From assembly GCA_022653675.1 (NCBI GenBank), contig JALCST010000002.1, positions 62,001-126,000 of the forward strand: a stretch of DNA of 64,000 nucleotides. The letters are read 5' to 3'. The notes under the pieces are model-generated. The model worked only from the letters and a program-made list of their open reading frames with translations, was not told where the DNA came from and did no database searches. The position numbers and the translations under genes were made by a program. The stretch is from Bacteroidales bacterium (GTDB taxonomy: Bacteria; Bacteroidota; Bacteroidia; Bacteroidales; UBA932). Of the stretch, positions 1 to 64,000 are shown in pieces. Every line of letters starts with the position of its first letter. Positions within the stretch are counted from its first letter, which is position 1.

Positions 1-483
1 GATTGTTCGTATGCCTACCTTTTCAGAAAAAACAACAAACAGATCGATACTTCCATAATAGAGAAATCATTCGAAGGTCTGACGGATTTCGATAATCGTT
101 TCTTCAAATACGTGGAAGAAAAATCCGTAATTGTCAAGAGTCCCGGAAAAGATGGGAGGATGACCGCCTCTCTGGTAGATGATCAAGGCAAAAGCATACT
201 TGCCCCTCCGGCCGAAGGAAACGGTTCCGGAGTCAATGACAGACCTAAAAACACTGATGAGCAAATTCTGGCATATGTAAAAAAGGAGTTGAATGGAAGG
301 ACTCTCTACTCATTGACCCGTAATGAAATAGATGATATGATCGGCAAATTGTTAACCGAGACATGGGCAAACTATCGCCAAATCTCATCGGCACTTGCAG
401 TAAGTTATCACCACGTATGCGACTTTGCAAAAATGAGAGCGCAGCACTTTCTTCCCAAATCACATATACTCAAAGACTTGTAG
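1..483 (+). CDS. REP-associated tyrosine transposase (Y1/IS200-like), C-terminal part, truncated by window edge
   Basis: Frame 1 is open from base 1 (DCSYAYLFRKNNKQIDTSIIEKSFEGLTDFDNRFFKYVEEKSV...). It aligns with the C-terminal half of the 38422-39294 protein (WCSWNYHFRNTNRLIDTTMVDS... and NTDEQIL.Y..K.LN....YALT). Confidence 0.8.
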   Translation, partial: DCSYAYLFRKNNKQIDTSIIEKSFEGLTDFDNRFFKYVEEKSVIVKSPGKDGRMTASLVDDQGKSILAPPAEGNGSGVNDRPKNTDEQILAYVKKELNGRTLYSLTRNEIDDMIGKLLTETWANYRQISSALAVSYHHVCDFAKMRAQHFLPKSHILKDL

Positions 484-907
484 AAATGCCACCTCCCTGT
501 TTCAGGGTCGCGGCTCAGCCGTAAAGCGCTGGCCACAAGTGGAATGAAAGAAAACTGCTGCGCTCAATACTCTTTCCCTAGCCTCCTCCCATGGCAGACC
601 CCAAAAGAGCGCAGCACTTTCTTCCCAAATCGCATATAATCAAAGACTTGTAGAGATATCACCTCCCTGTTTCAGGATCGTGGCTCAGCCGTAAAGCACT
701 GACCACAAGCCGAATGAAAGAAAACTGCGGCGCTCAATACTCTTTCCCTAGCCTCCTCCCATGGCAACCGCAAAAAGAGCGCAGCACTTTCTTCCCAAAT
801 CGCATATACTCAAAGACTTGTAGAGATATCACCTCCCTGTTTCAGGGTCGCGGCTCAGCCGTAAAGCGCTGGCCACAAGCCGAATGAAAGAAAACTGCTG
901 CGCTCAA
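436..907. repeat. 2.8-copy direct repeat, 170-bp period; each ~129-bp unit bounded by inverted ends GAGCGCAGCA...TGCTGCGCTC (REP/BIME-like array)
   Basis: Copies start at 436, 606 and 776. Right ends at ~565, ~735 and ~905. Internal CGGCTcAGCCG hairpin. Units 1 and 3 have perfect 10-bp TIRs; unit 2 has one mismatch. Confidence 0.9.
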
Positions 908-916
908 GAAGTTTCT

Positions 917-924
917 TATCTTTG
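917..924 (+). promoter_or_regulatory. Bacteroidetes -7 box (TATCTTTG) upstream of aroB
   Basis: Matches TAnnTTTG, ~12 bp after the end of the repeat array. Confidence 0.5.
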
Positions 925-981
925 TGATATGCAATATGCAACTATCCGGAATCATATGGAATTATGTAGAATCATAAGAAT

Positions 982-2181
982 ATGACGGGCGGCATAAAAT
1001 TCGAGATCTGTGAGAATCATATGGAATCAGGCAGGATCATAAAGGCGCAGACCATCCGCGAACTCGAGGGCTTGCTGGGAAAAACGGCGGAACGGCACAG
1101 GGAACTGTTCGTCATTACCGACGACACAGTGCGCGGGCTTTACGGCGAAAATTTGCTGAAAGATACGGTACCACCGGGACATGTGATTTCGGTTCCGGCA
1201 GGCGAAAATTCCAAATCAATGCAGACGGCAGCGGATATCCTTTCCAGCCTTCTGAAGGCCGGGGCATCCAGGGATTGCTTCCTGACAGGCTTCGGAGGAG
1301 GCGTGGTCAGCGACCTGACGGGCTTCGTCGCCAGCATCTATAAACGCGGAGTAAAATTCGGATTAGTGCCTACCACCTTGCTCGGGATGGTCGACGCCTC
1401 AATCGGCGGCAAAAACGGAGTGGACATCACCGCAAGTACCGGACGATGCAAAGAGAATGATGCGAGGAATGATGCTGATAGCAATGCTGAAAATAACAAA
1501 GCCACAGACGGCAGCGATATAACAGGCAATAATGAAAGCAAAACGGCTGCAGCCGGCGGGACGGTCCGATACAAGAACATGGCCGGCACCTTTAACCGGC
1601 CCGAATTCATAATCCAATGCTACCCGCTCCTAAATACGTTGCCTGAGGCCGAAATGAAGAGCGGCGAGACGGAAATGCTGAAAACCTTCATCATAGGGGA
1701 TGCGGCGGCCTACGAGGAGACCGTGTCGCTGCTGAAAGCTAAGAAAGCGAACAAGGAACAGCCATCGGACTTCGATTCCGAATTCGCCGGCCTGATAAAC
1801 CGCGCGACTGAAATAAAGGTGAAAATCACTGACGAAGACCCGTTCGACGAAAACAAGAGGCACGTACTGAACCTGGGCCACACCTTCGGCCATGCGATAG
1901 AGGAACTATTCCCCGGCCGCTGCACGCACGGTGCCGCAGTCGCAAGGGGTATAATCATGGCCGCCGCACTCGGAGCCAGAATGAACATCACACCCAAGGA
2001 ACTGGCAACCGGAATAGAACTGGATTTCGAAGACCTCGGCTTACCTCCGGCATTCGATATCGAAGAAGAAAAATTAACATCCGTCCTGCGCAACGACAAG
2101 AAATACAGCGACGGCCACCTGGATTTCGCCTTCATACGCGCTCTCGGCGACGTCTTCGTAAAATCCCTTGTCTTAGAATAA
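982..2181 (+). CDS. aroB: 3-dehydroquinate synthase with low-complexity insertion (start could also be ATG at 1021)
   Basis: GFGGGVVSDLTGFVASIYKRGV, VPTTLLGMVDASIGGKNGVDI, LNLGHTFGHAIE motifs. Confidence 0.93.
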   Translation: MTGGIKFEICENHMESGRIIKAQTIRELEGLLGKTAERHRELFVITDDTVRGLYGENLLKDTVPPGHVISVPAGENSKSMQTAADILSSLLKAGASRDCFLTGFGGGVVSDLTGFVASIYKRGVKFGLVPTTLLGMVDASIGGKNGVDITASTGRCKENDARNDADSNAENNKATDGSDITGNNESKTAAAGGTVRYKNMAGTFNRPEFIIQCYPLLNTLPEAEMKSGETEMLKTFIIGDAAAYEETVSLLKAKKANKEQPSDFDSEFAGLINRATEIKVKITDEDPFDENKRHVLNLGHTFGHAIEELFPGRCTHGAAVARGIIMAAALGARMNITPKELATGIELDFEDLGLPPAFDIEEEKLTSVLRNDKKYSDGHLDFAFIRALGDVFVKSLVLE

Positions 2182-2206
2182 ACCCTTATTAGTTTAATTC
2201 ACCGAA

Positions 2207-2854
2207 TCACGGGATCCTGCCGCTTACGATCTTCACAGGAGCCTGGCTGAAGACATAGGTGCTGTTCCCGAGAAGGCGCGCCTCTGATTCGTCGTGGGTT
2301 ACGAAGATTACCGTTCGCCTGTCCTTTTCCCAAATTTGAGAGAACCAAACCATAAGATTTCGCTTCAACGCATAGTCCAGCCCGGAAAGTGGCTCGTCCA
2401 TTAGGATTATGTCGGACGGACAGGCGAAAGCCCTGGCTATGGAAACGCGCTGGCACATGCCGCCGCTCAACTGCGAAGGATAATGGTCGGCGAAGCCGTC
2501 CAGCTCGACACGCCTTATAAGTTCGTCGGCCTTCGAAGTACGTTCGGAAGGTGAGAGGGAGGGATCCAGTACGAATTCTATGTTGCCCCTGACTGTTTTC
2601 CAGGGCAGAAGCCTCGGTTCCTGGAATACATACGAAAAACGCTTCCCGCCGAATCCGGAGAAAGTCCCGCCGTCGGGTTCCACCAATCCCCCGATGATAT
2701 TCAGAAGCGTGGTTTTCCCGCATCCCGAAGGGCCCAGGATGCACGTTATGACTCCCTCCTCGAACGATATGTCGAAGTCGCTGAAGATGACGTTGTCGCC
2801 GAAACTTTTACAAAGGCCTTTTATTTCCAGACTCATGCCTATACCCTCCTCCAT
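2207..2854 (-). CDS. ABC transporter ATP-binding protein (nitrate/sulfonate/taurine/HMP-type)
   Basis: Walker A GPSGCGKTT, signature LSGGMCQR, Walker B IILMDEPLSGLD. Confidence 0.92.
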   Translation of the reverse strand: MEEGIGMSLEIKGLCKSFGDNVIFSDFDISFEEGVITCILGPSGCGKTTLLNIIGGLVEPDGGTFSGFGGKRFSYVFQEPRLLPWKTVRGNIEFVLDPSLSPSERTSKADELIRRVELDGFADHYPSQLSGGMCQRVSIARAFACPSDIILMDEPLSGLDYALKRNLMVWFSQIWEKDRRTVIFVTHDESEARLLGNSTYVFSQAPVKIVSGRIP

Positions 2855-3597
2855 TTTACGGTCTTATGTTCCACCGCCCTTATTATGCTCTCGAACATAT
2901 AGCTCAGCAGTACCGCGACGAGTGTCCAGGCTATCAGCATATCGACGTTCAGGAAAGTCTGGGCCGCCTGCATCTTCGTCCCTATGCCGTATTTGGGCTG
3001 GCTCAGGACCTCGCCTACGATTATCGCCCTCCACCCTATTCCGAGCGCGCTTGAAATCCCGCTGAATATGAACGGCGTTATGGCAGGTATATAAAGCTCG
3101 CGAATGATCCTCGCCTTGCCCACGCGGTAAAATTCGGCCATCTGGACGAGGCTCGGATCCACGCTCTTCATGCCGCTGACGACATTGGTGCAGACGATCG
3201 GGAACATCGTGAGCATTCCTATGAACACCGGCACGGAATCGGGGTCGAACCATATCAACGCCAGCAGCGTGATCGCAATTACCGGAACCGAGCGTATGAT
3301 GACCAGGATAGGGTTTATGAATGCGTTGAAACCGGAATACAGGCCCGCCAGGATGCCAGTCGCAATGCCGAGCACGCCGGCGATCGCGAAGCCGATCAGC
3401 CCGCGAAGTACGGTGGTACCTACTACGGCGAGGAATCCCTTATCCACAACCAACTTGCATAGAGCCAGAAAGGTATCTTCCGGCCCCGGGAGTATGAACC
3501 GGGAATGGAAATGCAACGCCAACAGTTTCCACACCACGAGAATCACGATCACCGAGGCGATGCTTATCCGGTTATTTCTCGTAATAGAAATTCTCAT
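2839..3597 (-). CDS. ABC transporter permease (SsuC/TauC-like)
   Basis: Multi-TM, SSALGIGWRAIIVGEVL.. EAA-like loop; overlaps ATPase gene. Confidence 0.9.
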   Translation of the reverse strand: MRISITRNNRISIASVIVILVVWKLLALHFHSRFILPGPEDTFLALCKLVVDKGFLAVVGTTVLRGLIGFAIAGVLGIATGILAGLYSGFNAFINPILVIIRSVPVIAITLLALIWFDPDSVPVFIGMLTMFPIVCTNVVSGMKSVDPSLVQMAEFYRVGKARIIRELYIPAITPFIFSGISSALGIGWRAIIVGEVLSQPKYGIGTKMQAAQTFLNVDMLIAWTLVAVLLSYMFESIIRAVEHKTVKWRRV

Positions 3598-4531
3598 CAG
3601 GTATCTTGCCCCCTACGAATTCGGGGTTCAGTTCATAAAATATATTAAGGTAATCCCCTATTTCCCTTTCAATGCCACGCGCGGAGACGTATTCGAGGTT
3701 CGAGCGCGGGATCGAGCTGCGTGCCGTAGCGACATCGGGCAGCAGGCCGTACTTAACCATGAGAACAGCTGCGCTGTCGGGATGTTCGTTCACCCACTTC
3801 GTGGAGTAAGCGTACGCGGCTTCCAGTTTCTTCACGAATCCTGCATCGGATTTCAGGACGGAGTCCTTTCCGATGAAAGCCGTCTCGGCTATCGGGATAC
3901 CCTGTACCTTGTTCCATTCCGCATTCAGGTCCAATATGATGTGTATATGATTGTTTTTACGCATCGCAAGGCTCACATAAGGCTCGGAGACCACTCCGAG
4001 CGAAACCCTTTCGGCAGCCACGGCGTTGGCCAGGTCTATGTGGGTCGGAAAACTGTAATCGAGCGTCAGGTCCCTTTCCGGATCGAGGCCGTTCCTCTCC
4101 AGCAGGTAGCGGAAAAGGGCATCTGGTGTCATTCCCCTGGCCATGACATTGACCCGCTTGCCCCTGAGGTCGTCCCATCCCTTCACGGTGCTGTCGTTCC
4201 CGAAAAGATAGAACGTACCCCAAACCGGTACCGACACCATCTTGTAATCCAATCCCTTGTTATACAGCACCGCAGCCATGGTGGTCGGCAGGACCGCAAA
4301 ATCCGCGGTACCGTCGAGCATCATCTTGCGCACCTGCATGGGCTCGTTAAGGATCATCACCTTGACATTGCTGTGCGGAGCATTGTCAACGCTGTCGATA
4401 TACTGGATCATTCCCATCGAAGAAGGCCCCTTGAGGGTGGCTATGGTAACGGAACCGCCGCGCTTCCCGGCTCCGCCCCCGCATCCGGCAAGCGCCAGGA
4501 GGCAGAAGAAAAAAACGAGTTTATTACGCAT
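3572..4531 (-). CDS. ABC transporter substrate-binding lipoprotein (NMT1/THI5-SsuA-like)
   Basis: Lipobox LALAGCGGG; periplasmic binding protein-like sequence; first gene of the ABC operon. Confidence 0.85.
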   Translation of the reverse strand: MRNKLVFFFCLLALAGCGGGAGKRGGSVTIATLKGPSSMGMIQYIDSVDNAPHSNVKVMILNEPMQVRKMMLDGTADFAVLPTTMAAVLYNKGLDYKMVSVPVWGTFYLFGNDSTVKGWDDLRGKRVNVMARGMTPDALFRYLLERNGLDPERDLTLDYSFPTHIDLANAVAAERVSLGVVSEPYVSLAMRKNNHIHIILDLNAEWNKVQGIPIAETAFIGKDSVLKSDAGFVKKLEAAYAYSTKWVNEHPDSAAVLMVKYGLLPDVATARSSIPRSNLEYVSARGIEREIGDYLNIFYELNPEFVGGKIPDENFYYEK

Positions 4532-4552
4532 TTCAATTACGATATGTCATTG

Positions 4553-4560
4553 CAAAATTA
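4553..4560 (-). promoter_or_regulatory. -7 box TAATTTTG for ABC operon
   Basis: TAnnTTTG on minus strand, ~22 bp from the SBP start. Confidence 0.5.
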
Positions 4561-4582
4561 TTTATTTTGAATGATTAAAAAT

Positions 4583-4590
4583 AATATCTT
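4583..4590 (+). promoter_or_regulatory. -7 box TATCTTTG for TM1266-like / TonB receptor genes
   Basis: TAnnTTTG on plus strand in the divergent intergenic region. Confidence 0.5.
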
Positions 4591-4690
4591 TGCAGCGAAA
4601 AACAAAAACACCGCACAAGTACTGGGATTCCGGCCAAGGCCGGCATCGAGGTCGGGCGGGAAACCATTAACCCAATCCAAAGGAAATCTG

Positions 4691-4951
4691 ATGGAAAAGA
4701 GAATAGGCACGGTTCTGATTCTGATCATGAGCCACGATTGCGTTCAGCAAATGAACGACATCATTTCCAGGCACGCCGGCATCATCATAGGACGGCAAGG
4801 CCTGCCTCGGGCCAACGACACGAGCATCATTTCACTTATCCTTGAAGGTACTACGGACGAGATCGGTTCCCTTTCCGGCCAGCTGGGCAGGCTTCCCGGA
4901 ATCGAGGTCAAATCGGTGGTATTAAAAAACAAGGATAATGAACAACACTAA
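4691..4951 (+). CDS. TM1266-family (iron-only hydrogenase system putative regulator; ACT/NikR C-domain-like)
   Basis: MEKRIGTVLILIMSHDCVQQMNDIISRHAGIIIGRQGLP...ISLILEGTTDEIGSLSGQLGRLPGIEVKSV matches the family pattern; internal ATG of ORF 4571-4951 used as start. Confidence 0.8.
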   Translation: MEKRIGTVLILIMSHDCVQQMNDIISRHAGIIIGRQGLPRANDTSIISLILEGTTDEIGSLSGQLGRLPGIEVKSVVLKNKDNEQH

Positions 4952-7136
4952 ATTCCGCATCGTAACGGTTGCATTGGCAGCCGCAATCTCTTTAAGTTCC
5001 TTCGGGCAGACATCTTCAAAGCCCGAAAACGCTCCCGACACCCTCTCCTCGACGGACAAGCCGGTGGAACTGGGGCAGGCGGTGGTCACGAGCTTCAGGG
5101 TAAGCAGGAAAGTCATGGAGATGCCCGCCTCCCTCAACGTCACCGGAGCCTTCGATTACCAGGACAACTCCGCATTCACCGTAGCCAACGTGCTCAACAC
5201 CGAACCCGGCGTATATATGGGCGGCGACGGCATCTGGGCAACCAGTATCAATGTACGCGGCCTCGGTGAGGAAAGGCTCGTCACCCTGGTGGACGGCGAC
5301 AGGATTGAGACGGCCACCGACCTTACGGCCTCCCTTTCCATGATAGACGTGAACGACATCGAACGCGTAGAGGTAATCAAGGGGGCGCAATCCTCCCTTT
5401 ACGGCACCGGAGCAATGGGCGGCATAATCAACATCATCACCAAGGACGGCCATTTCGCCGACAAGCCCTACGTCAGCGGAAACCTCATATCGGGATACGC
5501 GACCGCCAACAAATACTCCTCGAACTACCTGTCGGTGAACGCAGGATCCAGGAAATGGTACCTGAAGCTGAGCGGCACCCTCGGAAATGCCGGCGACATG
5601 ATGACGCCGGAAGGGACTTTGAAAAACAGCCAGTTCAACACGAACAACATATCCGCAAAGGCGGGATTCAAGCCGTTCAGAAACCATCTGTTCAAGATCC
5701 AGTTCCAGCGCAACTGGTCGACGAACGTAGGCATCCCGGGCGGCAGCGCATTTCCTACGACCGCAACGGCAACATACAAGGATATCGGCAGGACGCTCTT
5801 CGATGCGAGCTACGAGATAACCAACCTTACGGACTGGATGAAATCCCTTAAGCTCAGTTACTTCCATCAGAACATAATCCGCGACGTGATCATGTATCCC
5901 AACAGCGTCACCGAAACCACCCTCGCCAACGGCAACATACAGCGCCAGACACCGGATTCCATAACGCCGAACGCCACCCACCTCACAAACGGGCTGCAGC
6001 TGCAGGGTACTTTGAAACTCTCCGACAACAACACCTTAATCGTCGGTGCCGACGCATGGAGGCGCAACATCTCTTCCGACCGCACCAAATACGTTACAGT
6101 AGAGGTCCTGAATCCAGAGGGAACTGTTCTTGCAACCAACAAAGTCGTCCGCGGAGAGACCCCACTGCCTACGGCCTCGTTCACAAGCACCGGCATTTAC
6201 GCTCAGGACGAAGCCCATCTGCTGGACAACCGCCTGACCATCATTACAGGAGCAAGGGCCGATGCGATCCACACGGTCAACGATACCGTTTACAATCTGG
6301 ATTATACGATAGTAAACGGCAACCGAAACGATAACCCCGCAGGAAAATCGGTCACCTTCGATGCCGGAAGCGCGAACAGCTTCTCATGGAGCGCCAATGC
6401 CGGTATCCTTTACAAGGTCGCTGACGATGTGGACCTGACACTTAACCTTGCACGCTCGTTCCGCGCCCCTTCCCTCGAAGAGAGATACAAATACATAGAC
6501 CTGGGGAGCGTCAGAAGGCTCGGAAACCCGGATTTGAAGCCGGAAGACGGCTATTCCGCAGACCTCGGCTTCCGTGTCTGGAAAGACGGTTTCAACATGC
6601 AGGCGTCGGCATATGTCAACAGGATAACCAACATGATCGTCGAAGCCCACGGAGATACAATTGACGGCGTAGCTACCCTCGTAAACTCCAACATCGGAAA
6701 GGCCCTGCTCTACGGATTCGACCTCAAGGCCGAATATAACATCACCAACAACCTGTCAGCTTACCTTGTAGGTTCATACGTACGGGGAATCGATACCGAG
6801 AACAACACGAACCTTCCTGCCATGCCACCACTAAACGGACGCCTCGGAATCCGCTACACATACCATAAGATCGGTTCGGCCGAATTCAGGGTGGTAGGTG
6901 CCGCAAAACAGGACAGAATTGCCACCGGTGAGACCTCTACCGACGGCTATCTCAGATACGACATGTCACTTTGCACCCGCCGCTTCGACTTTATGAAAGT
7001 CTGCAGCCTGCAGATGTTCGCCGGCATAGACAACATCACGAACGTCGCCTACACGAACCATCTCTCCACCAACCGCGGAGACGTAAGCATAGAACCGGGA
7101 AGGAACTTCTTCATAAGGCTGAATTTCGGATTCTAG
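4938..7136 (+). CDS. TonB-dependent outer membrane receptor
   Basis: Plug domain (INVRGLGEERLVTLVDGDRIE...DIERVEVIKGAQSSLYGTGAMGGIINIITK), beta-barrel ending NFFIRLNFGF. Confidence 0.93.
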   Translation: MNNTKFRIVTVALAAAISLSSFGQTSSKPENAPDTLSSTDKPVELGQAVVTSFRVSRKVMEMPASLNVTGAFDYQDNSAFTVANVLNTEPGVYMGGDGIWATSINVRGLGEERLVTLVDGDRIETATDLTASLSMIDVNDIERVEVIKGAQSSLYGTGAMGGIINIITKDGHFADKPYVSGNLISGYATANKYSSNYLSVNAGSRKWYLKLSGTLGNAGDMMTPEGTLKNSQFNTNNISAKAGFKPFRNHLFKIQFQRNWSTNVGIPGGSAFPTTATATYKDIGRTLFDASYEITNLTDWMKSLKLSYFHQNIIRDVIMYPNSVTETTLANGNIQRQTPDSITPNATHLTNGLQLQGTLKLSDNNTLIVGADAWRRNISSDRTKYVTVEVLNPEGTVLATNKVVRGETPLPTASFTSTGIYAQDEAHLLDNRLTIITGARADAIHTVNDTVYNLDYTIVNGNRNDNPAGKSVTFDAGSANSFSWSANAGILYKVADDVDLTLNLARSFRAPSLEERYKYIDLGSVRRLGNPDLKPEDGYSADLGFRVWKDGFNMQASAYVNRITNMIVEAHGDTIDGVATLVNSNIGKALLYGFDLKAEYNITNNLSAYLVGSYVRGIDTENNTNLPAMPPLNGRLGIRYTYHKIGSAEFRVVGAAKQDRIATGETSTDGYLRYDMSLCTRRFDFMKVCSLQMFAGIDNITNVAYTNHLSTNRGDVSIEPGRNFFIRLNFGF

Positions 7137-7149
7137 GCATGGGAGTCGG

Positions 7150-8040
7150 TTACGGCAAATCGATAGTAATTGGAAAAACATCGAAATGCCCGTAATCCGG
7201 AACTGCATATATTGGCGAAAGGTTTATCGTCTTTGAATCTGTCCAACGACTGTCTTTAGAGTAGGAAGTATAATCCAACTCTGTATAATCACCAGGATAA
7301 TAAGCATAAACCTTTCGTGTTCCTTCATATAGGAATCCGATCGCTATCGGGGCAAAATAGACGGTACTGTCGGAATTGGTGAATATGTCCACATAGGAAT
7401 CAGGGGTATAAGAGCAACCGTTAGCCACATATTCCTCCTTTACAAGTCCTTCCGTATAAGGATCCATTATTCTTATTATTTCGGCTTCGCGAGCGCTGTA
7501 TATATCCACGGGGTAGCTGTCGTAGAAAAGGAATTCGTCGTGATAGAGCCCCTCCCCGAGATAATCGAACGTGAGTTTCCTGTTCACTGTAATGGTTACT
7601 ACCGAATCGCCCGCCGGACCGACATCTCCAAGGATAGTAAGTTTCATCCGATGCTTTTCACTGATCCCCATCGCACTGAGGTCGGCGAAACGGATTTGTG
7701 CATGGGATTCGTAGGAATCGTCTGCGAAAACTACCTTTGAAGTGGTCAGAGAAAAATTGTTGTCTGGATCAGAAGTTTGGTACTCCTTCGTATCATTGTT
7801 GTAGAAAGCGAATCCTATCCGGACCTCGTTCCCTCCATCCAATGTGCTGCGATAAACAGGGACTAGTATCTTTCCATCGTCTTCGGCGGTACTTTCGACG
7901 TTCAGGACAGATGAAGAGAATCCAAAACCTCCTTCGCCGGAATACAACGTACCTTTAATATCACGTGAACATCCGGAGAAAAGAACGGGGAGAACAGTGG
8001 TAAGGACGGTAAAAAACAGAAAAATGAAACGTTTTTTCAT
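7150..8040 (-). CDS. SusD-associated lipoprotein (DUF4843-like)
   Basis: Lipobox LFSGCSRD; directly follows SusD in the operon; MKKRF start chosen. Confidence 0.7.
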   Translation of the reverse strand: MKKRFIFLFFTVLTTVLPVLFSGCSRDIKGTLYSGEGGFGFSSSVLNVESTAEDDGKILVPVYRSTLDGGNEVRIGFAFYNNDTKEYQTSDPDNNFSLTTSKVVFADDSYESHAQIRFADLSAMGISEKHRMKLTILGDVGPAGDSVVTITVNRKLTFDYLGEGLYHDEFLFYDSYPVDIYSAREAEIIRIMDPYTEGLVKEEYVANGCSYTPDSYVDIFTNSDSTVYFAPIAIGFLYEGTRKVYAYYPGDYTELDYTSYSKDSRWTDSKTINLSPIYAVPDYGHFDVFPITIDLP

Positions 8041-8053
8041 ATCGATTTCAACA

Positions 8054-9697
8054 TTATTGCAACACATACGGATTCTGATCTTCGGCGGAAATTTTAGGAT
8101 TTATGTCGATTTCGGCCTGCGGGATAAGGAATATGCATTCCATATAATCGGCAGGAAAATCAAGATATTCAGCATATTTGGAGAGATAATTGACATGGTT
8201 GGTTATCATCCCGTCTACATACCAATAACGGGTGAAACCTTTGGCCAGGCGGAGAATGTCGAACATACGTCCTGTCTCTCCCCATAGCTCTATCCTTCGC
8301 TGCAAAATTATCTCGTCGTACAATGTAGTGACCTTACCTACTGATGCGAAAGTCTGTTCACTGCCTGTCAGGAAAGCGACGCGTTTCGCAAAAGATGTAT
8401 CCCTTCTGCTGCCAACTTCGACAAGGGAGTTGCGTGCCCCATCGAAATCCTGTAGTTTGCAAAGAGCTTCGGCATTGATAAGATAAGCTTCCTCCATCCT
8501 CATGAACACTATGTCTCCGGTATGGGCTTCCTGGTTTCTCCACTGGAACTTGAACTGATTGTAATTGATATTGGCTCCATATTTCCAGGAGCTCAAAGGT
8601 TTGCCTATGTCACCGTTCCACCATCCCTTTCGGATATCCGTGGAAGGAATTTGGGAATAAAGCCAGTTGCTGATACATTTTGGAGATTCGGCGGCATAAT
8701 AGACATTGGTGCATGCATCCATCATGGAATACAGGGAAGCATATACGTTCGATTGCTCTGAAAGCTGTTCAGCTCCCCACATAACATCCGGGGAACTGAT
8801 GGAATTGAACGGAGTCGATCCTGTAGTCCAATCGAATGTATTGTCGTCGAAAGTTCCCTTTACTACCGTGGCCTGGGCCCTGGTAAGAAGTGTGCAACCC
8901 GGTTTTTTCATGGCTATGGCGGAAGCTTCTGCGGCATCATTCCAACGATTTTCCACCAACGCTATCCGTGCCTTAAGGAGATTTGCAGCATAATAATCCA
9001 AATGGGATTTATGGTCCTGATCCATACCAGATTCTTCGAGAAGAGCTATACCTTTATTTATATCGCTGTCTATCTGGGCATAAGTATCCGACACCGTACC
9101 TCTTCCCGCTCCCTCGGTCGAGGAGGTGGTAGGATCGGTATAGATAGGTACGCCCGGTAGGGATTCGTGGCCGACATATGTCTGTTGGTATGACTGTATG
9201 AGCATGAAATACGCATATGCGCGAAGGGAATAGGCTTGTCCCATTATATTTTCGATCTCCGTGGAATCTCCGCTGGCTGTATTCTCCGCCGAAATAATAT
9301 AATTCACATTCCCGATTATCTGGTAGAAATATTTCCAGCGGAAATAACATCCGTATATTTTGGAAGCGTAACGTTGCCTTTCTTCATAATTGTAGTCGTG
9401 CCAGAACCATCCGGCTCCCTGTGCTTCCTGTACCATGTCTTCTCCCATCAAATCGGCAGCAAGCACAACTGCGGGAACGCCGAAACACTGATGGGCGTTG
9501 GCCGTTACGAAATCTATCCTGTTATAAAGAGTGGCATAAACCCCGTTAAGGGCTACATTCAGTCCATCAGCATCTGAAAGGACGGTTTTGCTGTCTATGT
9601 CGGTGGTCGGTTTGGTATCCATCATCGACGAGCAAGAACCGAGAGCAAGTACGGTGCAAAAGCAGGCAAAAATTATAATAATGTCATGTTTATTCAT
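8054..9697 (-). CDS. SusD/RagB-family nutrient-binding lipoprotein
   Basis: ALGSCSSMMDTKPTTDID..., R.YAYFMLIQSY, typical C-terminus; adjacent to SusC. Confidence 0.93.
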   Translation of the reverse strand: MNKHDIIIIFACFCTVLALGSCSSMMDTKPTTDIDSKTVLSDADGLNVALNGVYATLYNRIDFVTANAHQCFGVPAVVLAADLMGEDMVQEAQGAGWFWHDYNYEERQRYASKIYGCYFRWKYFYQIIGNVNYIISAENTASGDSTEIENIMGQAYSLRAYAYFMLIQSYQQTYVGHESLPGVPIYTDPTTSSTEGAGRGTVSDTYAQIDSDINKGIALLEESGMDQDHKSHLDYYAANLLKARIALVENRWNDAAEASAIAMKKPGCTLLTRAQATVVKGTFDDNTFDWTTGSTPFNSISSPDVMWGAEQLSEQSNVYASLYSMMDACTNVYYAAESPKCISNWLYSQIPSTDIRKGWWNGDIGKPLSSWKYGANINYNQFKFQWRNQEAHTGDIVFMRMEEAYLINAEALCKLQDFDGARNSLVEVGSRRDTSFAKRVAFLTGSEQTFASVGKVTTLYDEIILQRRIELWGETGRMFDILRLAKGFTRYWYVDGMITNHVNYLSKYAEYLDFPADYMECIFLIPQAEIDINPKISAEDQNPYVLQ

Positions 9698-9702
9698 TGC
9701 TT

Positions 9703-12700
9703 TCAGAATTTGATATCGACTCCGAGCGTAAGGCTCTTACTTGGACTGTAAGTGTATCCGGTGGAACCAGTGAAACTGGCCTGCGGATTCAATCCTTTCC
9801 TGGAAGCGAAAAGGAACGGGGAATCCGCGGTAAGGAAGATCCTGACCTGTTCCATTCCCGCCTTGAAAAGTTTTGACGAGGCGTATGTATATCCGAGCGC
9901 TATGCTTCTTATCGAGAAAAACGAAGCGTCAACCAGATACCGGTCGTTCGCGATGGTCGAAGATGTAGTCGTTACCCTCGGGACATCAGTCATGTCGCCA
10001 GCCTGCTTCCAGCTCCTCAAAATATCAGTGCTGTATGTCTGCCCGACGAAAGAAGGTTCCATGATGGACCTGTATACTCCGTCGTATATTTTACCTCCTA
10101 TCGAATAGGTCCCCATTACATTAAGATCGAACCCCTTATAGCTCAAAGAAGTGTTTATGCTTCCATACAGGTCGGGAATCCTGCTGCCCAGCAAATACTT
10201 GCTGTTGGCAGCCACAGTCGCGTCGGAAGTCACATATTCGCTGCCTGGGATCATCTTTCCTTCGTTGTCCTTCTCGTATGCATAATAAAGCTGTTCCCCT
10301 GTAGCCGGATCCACACCCGCACTGCGTGCCAGATAGAACGAATTCAACTCTTCCCCTACCCTTATGATATAGTTCCCGTCCAATATGTCGCTGCCGTCCG
10401 ACGTAAGTCGCAGCACTTTGTTCTTCAGTGTAGATGCTATAAGAGTCGCATTCCATTGGAAATCCCCGATCTTAACGATTGTAGCCCCGATGGTAAAATC
10501 GGCACCTATATTGGAGATACTGCCGACATTTGCATTATAACCTTCAAATCCGGTGGAAATAGCCATCGGATAATATAACAGCAAATCGTACGTGGTCCTG
10601 TCGTACATCTCCAGTGTTCCCCATATCCGGTTCAGGAACTTGAATTCGATTCCGATATTGAGGTTCCCGTTCTTTTCCCACGTCACATCGTCATTTTCTA
10701 TATTGCTGACCACTCCCCCACTGTAAGTGGCGTTGGGATAACTCAAGTCGTAATAAGATTGCCAGGCATAGTAAACGCCGAGGTTATCGTTGCCCTGCAA
10801 CCCATAACTTGCCTTAAGGGTCAAATTGTCGATCCAATCTTTGTCTTTCAGGAAACCCTCCTCGGATATCCTCCAACTAGCACCAAGGGACCAGAATATT
10901 CCCCAGCGATTCTCCTTTTTGAAGCGTGACGAAGCATCCGTACGGAAGCTGGCACTAAGATAATACCTGTCGTCGTAATTGTAATTCACTCTGCTCAGAT
11001 AAGAATCGATGGCATACTCATCCTGGGCGGAATTAGTGTCGGATATGGTGGTGCCGGTGGCAAGTTCATAATAGTCCGGGAAAGGGAACCCGGTTTTCTC
11101 CCCCATAAGATAATTATATGTATACGAATAGAATTCGTGGCCGGCGAGCGCATCGAACGAATGTTTTCCCCATTTGTGACCGTAGGTCAGAAGTTCGTTC
11201 AGGGTATAACTGAATACCCTGCCGTTTTCCTTTCTCAAGCGGCCTGTACCGGCCGCGTTCCCATAATAGGGATTATAATACGTCGTCTCGTAGGAGTTGG
11301 AATTGTCCACACCGAGATTGACCCTGAATTTAAAATCCCCGAAATTCAAGCCGGCATAAGTTCGCAGATTATTTATATCGCTGTAAGTAAAATACTTGTC
11401 ATCGAACAGTACGGCTACTGAGTTTCGATTGTTTTGCGCGCCTGCGGGCCGCGAAGAGCCGTAATCGAACAGTTTTTCTCCGGTATCCGGATCTACGGCT
11501 ATCGTCCCGTCTGCCGAAGTTTGATATACCGGATAAATAGGGGCCATCATCATTGCAGAATACCATACGTTGGAATTCGTGGAACCTGTTGCTCCGAGGA
11601 AATCGCTGTCCGTATGGGAATAACTGTAATTCAACCCGATCACAAAATGATCGTTTGGAGTGAAATCCATATTCATCCTGCCGGTATAACGTTTGAAATC
11701 AGTGGTTTTCAATGTACCGTTTTCATTCAGATAACCCAGTGAAGCGGAATACGTCGTCTTGGCGGCCGAACCGTCTATGGAAAGTTCATACTCCTGTCTC
11801 AGGGGAGCGGAGGCTTCTGCTTCTTTGATCCAATCCTGATTCCAAAGCTGTTTCGCATCCGAAACCACTTTCCCGTTTTCATTGAAAAGCTCGGATGCAT
11901 TCCTGTCGAAACAATTGTATTTGTCATCGGTCCCGAGGATAAGATTTTCCAGCCTGGAAACCGTCTTAGACTTGGCGGTTGCCGGGAGATATCCTTCCAC
12001 CGAAACGAGATCATTATATGCGGCATTGTACATCACTTCCATATACTCCTTCGCATTCAAAGTACTGTATGAAGGGATCGCACGTGCGCTGATTCCTATT
12101 TTGGAGCTGAAAGACATGTTCAGCCGTTCGCTCTTTTTGTTCTTCTTAGTGGTTATTATCAGTACTCCGTTCGCTCCCCTCGCTCCGTATAAAGCTCCCG
12201 CAGAAGCGTCCTTGAGCACTGTCATAGTTTCTATATCATTGGAAGAAATGGAATTGAGATCTCCATCGAAAGGCATTCCGTCGACCACGACCAAAGGAGA
12301 ATTCGACGCATTTATGGATCCGAAACCACGTATCACGACAGATGCCCCGCTTCCTGGCTGGCCGCTCCCGGAAGTGGTCATTACTCCCGCCACCTGACCA
12401 TCCAGCATCTTGGATATGTCCGTGACAGGCCTGTTTTTCATCTTGTCATGCGAAACCACTTCAGCGGACCCGGTGAAGGACTCTTTCTTGGCAGTGCCAT
12501 AAGCGACTACTATCACGTCGTCGATGGCTTCGGTGGAATACTCCATTATAACGTCGATGACCGTACGACCAGATACCGGTACCAAAACGCTTTTCATTCC
12601 GGTACATGAAAATTCCAACGTATCTCCCTGAGAAACCTGGATGGAATACACACCATCAAGATCAGTCACTGTCCCCTTTGCAGGATATCCTTTGACCATA

Positions 12701-12834
12701 ACGGCGGCCTGGATTACAGGCAATCCGTCTTCCTTGCCGGTCACCACTCCAGTCACCTTTTCAGGCTGAGCTAGGCAAAACGCTGAGTTGAAGAGAACGG
12801 AAACGGCAAGGACGGTTACGAATTTAAACCTCAT
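9703..12834 (-). CDS. SusC/RagA-family TonB-linked outer membrane protein
   Basis: Carboxypeptidase-D-like N-domain, VIVVAYGTAKKESFTGS, GSGASVVIRGFGSINASNSPLVVVDGMP. Confidence 0.96.
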   Translation of the reverse strand: MRFKFVTVLAVSVLFNSAFCLAQPEKVTGVVTGKEDGLPVIQAAVMVKGYPAKGTVTDLDGVYSIQVSQGDTLEFSCTGMKSVLVPVSGRTVIDVIMEYSTEAIDDVIVVAYGTAKKESFTGSAEVVSHDKMKNRPVTDISKMLDGQVAGVMTTSGSGQPGSGASVVIRGFGSINASNSPLVVVDGMPFDGDLNSISSNDIETMTVLKDASAGALYGARGANGVLIITTKKNKKSERLNMSFSSKIGISARAIPSYSTLNAKEYMEVMYNAAYNDLVSVEGYLPATAKSKTVSRLENLILGTDDKYNCFDRNASELFNENGKVVSDAKQLWNQDWIKEAEASAPLRQEYELSIDGSAAKTTYSASLGYLNENGTLKTTDFKRYTGRMNMDFTPNDHFVIGLNYSYSHTDSDFLGATGSTNSNVWYSAMMMAPIYPVYQTSADGTIAVDPDTGEKLFDYGSSRPAGAQNNRNSVAVLFDDKYFTYSDINNLRTYAGLNFGDFKFRVNLGVDNSNSYETTYYNPYYGNAAGTGRLRKENGRVFSYTLNELLTYGHKWGKHSFDALAGHEFYSYTYNYLMGEKTGFPFPDYYELATGTTISDTNSAQDEYAIDSYLSRVNYNYDDRYYLSASFRTDASSRFKKENRWGIFWSLGASWRISEEGFLKDKDWIDNLTLKASYGLQGNDNLGVYYAWQSYYDLSYPNATYSGGVVSNIENDDVTWEKNGNLNIGIEFKFLNRIWGTLEMYDRTTYDLLLYYPMAISTGFEGYNANVGSISNIGADFTIGATIVKIGDFQWNATLIASTLKNKVLRLTSDGSDILDGNYIIRVGEELNSFYLARSAGVDPATGEQLYYAYEKDNEGKMIPGSEYVTSDATVAANSKYLLGSRIPDLYGSINTSLSYKGFDLNVMGTYSIGGKIYDGVYRSIMEPSFVGQTYSTDILRSWKQAGDMTDVPRVTTTSSTIANDRYLVDASFFSIRSIALGYTYASSKLFKAGMEQVRIFLTADSPFLFASRKGLNPQASFTGSTGYTYSPSKSLTLGVDIKF

Positions 12835-14618
12835 TTCTCAATTTTCTGGCAACGGATTGAGGCACCATACGGACGGTTTAGCCCGGTATATGAAGCCGGG
12901 TTTCCATATGCGAAAATTTCCATTACTGCATAGGAAGACTGGACATTGTTGGTCCATATATCTCCGCTTCCCCCAACGCCGTAAAGTTCACCGGAATCTA
13001 CCATCCTGTTGCCGGAACAAGGGAACCAGTACCTGTGGTTTGAGCTGGTCCATCCTCCGACCTGATACACGAACCCGCGATCGCTACCGGCCTCTCCGTC
13101 GTATGTATGGCGGTTATCGTGCCAGAAGTAATCTGCATTGTCGTCATATGCGGATTTGCTTTCGTCGACATAAGCATATTTCTTTCTGAATCCGAAAGCG
13201 GACGGCTCGGCTACCATGTATCCGGCAGGACACGGATCATAAATTGTCTTTACCCCGGAATCCTTTCCCCACAAGTCATCGTCCTGCCCGTCGGCACGTG
13301 ATGCACACCAATCCCTGGGAAGGGAAGTGTCGGAATCGAAATAGAACACTCCAGGATTCTCTATGGCAAGCTGGACATTGTTCTCGCTTCCGGTGGTCTC
13401 AGGCCTCTGGCACTCCTTTTCAGGAATTATATTGCCGTCAATATCATACCTTTTGACAAGTTTAAGACTTTCCACTCCCAATGGTCCGACGAAAGGATCC
13501 TTGCGCCCCCATTGATAATAGAGTCCGAAAGCACCTTGATCATCCACCGTATTGTTCATCGCTCCGAGATTGCGATCGAGAATGGTATAAGTTTTCCCTT
13601 CGTCGGTAGTCCATACCAACGGCGCCGCTTCGGGATCGTAATCGGTAACCCAAAGATGCCAACTCCAAACGACAACGGAATCCTTCAAAGCCTCGATCAC
13701 GGCATTCCCGCTTATCCCCGCATTCAATGCCACGGCTATTATCCCGTCTTCGGAATTACCTGCCACGGATTTTACCATGCCTGTCTGATCCTGCCACAAC
13801 AAATCCACGCTGTCGAACAATGCAGCCTCCGTGGAATTCCCCTTGACTGACTTGAACGTAAACGTACTGCCCGGAGAAACGATGTAACAGTTGGCCACAT
13901 CGGCATCGGCCTGGGAGCTTTCCATTACTGACACATCGGCTTCGCAGGATGCTTCCCTGTCGAAATCGTCGGTCACTTCTACCTTTACGCCCACTGATTG
14001 GGGCACAGTACCGTTCAACGTGAAGGTCGCGGTGCCATCCGTTTCGCTCGTCATCTCGGCCGAAGCGGTGAATTCGTCGTCGGCTACAGCCTTTACAGAC
14101 ACTTTGGCGGCTCCAATGCCAGAGACGGTGAAATACGCCTTGAAGGAGCTACCGGTATGCATGAGGACTGACTTGGGTACCGATTTGAAAGCCACCTTCA
14201 AATCCTCCGACTTGGTGACGCTCACCTTGACGGATTTCGAGTCGCTTCTGTTATTTGCCTCGTCGGTTGCCCTTACCGTAACGGTAACTTCGGTTTCAGT
14301 CGGTACAACGGCAGGTGCGGTGAAATCCACCGTTCCCTCGCTTTCGGAAGTTCCGTCGACTTTCACTGTGCAATCTGGACTGCTGCTTTCGGCCTCCACG
14401 GTTACCGTTGCAGTACTGGTACCCGTTTCATCCTTGAGTCCACTGACGGTATACGGTATGGAAACGGTACCTCCAGGTTCTACTGTAAACGAATCTCCGC
14501 TTATAAGTATGGAAAGCTCACCGAATTCTATTTTCTGTTCTGTAGGGCATGCAGCAAGTATAATCATAGCTGCAAACAACGCAAGGCAAGGGAATATGGA
14601 ACGAAATTTCATCTTCAT
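12831..14618 (-). CDS. Lipoprotein with repeated Ig-like segments and C-terminal FISUMP-like domain
   Basis: YTILDRNLGAMN..GLYYQWGRKDPF...YDPCPAGYMV...SIRCQK; ATGA overlap with susC. Confidence 0.82.
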   Translation of the reverse strand: MKMKFRSIFPCLALFAAMIILAACPTEQKIEFGELSILISGDSFTVEPGGTVSIPYTVSGLKDETGTSTATVTVEAESSSPDCTVKVDGTSESEGTVDFTAPAVVPTETEVTVTVRATDEANNRSDSKSVKVSVTKSEDLKVAFKSVPKSVLMHTGSSFKAYFTVSGIGAAKVSVKAVADDEFTASAEMTSETDGTATFTLNGTVPQSVGVKVEVTDDFDREASCEADVSVMESSQADADVANCYIVSPGSTFTFKSVKGNSTEAALFDSVDLLWQDQTGMVKSVAGNSEDGIIAVALNAGISGNAVIEALKDSVVVWSWHLWVTDYDPEAAPLVWTTDEGKTYTILDRNLGAMNNTVDDQGAFGLYYQWGRKDPFVGPLGVESLKLVKRYDIDGNIIPEKECQRPETTGSENNVQLAIENPGVFYFDSDTSLPRDWCASRADGQDDDLWGKDSGVKTIYDPCPAGYMVAEPSAFGFRKKYAYVDESKSAYDDNADYFWHDNRHTYDGEAGSDRGFVYQVGGWTSSNHRYWFPCSGNRMVDSGELYGVGGSGDIWTNNVQSSYAVMEIFAYGNPASYTGLNRPYGASIRCQKIEK

Positions 14619-14651
14619 ATCAATAGCTTTTTATCATTAAATTTATTTCAA

Positions 14652-16370
14652 TTATTCCTTCACGCAACGTACGGGAAGCCCATATGCCAGCGAGAATCCG
14701 CCTGTTCTATACGAAGACGGGGATACGCTCGCACCGAATCCGCGGAGATATGTGGCATCGACGGTCGCCGACCACATTTTTCCGCAGGGCCAATTCGATC
14801 CCTGCCCGTTAGCATATTTGAAAGCTGGCATTATCTCCCCCTGGTTCGGGAAGAAGGATGTCTTCCCATCTGAAGTTATGTCGTAACCTAGGAGGTCGCT
14901 GTTGGCGGACCCCCCTTCCCTGAAGACTTTGTCTAAGGTTACCGAAGTTCCGGCAAAAGTGGAAAATACTGCTATAGGAGCCACTTTCCATCCGGCCGGA
15001 CAAGGATCATGAGACATTTTTTGGCCAGTAACACCACCCCATAAATCGGAGATGGCATCGGTGGCGATATCTGATTTCCGGGTAACGCACCAGCTATAAT
15101 TGTTTGCGCTGTTGCCTGTATAGTAAACCGTAGGATTCGCGGTGGCGACAGCCACGTTGTTATCTTCGGTACAAGCTTCACTTGTAAACCTGACCGTATC
15201 CCCGGCAGCATTGAAAACAGGATTAAGGTTTCCTTCCATATCTGGGCTTGCGAAAGGCTGCATGCGACCCCATTGATAGAAGAATCCATGTGAAGACGCT
15301 TCTCCTGGAATAGCGGAGGAAGCACCAATGTTACGGTCCATCACACTATACGATTTGGAATTCTCATCCAAAATAGACATTATGTTCTCTTCCGGGTCGT
15401 AGTCGGTAATCCAGAGCAGGTAATTCCAGACTACCGTCCCCTGATCCATAACGGAAATCAGCGCTCCGCCGACGCTGCTTTCATCTAGGGTAACGGTTAA
15501 CTGCCTCTTATCGGCGACATAGGAAACCTTCTTGACCATGCCCTTTACGGTCTGCCATGTCAGTTCCGCCGAATCGAAATCTACCGCTGTGGAAGTCGAT
15601 CCTTCGGTGGCATTGAATCTGAAGACGCTGCCCGGAGCTACAACATATGTATTGGCATTGGCCGAAGCAATCGTGACCGCTGTATAAGCTATGCTCTGCT
15701 TGGCATTCACTACTCGTCCGTAATCATCGGATACGTTTACACCTACTTCGTAATTGCCCGTAACGGGACCATTCGAAGTTAAGGTAAAAGAGCCTGAATT
15801 TCCATCCATTACGACATCCGATACGGAGAATCCATCCGGAGCTACAGCCTCGGCGGAAGTCACTGAAGCTACACCGAGATTACTTACTGTAAATTTCATT
15901 CCTATCGTATCTTCCGGACCTGCAGTATAAGAATAGTCTTTCTCGGCATAGGAGACCGTGAACAAATCCGAAGCAGATGCGGTAAGTTCCTCAGTGGTTT
16001 CCTGGGTGCGGGAATAATTGTCTTCGACCTTCAGAGTTAGCTTTACGGTTTTAGTTTGCGGAATTAGTTCCGGGGCATAGACAGTCACAGTTCCTTCTCC
16101 CGTAGAAGAAACTTCGGAAACAGTCGCATGATAATCCTCATCATCTGTAGAAACGGAAGCGGTCACCTTGGCCTTCTCTATGTTCGATACGGCAAAGCCA
16201 ATCTTCAAGCTGTCATCTGGAATCATTGTCGTTCCATCAGCATTTAAGAAAACAATGGAAAGCTGACTGGTAGGAATTTTTTCGGTACAAGCGCTGGCAA
16301 GTAAACCCGCGGCAGCAGCAAGGGAGAGTAAAACACTTTGGAACAAGTTGTTTCTAAAATTTCTTTTCAT
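14652..16370 (-). CDS. Paralogous Ig-like/FISUMP lipoprotein
   Basis: YSVMDRNIGASS..GFFYQWGRMQPF...HDPCPAGWKV...PVRCVKE; same architecture as the 12831-14618 product. Confidence 0.82.
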   Translation of the reverse strand: MKRNFRNNLFQSVLLSLAAAAGLLASACTEKIPTSQLSIVFLNADGTTMIPDDSLKIGFAVSNIEKAKVTASVSTDDEDYHATVSEVSSTGEGTVTVYAPELIPQTKTVKLTLKVEDNYSRTQETTEELTASASDLFTVSYAEKDYSYTAGPEDTIGMKFTVSNLGVASVTSAEAVAPDGFSVSDVVMDGNSGSFTLTSNGPVTGNYEVGVNVSDDYGRVVNAKQSIAYTAVTIASANANTYVVAPGSVFRFNATEGSTSTAVDFDSAELTWQTVKGMVKKVSYVADKRQLTVTLDESSVGGALISVMDQGTVVWNYLLWITDYDPEENIMSILDENSKSYSVMDRNIGASSAIPGEASSHGFFYQWGRMQPFASPDMEGNLNPVFNAAGDTVRFTSEACTEDNNVAVATANPTVYYTGNSANNYSWCVTRKSDIATDAISDLWGGVTGQKMSHDPCPAGWKVAPIAVFSTFAGTSVTLDKVFREGGSANSDLLGYDITSDGKTSFFPNQGEIMPAFKYANGQGSNWPCGKMWSATVDATYLRGFGASVSPSSYRTGGFSLAYGLPVRCVKE

Positions 16371-16399
16371 GATACATTTGATAAGGTTTTTTAATCCGA

Positions 16400-16407
16400 C
16401 AAAAATA
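16400..16407 (-). promoter_or_regulatory. -7 box TATTTTTG upstream of FISUMP/SusCD operon
   Basis: TAnnTTTG ~30 bp upstream of the first gene. Confidence 0.4.
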
Positions 16408-16448
16408 GGAAACTATCCCCAAATAATAGCATACGCCACATTTTTTCT

Positions 16449-16456
16449 TATATTTG
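16449..16456 (+). promoter_or_regulatory. -7 box TATATTTG for tRNA-Leu
   Basis: TAnnTTTG 15 bp upstream of the tRNA 5' end. Confidence 0.5.
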
Positions 16457-16471
16457 CATCCATCTACAGAT

Positions 16472-16556
16472 GCCCGGATGGCGGAATCGGTAGACGCGCT
16501 GGTCTCAAACACCAGTGGCTGTATAGGCTGTGCCGGTTCGATCCCGGCTCCGGGTA
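16472..16556 (+). tRNA. tRNA-Leu (CAA)
   Basis: GCCCGGA/TCCGGGT acceptor, anticodon loop CTCAAAC, long variable arm, T-loop GGTTCGATCCC. Confidence 0.93.
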
Positions 16557-16745
16557 CTAAATGACTATGTGGATTAGTAATAATCTTATTACTAACAAAG
16601 TTGTTTCAAGCAACTGCATCTGTGCCGCAAGCGGCGCAGACCGCTGCGATCCCATATACACATTCCCCGTAATTTTCGTCCTCAAATGATCCTGTCTGTG
16701 ATTTTCTGCTTATTTTTGTCGCGGAAAACCATATCCTGATCAAAA

Positions 16746-17711
16746 ATGCAATTTTCATCAACATCTTTTAAGAATGATATCAAAAGTTCGTTCTTTGCCG
16801 CGGCCGTTATATTAGTTGGCCTGTTCCAGACCGTCAATGCACAGGAAATCCCGAATTATCCCATTCCACAGAATCCCGACACCCTGCGCATCCTCGGGAT
16901 CGGCAACAGTTTCACGGACGACGGAATGATGTATCTTCCCGATCTGTTGAAGGCGGCGGGCATCGGAAATGTGATCCTGGGCCGTCTGTATATAGGCGGA
17001 TGTTCCCTGGAACGCCACTGGAAGGAATACAGCGACAGCTCCCCTGCATACAAATACTACAAGTCGGAAAACAACTGCTGGGTAACGGTTTCCAACCATG
17101 CGACCATGATGCAAGGCCTGGAAGACGAACACTGGGACATAGTCGTCCTGCAGCAGCAGTCCAGCAAGGCTGGCATATACGAGACGTTCCAGCCTTGGCT
17201 GGACGAACTTATGGAGGTCATCCGCATGTATTGTCCGAATGCAGGAGCCTGCATAGCCTGGCAGGAAACCTGGGCTTACGCCCCGATGTCGACCAACCCC
17301 GGATTCGTCCGTTTCGACAAGGACCAGGACCTGATGTACAGGTCCATCATGAACGCGGCCAAGGAGATGCTGGCCAAGACCTCGATAAAAACAATCATTC
17401 CTACCGGCACGGCGATACGGAATTTGAGAATGGCCGAAAAGGACAATCCTTCAGAGTGCGATTCACTGGAATTCACACGTGACGGATACCATCTCAACTA
17501 CAGGCTCGGACGTTACACCGCCGCATGTACATGGTTCCAGGCCCTTATTGCACCGTCTCTTCGCACCAACGTCTACCGAAACGCTTTCAGGCTCAACGGC
17601 AAAATCGACGCGAAGAAAAAGACTCCGCTGAAGCCTCTTTCCGACGAAGAGGCGGAGGCATGCCAGACAGCTGCAATGAAGGCCTGCGCAAGTATCTTTT
17701 CGACTTTCTAA
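16746..17711 (+). CDS. DUF4886-family (SGNH hydrolase-like) secreted protein
   Basis: DTLRILGIGNSFTDDGMMYLPDLL..., DGYHLNYRLGRY. Confidence 0.82.
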   Translation: MQFSSTSFKNDIKSSFFAAAVILVGLFQTVNAQEIPNYPIPQNPDTLRILGIGNSFTDDGMMYLPDLLKAAGIGNVILGRLYIGGCSLERHWKEYSDSSPAYKYYKSENNCWVTVSNHATMMQGLEDEHWDIVVLQQQSSKAGIYETFQPWLDELMEVIRMYCPNAGACIAWQETWAYAPMSTNPGFVRFDKDQDLMYRSIMNAAKEMLAKTSIKTIIPTGTAIRNLRMAEKDNPSECDSLEFTRDGYHLNYRLGRYTAACTWFQALIAPSLRTNVYRNAFRLNGKIDAKKKTPLKPLSDEEAEACQTAAMKACASIFSTF

Positions 17712-17721
17712 AAATAAAAAA

Positions 17722-18330
17722 ATGAAAATAATATCTATACCCGAACTTGCGTCTGCGGAAGAGCTGGACGCACACGGATCCCACATATCTGTCGATACAC
17801 TGAATTGGACCTCATATCCCTATAAGCCGGATGTAAAGTGTCTTCTGGGACACACAGACCTCAGCATGCTAGTCAAATTCAAAGTTACCGAAGGACACGC
17901 TGCGGCAACCTGTATGGAAAACAACGGTGAGGTCTGGAAAGACAGTTGCGTGGAGTTTTTCGTAAGGGAACCTGGAAACCCATTCTACTATAATTTCGAG
18001 ACCAATTGCATAGGAACGATACTCGCAGCAAAGCGCACTGGCAGGGATGATGCCGTACATTTCACTGAAAAGGAACTCGCCTCCATTTCGCACATTCCTT
18101 CGCTAGACAAGCATCCTTTTGCCGATAAATCCGAAGCCTGGTCACTTTCACTCGAAATTCCCTTCAAGTTGATAGGCATTGGAAGCGGGATCCCGAAGAC
18201 TCTGGATGCCAACTTTTACAAATGCGGTGACGATACGGCAATTCCACACTACCTCAGCTGGAATCCGATCCTCACGCCGGAACCGGATTTCCACAGGCCT
18301 GAGTTCTTCGGAAAGCTTATAATGCTTTAA
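17722..18330 (+). CDS. Carbohydrate-binding family 9-like protein
   Basis: EVWKDSCVEFFVREPGNPFYYNFETNCIGTI, Bacteroidetes CBM9-like pattern. Confidence 0.75.
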   Translation: MKIISIPELASAEELDAHGSHISVDTLNWTSYPYKPDVKCLLGHTDLSMLVKFKVTEGHAAATCMENNGEVWKDSCVEFFVREPGNPFYYNFETNCIGTILAAKRTGRDDAVHFTEKELASISHIPSLDKHPFADKSEAWSLSLEIPFKLIGIGSGIPKTLDANFYKCGDDTAIPHYLSWNPILTPEPDFHRPEFFGKLIML

Positions 18331-18435
18331 AAAATATTATCCATAGCTAAACATCTCTATTTTACTTGTTTTCAAAAATTATCCTTACCTTTCGGGAGTA
18401 AGAGAGAAAATTCAACATTTAATTGATCGTTTCAT

Positions 18436-19503
18436 ATGAAAAAAGCCCTTTTAGCCGCCTGTGCGGTCTTGCTGCTATGCAGCTGCTCCAACAACCCCGT
18501 TTATACAATCAACGCCAATGTCAAAGGCATCCAGGGAGAAGCTTATCTATATAATGACCGCGATGATATAGCCGACTCATGCGCTGTCACAGACGGCGCC
18601 TTCACTTTTACCGGAAAAGTCGGAAATCCCGATTTCCATACCATAGCAATAAAAAACGAAGGCCGTACTGTTTGGGCGACTAGAATCATAATCGAAGAAG
18701 GAACTATTACGGTCGAAGGCGATACAAGCGATCGCTTTTTTCCCGCAAAGGTCAGCGGGACACCCGAAAACGAAGCTTTTTCAACTTACGAAAAAGAATC
18801 CGGGAAATTCATAGAAGCCTATTATTCAAAAGACGCTACAGGTACACAGAGGGATTCCGTCGAGAAAGCCTACACCGCCTATTCTGACAGCTTATCCAAA
18901 GCCAACTGCGGCAAGAACCTTCTCGGACTTTACCTGCTTTCTAACGACAGCTACGAAATGGATCCACAGGCACTCCTCGATTCGTTGGAAACCTACCCTG
19001 CTGAGATACAAAAAAACAGAACCGCCACCAAACTGAAGGAAGAAGGGGAAAAGAAACTCGCAGTCTCCGTCGGAAAGAAATTCAAGGAGATCGACCTAAA
19101 TGATACGACCGGTACCGCAGTATCCCTGTCTTCGGTAATCGCCGGCAACAAATATACCCTGATAGATTTTTGGGCTTCATGGTGCCACCCTTGCATGGGT
19201 GAAGTCCCTACACTCGCAGCAGACTATGCCGCATATGGCGGAAAAGGATTCGGCATATACGGAATTTCCCTCGACAAGGATACGGCCGCATGGAAAAATT
19301 GCCTTGTCAGGAACAACATGACTTGGACCAATGTTTCCGATGTCAAGGGCTGGGATTGCGCAGCCGCAAAGGATTATGCTGTGAATTCCATCCCTAGCAA
19401 TTTCCTCGTAAACGTCGAGGGCAAGATAATAGCCACCAACCTTCGCGGCGAAGACCTGACCAACAAACTCGAGGAACTGTTCACCCAGGCACCCGAAAAA
19501 TAA
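18436..19503 (+). CDS. TlpA/AhpC-TSA thioredoxin-like lipoprotein with DUF4369-like N-domain
   Basis: Lipobox LLCSCSN; LIDFWASWCHPCMGEVPTL active site. Confidence 0.88.
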   Translation: MKKALLAACAVLLLCSCSNNPVYTINANVKGIQGEAYLYNDRDDIADSCAVTDGAFTFTGKVGNPDFHTIAIKNEGRTVWATRIIIEEGTITVEGDTSDRFFPAKVSGTPENEAFSTYEKESGKFIEAYYSKDATGTQRDSVEKAYTAYSDSLSKANCGKNLLGLYLLSNDSYEMDPQALLDSLETYPAEIQKNRTATKLKEEGEKKLAVSVGKKFKEIDLNDTTGTAVSLSSVIAGNKYTLIDFWASWCHPCMGEVPTLAADYAAYGGKGFGIYGISLDKDTAAWKNCLVRNNMTWTNVSDVKGWDCAAAKDYAVNSIPSNFLVNVEGKIIATNLRGEDLTNKLEELFTQAPEK

Positions 19504-19540
19504 ATTACCAAAGAGAGAAAATTATTAGCATAACATTAAT

Positions 19541-19590
19541 GAAAAAATAAGGGATATTTCTCTGAACGAGTTATATCCCTTTATTTTTAT
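19541..19590 (+). terminator. Candidate intrinsic terminator
   Basis: AAATAAGGGATAT...ATATCCCTTTATTTTTAT stem-loop with T-rich tail. Confidence 0.5.
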
Positions 19591-19703
19591 ATTTCTTTTC
19601 CATTTTGTTTTTGAGTATTCCGATAGACAAAAAAACATATATCACTAATAATAAACATTTTACTGATGTCTTCTTTTACTCTTTGTAAATTTTGTTTTTT
19701 TTT

Positions 19704-21270
19704 CTACCAATTATGTTCTCGTAAATCATACTTCCGATACGCACGCCCCCCAGAATAAATAATTTCTTTTTTACCAACCATATCATATAACATCTTTCTT
19801 AGTTCCTTATATTCAACATCTGGCAATCTAGTAGCAATTTCTGAAATACGACTATTGGGATGAAATCTTAAGTCTTCTATAATTAAAGCTTTGAGTCTAT
19901 ACGGTTCAATAGTTTTTAAACTCGTTTTAAGATTAGCTTTTGAATTACTAATTATTTTTGGATTAACAAAGAATGAAGACCCTTTTCCTACACCTCTTTC
20001 CCCAATAATCCCCTTTTTAAGTAATTCTGACGTATATGAGTTTAAACGAACTTCTTCCGGCAACTGTAAAATGGAGGATAATTTTGTAGACAACACTTTT
20101 CCGTATTGAGCAATAATGCCTAAAGCAATATATCATTTTTGTGAAAGTTGATAATTTTGCAATGCGTAATCAAGTACAGGCAATATGTTTTCATTAACAA
20201 TTTTTGATTTTTGAATAACTCGCGTTTCACTAAAAGATGATTCAATTATTGGTAGAGTCTTAGCTTCCATGGCATTACTCTCATAAATTAAATCATAACC
20301 AGACCCTTCCCCTTCCATAAGTTTAAGATCACTCATTATATTGATCATCTGAGGATTCCTACGCTGTTGCTGATGCAATATATTGTCTTTTGTAATTCCC
20401 ATTGGGAGACCTCCTGGATTTGTTATTTCCAGCCTATCCGGATATACACATACCATTATATCTCTGGAAATGGTAAAACTCTTATGAGCAAAAGCATTAA
20501 CGAATAATTCTCTAACGACTTGGGGATTGTATTTGCGTATATGTTTTCGAAATAACCCATCTGGAAATTCATATGAATATGTAAGTTCGGTCGCTTCTTT
20601 TTCAAGTGCCAATAAAAGTTCCTTAGGATTCAAGGTATTATCATGCCATTCTTCTTTTCTTATCTTATTTTCGAATTTATCATAAACAATATATTGAACG
20701 GTAATGGGATAAGATATCCTGCTTCGTTGCTTTGCATTACCAACCCACAATAATCCTATATTAGTCATAAATCCTCTATCGACGAGATTATAGTGCTCCA
20801 ATATTTCCATGCTCGATCAGAATCACGTATCTCAGATGCGAATTTCACTATGTTTTCATGAGGAACTTCATCAACCTGCACTTTTGATAAAAGCATTTCC
20901 CATTGATATGCTCCTTTTTCAACAGACAATCGTTGAATATCTTCATTCCTTACTGGCTCACATTTATCTGCAACTCTTATTATGTATTAAAACACTTACT
21001 GCGAAGACGAGATAAAGTGTCGTTAAGTTCCTTTATTGAAATAGTCTGCCCTTCTATTGGCTTCTTAGATTTATAGTCATATCCAACGTAAATAACCCCT
21101 CCCTGAGCATTAGCAAAGGCTACACAAGTGACAGCCAACTCATTAAATCCTTTATCTCCTGTTCTTATCTTTTGCAGACTTTTATATTCAATCTTTTGCA
21201 TTTCTGTATCCATATTGACAACAAAAATTAATATTGTTACTAATATAGTATATATCAAATATAAAAACAA
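19704..21270 (-). pseudogene. Decayed AlbA_2/AAA_4 (Schlafen-like) putative transcriptional regulator / RecG-like protein
   Basis: Three minus-strand ORFs give one protein: N-domain (EYKSLQKIRTGDKGFNELAVTCVAFANAQGGVIYVGYD), middle (NPQVVRELFVNAFAHK...NPGGLP) and C-terminal wHTH. They are separated by two frameshifts and one in-frame TGA (20133-20135). Confidence 0.82.
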
Positions 21271-21282
21271 TACATATCAAAA

Positions 21283-21315
21283 AACGAGGGGGTTACTAAT
21301 TGTAACCCCCTCGTT
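21283..21315 (-). terminator. Rho-independent terminator after tRNA-Ser
   Basis: Perfect 14-bp stem AACGAGGGGGTTAC/GTAACCCCCTCGTT; T-run on the minus strand. Confidence 0.85.
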
Positions 21316-21320
21316 ATAAG

Positions 21321-21409
21321 CGGAGAGACAGGGGTTCGAACCCTGGAAACCACTTACGCGGTTTAACGGTTTTCGAGACCGCCCCGTTCGACCACTCCGG
21401 CATCTCTCC
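21321..21409 (-). tRNA. tRNA-Ser (CGA)
   Basis: Minus strand GGAGAGATGCCGGAGTGGTCGAACGGGGCGGTCTCGAAAACCG...GGGTTCGAACCCTGTCTCTCCG. Confidence 0.95.
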
Positions 21410-21511
21410 AAAAGCGTGCGCAAAGTTAACATTTTTGGTCGAAAATCTTAATTTTGTAAAGTCACCGGTGAAAAATCTTTCGGGACACGGAAGACGGATG
21501 CGGTATATTCC

Positions 21512-22057
21512 CTATGCGACCGCAGTGGCAATCTTGTCGAGCAGATCCTCGGCTTCGTCGCAAACTATGAAACCATTCCGTTCCGGATTGCGCATCAGTC
21601 CTTCCGACTTCATGGTGGAAATTTGCCTTAAAAGAGGATCGTAAAAGCCTTTTATGTTGAAAAGCGCAATAGGCTTGTTCTGTCTGCCGGTCTGGTTCAA
21701 CGCCGCCATCTCGAACAATTCGTCCATGGTGCCGTAACCGCCTGGCAGGACGATGAACGCGTCGGAAACTTCTTTCATGCGCATTTTCCGCATCGAAAGG
21801 GTTTCCACTATCTCCATCTTATTAAAACCCCTGTTCCCAAGCCCGCGTTCGTAAATATCCCTGACTATGATGCCCATGGCTATGCCGCCGTTTTCCAGCA
21901 CGCCTTCAGCCACTGCGTCCATCAGACCGAGTTTGGTTCCACCGTTCACAAGGATCATATTCTTGAGAGCCATAGATTTGCCCAAATCGTACGCACTCCG
22001 CATGTAAATCGGGTCGTTACCCTTGCTGGATGCACAAAATACCGCTACGCTTAACAT
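21512..22057 (-). CDS. LOG/TIGR00730-family Rossmann-fold protein (cytokinin riboside monophosphate phosphoribohydrolase-like)
   Basis: VNGGTKLGLMDAVA, VLPGGYGTMDELFE (PGGxGTxxE motif); start trimmed to MLSVAVFCASS. Confidence 0.9.
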   Translation of the reverse strand: MLSVAVFCASSKGNDPIYMRSAYDLGKSMALKNMILVNGGTKLGLMDAVAEGVLENGGIAMGIIVRDIYERGLGNRGFNKMEIVETLSMRKMRMKEVSDAFIVLPGGYGTMDELFEMAALNQTGRQNKPIALFNIKGFYDPLLRQISTMKSEGLMRNPERNGFIVCDEAEDLLDKIATAVA

Positions 22058-22072
22058 TGAATAATATTTTAA

Positions 22073-22098
22073 CGCTGCAAAATTATAAATTTGCAGCG
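22073..22098. promoter_or_regulatory. Palindromic divergent -7 boxes (TAATTTTG minus / TAAATTTG plus)
   Basis: CGCTGCAAAATTATAAATTTGCAGCG. Confidence 0.5.
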
Positions 22099-22108
22099 AA
22101 TTCAGATT

Positions 22109-23035
22109 ATGGACAATCTTACAAACTATCATAGCCATTGCGATTTTTGCGATGGCAAAGCTCCCATGGAGGATTTCTTCAGGGAAGCCGTGGAGGAACA
22201 CTTCACAGCATTCGGGATTACTTCTCATTCACCGGTTCCCATCAAATCCACATCGAATATGAAGCGGGAAAACATGAATGCTTACCTAACCGAATTCGGT
22301 CGCATAAAGAAAGAATACGGCAACCGCCTTGAATGTTTCTCAGGATTGGAAATCGACTACCTCAGCCGGTTTTTCGGCCCTTCCACCTCATATTTTCAGG
22401 AACTGCCGCTGGATTTCCGGATCGGATCGATCCACTTTTTGCCAGACCATACCGGGCATATACGCGACATAGACCTGAAGCCCGACGAATTCGCCGCGAC
22501 CGTGAAGGAATATTTCAACGGCGACGCGGAAGGGATCGTTAAACTTTATGCTGACCAGGTAATTTCGATGGTCGATGCAGGCGGAATCGATTTCGTCGGC
22601 CATTGCGACAAGATCTCATACAGCGCATCGTTCATGATACCGGGACTTTTCGACACAGGCTGGTTCAATGATCTTATGGAAAATTTCTTCGGGGAGATTG
22701 CAAAAAGCGGTATAATGCTGGAGGTAAACACGAAGCACTTTTCGGGATGGGGAACGTTCTTTCCTAACGAACGATGGTTTCCCCTGATGAAAAGCCTTGG
22801 CATCAAGATCGTGGTCAACAGCGACGCACATGAACCAGGACTTATCAATTCCGGCCGGCCGGAAGCAATCGAAGCATTGAAGAAAGCCGGTTACGACACG
22901 GTAATGGAACTCCACCGGAACCGGAAGCAGGGGCGACAAAAAAGCCCGGGAACGACCGTTCCTGAGCTTCAGAGCGGAAAAGGGGATTCGGACCCCCGAC
23001 CTCAACCTTGGCAAGGTTGCGCTCTAACCAACTGA
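22109..23035 (+). CDS. PHP-domain histidinol-phosphatase; 3' end runs through an antisense tRNA
   Basis: NYHSHCDFCDGKAPMEDFFREAVEEHFTAFGITSHSP; VNSDAHEP motif. Confidence 0.85.
   Translation: MDNLTNYHSHCDFCDGKAPMEDFFREAVEEHFTAFGITSHSPVPIKSTSNMKRENMNAYLTEFGRIKKEYGNRLECFSGLEIDYLSRFFGPSTSYFQELPLDFRIGSIHFLPDHTGHIRDIDLKPDEFAATVKEYFNGDAEGIVKLYADQVISMVDAGGIDFVGHCDKISYSASFMIPGLFDTGWFNDLMENFFGEIAKSGIMLEVNTKHFSGWGTFFPNERWFPLMKSLGIKIVVNSDAHEPGLINSGRPEAIEALKKAGYDTVMELHRNRKQGRQKSPGTTVPELQSGKGDSDPRPQPWQGCALTN
22938..22970 (-). terminator. Terminator of tRNA-Gly, embedded in PHP CDS tail
   Basis: Minus strand GCTCAGGAACGGTCGTTCCCGGGCTTTTTT. Confidence 0.7.
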
Positions 23036-23046
23036 GCTATTTCCGC
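22973..23046 (-). tRNA. tRNA-Gly (GCC)
   Basis: Minus strand GCGGAAATAGCTCAGTTGGTTAGAGCGCAACCTTGCCAAGGTTGAGGTCGGGGGTCCGAATCCCCTTTTCCGCT. Confidence 0.95.
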
Positions 23047-23131
23047 GAATTGCGACTTTCCCTCAAAACTTTCGGGAAGGCAAATGTAGAAACATTTTTT
23101 CTTCCTGCAAAAAAATATGGCCCTAAAAACC

Positions 23132-24016
23132 TCAGTGTCTCCTGTCGGCGCTTATGTAGCGATCCTTCCCGTTGATATCGCGAATAAGATTCACATTGTG
23201 ATAGCCGAACGATTTCGCGAGCTGCGCACATTTTTCACCGAAACGTTCGTTTATTTCGCAGACGACTTTCCCTGCGGGTTCGAGAAGGATGTCGGCCCAA
23301 TGGAAAAGTCCCCGATAAAATCCGAGCGGATCGGAATCGGGCACGAACAATGCCATTTCGGGTTCATGGTCAAGTACGTTACGCCTCATCTGCGCCTTTT
23401 CGCTTTCGCAAACGTAAGGCGGATTACATACGATGACATCCATTCTGGGCAGTCCGGCCGGCGGATCATCCATAAGGTCAGCAAGCAGAAATACCGGACG
23501 CGGACCTTTGAAAGGCACCTTTTGCCTGCACGCCACATTCAATGCCTCACCCGATACGTCGAATCCGTACACCTGTACTTCAGGAATCGCAGCAGCTACG
23601 GACCATGCTATGCAACCGGATCCCGTGCAAGCATCGAGAACATTGCGAATATCACAGCAATCCCCGCAGGAATCTCCTTCGGAAACGGTTTCTACAGTCA
23701 TTTTCACCAGTTCCTCCGTTTCCGGGCGCGGGATCAATACGGAAGGATCCACCCTGAACCGATGATTGCAAAAAGATTCGTACCCCAAAACATATTGGAG
23801 CGGCATACCTGACAAGAGTTTTTCCCCGTCACGGTCCAACTCCTCGATCTGAGGTCCGGTCAATTCCTTATTCTGTTCGGAATAAAACTGATAATCCTTC
23901 AGTTCCAGTACGTCTACGGCCAACCTGCGCACTATGGATTCGGCTTCAGGGCCTTCATAAATCCCTCCGACCTGCAATCCTTCAATCAGACCTTTCGAAT
24001 AATCCCTTAATTTCAT
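23132..24016 (-). CDS. prmC: Peptide chain release factor N5-glutamine methyltransferase
   Basis: DACTGSGCIAWSVA, DVIVCNPPYV (NPPY motif). Confidence 0.93.
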   Translation of the reverse strand: MKLRDYSKGLIEGLQVGGIYEGPEAESIVRRLAVDVLELKDYQFYSEQNKELTGPQIEELDRDGEKLLSGMPLQYVLGYESFCNHRFRVDPSVLIPRPETEELVKMTVETVSEGDSCGDCCDIRNVLDACTGSGCIAWSVAAAIPEVQVYGFDVSGEALNVACRQKVPFKGPRPVFLLADLMDDPPAGLPRMDVIVCNPPYVCESEKAQMRRNVLDHEPEMALFVPDSDPLGFYRGLFHWADILLEPAGKVVCEINERFGEKCAQLAKSFGYHNVNLIRDINGKDRYISADRRH

Positions 24017-24678
24017 AATTTATTCAGATCTTCCGGCACAGTGATCTTTATGTTTCCCCTCAGGCCGGAGCACAGGGTCAATCGATAGCCGCGCGATTCC
24101 ACTACGGATGCATCATCCGTGAACGAAGGCGAATAAGGCTGGTCATACGAATCGAGCAGGACTTCCGAGTGAAAGATCTGCGGAGTCTGGACAAGCACGA
24201 AACGACCACGGTCCACAGTATGGGACCCATCTCCGTCCTCATCGAGTTCGCGTAACGTATCGGTGACTTTCAGAACCGGAACGACCCCAAGCACTTTTTC
24301 CGACTGTGCAAGCTGTACCATACTCCTGACAAAAGGATAATTGACATACGGTCTTACCCCGTCGTGGACTGCCACCAATGCCCCCGGTCTTACATATTCC
24401 AGAGCTTTCTTCACGGAATGGAAACGCGTAATTCCCCCCGAAGGGCAGATGTAAGGAAAATTCATGAAGTCGTTCCCTTCACAATATTTCCTCCACCTCT
24501 CCTTGCTTTCCTCCGGTAAAACCACGATCAACTGCCTGTCGGGGAAATCCAGGAAAGGTTCTATGGCCAAACGCAGGATAGGTTTTCCACCTATCTCAAG
24601 AAATTGCTTCGGTATGGCGGACTTCATTCTGGTCCCCCATCCACCGGCTACTATGATGACATATAGTTTCCTATCCAT
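24013..24678 (-). CDS. ispD: 2-C-methyl-D-erythritol 4-phosphate cytidylyltransferase
   Basis: VIIVAGGWGTRMKSAIPKQFLEIGGKPI, VAVHDGVRPYV, QTPQIF. Confidence 0.93.
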   Translation of the reverse strand: MDRKLYVIIVAGGWGTRMKSAIPKQFLEIGGKPILRLAIEPFLDFPDRQLIVVLPEESKERWRKYCEGNDFMNFPYICPSGGITRFHSVKKALEYVRPGALVAVHDGVRPYVNYPFVRSMVQLAQSEKVLGVVPVLKVTDTLRELDEDGDGSHTVDRGRFVLVQTPQIFHSEVLLDSYDQPYSPSFTDDASVVESRGYRLTLCSGLRGNIKITVPEDLNKL

Positions 24679-24778
24679 TAAATGATTATAAAATGTGCTT
24701 CTATTGTCCCTCAAAAATACCTCATTTCTTCCAAATAATTTGTATTTTTACACGATTTTAAATGGATATTCTGATAAA

Positions 24779-26329
24779 ATGACTGACACAAAATACACGC
24801 GAAAAATAAACACCGCACTGATTTCCGTCTTCGACAAGGAAGGCATCGACGAAATAGCCTCCATCCTCTCAACTAACGGAGTAAAAATACTCTCAACTGG
24901 AGGGACATACGGCTATCTTGTCGAAAAGGGATTCGAATGCGAAAAAGTGGAGGATATCACCTCCTACCCTTCAATCCTAGGAGGGAGGGTCAAGACCTTG
25001 CATCCGAAAATATTCGGGGGCATACTTGCCCGTCGTGACAACCAGAAGGATGAAGACGAAAGGAAGGAATATGGGATCCCCTGCATCGACCTGGTAATCG
25101 TAGACCTGTATCCTTTCGAGGCCACCGTCGCAAGCGGCGCTCCGGAACAGGACATCATAGAAAAGATAGATATCGGCGGGATTTCCCTCATAAGGGCGGC
25201 GGCCAAAAACTACAGGGATGTGCTGACTGTTTCCGGCAAGGAGCAATATGCTGCAGTAAAGGAACTTTTAAAGGCCGGGCAATGTGAAACTTCCCTTGAG
25301 GAAAGACGCCGCTACGCAGCGGAAGCATTCCTGAAGAGTTCACATTACGACACCGAGATATTCTCGTGGTTCAACGGAAGCTACGACATCCCGAGCTTCA
25401 GCAAGAGCATAGTCATGCATTCCCCTCTGCGTTACGGCGAGAACCCTCACCAGAAGGCCCTGTTCTTCGGCGATCCTGCCTCGCTGCCGAAACAACTCCA
25501 CGGAAAGGAGATTTCCTACAACAACATGGTGGACATCGAAGCCGCCCTCGAACTTATATCCGATTTCGATAATGACGGCGGCAAGAACGTCACCGTTGGC
25601 GTCATAAAACACAACAACGCCTGTGGATGCGCCACTCGCGGCAATCTAGTGGATGCTTGGAAAGATGCCCTTTCCGGCGACCCGGTTTCCGCCTATGGAA
25701 GCATAATCGTGACAAACACGAAAATTACCGCCGAAGCGGCCGAGGAAATCGGGAAAATTTTCTTCGAAGTCATCATTGCCAAAGGATACGATGACGAGGC
25801 ACTTGAGCTCCTCGAGCATAAGAAGAACAGGATCATACTCATGGACAATGGAACCAAATTGTCCTGCAAGAAGTTCCGCAGCATGTTCGAAGGGGTTCTC
25901 GTACAGGATAGGGATACCTGTGTGGAAACTCCAGGCGACCTCAGGCCGGTCACCGTTACGAAGCCGACCGAAGCGCAGATAGCCGACATGCTGTTTGCGA
26001 ACAAAATAGTCAAACATTCCAAAAGCAATGCGATAACGCTGGCCAAGAACGGGATGCTTCTCGCAAGCGGGATCGGACAGACTTCGCGCGTTGATGCCCT
26101 GAAGCAGGCCATCGAAAAGGCCCGCAGTTTCGGACAGGACCTCGAAGGTGCAGTGATGGCATCTGATGCATTTTTTCCGTTCAGCGACTGTGTGGAAGTA
26201 GCCGACAAGGCCGGCATCAAGGCCGTGATCCAGCCGGGAGGCTCGATACGCGACCAGGAAAGCATAGACTACTGCAACACCCACGGCATGGCGATGGTGA
26301 TGACGGGCAAACGTCATTTCAAACATTAG
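24779..26329 (+). CDS. purH: Bifunctional AICAR formyltransferase/IMP cyclohydrolase
   Basis: ALISVFDKEGIDEIA, GGRVKTLHPKIFGGIL, LRYGENPHQKALF, SDAFFPFSDCVEVADKAGIKAVIQPGGSIRDQ. Confidence 0.97.
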   Translation: MTDTKYTRKINTALISVFDKEGIDEIASILSTNGVKILSTGGTYGYLVEKGFECEKVEDITSYPSILGGRVKTLHPKIFGGILARRDNQKDEDERKEYGIPCIDLVIVDLYPFEATVASGAPEQDIIEKIDIGGISLIRAAAKNYRDVLTVSGKEQYAAVKELLKAGQCETSLEERRRYAAEAFLKSSHYDTEIFSWFNGSYDIPSFSKSIVMHSPLRYGENPHQKALFFGDPASLPKQLHGKEISYNNMVDIEAALELISDFDNDGGKNVTVGVIKHNNACGCATRGNLVDAWKDALSGDPVSAYGSIIVTNTKITAEAAEEIGKIFFEVIIAKGYDDEALELLEHKKNRIILMDNGTKLSCKKFRSMFEGVLVQDRDTCVETPGDLRPVTVTKPTEAQIADMLFANKIVKHSKSNAITLAKNGMLLASGIGQTSRVDALKQAIEKARSFGQDLEGAVMASDAFFPFSDCVEVADKAGIKAVIQPGGSIRDQESIDYCNTHGMAMVMTGKRHFKH

Positions 26330-26357
26330 ACTGAAAGACTAAAACTAATAACCTGAT

Positions 26358-27377
26358 ATGGCATTTTCATTTTTTACTGAAGAACTGGCTATCGACCTCG
26401 GGACTGCGAACACCGTCATTTACATGAATGACAAGATCGTAATCGACGAGCCGTCCATAGTAGCCATAGACAAAAGCTCCGGAAAGCCAATCGCCGTCGG
26501 TATCGCCGCAAAAAGGATGCATGAAAGGACGAACCCGAACATAAGTACCGTCAGGCCGCTGAGAGACGGTGTAATAGCCGACTTCAACGCAGCGGAAATA
26601 ATGATCAGGGAGTTCGTCAAGATGATAAACAACAAGAAGCGACTCTTCAGTCCAAACCTGAAAATGGTCGTATCGATTCCATGTGGTTCTACCGAAGTGG
26701 AAATAAGGGCCGTACGAGATTCTTCCGAACATGCCGGAGGCCGTGACGTATATCTCATTTTCGAGCCTATGGCGGCGGCGCTGGGCATCAACCTCGACGT
26801 ATTGGCACCTAGCGGCAACATGGTGGTGGACATAGGCGGAGGCACTACCGAGATCGCAGTAATATCCCTTGGAGGCATCGTAGCAGACACCAGTATACGT
26901 GTCGCAGGAGATGCCTTCACGGCCGAGATCCAGGAGTACATGCGCCAGCAGCACAACATAAAAATCGGCGAACTTACGGCCGAAGACATCAAGATAAAGA
27001 TAGGAGCGGCCATACCGGAATTGGAAGAGACCCCTGAACCATACATTGTAAAAGGACCTAACCTGATGACCGCACATCCGGTGGAAGCAAGCGTATCCAG
27101 CCCGGAAATCGCACATTGTCTCGACAAATCGCTAGTGAAAATCGAGGGAGCCATTCTCCAGGTACTCGAGAAGACCCCGCCTGAACTTTACGCAGACATC
27201 GTCGACAGAGGCATATTCCTCACAGGGGGCGGAGCGTTGTTGCGCGGTCTGGACGAACGGCTGACAAACAAAATCAACATCCCTTTCCACGTCGCGGAAG
27301 ACCCCCTGAGAGCAGTCGCCCGCGGAACCTGTATAGCACTTAAGAATTGCAGCAATTTCAAATTCCTGATGCGGTAA
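26358..27377 (+). CDS. mreB: Rod shape-determining protein MreB
   Basis: LAIDLGTANTVIYMNDKIVIDEPSIVAID; start of mre operon. Confidence 0.97.
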   Translation: MAFSFFTEELAIDLGTANTVIYMNDKIVIDEPSIVAIDKSSGKPIAVGIAAKRMHERTNPNISTVRPLRDGVIADFNAAEIMIREFVKMINNKKRLFSPNLKMVVSIPCGSTEVEIRAVRDSSEHAGGRDVYLIFEPMAAALGINLDVLAPSGNMVVDIGGGTTEIAVISLGGIVADTSIRVAGDAFTAEIQEYMRQQHNIKIGELTAEDIKIKIGAAIPELEETPEPYIVKGPNLMTAHPVEASVSSPEIAHCLDKSLVKIEGAILQVLEKTPPELYADIVDRGIFLTGGGALLRGLDERLTNKINIPFHVAEDPLRAVARGTCIALKNCSNFKFLMR

Positions 27378-28211
27378 ATGGACAAACGCTCGACGTCTCT
27401 GAAAATTATCGCAGGCGTTGTGTTCATTGTTCTGGAAGTCGTATCAATCGTCCTGATAGTGAACAACAGCATAATCCAGCGCACGCGCATAGTCGGGAAC
27501 CTGCGCGGACTACAGACTTTCTTCTGGAAAAACGGAGAGCACCTAAAATATTATTTCTCGCTGCAGAAGACCAACGATGACCTCGCAGCCGAGAATGCCG
27601 GCCTGAAAAACGAAGTCGAAGGATACAGGGGATACCTGGAATCTTTGGACATCAACAACACCGACACCCTGTTCTCGCCCGACTCGATGAAGGGAGCGGC
27701 CATATATTCATACATGCAAGCCACCGTCATTCTCAACACAGTTAACAAGCAGCATAATTACCTTGTATTGAACAAAGGGGCTAAAGACGGCGTAAAACTC
27801 GACATGGGCGTCATCTCTACGAACGGGATAGTAGGTTTCGTAAGTTCGGTGTCTGAACATTACTCATATGTGACATCTTTCCTGAACACATCGTCTACTG
27901 TCAGTGCAAAAATAAGCAGCAACGACGCATTCGGTCCAATGTCATGGGACGGAAAAGACACTGATCGCGCAACGATAAAGGAAATTCCCGTAAATGCCAC
28001 TCCAGAAAAGGGCGATACAGTTGTAACGAGCGGTTACTCCCTTATGTATCCTCCAGGAATTCCTCTCGGTACGGTAGGGGAATGGAAAATAGTCAACGGG
28101 GAACAGTTGAACGTAACCGTCGACCTGTTCCAGAACTTCAACTCCCTGCACCTGGTGAAAATAGTGACCAACAACCGCAGGAAGGAACTTAAAAAACTCA
28201 TAAAGCGATGA
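27378..28211 (+). CDS. mreC: Rod shape-determining protein MreC
   Basis: TM + coiled coil + beta domain; between mreB and mreD. Confidence 0.92.
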   Translation: MDKRSTSLKIIAGVVFIVLEVVSIVLIVNNSIIQRTRIVGNLRGLQTFFWKNGEHLKYYFSLQKTNDDLAAENAGLKNEVEGYRGYLESLDINNTDTLFSPDSMKGAAIYSYMQATVILNTVNKQHNYLVLNKGAKDGVKLDMGVISTNGIVGFVSSVSEHYSYVTSFLNTSSTVSAKISSNDAFGPMSWDGKDTDRATIKEIPVNATPEKGDTVVTSGYSLMYPPGIPLGTVGEWKIVNGEQLNVTVDLFQNFNSLHLVKIVTNNRRKELKKLIKR

Positions 28212-28714
28212 AACTCCGCAGGATATTATATATTATCCTTATGTTCCTGCTGCAGATAGTCGCGAACGATTACATAAATCTGGGGCCGTATGTCTACGTA
28301 TGCTTCCTCCCCATGATGATACTTCTGGTCCCGGCCGGAAGGAGCAGTATCCAATCGCTGCTCATCGCCTTCGGGCTAGGGATTCTGGTCGACCTGCTTT
28401 CGGACGGGGTGCTCGGGCTGAATGCGGCGGCCGGCGTACTCATGGCAGGCACACTCAATTTCGTATTCAACGTAACGGTCAGCCGGGATAACTATGAAGG
28501 AGACGATTGTCCTAACATGTATGATGTTGGGATAGTGAAATACTTGCGCCTTGCACTTTTGTCCTTCTCCATTTACTTCATCGCTTATGTCTTTCTGGAC
28601 GGAATGGGTTCCCGTCCTTTCCTGTTCGATTTAACCCGTCTAATCGTCACCCTTGCGGTCAATATACCGCTTGCGATATTGATCAATGTGGCATTTTTCA
28701 GGAGGCATCGCTGA
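28208..28714 (+). CDS. mreD: Rod shape-determining protein MreD
   Basis: Multi-TM small protein, synteny. Confidence 0.88.
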   Translation: MKLRRILYIILMFLLQIVANDYINLGPYVYVCFLPMMILLVPAGRSSIQSLLIAFGLGILVDLLSDGVLGLNAAAGVLMAGTLNFVFNVTVSRDNYEGDDCPNMYDVGIVKYLRLALLSFSIYFIAYVFLDGMGSRPFLFDLTRLIVTLAVNIPLAILINVAFFRRHR

Positions 28715-30570
28715 TGGCTGCTAATTTCGGTCGGAAACATTACATAGTAATCGGCCTGCTGATAGTATTCGTCATTCTGGCTGCAAGGCTGTTCCATATC
28801 CAGATAATAGATGACGAATATAAGGTCAATGCCGACAACAACGCATTGAAATACGAAACGCGATACCCTGCCCGCGGACAGATTCTCGACAGAAACGGAA
28901 ACATACTCGTAGGCAACAAAATCATATATGACATCATGGTTACTCCGCGCGATGTGAAGGAATTCGACACTTCGGCATTCTGCGCCATATTCGATCTGGA
29001 TACGGGGTACGTGAAAGAGAAATTCCGCGAATACAAAAAGTTCCGCACAAAGATCGGCTTCCGGACCATGCCATTCATAAAACAGGTAAGCAGCCTCCAA
29101 TACAATATTTTTGCCGAACAGGCGAATAATTTCACGGGATTCGACGGAATAGCAAGAAGTGCAAGATATTATCCTTATGATGCCGGTGCCAATATCATAG
29201 GCTACATATCGGAGGTCGATGAAAATTTCATAGAAAAGCATCCGGATTATAAACCTGGCGACTATACAGGCCGTACAGGCATAGAAGAGACACGGGAAGA
29301 GGAACTCAAAGGGGAAAAAGGATATACCATATACCTGAGGGACTCGAAAAACAGAATCCTGTCCCACTACAAGGACGGAGAATTCGACAAGTCCCCTATT
29401 CCCGGAAAGGACGTTGTTTCGACCATAGACGCTCCCCTGCAGCAGTACGGGGAACAGCTGATGAAAAACAAGGTAGGTTCGGTCGTGGCCATAGAACCCT
29501 CCACCGGCGAGATACTTGCAATGGTTTCGAGTCCCGGGATCGACGTCGACATGCTTGCCGAAATAAACAAGCACTACAACGACCTGATAAACGATCCGTA
29601 TAAACCCATGTACAACCGTGCCGTAATGTCTGCACAGCCGCCCGGCTCGGTGTTCAAACTCGTTAACGGTCTGATAGGCCTCCAGGAAGGCGTCATCACC
29701 ACATCTTCCCGTTTCCCTTGCCATAACGGCTACCATGCCGGGAACGTAACCGTCGGATGCCACGTACACCCCTCCCCTCTCGATTTTTACTCCGCCATCA
29801 AGATGTCCTGCAACTCCTACTTCTGTTATGTCCTTCGGGCAATTCTGGACAATAAACAATATTCCAACGTCGCTGTGGCCCTTGACCAGTGGAGTAAATA
29901 TGTCAAGAGTTTCGGTTTCGGGCAGAAACTCGGCACCGACTTCCCTTCCGAACAGGCTGGATTCATACCGGACGCGAAAACTTACGACAAGGCTTACGGG
30001 AAAAGGAGATGGCATTCCCTTACCGTCATATCGCTCTCCATCGGACAGGGGGAAATAGGATGCACTCCATTGCATCTGGCAAACTTCTGCGCGACTTTAG
30101 CCAACCGCGGTTACTATTACACCCCTCACATTGTGAAGGAAGGCAACGGTATCAAAATAGACAGCTGTTTCCACGAAAGACATTATACGCTTATAGACAC
30201 TACGTATTTTCCGGAAGTCGTCAAGGGAATGTACATGGTTGTGAATTCGCCGGCGGGAACCGGGGGAACCGGACGCATAGCATATGTTCCTGGGCTTGAC
30301 ATATGCGGTAAAACCGGAACCGCACAAAATCCCCATGGCGATGACCATTCGGTCTTCATCTGTTTTGCTCCTATGGACAACCCTAAGATAGCCATAGCCG
30401 CCTATGTGGAAAATGCGGGGTTCGGAGCCACATGGGCTGCTCCAATAGCTTCGCTAATGGTCGAGAAATACCTGAACGGCAATATTTCCCCCGAAAGGAA
30501 AGATCTTGAACAAAGGATGGAAAACGCCAACCTCATGAACCGTGTCCGAATAAAAAGCCCAAGGAAATGA
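28714..30570 (+). CDS. mrdA: Penicillin-binding protein 2
   Basis: RGQILDRNGNILV, QPPGSVFKLVNGL (SxxK), SCNSY, GKTGTAQNP (KTG). Confidence 0.95.
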   Translation: MAANFGRKHYIVIGLLIVFVILAARLFHIQIIDDEYKVNADNNALKYETRYPARGQILDRNGNILVGNKIIYDIMVTPRDVKEFDTSAFCAIFDLDTGYVKEKFREYKKFRTKIGFRTMPFIKQVSSLQYNIFAEQANNFTGFDGIARSARYYPYDAGANIIGYISEVDENFIEKHPDYKPGDYTGRTGIEETREEELKGEKGYTIYLRDSKNRILSHYKDGEFDKSPIPGKDVVSTIDAPLQQYGEQLMKNKVGSVVAIEPSTGEILAMVSSPGIDVDMLAEINKHYNDLINDPYKPMYNRAVMSAQPPGSVFKLVNGLIGLQEGVITTSSRFPCHNGYHAGNVTVGCHVHPSPLDFYSAIKMSCNSYFCYVLRAILDNKQYSNVAVALDQWSKYVKSFGFGQKLGTDFPSEQAGFIPDAKTYDKAYGKRRWHSLTVISLSIGQGEIGCTPLHLANFCATLANRGYYYTPHIVKEGNGIKIDSCFHERHYTLIDTTYFPEVVKGMYMVVNSPAGTGGTGRIAYVPGLDICGKTGTAQNPHGDDHSVFICFAPMDNPKIAIAAYVENAGFGATWAAPIASLMVEKYLNGNISPERKDLEQRMENANLMNRVRIKSPRK

Positions 30571-31895
30571 GAACATACCTGCCATCATCGGAAAACATTT
30601 ACAGGCATTTAGACTGGACGCTGATAATCTGTTATCTGGTTCTGGTAATCTTCGGCTGGATGAACGTGCTGGCATCATGCAATACGGATGACGGAATCAA
30701 CATACTGGACTTTTCCCAGAAATACTCCAGACAACTCATTTGGATCTTATCGGCTTTTCTAATAGCTCTGTTCATTATTTTCGGCCTCGATCCCAAATTT
30801 TACCGGTTTATTTCGGTCATATTTTATATTATCGTAATCGGACTTCTCGCCGCAACAATTTTCATCGGAAACGAAGTGAACGGCTCGAAGAGCTGGCTCA
30901 CGTTCGGTCCTTTCTCTTTCCAACCGGCGGAAATATCTAAAATCGCAACTTCGATGCTGCTCGCCACATTCATGAGCAGCCAATATTTCGACTCTTCTCA
31001 TCCGAAATTCAAGGATATTTTGGCTGTAGCATTGATCATGCTGATTCCCATGGTCCTTATTCTTGCGGAGAGGGAAACCGGATCCGTGTTGGTTTATTGC
31101 GGGTTCTTCCTGATGTTTTACAGGGAAGGGATGCCAGGATGGGTTCTGATCGCAGCCTTTACGGCAATAGCATTGTTCATCCTGACACTGGTAACTTCTT
31201 CCTCAGTAATGGCCATGGCATATAGTGCAGTCATACTGGTCGTTTTCACAATACGTTTCGTGAAACAGAAATACGACAGGAGGATTCCTCCACGCAAGAG
31301 ACTCGTCTCCATCTATCTTCTTAGCCTCCTTGCAGGCCTGGCCCTGATTTTCGGGACGAAATACATCTTCAACGACGTACTCCAGGAACACCAGAAAGCA
31401 CGCATAGAGCAACTCCTGGGCATGAAGAAAGACATAATGGGAGTCGGCTACAACGTACATCAATCCGAAATAGCAATCGGTTCAGGTGGACTCACCGGCA
31501 AGGGATTCCTTCACGGGACACAGACCAAATACAACTTCGTGCCGGAACAGAGTACCGATTTCATATTCTGCACCGTCGGAGAGGAGTGGGGATTCCTCGG
31601 CTCTATGTTTGTCCTAATACTTTACGCAACCATCATAATAAGGATCTTCAACAGGGCCGAAAGAAATACCGATCCGTTCACCAGAATTTACGGTTATTGC
31701 GTGGCGTCATTGATAACTATGCACGTCATAATAAATATCGGCATGACAATAGGGCTCGTCCCGGTAATAGGAATCCCGCTGCCTTTCATCAGTTACGGAG
31801 GATCCTCCCTATGGTCTTTCACAATACTTCTGTTCGTATTCATAAGGCAGGATCTGGATTCGTGGAAGACATACAAAAAGACATCCTATGTTTAA
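30567..31895 (+). CDS. rodA: Rod shape-determining protein RodA (SEDS glycosyltransferase)
   Basis: FGPFSFQPAEISKIA, PEQSTDFIFCTVGEEWGFLGS, GIPLPFISYGGSS. Confidence 0.95.
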   Translation: MRTYLPSSENIYRHLDWTLIICYLVLVIFGWMNVLASCNTDDGINILDFSQKYSRQLIWILSAFLIALFIIFGLDPKFYRFISVIFYIIVIGLLAATIFIGNEVNGSKSWLTFGPFSFQPAEISKIATSMLLATFMSSQYFDSSHPKFKDILAVALIMLIPMVLILAERETGSVLVYCGFFLMFYREGMPGWVLIAAFTAIALFILTLVTSSSVMAMAYSAVILVVFTIRFVKQKYDRRIPPRKRLVSIYLLSLLAGLALIFGTKYIFNDVLQEHQKARIEQLLGMKKDIMGVGYNVHQSEIAIGSGGLTGKGFLHGTQTKYNFVPEQSTDFIFCTVGEEWGFLGSMFVLILYATIIIRIFNRAERNTDPFTRIYGYCVASLITMHVIINIGMTIGLVPVIGIPLPFISYGGSSLWSFTILLFVFIRQDLDSWKTYKKTSYV

Positions 31896-31966
31896 ATTCA
31901 TAAGCCATATACACGAAAATGATATATCTTTACATATTTTTTACAAAAATAATTTTAATTTGAAAC

Positions 31967-34807
31967 ATGCCGTTTACGTTTACTGAAAGACAAATCGGTC
32001 CTCGTAAAAAGGATATCGAAGAAATGCTCCGCACTCTCGGAGTCCAATCCCTTGACGAACTTATAAAACAGACTGTCCCGAATGACATACTGCTCGACGG
32101 GAAACTCGGCCTGCCTGAAGGAATCACCGAGTACGCTTTCCTGTCGATGCTGAAAAAGCTTGCAGGCAAGAACAAACAGTTCCGCTCCATGATAGGAATG
32201 GGCTTTTACGGAACCCACCAGCCGGCGGTCATCACGAGAAACATATTCGAAAACCCTTCCTGGTACACTTCCTATACCCCATACCAGGCTGAAATATCAC
32301 AAGGCAGGCTCGAAGCCCTGATGGTATTCCAGACGATGATTTCATCCCTTACCGGATTCGATCTCGCCAACTGTTCGATGCTCGACGACGCCACCGCAGC
32401 AGGCGAGGCGATGAGGATGATGTACAACCTCCGCAGCCGCGAAGCCATCCGCGAGGGCAGGAATACCCTCTTCGTAGACGAAAATATCTTCCCGCAGGTG
32501 CTTTCGGTCATCCGGACACGCGCACGCGGACTCGGTATCAGGATAGAAACAGGCAAATGGGATTCCTGCACGTTTGAAGGCAATATTTTCGGGGCCATCA
32601 TCCAGTATCCGGCAGCAAACGGAGAAATCCGCGACTACGGGAATTTCTGTAAAAAGGCTCATTCAAGCCATGCCATGGTTACGGCGGTCTGCGACCTGCT
32701 GGCTTTGGCATTGTACGAGGAACCTGCCGCCTGGGGCGCCGATATAGCGGTCGGCAATGCCCAAAGATTCGGCCTGCCGATGGGCTTCGGAGGACCGGGC
32801 TGCGGATTCATGGCTTGCTCGTCGGAACACAAGCGGTTCATCCCGGGCAGGATAATCGGAATTTCCGAAGACAGGCTCGGACATACGGCATACCGTCTCG
32901 CATTGCAGACCAGGGAACAGCACATCAAACGCGAAAGGGCGACATCCAACATATGCACCGCGACGGCGCTTATGGCTACTATGGCGGGGATGTATGCCGT
33001 TTACCACGGCCCTAAAGGCATACGCGAAATCGCCTCCAGCACCTGCATGCTCTCCCACGCGGTAGGATCCTCCCTTGACGAAGCAGGATTCACACTTGCA
33101 TCGCACAATTATTTCGATACCTTGGAGATTGTAAGCCGAAACCAAGCCGACGCAGACGGATTCATGGCAATCCACGAACGTGCACTGAAGGCTGGCTACA
33201 ATTTCTACTATACTCCCGAAGGAAACATAAGATTATCGTTCGACGAACTTTCCACTTCAGAGGAAGCCGCAGAGATATGCGACATTTTCGGGACAAAACT
33301 ACATGGCCCTATTAAAGAAAATACGTGCCCTGCATCCGATTTCATGTCTAGGAGTTCAGCTATACTTACCCAAAAGGTATTCAATTCGTATTTCTCGGAA
33401 ACGGAAATGATGCGCTACCTAAAGAAACTCGAAAGGCGCGACATTTCCCTTACGCATTCGATGACACCGCTTGGAAGCTGTACCATGAAACTCAACGCAG
33501 CAGCCGGAATGATCCCACTCACCTGGAGTGAATTCGGCGACTTGCATCCGTTCGCACCCGTAAACCAGGTCGAAGGCACGATGGAGATGATACGGGACAT
33601 CGAACACGATCTATGCGTCATTACCGGGCTGGACAAGTGTTCGTTGCAGCCCAACTCCGGTGCAGCAGGGGAATATGCGGGCCTGATGACAATAAGAAAC
33701 TATTTTCACGCAATAGGACAGGATAACCGCAAAGTGATGCTGATCCCCGCTTCAGCACACGGCACCAACCCCGCTTCGGCAGCTATGGCCGGATGCAAGG
33801 TTGTAGTCACTCCTTGCGACGCTACGGGCGACATCGACGTGGAAGAAGTACGGAAGCTCGCCGAAGCCAATGCCGGCGACCTTGCCGGCATAATGGTTAC
33901 ATACCCTTCCACACACGGGATATTCGAATCGCGGATCAAAGAAATAGCCGGGATCATACATGCCAACGGCGGAATTGTCTACATGGACGGAGCCAATATG
34001 AACGCCCAGGTCGGCATAACGAACCCTAAGGCGATAGGAGCCGACATCTGCCATCTGAACCTGCACAAAACGTTCGCCATGCCCCACGGCGGAGGAGGTC
34101 CCGGAGTCGGCCCGATCTGTGCTTCCGCAAAGCTGGCCCCTTACATTCCGGGGCATCCGGTCGTACCAGAATGCGGCGGAAAGGGAATGACAGCAGTAGG
34201 TGCGGCTCCTTACGGGAATCCAGGGCTACTGCCGGTGACCTACGCATACATAAAAATGCTCGGAGCTTCAGGATTGCGCGAAGTCTCCCAAGTCGCCATT
34301 CTCAATGCCAATTACGTGGCGGAACGCCTCAAACCTGACTTCAAGATCTTTTATACCGGTACCAACGGCCGTGTGGGGCACGAATGCATAATAGATGTAC
34401 AGAATTTCAAGGAAGATTACGGAGTGGATGCAGGCGATTTGTCCAAACGACTTATGGATTATGGGTTTCACGCACCTACCCTCTCATTTCCGGTTCACGA
34501 GACCCTGATGTTCGAGCCTACCGAAAGTGAATCCAAGGAGGAACTCGACCGTTTTGTCGATACGATGAAAAACATACTGAACGAATGCAGGGAGATCGCC
34601 TTGGGCAAATTGGACAAGGAAGACAACCCAATCAAGATGGCACCCCATACGGCGGAAGAGTGCTGCGCAGACACATGGACGCATCCGTACGGACGTGAAC
34701 TAGCCGCCTATCCTCTGGACTGGATCCGCGAAAACAAGTTCTGGCCTGCGACTGCACGCATAGACAACGCCGACGGCGACCGCAACCTTCGTCCCGTCCT
34801 GCCTTAA
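31967..34807 (+). CDS. gcvP: Glycine dehydrogenase (aminomethyl-transferring), full-length P protein
   Basis: FYGTHQPAVITRNIFENPSWYTSYTPYQAEISQGRLEAL; LNLHKTFAMPHGGGGPGVGPI (PLP Lys motif). Confidence 0.97.
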   Translation: MPFTFTERQIGPRKKDIEEMLRTLGVQSLDELIKQTVPNDILLDGKLGLPEGITEYAFLSMLKKLAGKNKQFRSMIGMGFYGTHQPAVITRNIFENPSWYTSYTPYQAEISQGRLEALMVFQTMISSLTGFDLANCSMLDDATAAGEAMRMMYNLRSREAIREGRNTLFVDENIFPQVLSVIRTRARGLGIRIETGKWDSCTFEGNIFGAIIQYPAANGEIRDYGNFCKKAHSSHAMVTAVCDLLALALYEEPAAWGADIAVGNAQRFGLPMGFGGPGCGFMACSSEHKRFIPGRIIGISEDRLGHTAYRLALQTREQHIKRERATSNICTATALMATMAGMYAVYHGPKGIREIASSTCMLSHAVGSSLDEAGFTLASHNYFDTLEIVSRNQADADGFMAIHERALKAGYNFYYTPEGNIRLSFDELSTSEEAAEICDIFGTKLHGPIKENTCPASDFMSRSSAILTQKVFNSYFSETEMMRYLKKLERRDISLTHSMTPLGSCTMKLNAAAGMIPLTWSEFGDLHPFAPVNQVEGTMEMIRDIEHDLCVITGLDKCSLQPNSGAAGEYAGLMTIRNYFHAIGQDNRKVMLIPASAHGTNPASAAMAGCKVVVTPCDATGDIDVEEVRKLAEANAGDLAGIMVTYPSTHGIFESRIKEIAGIIHANGGIVYMDGANMNAQVGITNPKAIGADICHLNLHKTFAMPHGGGGPGVGPICASAKLAPYIPGHPVVPECGGKGMTAVGAAPYGNPGLLPVTYAYIKMLGASGLREVSQVAILNANYVAERLKPDFKIFYTGTNGRVGHECIIDVQNFKEDYGVDAGDLSKRLMDYGFHAPTLSFPVHETLMFEPTESESKEELDRFVDTMKNILNECREIALGKLDKEDNPIKMAPHTAEECCADTWTHPYGRELAAYPLDWIRENKFWPATARIDNADGDRNLRPVLP

Positions 34808-34808
34808 T

Positions 34809-36146
34809 TCATTGTTTCCACTTGATTTTGGAAGCGAGGAAAAGCAGGACGATTATTCCAAGGCTTATGATCACATCCGTCCAAGGGCTTTGTTTGTGTC
34901 CATTGCCGGGAATGAAATAATTCAACCCCATCACATGCATCATGCCATCGGCCATCCTCGTCGCTCCCAAGTCGGTCAGATGGACTCCGTCCACAGTGGC
35001 TTCGCCATCGGTCCCTATAAGATTTCGGGCGGATATGTAGCGTACGTTCTTCACCCCTTCCTTGCGGAAGCGGTCGTAAATGCCGCTCCACTTCCTGTTC
35101 TTCAGGATTATAAGGCTATCATCCCCGATGTTGACCAATGCTGGGGGAAACTGTATGTTTTCGACCATGTAGACGGGAGTCTTCGGGTGAGATTTCGCCA
35201 AAGTACCGATGAAATCGTAAGCGCGCTCGTCGATGATCTCCGGCGTACAGTTCGGAAGGCAGTCTATCACGAATGCTGATGCATCTATTCCGTTGATCGC
35301 CTGAAGTATTTCCGGATTCATCTTTCCGTTGCCGCTGAAACCGAAATTATAGCTTTCGCAATTGACCCGGCGTCCTATGATAGCCGGGTAAGCCATTCCT
35401 GGACGTGAAACGCATCCTCCCTGGGTTATGCTGGTGCCATAAAAGACATACGGTTTGCGAGTGTTCTTGTCTCCCGGAATCATCATACCATCTAGCGGGT
35501 TAGTAACTACCGAACCGCTGTCCACTCCTATTTCGAGACTTTCCACCCCGTCGTAAAGGGGAAGATAGGCAAGATATTCCCTGACGTCGCCGCGCATGTC
35601 GGACACCGCGACACCGACCGAATTTTTCCCTTTCGGGAAGGCCGTTCCGACGAATTTCCAACTTTTGGAACCCCTGTCGTAAGTATAAAGGTCTACGCCG
35701 CGTACTCCTGTCCCGGCCATGTGGGTCATATGGAAATCGTTGAGCAATGTCCATCGGAATCCTATCACGTGGGCATCCGAAGAGAAACGCACCGCTATAC
35801 CTGCGGAATTCATACCTAAATTCCATACGCATTTCATCAGGCTGTCGGCCTTTGTCAATCTGCGCGACGGATTAGTATTCCCGGCCTGCTCCGGCGCAAC
35901 GGCAGACGAATTGCCGCCTACCACATTGACAGAATCGCTTACTCCGGAATATGACGCGGCATAGGCTTCCGATGCCGGGTCGAGGGATTTGGGCAACCTC
36001 GAATAAGGGGTCGGGGTGTCGCCGAACGCACGGTTGATGATCGTGAAATGCTCCGGCCCGAAATACTTCAGTTCGGAAGCCGGCTGGGCCTTAACCGATG
36101 TCAAAGCCAGCAGCAGAATTGCCGTAACGGCGATAATCTTTTTCAT
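34809..36146 (-). CDS. SGNH/GDSL hydrolase-family secreted protein
   Basis: VFYGTSITQGGCVSRPGMAYPAIIGRR (GxSxxQG), DGVHLTDLGATRMAD. Confidence 0.85.
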   Translation of the reverse strand: MKKIIAVTAILLLALTSVKAQPASELKYFGPEHFTIINRAFGDTPTPYSRLPKSLDPASEAYAASYSGVSDSVNVVGGNSSAVAPEQAGNTNPSRRLTKADSLMKCVWNLGMNSAGIAVRFSSDAHVIGFRWTLLNDFHMTHMAGTGVRGVDLYTYDRGSKSWKFVGTAFPKGKNSVGVAVSDMRGDVREYLAYLPLYDGVESLEIGVDSGSVVTNPLDGMMIPGDKNTRKPYVFYGTSITQGGCVSRPGMAYPAIIGRRVNCESYNFGFSGNGKMNPEILQAINGIDASAFVIDCLPNCTPEIIDERAYDFIGTLAKSHPKTPVYMVENIQFPPALVNIGDDSLIILKNRKWSGIYDRFRKEGVKNVRYISARNLIGTDGEATVDGVHLTDLGATRMADGMMHVMGLNYFIPGNGHKQSPWTDVIISLGIIVLLFLASKIKWKQ

Positions 36147-37048
36147 ACCCATTCTATTTTAATACCGCGGCGTTCCATCCCGCGGAACCAGGTCATCTGG
36201 CGTTTAGCGAACTGATGTATGGCGACGGCTAGTTTCCTGCACATCGTGCCATAGTCAAGTTCCCCGGTCAGATACATGGTCACAAATTTATATTCGAGTC
36301 CGTAGTAAACCAAATCCTCGGGTTTGATGCCGCTTTCGAGCAGATGCCTGACCTCATCCACCATACCGTGTCCGAGCCTGTATTCGAGCCTCCTGTCTAT
36401 CTTCGCATTGCGTTCCTCAGGAGACACTTTCAATCCTATGTACCTCGTGACCTTGGGCAGAAAATGCGACTCGCCGCACGAATGCTCACGCTGGTAGATC
36501 GCGATCTCGAGTGCGCGGATCAACCTCTTGCGGGTATCGTAGTCGGTAGTATTGTGCATCGGCTTCAGGGATGCCAGTTTCGCCACCAGAGTCCCGGTAT
36601 CCTGTTTTTCCAGTTCGGTCCTCAATTCAGGGTTCGAAGGTACTTCGGGAAGGGAGTAACCTTGTGTCGCCGCCTCGATGTAAAGCCCGGAACCTCCGCA
36701 AAGGATCGGAATCCTGCCGCGTTCCACCACATCCCTGTAGGCCGCCTCGAAATCCCTCTGATACTCGAAAATATTGTATTTCGTACCGGCATCAACTATA
36801 TCTATCAAATGATAGGGGATATGTACGGAGGTGCCGAAGCCCTCGGGAACGAAATCGTATTCGTCTAGATCCTTGCCTGTACCTATGTCCATGCCGCGAT
36901 AAACCTGGCGAGAGTCCGCCGAAAGAATCTCCGCCTTGGGTTTACCGTTTGCATCGAATCCGTAAGATGCCGCAAGGCGCACGGCATAAGCCGTTTTGCC
37001 CGATGCGGTCGGCCCGAGAACGCAGATGAGGTCGCAATTGGTTTCCAT
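36143..37048 (-). CDS. miaA: tRNA dimethylallyltransferase
   Basis: [45 protein letters not shown]. Confidence 0.95.
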
Positions 37049-37051
37049 ACA

Positions 37052-37075
37052 TTGCAAAATTAAACTAATTTTGCA
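37052..37075. promoter_or_regulatory. Palindromic divergent promoter between miaA and smpB
   Basis: TGCAAAATTA-AAC-TAATTTTGCA: two opposed TAnnTTTG boxes (37054-37061 minus; 37066-37073 plus). Confidence 0.55.
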
Positions 37076-37103
37076 CCGCTTCACCACTCGAAGCCAATTT
37101 ATT

Positions 37104-37565
37104 ATGGCAAAGAAAAAAGCTCAGGCAAGAGTCGACATAAGGAACAAACGCGGCACTTTCGAGTACGAATTCCTCGAAAAGTATACTGCCGGCATCGTAC
37201 TGACCGGGACCGAGATCAAGTCAATCCGTGCCGGCAAGGCATCGCTGGTTGACAGTTATTGTTATTTCATCGGCAACGAACTATGGGTAAGAAATATGCA
37301 CATAGCCGAGTACTTCTGGGCCAGCTTCAACAGGCACGATCCTAAACGCGACCGCAAACTTCTCCTCACAAAACGCGAACTCGGCAAGCTCCGGCGTGCC
37401 GAAAAGGAGAAGGGCCTTACGATAATTCCCGTCCGCGTATTCATAAACGAAAAAGGCTTCGCCAAAATGGAAATCGCCCTGGCCCGCGGCAAGAAGGAAT
37501 ACGACAAACGCCAAGCTATCAAGGAAAAAGATCTCCGACGCGCAGACCAATACACCGACGAATAA
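37104..37565 (+). CDS. smpB: SsrA-binding protein SmpB
   Basis: [54 protein letters not shown]. Confidence 0.96.
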
Positions 37566-37670
37566 CCCCGTAGCCACGCAGACTTCCGACCCGGGCTTCC
37601 AACCCAGGCTTCCAGCCCGTCACTTTTTCCCGTAGTCAGCTCTATACCATTCTCATACACCAATCACAGC

Positions 37671-37785
37671 AGGTGTATCTATATTATTCACCATACATCA
37701 TCCACACCAGGCGTATCTACACTATTCTCCATACATCATCCACACCAAGCGAATACACACTATTCACCAGTCAACACAGGCGTAC
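37671..37785. repeat. Degenerate tandem repeat, ~38-bp period (38/38/31)
   Basis: aggtgtatctatattattcaccatacatcatccacacc / aggcgtatctacactattctccatacatcatccacacc / aagcgaatacacactattcaccagtcaacac. Confidence 0.75.
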
Positions 37786-37907
37786 CAATACATTCTGTCA
37801 CCGACTTTTTACCACAAAAGGATAAATATTATCCATCTCAAACTGATCAACATCATTTACCGTACGTGCACCAACACATATGTATCATAAATCATATATC
37901 CCTATCC

Positions 37908-38060
37908 AATTCATCGTAGGTAATTTGGGTAAAACAGCCCTGCAAACACCTCAGTGACCGATTAATGGATCACCATATATCTAACTGAAAGCAAAACGGA
38001 GCTCACTGCGAATGCAATACACTGACTATCAACAGTAATACCCAATTTACCTACGATGAA
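37908..38060. repeat. REP/BIME-like unit A (class I), TIR TTCATCGTAGGTAATTTGGGTA...TACCCAATTTACCTACGATGAA
   Basis: ~22-bp terminal inverted repeats; near-identical to unit D. Confidence 0.9.
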
Positions 38061-38101
38061 AAGTCCGAACGTTTCCTAAAACCCAAATTCACCGAACCCA
38101 G

Positions 38102-38253
38102 ATTCACCGTAGGTAAATCTGGCAAACAGGCCCTACGCATATCCCAGTCACCGATCCCCCGACTCAAATTCCTCTTTCTATAATATCGACCCATATCAAA
38201 AACAGCTTAACACATTGACTATCAACAACAGTACCCAATTTACCTACGATAAA
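38102..38253. repeat. REP/BIME-like unit B (class II)
   Basis: TTCACCGTAGGTAAATCTGGC...GTACCCAATTTACCTACGAT; similar to unit C. Confidence 0.88.
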
Positions 38254-38421
38254 TAAAGCTTGCCTACTTCACCAGTAAAAATACCCTGCGTTGATATCAA
38301 AATTCTTATGATAAAGAATTGAAATTCGCGAAAAAGATAAATATTTTTCAGAAATCGATATTTCTACTTTCCTGACTTGATGGTCTAATAATAGACTGTT
38401 TCCTTTGCTGCAAAAATCCAT

Positions 38422-39294
38422 ATGAAAACCGAGCGAAGCGAATCACGGCCACAAGAAGGATTCTTCGGGATCACCATATCTTCAAATTATCAGACTGCCA
38501 TTTTCAGAGCAGAAGAGGAAAGGCGGGAATTTCTCGAAATTCTCTTCGAATATGCCGGACGGTATGATGGAAAAGTGACCGATTTCGCTGAACTTGACAC
38601 ACATATACATATCGGAGTATATGCAAAAACTCTTTCCAAAATGATGGGCACGATTATCAGGGTCTTTTCCATGAAATACAATGCACGGCATCAGAAAGGA
38701 GGAAGAATCTTCAGATCCCCTTTCTCGAGTTTCACGATTTCTTCTGATAAACAAATGCTCGATTATACATATTATATCATGTATAATCCTATTGCCGCAG
38801 GCATTTGTTCTCACCCGAAAGATTACAGGTGGTGTTCCTGGAATTACCATTTCAGGAACACCAATAGACTTATTGATACCACTATGGTCGACTCGATGTT
38901 CCTGGATATGAAGGCTTTCGAGAAGGGATTCTGGCAATATTGCGATCTAAGGTCACGTTGCAGGAAAGAACGCGGAGAAGACAACCGATGGAAAAATGTT
39001 TCCATTGACAATCCTGCCGGCGATCCTCCGACGGAACTGGGTACGGGATACAGAAAAGGATGTAATATCGGCAATACCGATGAACAAATCCTGATATATC
39101 TTTCCAAAATATTGAACGAAAAAGAAGTCTATGCTCTCACCGCCGCCGAAGCCGACCAATATGCATTCCGCCTGTTTCGGGAAACCTATGCTACAATACG
39201 TCAAGTCAGTACAGCCTTAGCTATGACTCGGGATCATGCACATTATCTTTATAAAAAACTCCGCACAGAACATTTTCCAACCACAATGGAGTGA
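38422..39294 (+). CDS. REP-associated tyrosine transposase (RAYT; Y1 HUH nuclease), intact
   Basis: HUH motif DTHIHIGVYA; YYIMYNPIAAGICSHPKDYRWCSW (Tyr/NP.rAG region); C-terminal HTH-like extension shared with the 1-483 fragment. Confidence 0.9.
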   Translation: MKTERSESRPQEGFFGITISSNYQTAIFRAEEERREFLEILFEYAGRYDGKVTDFAELDTHIHIGVYAKTLSKMMGTIIRVFSMKYNARHQKGGRIFRSPFSSFTISSDKQMLDYTYYIMYNPIAAGICSHPKDYRWCSWNYHFRNTNRLIDTTMVDSMFLDMKAFEKGFWQYCDLRSRCRKERGEDNRWKNVSIDNPAGDPPTELGTGYRKGCNIGNTDEQILIYLSKILNEKEVYALTAAEADQYAFRLFRETYATIRQVSTALAMTRDHAHYLYKKLRTEHFPTTME

Positions 39295-39523
39295 CACCAG
39301 TAATCACTATTTCTACAAAGTATACCGATAACCATTCAACATCGACTATCCACATCAAGTAAATAGCAGTAAATCAATGTGCAAAACCAAAGCCATAATA
39401 TTGCAGACGGATCAGCACAATTCGCTGCCGACGGATCAACCTCATTTACATTACAGTAGGTACACCAAAACCTATGCACCAGAAATCACACACCCCTATT
39501 GAACCAATACCATGGATCAACCC

Positions 39524-39675
39524 AATTCACCGTAGGTAAATCTGGCAAACAGGCCCCACAAATATCCCAAACGCCGATTCCATGATTTAAATTCCTCTTT
39601 CTATAATATCGACCCACGTCAAGAATTACTTAACTTATTGATTATCAATTATAGTACCCAATTTACCTACGATGA
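39524..39675. repeat. REP/BIME-like unit C (class II)
   Basis: TTCACCGTAGGTAAATCTGGC...GTACCCAATTTACCTACGATGAA. Confidence 0.88.
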
Positions 39676-39700
39676 AAAGTCCGAACGGCCCATGAAACCA

Positions 39701-39853
39701 AATTCATCGTAGGTAATTTGGGTAAAACAGCCCTGCAAACACCTCAGTGACCGATTAATGGATTACCATATATCTAACTGAAAACAAAACGGAGCTCACT
39801 GCTAATGCAATACACTGACTATCAACAGCAGTGCCCAATTTACCTACGATAAA
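39701..39853. repeat. REP/BIME-like unit D (class I)
   Basis: Near-identical to unit A over ~150 bp, including gtaaaacagccctgcaaacacctcagtgaccgattaatgga. Confidence 0.9.
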
Positions 39854-39868
39854 AACAAGCAGTCTCGT

Positions 39869-39886
39869 TTTTTACCTACGATGAAA
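39869..39886. repeat. Solitary right-end of the same REP TIR, overlapping the lgt stop codon
   Basis: TTTTTACCTACGATGAAA; lgt TAG lies in the complement of CTACGATGAA. Confidence 0.75.
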
Positions 39887-41018
39887 TCGGGTGGGCGTAA
39901 TGAGTCTCGTTATTCTTCTTCGGGGCAGGATGCTTCGCATTGGTCTGGTCCGAACCACGCGAGTCTTCTGAACCACGCAAACTCCCGGAACGGCCTGAAC
40001 GATCACCACTTCCAGAACGGCCCGAACGACCGGAACCTCCCGAACGGCCCCCATTGCCCGAACGGCCGGAACCTCCGGAATGACCCAAACGATCATCATT
40101 TCCGGAATAACCGGAACGACCCAAACCGGAAGAACGACCCGAAACTCCCGAATGACCCGGGCCGGAAGAACCCGAAATCCCTGCGGCATCGGAGTCCTCT
40201 TTCAATGTAGCAGGCCGCTTGTAAACGAAGGAAAGCACCAAAATCACTATACCTGCCAAGATGAACGGAATCGAAAGCAACTGCCCCATATTGAGATGCA
40301 TGTTCTGCTCGAAAGCTTCCTGCGGTTCCTTTATGTACTCGATTAGGAACCTCATGCCGAACAGGACTATGAGGAATATTCCGAAGATCTCGCCCTTGTA
40401 AAGCTTCTTAAGTTTGTAACGGTAAGCCCACAGCAAGCTGAGACCCAAGATAAGATAACTGAGCGACTCGTAAATCTGGGTAGGATGTTTTGCTATGGTC
40501 TCGCCGCGGCGGACGAATATGAATCCCCATGGCAAATTGGTAGGATTCCCATAGATTTCCGAATTCATCAGGTTGCCGAGGCGTATGAACGCCCCTGCGA
40601 AGCAAATCGTTATGACAAGCCTGTCGAGAACCCACATCATATCGAACCCGTTTTTCCTGCCGTACTTGTACGAATACCACCAAATCGCAAGCAAAACACC
40701 GATAGCCCCTCCGTGTGAAGCCAGGCCTCCTTTCCATACGTACAGGATTTCGAGCGGATGCGCTAGAAAGTAATCCGGTTCGTAGAACAGGCAATGCCCT
40801 AGGCGTGCCCCCACTATGGTACCAATGAGCAATGCATAAAGCAACGGATCCAGAAGTTTAATATCCAAGCCTTCGCGTTTGTAATACCACTTGAAAATGA
40901 AATAGCCGAGTATGAATCCCGAAATAAATAACAGGCTGTACCAGCGAATCGGCAATTTTCCGAGATGTAAAATAACCGGATTCACATTCCAAGTAATGGC
41001 AAGAAGATGTTCAAACAT
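39876..41018 (-). CDS. lgt: Phosphatidylglycerol:prolipoprotein diacylglyceryl transferase with ~100-aa Gly/Ser/Arg-rich C-terminal tail
   Basis: GARLGHCLFYEP, SHGGAIGVLLA, RLGNLMNSEIYG, HPTQIYESL; tail SGRSGNGGRSGGSGRSGRSGSGDRSGRSG. Confidence 0.94.
   Translation of the reverse strand: MFEHLLAITWNVNPVILHLGKLPIRWYSLLFISGFILGYFIFKWYYKREGLDIKLLDPLLYALLIGTIVGARLGHCLFYEPDYFLAHPLEILYVWKGGLASHGGAIGVLLAIWWYSYKYGRKNGFDMMWVLDRLVITICFAGAFIRLGNLMNSEIYGNPTNLPWGFIFVRRGETIAKHPTQIYESLSYLILGLSLLWAYRYKLKKLYKGEIFGIFLIVLFGMRFLIEYIKEPQEAFEQNMHLNMGQLLSIPFILAGIVILVLSFVYKRPATLKEDSDAAGISGSSGPGHSGVSGRSSGLGRSGYSGNDDRLGHSGGSGRSGNGGRSGGSGRSGRSGSGDRSGRSGSLRGSEDSRGSDQTNAKHPAPKKNNETHYAHPISS
39949..40190. repeat. Minisatellite-like degenerate repeat (cccgaacgg/ccggaacgac units) encoding the lgt tail
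   Basis: Recurring CCGGAACG / CCCGAACGG / CTCCCGAA words on the plus strand. Confidence 0.75.
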
Positions 41019-41024
41019 AATATC

Positions 41025-41984
41025 TCAATTTCTTATTATCCTTGAAAAGACACTGAGCGGCAACGATTTACCGAAACTGTCCTTCAATATCAGCTCGCCG
41101 AACCCGCCTCCCCCACCGAAAGCACACCTTGCGAGGGAATCGGCAAGGACGGCGGAATAACCGTTCGAATAAAGGTTCAACAGCACGAAGCTGTTTTTCG
41201 GAGCAAGTATGGCAGCACAGTTTTTCAACAACTCGAAAAGGCACTCGTCCAGCTTCCACCTCTCCCCGTCAGGCCCGTGTCCGTAAGCCGGCGGATCAAG
41301 AATTATGCCGTCGTAAGAATTTCCCCGGCGCACCTCCCGTTTCACGAACTTCAACGCATCCTCGACTATCCAGCGTATTCCGTCGAGGCCGGAAAGCGAC
41401 TGGTTTTCATTAGCCCATGTAACGACCTGGCGTACAGCGTCGAGATGTGTCACATCTGCACCGGCTTCCCGTGCTGCGAGCGAAGCCGCACCGGTATATG
41501 CGAAAAGATTAAGGATCCTAGGCCTTGCAATGCCACCCTCGGCTGAACTGCCGGCATAGGATCCTTCTTTCCGATCAATGCTGCGCGCAGCATCCTGCAT
41601 GGATTTGACCCTGCGGAAAACGAAATCCCAGTTAGGAGCCTGTTCCGGAAAGACCCCCACATGCTTGAAAGCGGTCAAACCAAGGCGTAGCCTGAGTTTT
41701 AGTCCATCATCGTTGCAATATGAAATCGGCCATTGTTCGGGCATCTTGCGAAGCATTTTCCAGCGGCCGCTATCCTCTTTACCAGCCTTGCCGAAACCGG
41801 CTCCAGGGACGAAACGTACATGAGCGGCACTTTCCCACTCCGATTCGGATAGCGATTTATCCCACAGGGCCTTCGGTTCGGGACGTATGAGAATGTATTC
41901 GCCGAAGCGCTCCAGCTTCTCGAAATCACCGGAATCCATCAGTTCATAATCCTTCCACCCGCTCTGTGGATATTCCAATTCCAT
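41025..41984 (-). CDS. Class I SAM-dependent methyltransferase (RlmI/YccW-like)
   Basis: RILNLFAYTGAASLAAREAGADVTHLDAVRQVVTWANEN; YDGIILDPPAYGHG. Confidence 0.85.
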   Translation of the reverse strand: MELEYPQSGWKDYELMDSGDFEKLERFGEYILIRPEPKALWDKSLSESEWESAAHVRFVPGAGFGKAGKEDSGRWKMLRKMPEQWPISYCNDDGLKLRLRLGLTAFKHVGVFPEQAPNWDFVFRRVKSMQDAARSIDRKEGSYAGSSAEGGIARPRILNLFAYTGAASLAAREAGADVTHLDAVRQVVTWANENQSLSGLDGIRWIVEDALKFVKREVRRGNSYDGIILDPPAYGHGPDGERWKLDECLFELLKNCAAILAPKNSFVLLNLYSNGYSAVLADSLARCAFGGGGGFGELILKDSFGKSLPLSVFSRIIRN

Positions 41985-42078
41985 ATGGGACAATCAAATA
42001 TTGTTTCAAAGATAAGGCAATATTTGTTTTTTTAGCTAATTTTACACCCGATTACAATATTAAATACCTTTTTATAAT

Positions 42079-43326
42079 ATGCAAAACATTGATAATTATG
42101 ATTTTAAAGGCAAGAAGGCTATCGTCAGGGTGGATTTCAACGTCCCGTTGAACGATCAGCTCCAGATAACCGACGACACCCGCATCCGTGCTGCAATTCC
42201 AACTCTGAAAAAGGTGCTGGCAAGTGGCGGAGCCCTTATCATCATGTCCCATCTCGGGCGTCCGAAAGGCCCGTCCGACAAATACTCGTTGAAACACATA
42301 CTGCCGCGTGTACAGCAGCTCCTCGGAGTTCCGGTACGTTTCGCCGACGATTGCCAGAAAGCCGACGCTGAAGCTGCGGCATTGAAACCGGGTGAAGCCC
42401 TTCTTCTCGAAAACCTGCGTTTCTACGCCGAAGAGGAAGGCAAACCGAGGCTCAGCGACGACGCTACCGACGAGCAGAAAAAGGCAGCCAAGGCCGTTCT
42501 GAAGGAAAGCCAGAAGAATTTCGTCAAGAAACTCGCATCTTACGCCGACTGTTACATAAACGATGCATTCGGTACAGCTCACCGTGCCCATGCCTCCACT
42601 GCGTTGATAGCATCTTATTTCCCTGATGACAAGATGTTCGGCTATCTTATGCAGAACGAGATCAACGGGATCGACAAGGCGATCAAAAATCCGGTACGTC
42701 CTCTGACAGCAATCCTCGGTGGAGCTAAGGTATCGTCCAAACTCGGCATAATAGAGAACCTGCTCGACAAGGTCGACAATCTCATAATAGGAGGCGGAAT
42801 GCTCTTCACGTTCGTAAAGGCTGAAGGCGGCAATATCGGCGATTCCATATGTGAAGAAGACCAGATTGAAGAGGCGAAGGCGATTCTGGAAAAAGCGAAG
42901 GCAAAAGGGATAGACCTCTACATTCACCGCAAGGTTACGGTTGCCGACGCATTCAGCGAGGATGCTAACTCAAAGGTATGCGACGCATTCGACATCCCTG
43001 ACGGATGGCGTGGAATGGATGCGGCTCCGGAATCCTTCGAAACATGGAAGGAAATAATAGACAAATCCAAGACCGTACTATGGAACGGTCCTATGGGCGT
43101 CTTCGAAATGCCCAAATTCGCAAAAGGAACTAACGAAATGGCAAAGATACTTGCAGAAGTCACTGAAAAAGGAGCATACACCCTCGTAGGAGGCGGTGAC
43201 TCCGTATCGGCGATCAAACACATGGGTTATGCCGACAAGGTAAGCTACGTTTCCACCGGTGGCGGTGCCATGCTCGAGTATCTCGAAGGCATCGATCTCC
43301 CTGGGATCAAGGCGATCAGGGATTAA
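42079..43326 (+). CDS. pgk: Phosphoglycerate kinase
   Basis: [40 protein letters not shown]...[13 protein letters not shown]. Confidence 0.97.
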
Positions 43327-43359
43327 CCTGATTCGACGATATAGGACAATAATACATTA

Positions 43360-43399
43360 GAAAGCCGGCTAAGAAATGACTCTTAGCCGGCTTTCTTTT
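43360..43399. terminator. Bidirectional intrinsic terminator between pgk and DAHP synthase
   Basis: GAAAGCCGGCTAAGA aatgac TCTTAGCCGGCTTTCTTTT, perfect stem. Confidence 0.85.
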
Positions 43400-43422
43400 A
43401 CCAAAATTAACTAGGATATAAT

Positions 43423-44490
43423 TTAGAAATCTTCCCTCTGCCTGTCGATGCTCTGTTGATGGATGATCTTGAATATTTCGCGGACGGCGGACTGGTCGAG
43501 GCCGAGGGATTCGGCCTGGCTGGAAACGCTTTCCAAAACCTTTTGCCAGCGGTCGGGCTGGAAAACCGCTATGTTGCTCTCGGATTTGCAGCGGCCGATT
43601 TCGGCAGAGATCTCCATACGCTTTGCCAACAGGTCGACGATATTGTCGTCTATCACGTCGATCTGGGAACGGAGGATTTCGATGCGGCGGGGCATAGTGC
43701 CGTCCGGTGCCGAGCTTTGGCGTATCACCAATTTCGCAAGAAGCCTTGCCAATTCGGCCGGGGTTATCTGCTGCTGCGAATCGCTCAGGGCGCTCTCGGG
43801 GGATATGTGCGATTCTATGAAAAGCCCGTCGAAATCCAGGTCGAGGGCCTTTTGCGCTATCTCGGGAACCAATTCGCGATCGCCTGCGATATGGCTCGGG
43901 TCGCATAACATCGGAACATCGGGGAAGCGGCCGCGAAAGTCGAGCGGAACCTGCCACTGAGGAATGTTGCGGTAACGCGACTTGCCGAAAAAAGAAAAAC
44001 CGCGGTGTATGGCCGTGATATCCGATAAACCTGCTCCACGTAAACGTTCTACTGCACCTGCCCAGAGTTCGAGATCGGGATTGACAGGATTCTTCACATA
44101 GACAGGGATTCCGGAACCAGAAAGTTCTGAAGCTATTTCCTGGACCAGAAAGGGATTCGTGGTAGTTCGTGCACCGATCCAGACGGCATCCACCCCGTGT
44201 TTCAACGCCTCACGTACATGCCCGGCTGAAGCCACCTCCACCATAACTTTCATTCCCAACTCCTTATGTATCCGCGTAAGCCATTTGAAACCTCCGGCTC
44301 CAACCCCCTGGAACGTATCGGGATGAGTACGCGGCTTCCAAAGTCCTGCGCGCAACATGGAAACGGACAAAGTCCTGCCGTCATTGAGTACGCAAATATC
44401 CTTCAGGGCCTTGGCGGTCGCGAAAAGCTGGTCTTCGCTTTCCGCACTGCACGGTCCGGCTATTATTACCGGGCATTTGTTTACGGACAT
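43423..44490 (-). CDS. Bifunctional 3-deoxy-7-phosphoheptulonate synthase / chorismate mutase type II
   Basis: IIAGPCSAES, R.GLWKPRT; C-terminal RIEILRSQIDVIDDNIVDLLAKRMEIS. Confidence 0.93.
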   Translation of the reverse strand: MSVNKCPVIIAGPCSAESEDQLFATAKALKDICVLNDGRTLSVSMLRAGLWKPRTHPDTFQGVGAGGFKWLTRIHKELGMKVMVEVASAGHVREALKHGVDAVWIGARTTTNPFLVQEIASELSGSGIPVYVKNPVNPDLELWAGAVERLRGAGLSDITAIHRGFSFFGKSRYRNIPQWQVPLDFRGRFPDVPMLCDPSHIAGDRELVPEIAQKALDLDFDGLFIESHISPESALSDSQQQITPAELARLLAKLVIRQSSAPDGTMPRRIEILRSQIDVIDDNIVDLLAKRMEISAEIGRCKSESNIAVFQPDRWQKVLESVSSQAESLGLDQSAVREIFKIIHQQSIDRQREDF

Positions 44491-44513
44491 GTATTTACGT
44501 AAAGGATAAGAAC

Positions 44514-45092
44514 CTAAACGGTCATTATCTCCTTCTCCTTTAAGGAGAGGAGGTCATCGATCTTCTTAATGGAATCGTTGGTAGCCTTCTGTATGTCATC
44601 TTCTCCGTCGGCTTCGAGATCTTCCGGAAGACCGGATTTTTTCATGTTTTTCAGTTTTTCGATGGCATCGCGGCGTTCATTGCGGATATTGACCTTTTGC
44701 TCTTCACCGCTCGTCCGGGCGGTCTTTACAAGTTCCCTGCGCCGCTCCTCCGTCAACGCCGGAATAGTTATGCGAATGACTTCTCCGTTATTTTGCGGAT
44801 TATACCCAAGGTTGGCAGCCATTATCGCCTTTTCGATGGCTTGGATCTGGCTCTTCTCCCAAGGCTGTATCAGAATGGTCTTCGCATCCGGGGAGCTGAC
44901 GCTGGACATTTGGGGGACAGGGGTCATGGTTCCATAATAGTTGACCAATACGGTATTGAATACCTGAAGGTTGGCCTTGCCAGCCCTGTAGGTCTTGAGA
45001 TCTTCGTCAAAGAACTCCACGCAGGCGTCCATCATTTCCTTTGAATCGGCTATGATTTTCTTAGCCTGGTCTATCTGATTCTGTTCTGCCAT
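44514..45092 (-). CDS. frr: Ribosome recycling factor
   Basis: RAGKANLQVFNTVLVNYYGTMTPVPQMSSVSSPDAKTILIQPWE. Confidence 0.96.
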   Translation of the reverse strand: MAEQNQIDQAKKIIADSKEMMDACVEFFDEDLKTYRAGKANLQVFNTVLVNYYGTMTPVPQMSSVSSPDAKTILIQPWEKSQIQAIEKAIMAANLGYNPQNNGEVIRITIPALTEERRRELVKTARTSGEEQKVNIRNERRDAIEKLKNMKKSGLPEDLEADGEDDIQKATNDSIKKIDDLLSLKEKEIMTV

Positions 45093-45105
45093 AATATTTG
45101 TTTTT

Positions 45106-45834
45106 TTATTTGTTTCCGACGATTGTCCCCTTCGAGAGTTTCTTCCCCATCCGCAGGCTTTCGATTACATCGAACGTATTGTTTTCCACCGTAGAATTGA
45201 AAACGATCAAAGGCATGTCGTTTTCCTTGCAGAGGGCGAAAGCGGTCTGGTCCATCACCCGCAGGTTGCGTTCCATTGCCTCTGCGAACGTAAGTGTCTC
45301 GAATCTTACGGCATCGGGATATTTCTTGGGATCTTTGTCATAGACTCCGTCGACTTTGGTTCCCTTCAGAAGGCAATCGCAATGCAACTCGCAAGCCCTG
45401 AGCGCAGCTGCGGAATCTGTTGTGAAATACGGATTCCCCGTGCCGCCGGCTATCAATGCGACTCCCCCGCCGAGCATGAATTCCAGAGCCTCGTCGCGTA
45501 CGTAGTACTTGGCCATAGGCCGCATAGGAGTCGCAGTGTAAACTTCGGCAGGGACCCCGGCATCCTTCAATGCCAAGGAAAGGGCGATACTGTTTATGAC
45601 GGTGGCAAGCATGCCCATCTGGTCGCCGTGGACACGTTCGAACCCGAGCTTGGCACCAGCCGCACCGCGGAAGATGTTCCCGCCGCCGACAACTATGGCG
45701 ACCTGGATACCCTCGCGCATTATCTTGGTTATTTCCCCGGCGTAACCGGCGATGATTTCCGCATCTATGCCGGCCCCTTCACTCCCGCCAAGCGCTTCGC
45801 CGCTGAATTTTATCAATATCCGACTTATATCCAT
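45106..45834 (-). CDS. pyrH: UMP kinase
   Basis: RILIKFSGEALGG, VVGGGNIFRG, DQMGMLATVINSIAL. Confidence 0.96.
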   Translation of the reverse strand: MDISRILIKFSGEALGGSEGAGIDAEIIAGYAGEITKIMREGIQVAIVVGGGNIFRGAAGAKLGFERVHGDQMGMLATVINSIALSLALKDAGVPAEVYTATPMRPMAKYYVRDEALEFMLGGGVALIAGGTGNPYFTTDSAAALRACELHCDCLLKGTKVDGVYDKDPKKYPDAVRFETLTFAEAMERNLRVMDQTAFALCKENDMPLIVFNSTVENNTFDVIESLRMGKKLSKGTIVGNK

Positions 45835-45864
45835 TTCTGTAACCGAAAAAAAACATACGTTTGA

Positions 45865-45872
45865 CAAATATA
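45865..45872 (-). promoter_or_regulatory. -7 box TATATTTG for pyrH-frr
   Basis: TAnnTTTG on minus strand. Confidence 0.45.
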
Positions 45873-45904
45873 ACAGAATATTATGATTTTTACAACTTAG
45901 GATT

Positions 45905-45912
45905 TAACTTTG
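45905..45912 (+). promoter_or_regulatory. -7 box TAACTTTG for sdhC-like gene
   Basis: TAnnTTTG; supports the ATG at 45937. Confidence 0.5.
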
Positions 45913-45936
45913 CCGCATTCGAAAAACAACTACCGT

Positions 45937-46617
45937 ATGGCAAACATTTTCACCGGCTCAATTGGCAAAAAGTTCGTTATGAGCATCTCGGGACTGTTTC
46001 TGATACTGTTCCTGACGATGCATACAGTAATCAACTCCATATCCATCGTAAGCAAGGAGGCTTTCAATGCAGCCTGCGACTTCATGGGGTCCCCGATCGT
46101 TAGCATAATGGTGCCGATCCTGGCTCTCGGATTCATAATCCACATCATATACGCCACTGTCGTCACGATCGGAGACCTTAAAGCAAGAGGAGGCTTGAAC
46201 AGATATGCGAGCGGCAGCAAGGCAAAGACCGACTCCTGGGCGGCACGCAATATGATAATCCTGGGCATCATCATACTCGGATTCCTTGCATTCCACTTTT
46301 ATCATTTCTGGCTGCACATGCAATACCAGCTTTTCACGGGCGGCGAAGTCTGTCCGGATCCTTACGGACTACTGCTTACCACTTTCGGCAAGCCGTGGAT
46401 TACGGCACTTTACATAGTATGGTTCGTTGCACTCTGGTTTCATCTCACGCATGGCTTCTGGAGCGCATTCAGCCATATAGGCTGGAACAACGACAAATGG
46501 CTTCCCCGTCTCAAGGTTATCGCATACATAGTAGCGACCCTGCTTTGCGGTGCCCTCGCAACGGTTGCGATAGTCAATTGCCTTCGTTTCAATGGGATAC
46601 TGCCGTCAATAGCCTAG
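45937..46617 (+). CDS. sdhC: Succinate dehydrogenase/fumarate reductase cytochrome b subunit
   Basis: GSIGKKFVMSISGLFLILFLTMHTVIN, FHFYHFWLHMQ, WFHLTHGFWSAFSHIG. Confidence 0.9.
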   Translation: MANIFTGSIGKKFVMSISGLFLILFLTMHTVINSISIVSKEAFNAACDFMGSPIVSIMVPILALGFIIHIIYATVVTIGDLKARGGLNRYASGSKAKTDSWAARNMIILGIIILGFLAFHFYHFWLHMQYQLFTGGEVCPDPYGLLLTTFGKPWITALYIVWFVALWFHLTHGFWSAFSHIGWNNDKWLPRLKVIAYIVATLLCGALATVAIVNCLRFNGILPSIA

Positions 46618-47777
46618 ACAAACAATTCTTCGATTATCGAGTCCGAAACGAAAAGTTTCGAAGCAGGGATGCGTACCATACGCATGCCGGTACCCGGAAC
46701 ATATTCCAAAAGGCCGGTATCCAAAAGCCTGTCCAAATCGGGGCGTTCCATTGAGAGCCGCTCCTTGTCCAAAGCCTGCGGATCCAATCCCGTTACCCGG
46801 CGCAACGATAGCATTACCTGCTCGTTGAAGACATCGTCTCCTGTAAGTTCCTCCTGGCAAAAACATTTTCCGCTGCCCGGATAGCATCTATCGTACCTGC
46901 TAAGATCCGGCAGATTCCAGCGACGGATGCATGCCCCGTCGAATGAATGTGCAGCAGGCCCGAAGCCTACGTAGGGTGTCCTCTCCCAATAAGAACTGTT
47001 GTGCCGCGAACGGAATCCGGGCAACGCGAAATTCGAGACCTCGTATTGCTCGTAACCGGCAGCTGCGAGCATCGACTGCAGAAGAGCATACTGATCGGCG
47101 CATTCGTCGTCGGGAAGAGGCGAATACCTGCCCGAAGAGGCGAGTTTTTCCAAGGCGCTGCCCCGTTCGATGCTCATCTGATAACAGGAGACATGCTCAG
47201 GTTTCAATGCCAAGAGCTCGTTTATATCCGCCTTCCATCCTTCCAGGGAAAGCCCTCCGTAGCCGAAAATAAGATCGCAGGATATGTTGTCGAAACCGGC
47301 GTTCCGGGCGGCTTCGAATGCGGCAACGGCCTCGGCGGCATCGTGGCGCCGGTTCATGAATTTCAACCTTGCGTCGTCGAACGATTGTATTCCAAGGCTG
47401 AGACGGTTAACACCAGCACTTCGCAAAGAGGAAAGATAACCGTTGCAGGACGATGTTCCGGCAATATCATCCGGATTGGCCTCGAGCGTAAATTCATCGA
47501 ACGAATCTATCCCGAACCGTTTCCCGATTGCCGAAGCGATGGAACATACCTCCTCTGGAGAAAGCAGGGAAGGAGTTCCTCCACCGAAATAAAGCGTATC
47601 GCAACTGGCAGTATGCATCGCATCGGTACAACTGTCGCGGCGCTCCCGGATTTCGTATTCCAGCGACTTTACATAGCCGGCAACAGCCGTACCATTTCGC
47701 CCCGACAACTCGGAGTAGAACCCGCAATACTTGCAGAAAGTCCTACAAAACGGAACATGGACATATATGTTCGCCAT
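46614..47777 (-). CDS. hemW: Radical SAM heme chaperone HemW
   Basis: NIYVHVPFCRTFCKYCGFYSEL (CxxxCxxC), LYFGGGTPSLL. Confidence 0.93.
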   Translation of the reverse strand: MANIYVHVPFCRTFCKYCGFYSELSGRNGTAVAGYVKSLEYEIRERRDSCTDAMHTASCDTLYFGGGTPSLLSPEEVCSIASAIGKRFGIDSFDEFTLEANPDDIAGTSSCNGYLSSLRSAGVNRLSLGIQSFDDARLKFMNRRHDAAEAVAAFEAARNAGFDNISCDLIFGYGGLSLEGWKADINELLALKPEHVSCYQMSIERGSALEKLASSGRYSPLPDDECADQYALLQSMLAAAGYEQYEVSNFALPGFRSRHNSSYWERTPYVGFGPAAHSFDGACIRRWNLPDLSRYDRCYPGSGKCFCQEELTGDDVFNEQVMLSLRRVTGLDPQALDKERLSMERPDLDRLLDTGLLEYVPGTGMRMVRIPASKLFVSDSIIEELFV

Positions 47778-47799
47778 ATCGCAGCCGTAGTGGCCCGGG

Positions 47800-48759
47800 T
47801 TACCTCAAAAGCAAATCGGCGGAACCGAGTTTGCACTCCTCGGTATAGACATCGACGGTGTAAACCCCCTTGACGAACTTGGTACCCTGGCCAAAGAATA
47901 CGCAGATCTCGATCTCATCTCCTTCATAGTCGACTTCGCGGGTCGCGGAATAAATCATCTGTTCGCCTGCACATTCGAATATCTTTTGCTGATCGGATGT
48001 CATAAGTATTCCTTCGGGGTCCTTGATACGGATGTATACACTGCGATAGCCCTTCTTTGCGATAGCATTCTCGACAAGATTGACGCACGCCTTGAGCTTG
48101 TTAACGCGGCTGCTGCGATCGGTTTCCCTTCCGGAAGAGTTTATCGCCGTAAGCATTACCCCCCGTCCCCTGACTATTGAACCGGCAGAAACCTGCTTCG
48201 CATATTCGTCGGTAGTTGTTTTAAGCTCGTTATACTGCTTTGACTTCTCTTCAGCAAGCTTCTTGGATGAAGCCGCATCTTCGCGAAGTACATTGTTCAA
48301 TGTGTTTAGAGAATCGATCTGCACGATATAATGCTTCATTATGGAACGCAATGTTCCGAGTTCGCGTTCGTATTGCTTCATCATCACGGCATTACGTGCA
48401 TCGGTCTTCTTGATTCGCACTATAAGCTGGTCAACCTTTTCCCTTTCTACATCTATCTGCTTGTTAAGAGTATCGTTAGTGGTGGAAAGTTCGGAATACT
48501 GTTCCTTGAGTTCCATCATCTGCATGGTCAGTTGGTCTTTTTCGGTAGTGACCATCTCTACTTGATGCGCTTTGTGCGAGGATACATAAATAAGAGCTCC
48601 GGCAAGGCCCAGAACGGCCACGCCGAGGATAATGGCGATGACAAGAAGAATTTTCTCCTTAGGATTCGACGGTCCCTTGCCGCCGGAATCACCGCCCTTG
48701 CGGATTTCCCGTTCGTACCTTTCCTGAACTTCTCTTTCTTCGTCGTCCATAATATTCAA
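47800..48759 (-). CDS. Membrane-anchored coiled-coil protein of unknown function
   Basis: Single TM after ~40 aa, long coiled coil, conserved-looking C-terminal domain. Confidence 0.75.
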   Translation of the reverse strand: MNIMDDEEREVQERYEREIRKGGDSGGKGPSNPKEKILLVIAIILGVAVLGLAGALIYVSSHKAHQVEMVTTEKDQLTMQMMELKEQYSELSTTNDTLNKQIDVEREKVDQLIVRIKKTDARNAVMMKQYERELGTLRSIMKHYIVQIDSLNTLNNVLREDAASSKKLAEEKSKQYNELKTTTDEYAKQVSAGSIVRGRGVMLTAINSSGRETDRSSRVNKLKACVNLVENAIAKKGYRSVYIRIKDPEGILMTSDQQKIFECAGEQMIYSATREVDYEGDEIEICVFFGQGTKFVKGVYTVDVYTEECKLGSADLLLR

Positions 48760-48775
48760 TCTATTGATTTTGCCT

Positions 48776-48793
48776 CAAAAATACGTATTTTTG
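48776..48793. promoter_or_regulatory. 18-bp perfect palindrome made of two opposed -7 boxes
   Basis: CAAAAATACGTATTTTTG (TATTTTTG on each strand). Confidence 0.5.
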
Positions 48794-48798
48794 TGCAA

Positions 48799-49275
48799 AT
48801 GAAAAAATACATAACACGCGCAGTCAAGTACCTGCTCTACTTTATCTTAATCTTCGCAGTCATAGTACTGATCCTCTATCTGATCCGCGAGGACCGCACT
48901 CAGACTCTGAAAACCATGTTTCAACCCGGTGCATTCTGGAAGATTTCCATACTGTTCGTAATAATCGCAGCAGTTTATCCGGCCATAGGATTCAAGAAAA
49001 TGAGGTTTGATATAAAAGGCGGGCTGGACGCCAACCGGGACAAGATCACCGAAGCGCTTGACGGATTGAATTATGTAAAAACCGAGAGTACCAGGGAATC
49101 TCCCGGATCGATGTGTTTCCGTTGCAAAGGCGGCGGCCTCAGGTTATCGAGAATGAACGAAGACGGCGTTACCATATCGAGTATCGAAGGAAGCGATGAA
49201 ATCGAAATCGAAGGTTTGCGCCGAGAGGTCCTCACCGTGATAAAGGCTCTTGACGAGAAGTTTTCCGAACAATAA
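48799..49275 (+). CDS. Small membrane protein of unknown function
   Basis: Two N-terminal TMs then soluble domain; ATG at 48799. Confidence 0.7.
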   Translation: MKKYITRAVKYLLYFILIFAVIVLILYLIREDRTQTLKTMFQPGAFWKISILFVIIAAVYPAIGFKKMRFDIKGGLDANRDKITEALDGLNYVKTESTRESPGSMCFRCKGGGLRLSRMNEDGVTISSIEGSDEIEIEGLRREVLTVIKALDEKFSEQ

Positions 49276-49293
49276 AACCAAATACTAACAAAC

Positions 49294-49518
49294 ATGAAAG
49301 TTGTCGCCACTTATGATGATCCCCTGATTGCGGAAGTCGCAAAAGGGGCGCTTGCAAACGAAGGGATAACGGCCGCCGTCATCAACGAAAGCTCTTCATT
49401 CCCGGGACTTTCCATGTCGAGCGAACAATTCCGCGCAAAGCTTATAGTTAACGAAGAAGACTACGACAGGGCAAAAGAAATCCTATCCAGAAACCAATCT
49501 GAGAGCGAAAGCGTCTAA
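49294..49518 (+). CDS. DUF2007-like putative signal-transducing protein
   Basis: MKVVATYDDPLIAEVAKGALANEGITAAVIN...LIVNEEDYDRAKEIL. Confidence 0.8.
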   Translation: MKVVATYDDPLIAEVAKGALANEGITAAVINESSSFPGLSMSSEQFRAKLIVNEEDYDRAKEILSRNQSESESV

Positions 49519-50079
49519 CGCATCGTAAAGATCCTGCCCGAAGGCATCTATCAAAGGTTCCCGCAAGAATTTATAAACGGGGACCTTTTTTGCCGCCCCG
49601 TTTTCGAAGGCATATTCGCAAATCTTCCAGCGGTTCAGTTCGAGCTGCGTAAATCCCGAAGGCAAATGCCGGACCCTTACAGGATACAGATGGCAGGAAA
49701 CGGGTTTCCTGAACTTGCATAGTCCCCTGCAATAAGCTCTTTCTATGGCACAGAAACAAGAACCGTTTTCCATGAAGGAATATGCACATGGTCCCTCTTT
49801 TCCTATCAGGGGTGTAACTATATCCCCGTCCGTATCGACATCGAAGAATCCCTTTCTTTCAGCCGCGTCGCGGCCTTCCGAGGTCATGAAAACGGAATAT
49901 GCGGGATAATCCCTCTCCAGAAGCCTGCATTCCGAAAGTTTTAGCGGAGCACCGCTGTTGCCTTCCACGCAACATACCCCGTGACACTTCCCCAAATCAC
50001 ATGAGAAATGTTCGGTAACTATTTCCGAAGAAACCAGGAAATCTCCATAGCTTATTATCTGCACCTCATTCCGCATCAT
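49483..50079 (-). CDS. DUF3109 family cysteine-rich protein
   Basis: CDLGKCHGVCCVEGNSGAPL, CAIERAYCRG...FRKPVSCHLYPVR. Confidence 0.88.
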   Translation of the reverse strand: MMRNEVQIISYGDFLVSSEIVTEHFSCDLGKCHGVCCVEGNSGAPLKLSECRLLERDYPAYSVFMTSEGRDAAERKGFFDVDTDGDIVTPLIGKEGPCAYSFMENGSCFCAIERAYCRGLCKFRKPVSCHLYPVRVRHLPSGFTQLELNRWKICEYAFENGAAKKVPVYKFLREPLIDAFGQDLYDALDAFALRLVSG

Positions 50080-52756
50080 CTTCGGTAAGCAATTGCCTGA
50101 TAAAAACGTCCACCGCAGGTTTTGTCAGTTTCGTCATCTGTTCCTCGTAATACGGGAACAGGTTCTTGCCGACAAGATAACGACCGTAAAGAATTTTCAT
50201 CCAATAATCATTGTCCCTTACCGAAATCTCCGGATTGGATGAAAGGGAAGAGACCACGTTCTTGAAATCATCAGGATCAACCCCGTTTTTTGCGAGCGAG
50301 TCCAAAGCATCCGTTATTTCCCTTCTCGTGCCGTCGTCACTTCCCGATGCCTTATAATCCACTTTAAGGAGAGCATAACCGGAAGGATAGAAATAAAGGT
50401 CACCGGAAGCCCTTACGAGCATGCCCGATTCCCCGAACCTTGCACACAGATACCTGTCTATTATGTCGCGCGCTACGTTGAACAACAGGTAATTTTCCTT
50501 ACCGTAATCCATAGGGGTTTTGTAGACTATTCTCCCTATCCTGTCGGTCTCCGCATTATTGATCTTCCCCCTTTCCCAATTGTTCCTGGCCCCGTCGGCA
50601 GGCAGGGTAGCTATGTAAGTGCCGCAAAATTCCTTCAATTTCTCCACGTCAATGTCTCCCGTGAAAATGAACGTGAAATTCGATGCATTGCGGAAACGCC
50701 CCGATATGTAATCGAAACAGGCATAGTAATCATCCATGGTCATCTTCGAACCATGGTCGCGTAAATATGCGCGAAAGGCGAGCGTATCCGGAGCACGGGA
50801 GGTAAAACACATATAAACAAATCGCAGGAAATCCTCGAGGGATTCCGACGATCCCTCTCCGGAAAGGAATTCACTGTAATCGTTTATTCCGGATGACAAG
50901 CTCATATCCCTGCCGGCCATCATGCGGTCCAATTCGAACGAATCGTAACCGCATATCCTGCAAAATCCGGCTATGGTTCCAAGTTCCGTCGTCCATTTTG
51001 CCGCGGTATCCTTCGCAAGCGAAACCCCTCCTTTGCCGAAAGCATTGAAAATGAAACGTCCCTGCGTAGTATCGGAATTTTTGCAAACTACCGTCGCACC
51101 ATTCGGAAGAGTCCAGACCACGGCTCCGGTAATTTTCTCGCGGCTTTCCTTCGCTATTTCTTTCCGGCGGGAAGAAAGATCCAACTTGAAGATAGTGGAA
51201 TCACCGTGCGCATCCTTCAGCGAATCGCATGGGGAAGCGAGCGCTGTGACATAAGTGCCCAAAAGATGGTCATGGTCGAAATAATCCTGTTCCGAAGGAG
51301 TGGAGATTATGACCAGGGCGTCGCGCTCCGGATTATCCAGCAGGCGCGTATAAGAATTTATCTGGGAGGAATAAAGAGTGTCGGGAACATTGATCTTGCT
51401 CATATAAAGATGCCTCAATTCTACGCTGGCCAGAGATCTTCCGTTAAGGAAATTCGAGATGCACATATTGGAATAGTACGCATTCGTGGAAGATGAAACG
51501 CGTGAATAGTACTCCCTGTTCAGCATTCTCCAGTATTCAGAGTTGGCCAATTCGTATTCCGGATTTGAAAAACCGTAACGGTCTACCCTTTCGGCCTCGC
51601 GGACTATGAAATCCAAGGCATCGTAAATGTGCTTTTCGTCGGTGTTTACCTTTATTGTCAAAGCTTCGCGGTTGCTGGTGATTCTCGTTACCGCACTGTC
51701 CGCCATGGGTGAAACGAAGTACGGGCCATATTCGACGTCTATTCCGTAAACCGGAAAACCGGCTGACATGGCACTTTCCTCCAGCCTCTTCCTGAAAATA
51801 GAGCAGCATAGGGTATTCATGTAATCCTCGATCAATGCCACTCCCGTAAGGCGAAGGGCATCGTTCAGGACCCCGGTTTGCATGGTCAGCGACACCTGAG
51901 AATGTTTCAATCCCGGATCGGATAAGATTATGAACTGGACCGTGTCCTTCGGCGGAATCACCGCATAATGAAGACCGACCGTCATGGCCGGTTTCGGTAC
52001 CGTCGAGAATAAAGTTTTGATGTAGGTCTCGATCTTGCTCTGGTCTATGTCTCCGCTTACCACTATCGCCTGTTTCTCCGGTGTGAACCATTTGTAATAA
52101 TAGTTGCGGAGATGTTTCGGGGTGAAGTGCTGCAAGTCCTCTATCTGCCGGTCCATATTCTGGCGGGCGAACGCACCTCCGGCGAATGCGGCGCCATAAC
52201 TCTTTTCGGCTATGCGCCTTTCGGGACTGTCGGTAACCTTCAGCCGTTCCGTCCTCGAAACCTTTTCCCTTTCCACATCCTCGTCGTCGAGATTAATGGA
52301 ATACGACCAGTTGTAAAGGATCAGCAGACAAGAATCCGCCGAAGACGGAATCCTGCCGACGGGAACGTCGGCCATACCTGTGACGCAGCCGTTCTCGTAA
52401 GTTTCCAGTTTTATCCCGCGGTCGTAGACGACGCCTATCCTGCGCAGGTACTTGATAATATCCCCGTCAGGAAAATTCCTCGTCCCGCGCAGGGACATTT
52501 CCTGGAGGAAACGCGTGATGCCGGCTTCAGACGTATCCTCTACGGCCATCCCCCCCTTCTGTACGAGATAGAAATCGGCATATCCCTTCTTTGCCGCATT
52601 TTTAACTATGTAATAGGACATTCCGTTACCGGTAGTGCCCCTGAGAATTCTGGGATCGTCCTTAAGCTTTTCCACTGTTCCGGCCGAAACCGGTATCGAA
52701 ACTGCAAGAAGCAAAAGTACTAAAGGGAAAATCCTGTCAAGACGGTTACTTTTCAT
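50066..52756 (-). CDS. M16-family peptidase homologue with degenerate active site
   Basis: M16 fold pattern (GITRFLQEMSLRGTRNFPDGDIIKYLRRIG...); HxxEH replaced. Confidence 0.85.
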   Translation of the reverse strand: MKSNRLDRIFPLVLLLLAVSIPVSAGTVEKLKDDPRILRGTTGNGMSYYIVKNAAKKGYADFYLVQKGGMAVEDTSEAGITRFLQEMSLRGTRNFPDGDIIKYLRRIGVVYDRGIKLETYENGCVTGMADVPVGRIPSSADSCLLILYNWSYSINLDDEDVEREKVSRTERLKVTDSPERRIAEKSYGAAFAGGAFARQNMDRQIEDLQHFTPKHLRNYYYKWFTPEKQAIVVSGDIDQSKIETYIKTLFSTVPKPAMTVGLHYAVIPPKDTVQFIILSDPGLKHSQVSLTMQTGVLNDALRLTGVALIEDYMNTLCCSIFRKRLEESAMSAGFPVYGIDVEYGPYFVSPMADSAVTRITSNREALTIKVNTDEKHIYDALDFIVREAERVDRYGFSNPEYELANSEYWRMLNREYYSRVSSSTNAYYSNMCISNFLNGRSLASVELRHLYMSKINVPDTLYSSQINSYTRLLDNPERDALVIISTPSEQDYFDHDHLLGTYVTALASPCDSLKDAHGDSTIFKLDLSSRRKEIAKESREKITGAVVWTLPNGATVVCKNSDTTQGRFIFNAFGKGGVSLAKDTAAKWTTELGTIAGFCRICGYDSFELDRMMAGRDMSLSSGINDYSEFLSGEGSSESLEDFLRFVYMCFTSRAPDTLAFRAYLRDHGSKMTMDDYYACFDYISGRFRNASNFTFIFTGDIDVEKLKEFCGTYIATLPADGARNNWERGKINNAETDRIGRIVYKTPMDYGKENYLLFNVARDIIDRYLCARFGESGMLVRASGDLYFYPSGYALLKVDYKASGSDDGTRREITDALDSLAKNGVDPDDFKNVVSSLSSNPEISVRDNDYWMKILYGRYLVGKNLFPYYEEQMTKLTKPAVDVFIRQLLTEDDAE

Positions 52757-52763
52757 TTCAACA

Positions 52764-53462
52764 TCATGAATATTGCAATCTCACATAAGTTATTGGAAGA
52801 CCCTCTTCCAAAAAGCGTTTTTCATAGAAAGTCTTGATCTCACGTATTTCGGAAAGGTTGTCGGCCAAATCGCCGGAATAAATGTCGGGATCCGCCGCCA
52901 AGACCTTGAATCCCGCGGAAGGGGCGGTCTCCAACGTAAAATCGTAGAGAAGCCTCGAATCAGTTTTCAGGTGAACCAGGCCTCCGCGTTTTAGAAAGCT
53001 CTTGTACCTGTTCAGGAAATCAGGATGGGTAAGCCTCTTCTTGGGACTTTTGGGTTGAGGATCTGCGAACGTCACCCAGATCTCGGATACCTCGTCCGGA
53101 GCGAAAAAAGCGGTGATGAATTCTATCCTCGTCCTTAGGAAAGCCACATTAGGCAAATTGTTCTCGGTGGCGAATTTCGCCCCTTTCCAAAGCCTTGCCC
53201 CCTTTATATCTACCCCGATGAAATTCCTCTCTCCGTACTTGCGGGACAATTCGATGGTATACTCTCCCTTCCCGCATCCCAGCTCGAGAACTATCGGATT
53301 ACCGTTATGGAACATATTGCCGTTCCAACACCCCTTCAAAGCCTGGTCCTCGATAATCGGCAGGCCGCCGGCATCGTATCTTATGATACTTCCCACTGGG
53401 GTCTGGACGAGACATCCAAATGTTTCGTTTTCGGCAAATCTGTGCAGTTTCCCCTTTCCCAT
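52764..53462 (-). CDS. trmB: tRNA (guanine-N7-)-methyltransferase
   Basis: LELGCGKGEYTIELS, ITFADPQPKSPKKRLTHPDFL-like block. Confidence 0.93.
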   Translation of the reverse strand: MGKGKLHRFAENETFGCLVQTPVGSIIRYDAGGLPIIEDQALKGCWNGNMFHNGNPIVLELGCGKGEYTIELSRKYGERNFIGVDIKGARLWKGAKFATENNLPNVAFLRTRIEFITAFFAPDEVSEIWVTFADPQPKSPKKRLTHPDFLNRYKSFLKRGGLVHLKTDSRLLYDFTLETAPSAGFKVLAADPDIYSGDLADNLSEIREIKTFYEKRFLEEGLPITYVRLQYS

Positions 53463-53465
53463 CGC

Positions 53466-53921
53466 CTATTCCTTTTCTTCCATGGAAAAGCCGAATCCCG
53501 CTGCCGCACGGCAGAATTCCTTGTTCGGTATCTCCAACATGACCTTCCACTCTCCGCTGCGGGAAAACTTAATTCCTTCCCCGAGACGGAACTTCAAATC
53601 GACTATCGAGCCGTTGCGCTTGGCGTCCATCGCATCCACGGCTTTAATGACATGCTGTTCGACCATTTCGAAGCCGTTATCGGCGACATACCTGACAACG
53701 AAGACAGCTGTAGTCATAGGATACTGGTGAGCATCGTAACGGCACATGGCGTACGTATCGTATGCCGTCGCCGAGTCGGGTACCGATACGTTGAACTCGT
53801 AAATCTGCTGGGATGCGTCACCCTTCTTCATGAACCTGCAATAGCCCGCGGGCCTGCTGCAAGCTGCCGTAAAGGCAAGCGGGACCATTATCAATGCCCA
53901 TTTCCGTACTGCGGAAATCAT
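53466..53921 (-). CDS. GldH-like gliding motility lipoprotein
   Basis: Lipobox TAACSRP; position between trmB and PSP1/ricT; trimmed start MISAVRKW. Confidence 0.65.
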   Translation of the reverse strand: MISAVRKWALIMVPLAFTAACSRPAGYCRFMKKGDASQQIYEFNVSVPDSATAYDTYAMCRYDAHQYPMTTAVFVVRYVADNGFEMVEQHVIKAVDAMDAKRNGSIVDLKFRLGEGIKFSRSGEWKVMLEIPNKEFCRAAAGFGFSMEEKE

Positions 53922-53922
53922 A

Positions 53923-55209
53923 TCAGTTACCGCCGTGCGTTGCATTGCCGGAAGGTTTGCCATCCGGCTGGCGTCCGCCCTGTACGGATGCCGGAGAGCC
54001 TTTGGAACGGTGGTTGTTTCTGGAATGGACCTGGCCGTTGGACGGACGCCTGTCCTGCCGTTGAGGCTGGCACTTGTTCCGGGAATTGCAGCTCTTGCCC
54101 TTGCGTTTCCTTCGCTTCGACTCATCGAAACGGCTGATGCTGTCATCCCCCACCGAGGTGACGAAATCAGTCTTTTCCGAGCCGGAATTGTCGTAATATG
54201 AACTCTTGGCTTTTCCACCCCTATGGTTGAGCGCAAGAATGTCATTGACATCGCATATTGAAAGCGGAAATATATTCGTCATGCTGGACGGATCGAATGA
54301 AAACCAGAGGATTCCGCCAAGTATGTCGGTCTTCACGATTACCGCATGGCCGTCTTCGAACTCGAGCCCTTCCCTTACGTTCGGAATGCATTTCTGCGCA
54401 TCCACATAGGTGGAAGATTCGTAATTGATACAGCATTTTAGCTTGCTGCACTGCCCGGCTAGCTTCTGGGGATTAAGGGACAGATCCTGGCATCTGGCCG
54501 CCTGGGTGGTTATGGACTGAAATTCCGACATATATTGGGAACAGCACAAGGCCCTTCCGCAAACACCTATCCCGCCTATCAGCCCTGCTTCCTGGCGAGC
54601 CCCGATCTGTTTCATTTCTATCCTGATGCGGAACTTTTCGGCAAAAACCTTTATGAGCTGGCGGAAGTCGACCCTTTCGTCGGCTATGTAATAGAAAATG
54701 GCCTTGGTTCCGTCCCCCTGATACTCCACGTCGCCGATCTTCATGTTCAGGCCCAATTCGGCAGCTATCTGCCGGGAACTGATCATGGTGTCGTGCTCCT
54801 TTGCTATCGCCTCCTGCCATCTCTCCAGATCCAGGATCTTGGCTTTTCGGTAAATTTTCCTGAATTCATAGGTGGAAGGATCGATACGATAGCGCATCAT
54901 CTGCCTTCCTACCTCGGCTCCCTCCAAAGTGACGATTCCCACATCATGTCCGGAAGAAGATTCGGTAACCACGATGTCCCCCCTTCTTATGAGCTGACCT
55001 GAATCGTTGCGGAAAAACAGTTTCCTGGTATTCTTGAAACGCACTTCGTAAAGGTCCTTGCAATCCTCGTCGTTTATGCCCTTCATCCAGTCGAAAACAG
55101 ACTTCTTGCAGCAACCCTCCCTGTAATCGCATATCAGCTCCCCGTTCGGGGTGCGTTCTTCGGTACACCCGCGGGAGCAGTCATATTTTATATCCTTTTC
55201 CTCTTCCAT
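53923..55209 (-). CDS. PSP1-domain protein (RicT-like)
   Basis: YEVRFKNTRKLFFRN, CGRALCCSQYM, GQCSKLKCCINYE. Confidence 0.92.
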   Translation of the reverse strand: MEEEKDIKYDCSRGCTEERTPNGELICDYREGCCKKSVFDWMKGINDEDCKDLYEVRFKNTRKLFFRNDSGQLIRRGDIVVTESSSGHDVGIVTLEGAEVGRQMMRYRIDPSTYEFRKIYRKAKILDLERWQEAIAKEHDTMISSRQIAAELGLNMKIGDVEYQGDGTKAIFYYIADERVDFRQLIKVFAEKFRIRIEMKQIGARQEAGLIGGIGVCGRALCCSQYMSEFQSITTQAARCQDLSLNPQKLAGQCSKLKCCINYESSTYVDAQKCIPNVREGLEFEDGHAVIVKTDILGGILWFSFDPSSMTNIFPLSICDVNDILALNHRGGKAKSSYYDNSGSEKTDFVTSVGDDSISRFDESKRRKRKGKSCNSRNKCQPQRQDRRPSNGQVHSRNNHRSKGSPASVQGGRQPDGKPSGNATHGGN

Positions 55210-55211
55210 AA

Positions 55212-56342
55212 TTACAAATATAAATAAAAATAATCGCACATAGTGCTGAAAATCAGCCTAGCGTTGACATTATCGTCGAGCTCCGACAACGCATTGTCGA
55301 ATATGTACAACATCCTGCGGCAAAAGCCCGGTTTCATGCGGACCGCAAGCGACGAAAGATAATCTTTTTCTGAAGGCGTCACATACGCTATCCCATCCAT
55401 TCCCAAACCCAGCATTTCCAGCTTGCGGGCGAGCACTTCCCCGAAATAGCAGAAATTTCTCTGCTTTTCCTTTCCTAAACTGCTTAACGCTTCCATAATG
55501 GGAAACATTCCGTCCAAATCGTGGGATAATCCCTTCTCCAAAATATCGTAAAGCAGTTGCCTGTCGGAAGAGACCTCCTTTTCTTCCCTGAGAAGATTCT
55601 CCGCCTTACCGTAACTTCCCGAAGAGAGTTTGGCATAAATCAAGGCCGTAGCGGCATCAAGGCCATGCCTTTCGACAAGCACTTTCCGCAATTCATCGGC
55701 CGGGACAGGATGGACCTTGATTATCTGGCACCGGGAAACTATGGTAGGCAACAGTTTCTCAAGCGATTGGGTAATTAGCATGAACACTGTTCCGGCAGGC
55801 GGTTCCTCGAGCAGTTTCAACAGCTTGTTGGAAGCTACGGGATTCATTCTCTCCGGAAGATAGATTATCATGATCTTGTAATCGGCTTCGAAGGCGTGAA
55901 GCGAAAGCGCATCGACTATGTTTGCCGCCTCGTTTACGGACATGCCGCCCGACTTGTTCGCGATACCTGTGGCATCGTAAAGTTCCTGCTCCAGAAAATA
56001 CGGATTTCCGATCACCAGTTTTCTCCACATGGGAAGGAACATGTCGCTGACAGGTTGTTTGGAACTTGCCGGAACCATTACCGAAGTATTTACAGGAAAT
56101 GCGAAGTGAAGGTCCGGATGAATGAGTTTCTGCATCTTGTTGCACGAAGGGCATGATCCGCATGAATCGGTTTCCGTACGATTCCTGCAGCAAAGGTATT
56201 GTGCCAGGGCAAGCGCATAGGCCAACGCCCCGTAACCGGGTTCTTCCCGGAAGAGGAATGCGTGGCCCGTCCTGCCTTCGCGCACCATCGAAACCAGGTG
56301 TTCCTTCAATTCCCCGTCACCTATTATTTCACCGAACTTCAT
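55212..56342 (-). CDS. holB: DNA polymerase III delta-prime subunit
   Basis: GHAFLFREEPGYGALAYALALAQYLCC...CGSCPSCNKM; ASNKLLKLLEEPPAGTVFMLIT. Confidence 0.88.
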   Translation of the reverse strand: MKFGEIIGDGELKEHLVSMVREGRTGHAFLFREEPGYGALAYALALAQYLCCRNRTETDSCGSCPSCNKMQKLIHPDLHFAFPVNTSVMVPASSKQPVSDMFLPMWRKLVIGNPYFLEQELYDATGIANKSGGMSVNEAANIVDALSLHAFEADYKIMIIYLPERMNPVASNKLLKLLEEPPAGTVFMLITQSLEKLLPTIVSRCQIIKVHPVPADELRKVLVERHGLDAATALIYAKLSSGSYGKAENLLREEKEVSSDRQLLYDILEKGLSHDLDGMFPIMEALSSLGKEKQRNFCYFGEVLARKLEMLGLGMDGIAYVTPSEKDYLSSLAVRMKPGFCRRMLYIFDNALSELDDNVNARLIFSTMCDYFYLYL

Positions 56343-56344
56343 CG

Positions 56345-58201
56345 CTACAAAAATACCAACATTTCGCAGTTCATGCAATCGAATTCGAGCCTTATCCTGT
56401 TACCGTTGTTTACAAGATAGAGAGGGGACGGGATATTGCCGCCACCTCTCCCCGGACAGAGGCCCAACTGGAAACGGATGCAATACTTGGTGCGCATAAG
56501 CAGGGAATCCGGAACCGGTTTCAGCTCGTAAGCGGGATCTATGCCGTCGGCGCCCAGGCTTTTTAATACTTCCTCCGACAAATGGTTTGAACAATTTGTG
56601 AGATAGGTCAGATGTCCGGACAATGCCGCGTGCTCAGCATATGCATGGCGTCTCGATCCGAGGACACAATATGCCCCCTTTGCGGAAGCGAGGGATCCGG
56701 CGAGTCGCCTGCGCCAGCCGTTGACGACGGAAGCCGGATAAAAGTAAACGTTCTCGGAATCGAACCTGCGCAGTGAAAAGGAATAATACAGCGATGTCCT
56801 GGAGATTTGCCTGCGCACAGACGACTCGGCAAGCATGGGATTGCGTGCCGGGCAGGCCGTTTCATCGAACGACAGTTCAGCATGGGTCCCATCTTCGCAA
56901 ACCGCCTCGAGTATGGTCCTCCCTTTTCTGTTGCAGTAATCGACATCCACATCCAATAGCCTCACGGGCATGTTTTTCTCCAGCTCCCTTTCGAAACGGA
57001 CGTTATAATTCCTATATACTTTAGCTCCGTCCAGGACCCTTCCATCGTCCTTTACCGTTATCCTTCCGTTTTCTACCACATCAGCCCTCATCCCGAAAGA
57101 ACCGGACAAGGGAGACGCCATGGTTCCCCTTTCCGCGGCATTGACGAACATGAGACCGTCCCCGTTCGAAACTGCGGCCCCACCTGGCATGGCAAAGCTC
57201 AGGGAGCGTGAACGAGGGTCGCGGCGCAGGCCGGAAACCTTGCCCATATACTCCCCCACGGAACAGGCTGCATCGCTGCTGTTCCAGTCGCCGCGTTTCC
57301 CATCGAGAAAAAGCGTCGTATGGCCGCGATTGAAAGTGGCATCAGGGTCAGGCTCGAATCCCCCATGCAACTTGCCGAAAGAGGCCTTGCGGTACCCGTC
57401 CGGATGCCCGGCAATGAAAGCGTCCAGCACATTCCGGTAATGGCGGACCACGTTTTTCACATAGGATGCATTCTTCAGCCTCCCTTCTATCTTGAAAGAA
57501 GTTATACCTGCAGAAACCAAGTCAGGAATCCTTTCGTCGAGTTTCAGATCCTTCAAGGAGAGGATGCTACTGTTCCGTAGCAAAGTTTTTCCATTTTTAT
57601 CTTCAAGATCGTACAACGAACGGCAAACCTGGGCACATTCGCCGCGGTTGGCGCTTCTTCCGGTCAGCCGGCGGCTAAGATAGCATTGTCCGCTGTAGGA
57701 AACGCATAAAGCTCCATGGACAAAGGACTCGAGATCACACCGGACCGCATTCCGTATGACACCGATCTGTTCCAGGGAGAGCTCGCGCGCAAGAATGAGC
57801 CGTTCGAAACCGAGGGATTCCAGCAATTCCGCCCGTTCCGGAGTACGTATGTCGCATTGTGTCGAAGCGAACAGCGGAACCGGCGGGATATCCATTTTCA
57901 GAACGGCCAGATCCTGGACTATCAGTGCATCCACTCCCGCAGATACGGCATCCCTTATCATAGCCTCGGCCTCGGTTATCTCCTTATCATAAAGTATAGT
58001 ATTGACAGTTAAATAAATACGTGCGCCGAAACGATGTGCGAAACGCACTGTCTCGGCAACATCGTCCATCGAATTTCCCGCCGCTTCCCGTGCACCAAAG
58101 GCCGAGCCTGCCATATAAACGGCATCGGCACCGCAACTTACCGCCGCAGTGCCGATGTCCTTATTCTTAGCAGGTGCAAGCAGCTCTAAGGCTATTTGCA
58201 T
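56345..58201 (-). CDS. U32-family peptidase / RlhA-like
   Basis: LELLAPAKNKDIGTAAVSCGADAVYMAG, ESFVHGALCVSYSGQCYLS, SFKIEGRLK. Confidence 0.93.
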   Translation of the reverse strand: MQIALELLAPAKNKDIGTAAVSCGADAVYMAGSAFGAREAAGNSMDDVAETVRFAHRFGARIYLTVNTILYDKEITEAEAMIRDAVSAGVDALIVQDLAVLKMDIPPVPLFASTQCDIRTPERAELLESLGFERLILARELSLEQIGVIRNAVRCDLESFVHGALCVSYSGQCYLSRRLTGRSANRGECAQVCRSLYDLEDKNGKTLLRNSSILSLKDLKLDERIPDLVSAGITSFKIEGRLKNASYVKNVVRHYRNVLDAFIAGHPDGYRKASFGKLHGGFEPDPDATFNRGHTTLFLDGKRGDWNSSDAACSVGEYMGKVSGLRRDPRSRSLSFAMPGGAAVSNGDGLMFVNAAERGTMASPLSGSFGMRADVVENGRITVKDDGRVLDGAKVYRNYNVRFERELEKNMPVRLLDVDVDYCNRKGRTILEAVCEDGTHAELSFDETACPARNPMLAESSVRRQISRTSLYYSFSLRRFDSENVYFYPASVVNGWRRRLAGSLASAKGAYCVLGSRRHAYAEHAALSGHLTYLTNCSNHLSEEVLKSLGADGIDPAYELKPVPDSLLMRTKYCIRFQLGLCPGRGGGNIPSPLYLVNNGNRIRLEFDCMNCEMLVFL

Positions 58202-59133
58202 TTGAGCGTGGTTTTGACCTTGTATTGTGCAGCCTGTCCGAAACGTTTGTCGTTGACGATTTTCTTATAATACGCGCAAGCCTTTCCGGTATTGCCGTTT
58301 GCTTCGTAAGCTGAACCTACCTGATAGTAGATCTGATTCAAATCCTTAGCGTCGGGAGACTGTGCTATATAAGACTCGAAACCAGCTATGGCCGTATCGT
58401 ATTTCTTCGTGGCAAGTGCGGTCATGCCGATAATCTTCTCAGCCGTGGCGTTGTCCAGATACGAGACGGACTGCTGCGCACTCTCCAAAGCTCCGCTGAA
58501 ATCCTTTGTCTTCAGGGCCTCTGCGGATTTTTTAAGGTAAATGTTGGAAAGTTGCTTCTTTGCATTCGCTTCCTCTCCAAGTTCCTGTGCTTTCTTCAGG
58601 GTCTCGATAGCCCCGTCTATATCTCCGGAAGCATTCTCGGCCATACCGTAACGAAGCATCGCCACCCCGTTTCCCGGCTGGATTTCGCAAACCTGCCTGT
58701 ACAGGTCGGCAGCTTCGGAAAACTGATGTTTATTCAAAAGAATGTTGGCATTTTGAAGCATAAGTTGCGGAATAAGATCATCGGCTTCTTCAAAGGTTAC
58801 CGAATCGGCATTAGCCTTAGCCATCTCGGACGATGTCTTCAAAAGGGAAATAGCCGTATTGTTGTCGTTGTTCTTCGCTGCGGTCTTTGCCATGGAGAGA
58901 TAAATCTTTGGAATGATGCCCTTGCAATTGGCAACGATCTGTGCTCCTTCGTCGCCGAGAGCTTCGGCTTTTGTCTGAGCATCCTGGAAAGTCGCAAGAG
59001 CAAGCGAATCTTTCCCTTCGTTAAGAGCGGTTGCGGCCTCGTTGTACAAATTGGTTGCCGACTCGAGATCCTGTGCGAAAGTGAAGCCGACTGCCAGAAA
59101 GAGAACCGAAACGACAAGTAAAATCTTTTTCAT
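58192..59133 (-). CDS. Secreted TPR protein
   Basis: Signal peptide MKKILLVVSVLFLAVGFTFAQ; repeated TPR-like helices. Confidence 0.85.
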   Translation of the reverse strand: MKKILLVVSVLFLAVGFTFAQDLESATNLYNEAATALNEGKDSLALATFQDAQTKAEALGDEGAQIVANCKGIIPKIYLSMAKTAAKNNDNNTAISLLKTSSEMAKANADSVTFEEADDLIPQLMLQNANILLNKHQFSEAADLYRQVCEIQPGNGVAMLRYGMAENASGDIDGAIETLKKAQELGEEANAKKQLSNIYLKKSAEALKTKDFSGALESAQQSVSYLDNATAEKIIGMTALATKKYDTAIAGFESYIAQSPDAKDLNQIYYQVGSAYEANGNTGKACAYYKKIVNDKRFGQAAQYKVKTTLKCK

Positions 59134-59230
59134 TTTAATGATAAGTTTAAATCTTTAATGCCTAGTGAATTCAAAGTGTAAAGTTACTAATTTTTCTCTT
59201 CCGTAACAAAAACAAGAATCAGACCACAAT

Positions 59231-59260
59231 AAAAAGGTCTGCAAGCTATCTTGCAGACCT
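59231..59260 (-). terminator. Intrinsic terminator downstream of kbl
   Basis: AGGTCTGCAAG ctat CTTGCAGACCT, T-run on minus strand. Confidence 0.8.
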
Positions 59261-59286
59261 CCAGAATAATCACAACGGATCAACCG

Positions 59287-60477
59287 TTATTTTATGACTC
59301 CCAATTCCTTACCCACTTTCGTAAATGCGGCTATGCATTTGTCGAGGTGTTCCTTCTCGTGTCCGGCGGAAATCTGTACACGTATGCGTGCCTGTCCCTT
59401 CGGGACTACAGGATAATAGAATCCGACGACATAAATGCCCTCTTCAAGCAAGCGGGACGCCATTACTTGGGAAAGTTTGGCATCATAAAGCATGACGGCA
59501 CATATTGCGCTCTGGGTAGGTTTTATGTCGAACCCGGCGGCTTTCATTTTTTCAACGAAATATTTCGTATTCCTGTGCAGCTTGTCCTGAAGCTCGTTGG
59601 TGGAAGACATCATTTCGAACATCTTGATTCCGGCAGCTGCGACCATAGGAGGAATGGAATTGGAAAACAGGTAAGGACGGGAACGCTGGCGAAGTATTTC
59701 AATGATCTCCTTCTTGCCCGTAGTGAATCCGCCGATAGCCCCTCCAAACGATTTTCCGAGAGTTCCGGTAAGTATCTCTATCTTTCCGCGCAGATTGTAA
59801 AGCTCGGTAACCCCGCGTCCAGTCTCGCCTACGACGCCGGCCGAATGCGACTCGTCAACCATTATCATCGCATCGTATTTCTGTGCGAGTTCATACATCT
59901 TGTCAAGCGGTGCAACATTGCCGTCCATCGAAAATACTCCGTCGGAAGCAATTATGCGGTAACGCTGGGCTTGAGCCAACTTAAGCTGTTTTTCGAGATC
60001 CTCCATGTCGCCGTTCGCATAACGGTAACGCTGGGCCTTGCACAGACGGACACCATCGATTATGGAAGCATGGTTCAATGCATCCGAAATTATGGCGTCT
60101 TTTTCATCGAGAAGAGCTCCGAAAAGACCTCCGTTGGCATCGAAGCAAGAACCGTAAAGGATGGAGTCCTCCGTCCCGAAAAATTCGGAGATTTTCTTTT
60201 CCAGTTTCTTGTGGAGATCGCCGGTACCACAAATGAAACGCACGGATGACATTCCGTAACCACGTTCATCGAGTGCCTCCTTTGCCGCCTTGATAAGTTC
60301 CTTGTCGTCGGAAAGGCCAAGATAATTATTGGCACAGAAATTCAGGACCTCCTTACCGCTGCTGACGCGGATATCCGCTTTCTGGGGAGTAACGATCACC
60401 CTTTCATCCTTGTAAAGACCGGCATCTTTCAAAGAATGTAATTCGTCGGTCAAATGCTGCTGAAATTTTGTATACAT
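59287..60477 (-). CDS. kbl: Glycine C-acetyltransferase (2-amino-3-ketobutyrate CoA ligase)
   Basis: FCANNYLGLSDD, VDESHSAGVVGETGRGV, TGTLGKSFGGAIGGF. Confidence 0.95.
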   Translation of the reverse strand: MYTKFQQHLTDELHSLKDAGLYKDERVIVTPQKADIRVSSGKEVLNFCANNYLGLSDDKELIKAAKEALDERGYGMSSVRFICGTGDLHKKLEKKISEFFGTEDSILYGSCFDANGGLFGALLDEKDAIISDALNHASIIDGVRLCKAQRYRYANGDMEDLEKQLKLAQAQRYRIIASDGVFSMDGNVAPLDKMYELAQKYDAMIMVDESHSAGVVGETGRGVTELYNLRGKIEILTGTLGKSFGGAIGGFTTGKKEIIEILRQRSRPYLFSNSIPPMVAAAGIKMFEMMSSTNELQDKLHRNTKYFVEKMKAAGFDIKPTQSAICAVMLYDAKLSQVMASRLLEEGIYVVGFYYPVVPKGQARIRVQISAGHEKEHLDKCIAAFTKVGKELGVIK

Positions 60478-60552
60478 GTTTTATTATCGTTATTTGAAAT
60501 TCGTTCTTCCGGTATTGTTTACAAATTTACTCTTTATTTTAATTATTTGTTG

Positions 60553-60560
60553 TACTTTTG
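60553..60560 (+). promoter_or_regulatory. -7 box TACTTTTG upstream of trxA
   Basis: TAnnTTTG 35 bp upstream of ATG. Confidence 0.5.
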
Positions 60561-60594
60561 CTAATAACAATAAAGTTAAAAAACACATTCTATT

Positions 60595-60912
60595 ATGGCA
60601 GTAGCAATTAATGATTCCAACTTCGTACAGGAAATACTTCAACCCGGCAAGGTCGCACTCGTAGATTTTTGGGCCACCTGGTGCGGTCCCTGCAGAATGA
60701 TAGGACCTATAGTGGAAGATGTGGCTAAGGAATACGAAGGAAAAGCTCTTGTATGCAAATGCAACGTCGACGATAACAGCGAGATTCCTATAAAATACGG
60801 AATCAGGAACATACCTACCCTGCTCTTTTTCAAGGAAGGTGAACTAAAGGATAAGATCGTGGGAGCAACGACAAAGGCCTCGATCGAAGAAAAACTAAAC
60901 AAACTATTATAA
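60595..60912 (+). CDS. trxA: Thioredoxin
   Basis: VDFWATWCGPCRMIGP. Confidence 0.96.
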   Translation: MAVAINDSNFVQEILQPGKVALVDFWATWCGPCRMIGPIVEDVAKEYEGKALVCKCNVDDNSEIPIKYGIRNIPTLLFFKEGELKDKIVGATTKASIEEKLNKLL

Positions 60913-60917
60913 ATATC

Positions 60918-61535
60918 ATGAAACGCTTATTGATCGCAGCGGTAGCTGCCATGGTTTTTTTGAGTCTGACACCTCAAAAGGCAGATGCACGCGAGGGCTT
61001 CCTGATAAAGGGAGGCGTAAATTACACCTCTTTAAATCTCAATGACCTCAAAGGGTATACGGGATTTAACGCCGGTATCGGATATCAGTCGAAAGTGGGT
61101 TTGGGATTCAGCATACAACCCGAACTTAACTATAGTCTGAAAGGCACCCAAATCGATGAAAATACAAACTGGAAAAGAAGTTACGTGGACATCCCGTTCA
61201 ATTTTCAATGGGGACCGGACCTGGTTCTCTTCAGGCCTTACATAGAGGCTTCACCATTTATCGGATTCAATGTGGCCAATGCATCTTCTATTGATGCTAA
61301 CGGTGATACTTCATCGCAGGAGGTAATCGACTACCTGAATGAAAACGCAAAAAAGGTAGAATACGGCCTCGGCCTGGGCGGAGGCATAGAGTTGTTTTCT
61401 TTCCAGTTAAGTGTCAAATACATCTGGTGCTTCGGCCCCATAGCTAACAACGATTCGACCGTTTCCGAAAACATTTCGAACATATCATCCTCATCCGTCA
61501 GCGGAATAGAAGTCAGTCTCGCTTTCATTTTCTAG
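60918..61535 (+). CDS. PorT-like outer membrane beta-barrel protein
   Basis: Signal peptide, alternating beta-strand pattern, C-terminal VSLAFIF. Confidence 0.8.
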   Translation: MKRLLIAAVAAMVFLSLTPQKADAREGFLIKGGVNYTSLNLNDLKGYTGFNAGIGYQSKVGLGFSIQPELNYSLKGTQIDENTNWKRSYVDIPFNFQWGPDLVLFRPYIEASPFIGFNVANASSIDANGDTSSQEVIDYLNENAKKVEYGLGLGGGIELFSFQLSVKYIWCFGPIANNDSTVSENISNISSSSVSGIEVSLAFIF

Positions 61536-62566
61536 TGGACGTCGGTACGATAAAACAACAGATTCCCGAAAGCTGGAAAGCCTTCGAAACTTTGTTTTAC
61601 AACAGTCTCTCAGCAAGGTACGAATTGATGAAAGAGATAATCAACTATTCCATCAAACGCACCGGGAAACAAGTGAGACCGTTATTGGGTTTGTTGCTTG
61701 CTCATGCATTGACTGCCGAAGAAGACAATACCGGACGGGGTGGAGCCGTAAATGATTCAGCTATCCGCTGTGCCGTAGCAAGCGAGATGATACACACGGC
61801 AACTTTACTGCACGACGATGTGGCGGACGAAGCCAACATGAGACGCGGAATTCCTTCCGTGAGAAGTTTGTATTCTCCCTCAGCTTCGGTTTTGCTCGGT
61901 GATTTTTGGCTTTCACGGGCTGTGGCCACCTTGATTGAGACGAAAAACTTCGATATTTTCTCATGCTTCGCCCGTTCAATCGAAGATCTGGCCGAAGGGG
62001 AAATGTTGGAGATGCAAAAGACCGCCGACCTTGAAACCTCATACGACGACTACATCAGAATCATCAGGCACAAGACCGCTTCGCTGTTCGAAGCTACTGC
62101 AGCAAGTTCGGCGTATGCCGTAAATGCTCCTGCAGAGATGGTCAATGCAGCAAGAGAATATGCCTGCCACCTCGGGCTGTCATTCCAGATGCGTGACGAC
62201 ATTTTCGATTACTCCCCTAATTTGAATACGGGCAAAGTCCCCGGCAGCGATCTTCTGGAAGGAAAGATAACACTTCCTTTGCTCGGAGCATTCGCTTCGT
62301 CCTCAAAAGAGGAGACAAACAGGATTAAGGAAAAAATCAGGTCGCTCGAATCCGAATCGGCTTCTGAAACCGCAAGGGATAGAAATGCTTCGATCATTAC
62401 CGAGATCTATGATTTCATAACGGAAAAAGGAGGGATAGAGTATTCTAACAGAATACTATCAGAAGAAGCCGGGAAAGCTGTTGATGCGCTTTCCGTAATT
62501 CCAGATTCGAAATACAGGCAGCAACTAGTCTCCCTTGCCATTTACGTAGGATCCAGAACCATCTGA
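61535..62566 (+). CDS. Polyprenyl synthetase family protein (GTG start overlapping upstream stop)
   Basis: LLHDDVADEANMRRGIPS (DDxxD), FQMRDDIFDYS. Confidence 0.93.
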   Translation: MDVGTIKQQIPESWKAFETLFYNSLSARYELMKEIINYSIKRTGKQVRPLLGLLLAHALTAEEDNTGRGGAVNDSAIRCAVASEMIHTATLLHDDVADEANMRRGIPSVRSLYSPSASVLLGDFWLSRAVATLIETKNFDIFSCFARSIEDLAEGEMLEMQKTADLETSYDDYIRIIRHKTASLFEATAASSAYAVNAPAEMVNAAREYACHLGLSFQMRDDIFDYSPNLNTGKVPGSDLLEGKITLPLLGAFASSSKEETNRIKEKIRSLESESASETARDRNASIITEIYDFITEKGGIEYSNRILSEEAGKAVDALSVIPDSKYRQQLVSLAIYVGSRTI

Positions 62567-62581
62567 ATAAGACGCGAAAAA

Positions 62582-62944
62582 CTAATATCTGGCTTCCGCC
62601 AGTCGCAACCCTATCTTTTGCAGCGTATGGATAACTCTTATACGCTGACTGTTGCTGGCGAATCTCTCCCCGGAGATGAAATCACGCAACTCCGGATAAG
62701 GTATTCCCGCCATTGATGCGAATATCTCCAAGTCTACCATTTCGAAGAAACACCTCAGACACGACAGGTCATAAAGGAACTCGTACTCCGCATCATCGCC
62801 ATGCATTACCTTTTTGAAATTCTGTTTAGCCTCGGCAATCGAAGCCGATTGAGTCATTATACCGTTCCCCTTACCGGGAACAGGGTCCTTAGGAATGGAA
62901 TAGTAAACTCCCATCCATGATCTTATTATAGCAGTAAGTTTCAT
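62582..62944 (-). CDS. HicB-like / XRE-HTH protein (solitary antitoxin-like)
   Basis: MKLTAIIRSWMGVYYSIPKDP...ASIAEAKQNF then HTH-like IFASMAGIPYPELRDFISGERFASNSQRIRVIHTLQKIGLRL. Confidence 0.65.
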   Translation of the reverse strand: MKLTAIIRSWMGVYYSIPKDPVPGKGNGIMTQSASIAEAKQNFKKVMHGDDAEYEFLYDLSCLRCFFEMVDLEIFASMAGIPYPELRDFISGERFASNSQRIRVIHTLQKIGLRLAEARY

Positions 62945-63070
62945 AAAGATTAAGTTTTTACCAAAGTAAAAAAATGCCGGCATCTTACGCAAATGCCGTT
63001 CAAAGAAATATCGTTTGTCGAAAAAAAAATATCCTTTTCCGGAAAATATCCAACTGGAAATCATGAAAAC

Positions 63071-63099
63071 GGGGATGGCCGAATCAATCGGCCATCCCC
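63071..63099 (-). terminator. Intrinsic terminator downstream of tsf
   Basis: GGGGATGGCCGA atcaa TCGGCCATCCCC perfect 12-bp stem. Confidence 0.8.
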
Positions 63100-63133
63100 A
63101 TCCAAATTAAATATCTTGCTTAACTATTATCTA

Positions 63134-63961
63134 TCAGTCGTCGTTAAGGTTATAACGACGGAAAGCGATGACCCTGGCTTCAGGATCAACACTTTTCATA
63201 TAATCCCTGACCGTAATTTTGCCGTCGCGCACAAACTCCTGCTCTTCTAGGGTATTCTCCTTGAAGAACTTGTTCAGTTTGCCCTGCGATATGCGTTCAG
63301 CCATAGCCTCCGGTTTGCCTTCTTCCTTGACCTGCTGGCGGTAAATCTCCATCTCCCTCTCTATGACATCCTTCGGGCAATCATCCTTGTTGACGGAAAT
63401 CGGATTCATTGCAGTTACCTGCATGGCGATTTCATGTCCCATGGATTCGGGAACAACTTTATTGAAAGCCACCATGGCGGAAACTTTTCCGTTTATATGA
63501 TTATAAGCCGAAATGTAAGGGGCATCGAGGGTATTGCAACAAGCCAGAACATGCTTCTCACCGCTTTTCCCAACTTGCTCGGAAATAGCTTCCTCTACCG
63601 TTGAATCTCCTATCTTGCAACTTTTCAAAGCATCCACATCCTTCGCCCCCTCCTTAAACGCTACATCGGCAATTCCCTGAGCCAGCTGTTTGAAATCCTT
63701 GGTACTCGAAACGAAATCCGTTTCACAACCGAGACAAACGAGTACGCCATGCCTGTGGTCATCCCCGACCTTAGCTATTACGGCGCCTTCGCTGGTTTCG
63801 CGGTCAGCGCGCTTCGCAGCGACAAGCTTGCCTTTTTCTCTAATTATCTCCTGGGCCTTGTCAAAATCGCCTTCGGCTTCGACAAGGGCCTTCTTGCAAT
63901 CCATCATGCCGGCCCCGGTCATCTTGCGCAATTTTGCTACATCCTGTGCAGTAATTTTCAT
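63134..63961 (-). CDS. tsf: Elongation factor Ts
   Basis: AQDVAKLRKMTGAGMMDCKKALVEAEGDFDKA. Confidence 0.97.
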   Translation of the reverse strand: MKITAQDVAKLRKMTGAGMMDCKKALVEAEGDFDKAQEIIREKGKLVAAKRADRETSEGAVIAKVGDDHRHGVLVCLGCETDFVSSTKDFKQLAQGIADVAFKEGAKDVDALKSCKIGDSTVEEAISEQVGKSGEKHVLACCNTLDAPYISAYNHINGKVSAMVAFNKVVPESMGHEIAMQVTAMNPISVNKDDCPKDVIEREMEIYRQQVKEEGKPEAMAERISQGKLNKFFKENTLEEQEFVRDGKITVRDYMKSVDPEARVIAFRRYNLNDD

Positions 63962-64000
63962 TAGAAATCCTCCGTATTTATTTAGTTTCCTCCGCCGGTT

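Follow-up and report, generated by a model that had tools for sequence, protein, structure and literature searches.

RAYT1, a Y1/HUH endonuclease encoded in the 64,000-nt stretch analyzed here (the window; G000:C2:62001-126000), is likely to be a single-copy and probably domesticated enzyme whose cognate substrates are the 151-bp units of a repeat family that we call F1. Such units would be non-autonomous REPIN/TIR-like elements, each with two inverted recognition ends of ~22 nt and a drifting ~107-bp interior of fixed length. Together with a sister gene (RAYT2) and a second family (F2), this is best filed as a REPIN/TIRtron-like system with a group-1-like RAYT, which is a known kind of system, though one that lies outside the canonical REP definition. 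In fact, the system works like a REPtron or TIRtron in having one RAYT for each of the two repeat families, with each family also dispersed without the gene.

To begin with the protein, the initial annotation had described an intact Y1/HUH transposase with HIH and YIMYNP motifs, and we find both (the former as THIH) in a 290-residue open reading frame (ORF) that has smpB on one side and lgt on the other. Here, the HuH histidines are His61 and His63, the catalytic tyrosine in the Y...NP motif is Tyr118, and a phenylalanine (Phe97) takes the position where most RAYTs have a tryptophan. These four residues, along with Asn122 and Pro123, are common to 18 aligned family relatives, with His61, His63, Tyr118, Asn122, and Pro123 being invariant. 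Matches to profile models fall below their cut-offs, as seen for NCBIfam REP_Tyr_transpos (NF047646; E=3e-12, 46.5 bits against an 80-bit cut-off) and PF01797 (22.2 bits, just under the cut-off of 23). A search of solved structures by sequence gave only E=0.59 for 4ER8, E. coli RayT with a bound REP hairpin, but the relationship is clear by fold: the AlphaFold model of RAYT1 (pLDDT 82) has 4ER8 as its top PDB match in Foldseek (E=2.2e-5, TM 0.67 by target), followed by IS200/IS605 transposases. The HuH motif, the tyrosine, and the TnpA_REP-like fold place RAYT1 in the RAYT branch of the Y1/HUH (IS200-like) fold. Moreover, a C-terminal block (RQIASxTHESY) is conserved across RAYT1 and the 18 relatives and is predicted to be helical with a pLDDT above 85. 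In the model, this helical region appears to resemble a helix-turn-helix, and Pfam searches returned only weak, single-member helix-turn-helix matches. RAYT1 is present once in the host genome, along with one diverged paralogue (RAYT2; 38% identity), and no truncated RAYT copies were seen in the host genome search. We rejected an IS200/IS605 insertion sequence as the identity of RAYT1, as this needs multiple near-identical transposase copies within ends. Close relatives of RAYT1 were found neither among GTDB species genomes nor among viral contigs.

As for the repeats at this locus (Table 1), the four terminal-inverted-repeat-bounded units of ~150 bp claimed earlier around RAYT1 are all present and carry ~22-nt inverted termini, though their length is corrected to exactly 151 bp. 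When up to three mismatches are allowed, the end motif matches at 21 places in the window, compared with 7.9 expected from shuffles, and the nine matches with no or one mismatch are all confined to 37910-39885. Two further repeats were noticed nearby, these being a 38-bp tandem repeat in three copies in the gap from smpB to the first F1 unit (37654-37776), and a run of 9-bp repeats (39876-40200) that gives the minus-strand lgt gene a low-complexity G/S/R C-terminal extension of ~110 residues.

Table 1. Repeat units and genes at the RAYT1 and RAYT2 loci, numbered from the first nucleotide of the window.
Feature	Position	Strand	Remark
RAYT2, 3' part	1..483	+	full gene G000:C2:61563-62483, start upstream of window
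F2 unit, 129 bp	437..565	+	overlaps RAYT2 3' end and supplies its last codons
F2 unit, 129 bp	607..735	+	near RAYT2
F2 unit, 129 bp	777..905	+	near RAYT2
F1 unit A, 151 bp	37910..38060	+	left of RAYT1
F1 unit B, 151 bp	38103..38253	+	left of RAYT1; 63% identical to A
RAYT1, Y1/HUH transposase, 290 aa	38422..39294	+	intact ORF with THIH and YIMYNP
F1 unit B', 151 bp	39526..39676	+	right of RAYT1; 84% identical to B
F1 unit A', 151 bp	39703..39853	+	26 bp after B'; 95% identical to A
Solo F1 end	39872..39885	-	overlaps lgt stop codon
lgt gene	39876..41018	-	stop codon inside solo F1 end

Searching the whole host assembly (2.18 Mb, 23 contigs, 85.8% complete) for the F1 end motif TTYAYCGTAGGTAA at one or no mismatch gave 88 places, while a reversed-pattern control gave one. 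From these ends, 36 complete units could be assembled, with the rest being solo or chimeric ends, and the expectation in the initial annotation of copies elsewhere in the genome was thereby borne out. With any facing end pair up to 400 bp apart being allowed, 34 of the units measure 151 bp and two measure 150 bp. The units are non-coding, dispersed without a RAYT gene, and mostly intergenic. Between tandem neighbors the spacer is 26 bp in 16 cases and 27 bp in four, with single cases of 25, 42, 85, and 185 bp. Left and right ends can be told apart because they differ at fixed positions; positions 23-24 of the ends are conserved, yet never palindromic. A 16-base exact pattern of the F1 end, when sought in 119 genomes, gave only single chance-like matches outside of the host. 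No F1 DNA was found in plasmids, and a search of Rfam returned no match.

The near-fixed length of the units goes together with a freely drifting interior. Pairwise identity between F1 interiors ranges from 35 to 99%, and pairs below 50% still average 0.44 in register as compared with 0.21-0.29 when shifted by 1 to 5 bp in either direction. Low-identity interiors scoring far higher in register are therefore homologous and gap-free, and a MAFFT alignment of 15 diverse F1 units likewise fills 151 columns with no gaps. By FastTree estimate, whose branch lengths are rough, F1 interiors have accumulated ~673 inferred substitutions with two length changes, and F2 interiors ~355 with none. In contrast, the F2-F1 linkers in the same clusters, albeit a small control, show at least three indels in ~125 substitutions (Fisher p=0.011), and over all F1/F2 clusters linker length spans 7 to 195 bp. 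About half of the interior substitutions lie on tip branches (~494, with two length changes), and since length changes are scarce there as well, the constraint appears to persist after insertion. Judged from these sequence comparisons, something probably measures the length of the repeat, and near-invariant length alongside a drifting interior suggests that geometry constrains either processing or a cellular function.

Upstream in the window, RAYT2 has its own repeats. F2 is a palindromic family distinct from F1, with ends of the form GAGCGCAGC[AT][CG]TTT, and all 19 units within the regions examined, including those adjacent to RAYT2, are exactly 129 bp. The interiors of the F2 units at RAYT2 are only weakly similar to those of dispersed F2 units. 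Only F1 flanks RAYT1 and only F2 flanks RAYT2, and so each transposase probably serves its own family, a pairing drawn from proximity in a single genome. Elsewhere, dispersed F1 and F2 units adjoin one another in mosaic clusters, most of which are located between convergent ORFs, and the genes beside these clusters are unrelated (M23/LysM peptidase, VCA0040-like, FtsX, histidine kinase, UxaC, MFS, MatE, and AAA). A third palindromic family, F3 (GTCGAACCTCCGGTTTGG..., ~92 bp), has 17 matches in the host genome, in which no RAYT for it was found. F1 half-units fused to F3-type sequence were observed at C3:183410, C10:68554, C10:81927, C11:81647, and C12:5328 (L046, L043, L048, L049, and L047). 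We also noticed paralogous genes for small lipoprotein-like proteins (165-175 residues, SCDP.....PPYVGIWYVRND) between palindrome clusters (L043:2843-3340, L043:3409-3933, and L045:3185-3712), which were possibly duplicated by recombination between such clusters. With two sister RAYTs and two separate families in one genome, partner specificity becomes testable.

Phylogenetically, RAYT1 and RAYT2 are sisters (support 100/97) within a Bacteroidales clade (100/99), and a further branch (99/97) parts this clade and the 2.1-type sequences from the 2.6-type Bacteroidales RAYTs and E. coli RayT. In this 65-row tree, for which subclasses 2.3, 2.4, 2.5, and 2.7 were left out and the 2.1-like rows were picked by motif, the RAYT1/RAYT2 clade thus appears to group with RAYT subclass 2.1 (Bertels group 1). 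For members of subclass 2.1, the published description includes a C-terminal helix-turn-helix and an absence of REP-like sequences (PMC6006769), although the latter trait does not hold here, given F1 at RAYT1 and F2 at RAYT2. Across the clade, a strong palindromic unit (80-220 bp, pairing at 15 or more of 16 arm bases, no more than 700 bp from the RAYT) accompanies 12 of 25 loci as compared with 8 of 200 control window pairs; by the same criterion, it is found at 12 of 54 2.1-type loci. The relatives have palindromic families of their own (~110-150 bp), the end sequences of which change from locus to locus. In the complete genome of Bacteroidales bacterium CF (CP006772), for instance, the motif GTGGCACTGATTTTTCT occurs 79 times (control 0), and in four related genomes it has no occurrence. 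The CF units vary from 46 to 165 bp (mode 120-121), and strict length is therefore not a trait of the whole clade; it is an unusual feature of the present system, peculiar to the host genome. A sibling genome (~90% identical) shares a second CF family and the orthologous RAYT that goes with it. Most comparable elements of CF and this sibling are held in common, one copy being damaged and one locus rearranged, and over ~1.06 Mb we found no precise insertion, empty site, or excision. Slow turnover is published for REPINs as well (PMC8049555). A 1.2-kb stretch of CF, comprising a gene and one element, is absent from the sibling, whose own element stands at about the same place (L266 versus L315); this difference may be a deletion between elements.

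Turning to the ends themselves, the initial annotation had read the locus as a RAYT with its cognate REP family and a GTAG at the hairpin foot. The RAYT-type protein and the genome-wide, mostly intergenic family stand, but the GTAG-foot REP is not supported. Nearly every F1 end carries GTAG unchanged, and E. coli RayT, to which the fold of RAYT1 is similar, requires GTAG 5' of its hairpin (PMC8266576), so that a canonical GTAG REP/BIME system, with each end a REP hairpin cleaved by RAYT1 under guidance of the GTAG at its foot, deserves to be weighed. A canonical REP is a local stem-loop of 20-50 nt preceded by GT[AG]G. In F1, however, the tetranucleotide is base-paired as part of the unit-long arm and also overlaps the GTA center of a partial local palindrome (TTYAYC-GTA-GGTAAA), rather than forming a single-stranded foot, and the uninterrupted local stem is at most 3 bp in most ends. 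GTAG is also missing from F2, F3, and the end motifs of most relatives, and neither E. coli RayT nor the 2.6 type groups with the RAYT1 lineage, all of which makes the canonical reading improbable. A related model, in which each end forms a local REP hairpin around a 3-nt loop, was set aside, as it fits the consensus ends of several families but not most real F1 ends. When folded as ssDNA, whole units do outperform shuffles (mean z -3.2 for F1 and -4.9 for F2), whereas the interiors alone do not (z -0.3 and -0.6, respectively), and for this reason a structured-RNA reading of the units was discarded. The F1 arms are conserved as sequence, with 14 of 22 pairs never varying, and covariation among the variable pairs does not exceed that in shuffles, which leaves hairpin formation hypothetical. 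The structural layout of a REPIN, namely two inverted conserved ends plus a spacer with the capacity for an ssDNA hairpin, is nevertheless what F1 displays in its 34 units of 151 bp.

Alternatively, the units could be host-functional elements, such as the transcription-end, nucleoid, or gyrase sites reported for BIMEs, and be kept by host selection, with the RAYT a passenger or past source that no longer moves them. In its favor are the location of many clusters between convergent genes, the shortage of length changes even on tip branches, and the sites that sibling genomes mostly share. Yet each of the two families centers on its own RAYT, and family ends are particular to one lineage, with complete replacement from one related genome to the next, which a conserved host function would not show. 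No Rfam match was obtained either; we regard host function as rather unlikely. Less probable still, and the least so of the explanations considered, is that the units are MITE-like remnants of a composite element, with the RAYT and its flanking TIR units moving as one TIRtron. Both A- and B-type units do occur on either side of RAYT1, as in published TIRtrons (PMC3733652), but there is one RAYT1 with one diverged paralogue and no truncated copy in the genome, and the units are dispersed without the gene.

For F1 units as cognate substrates of RAYT1, we infer mobility, cleavage, and a length filter as follows. Once a unit becomes single-stranded, its ends would anneal, and the RAYT, acting through Tyr118, would cleave and join it so that a copy arises elsewhere at a low rate. 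The C-terminal region of the RAYT might assist in end recognition, and a unit would be a good substrate only if its two ends lie the correct distance apart. Tandem copies most likely come from replication slippage or unequal recombination of a unit plus its 26/27-bp spacer. Taken further, and offered tentatively as a possibility that we think more doubtful than probable, a RAYT lineage long regarded as REP-less would be driving two-ended mobile units whose end-to-end distance is gauged with nearly single-base precision (151 and 129 bp), the interior sequence being irrelevant, and Y1 transposition would then involve a length ruler. RAYTs of the group-1-like type (subclass 2.1) occur widely, and the Bacteroidales clade gives clear repeat partners to RAYTs of this kind, reported to have none. 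The clade also shows fast replacement of cognate families between related genomes.

With regard to known systems, the units were initially thought to be unlike REPs on account of their length; they are indeed longer (151 and 129 bp), though inverted REP pairs (REPINs/BIMEs) at spacings of 71-110 bp (71 and 110 bp in P. fluorescens SBW25; PMC3116915), as well as TIR families beside RAYT-like genes (TIRtrons; PMC3733652), had already been published. As in the REPtrons of SBW25 (PMC3116915) and E. coli (PMC8266576), a RAYT present once lies among its own clustered repeats, the repeats consist of inverted ends around a variable interior at a favored spacing, tandem arrays take in flanking sequence, and the location is mostly intergenic. 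Differently from the REPtron, the F1 and F2 ends lack a GTAG foot and a stable local hairpin, the longer units have a near-absolute length, and the RAYT1 clade is another RAYT lineage, whose C-terminal region is long. Subclass 2.6 (Bertels group 5) shares a Bacteroidetes host, and its RAYT genes are published as lying beside atypical, genome-repeated secondary structures (PMC6006769). However, its members are of ~180 residues with WQ and YIH[QN]NP, while the RAYT1 clade spans 250-410 residues with F at the W position and mostly YIL.NP (in RAYT1 itself, 290 residues, Phe97, and YIMYNP), and a supported branch separates the two. TIRYTs, most of which fall in subclass 2.1 (PMC6006769, PMC3733652), are likewise RAYT-like Y1 proteins with a C-terminal extension, whose genes are flanked by long inverted repeats forming moderately abundant families, and the TIR overlap with the gene 3' end has its counterpart at RAYT2. 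In contrast to TIRtrons, F1 and F2 lack the GGGGWSAS motif and are amplified in mosaic clusters as two-ended elements of fixed length, and the Bacteroidales clade is distinct from the proteobacterial 2.1.1 type. Near the genes of several proteobacterial 2.1-type RAYTs (L138, L145, L147, L161, L164, L173, and L178), we observed GGGGTCA-containing inverted repeats measuring 81-168 bp across, which agree with the published TIRYT membership of subclass 2.1 and with the GGGGWSAS TIR motif.
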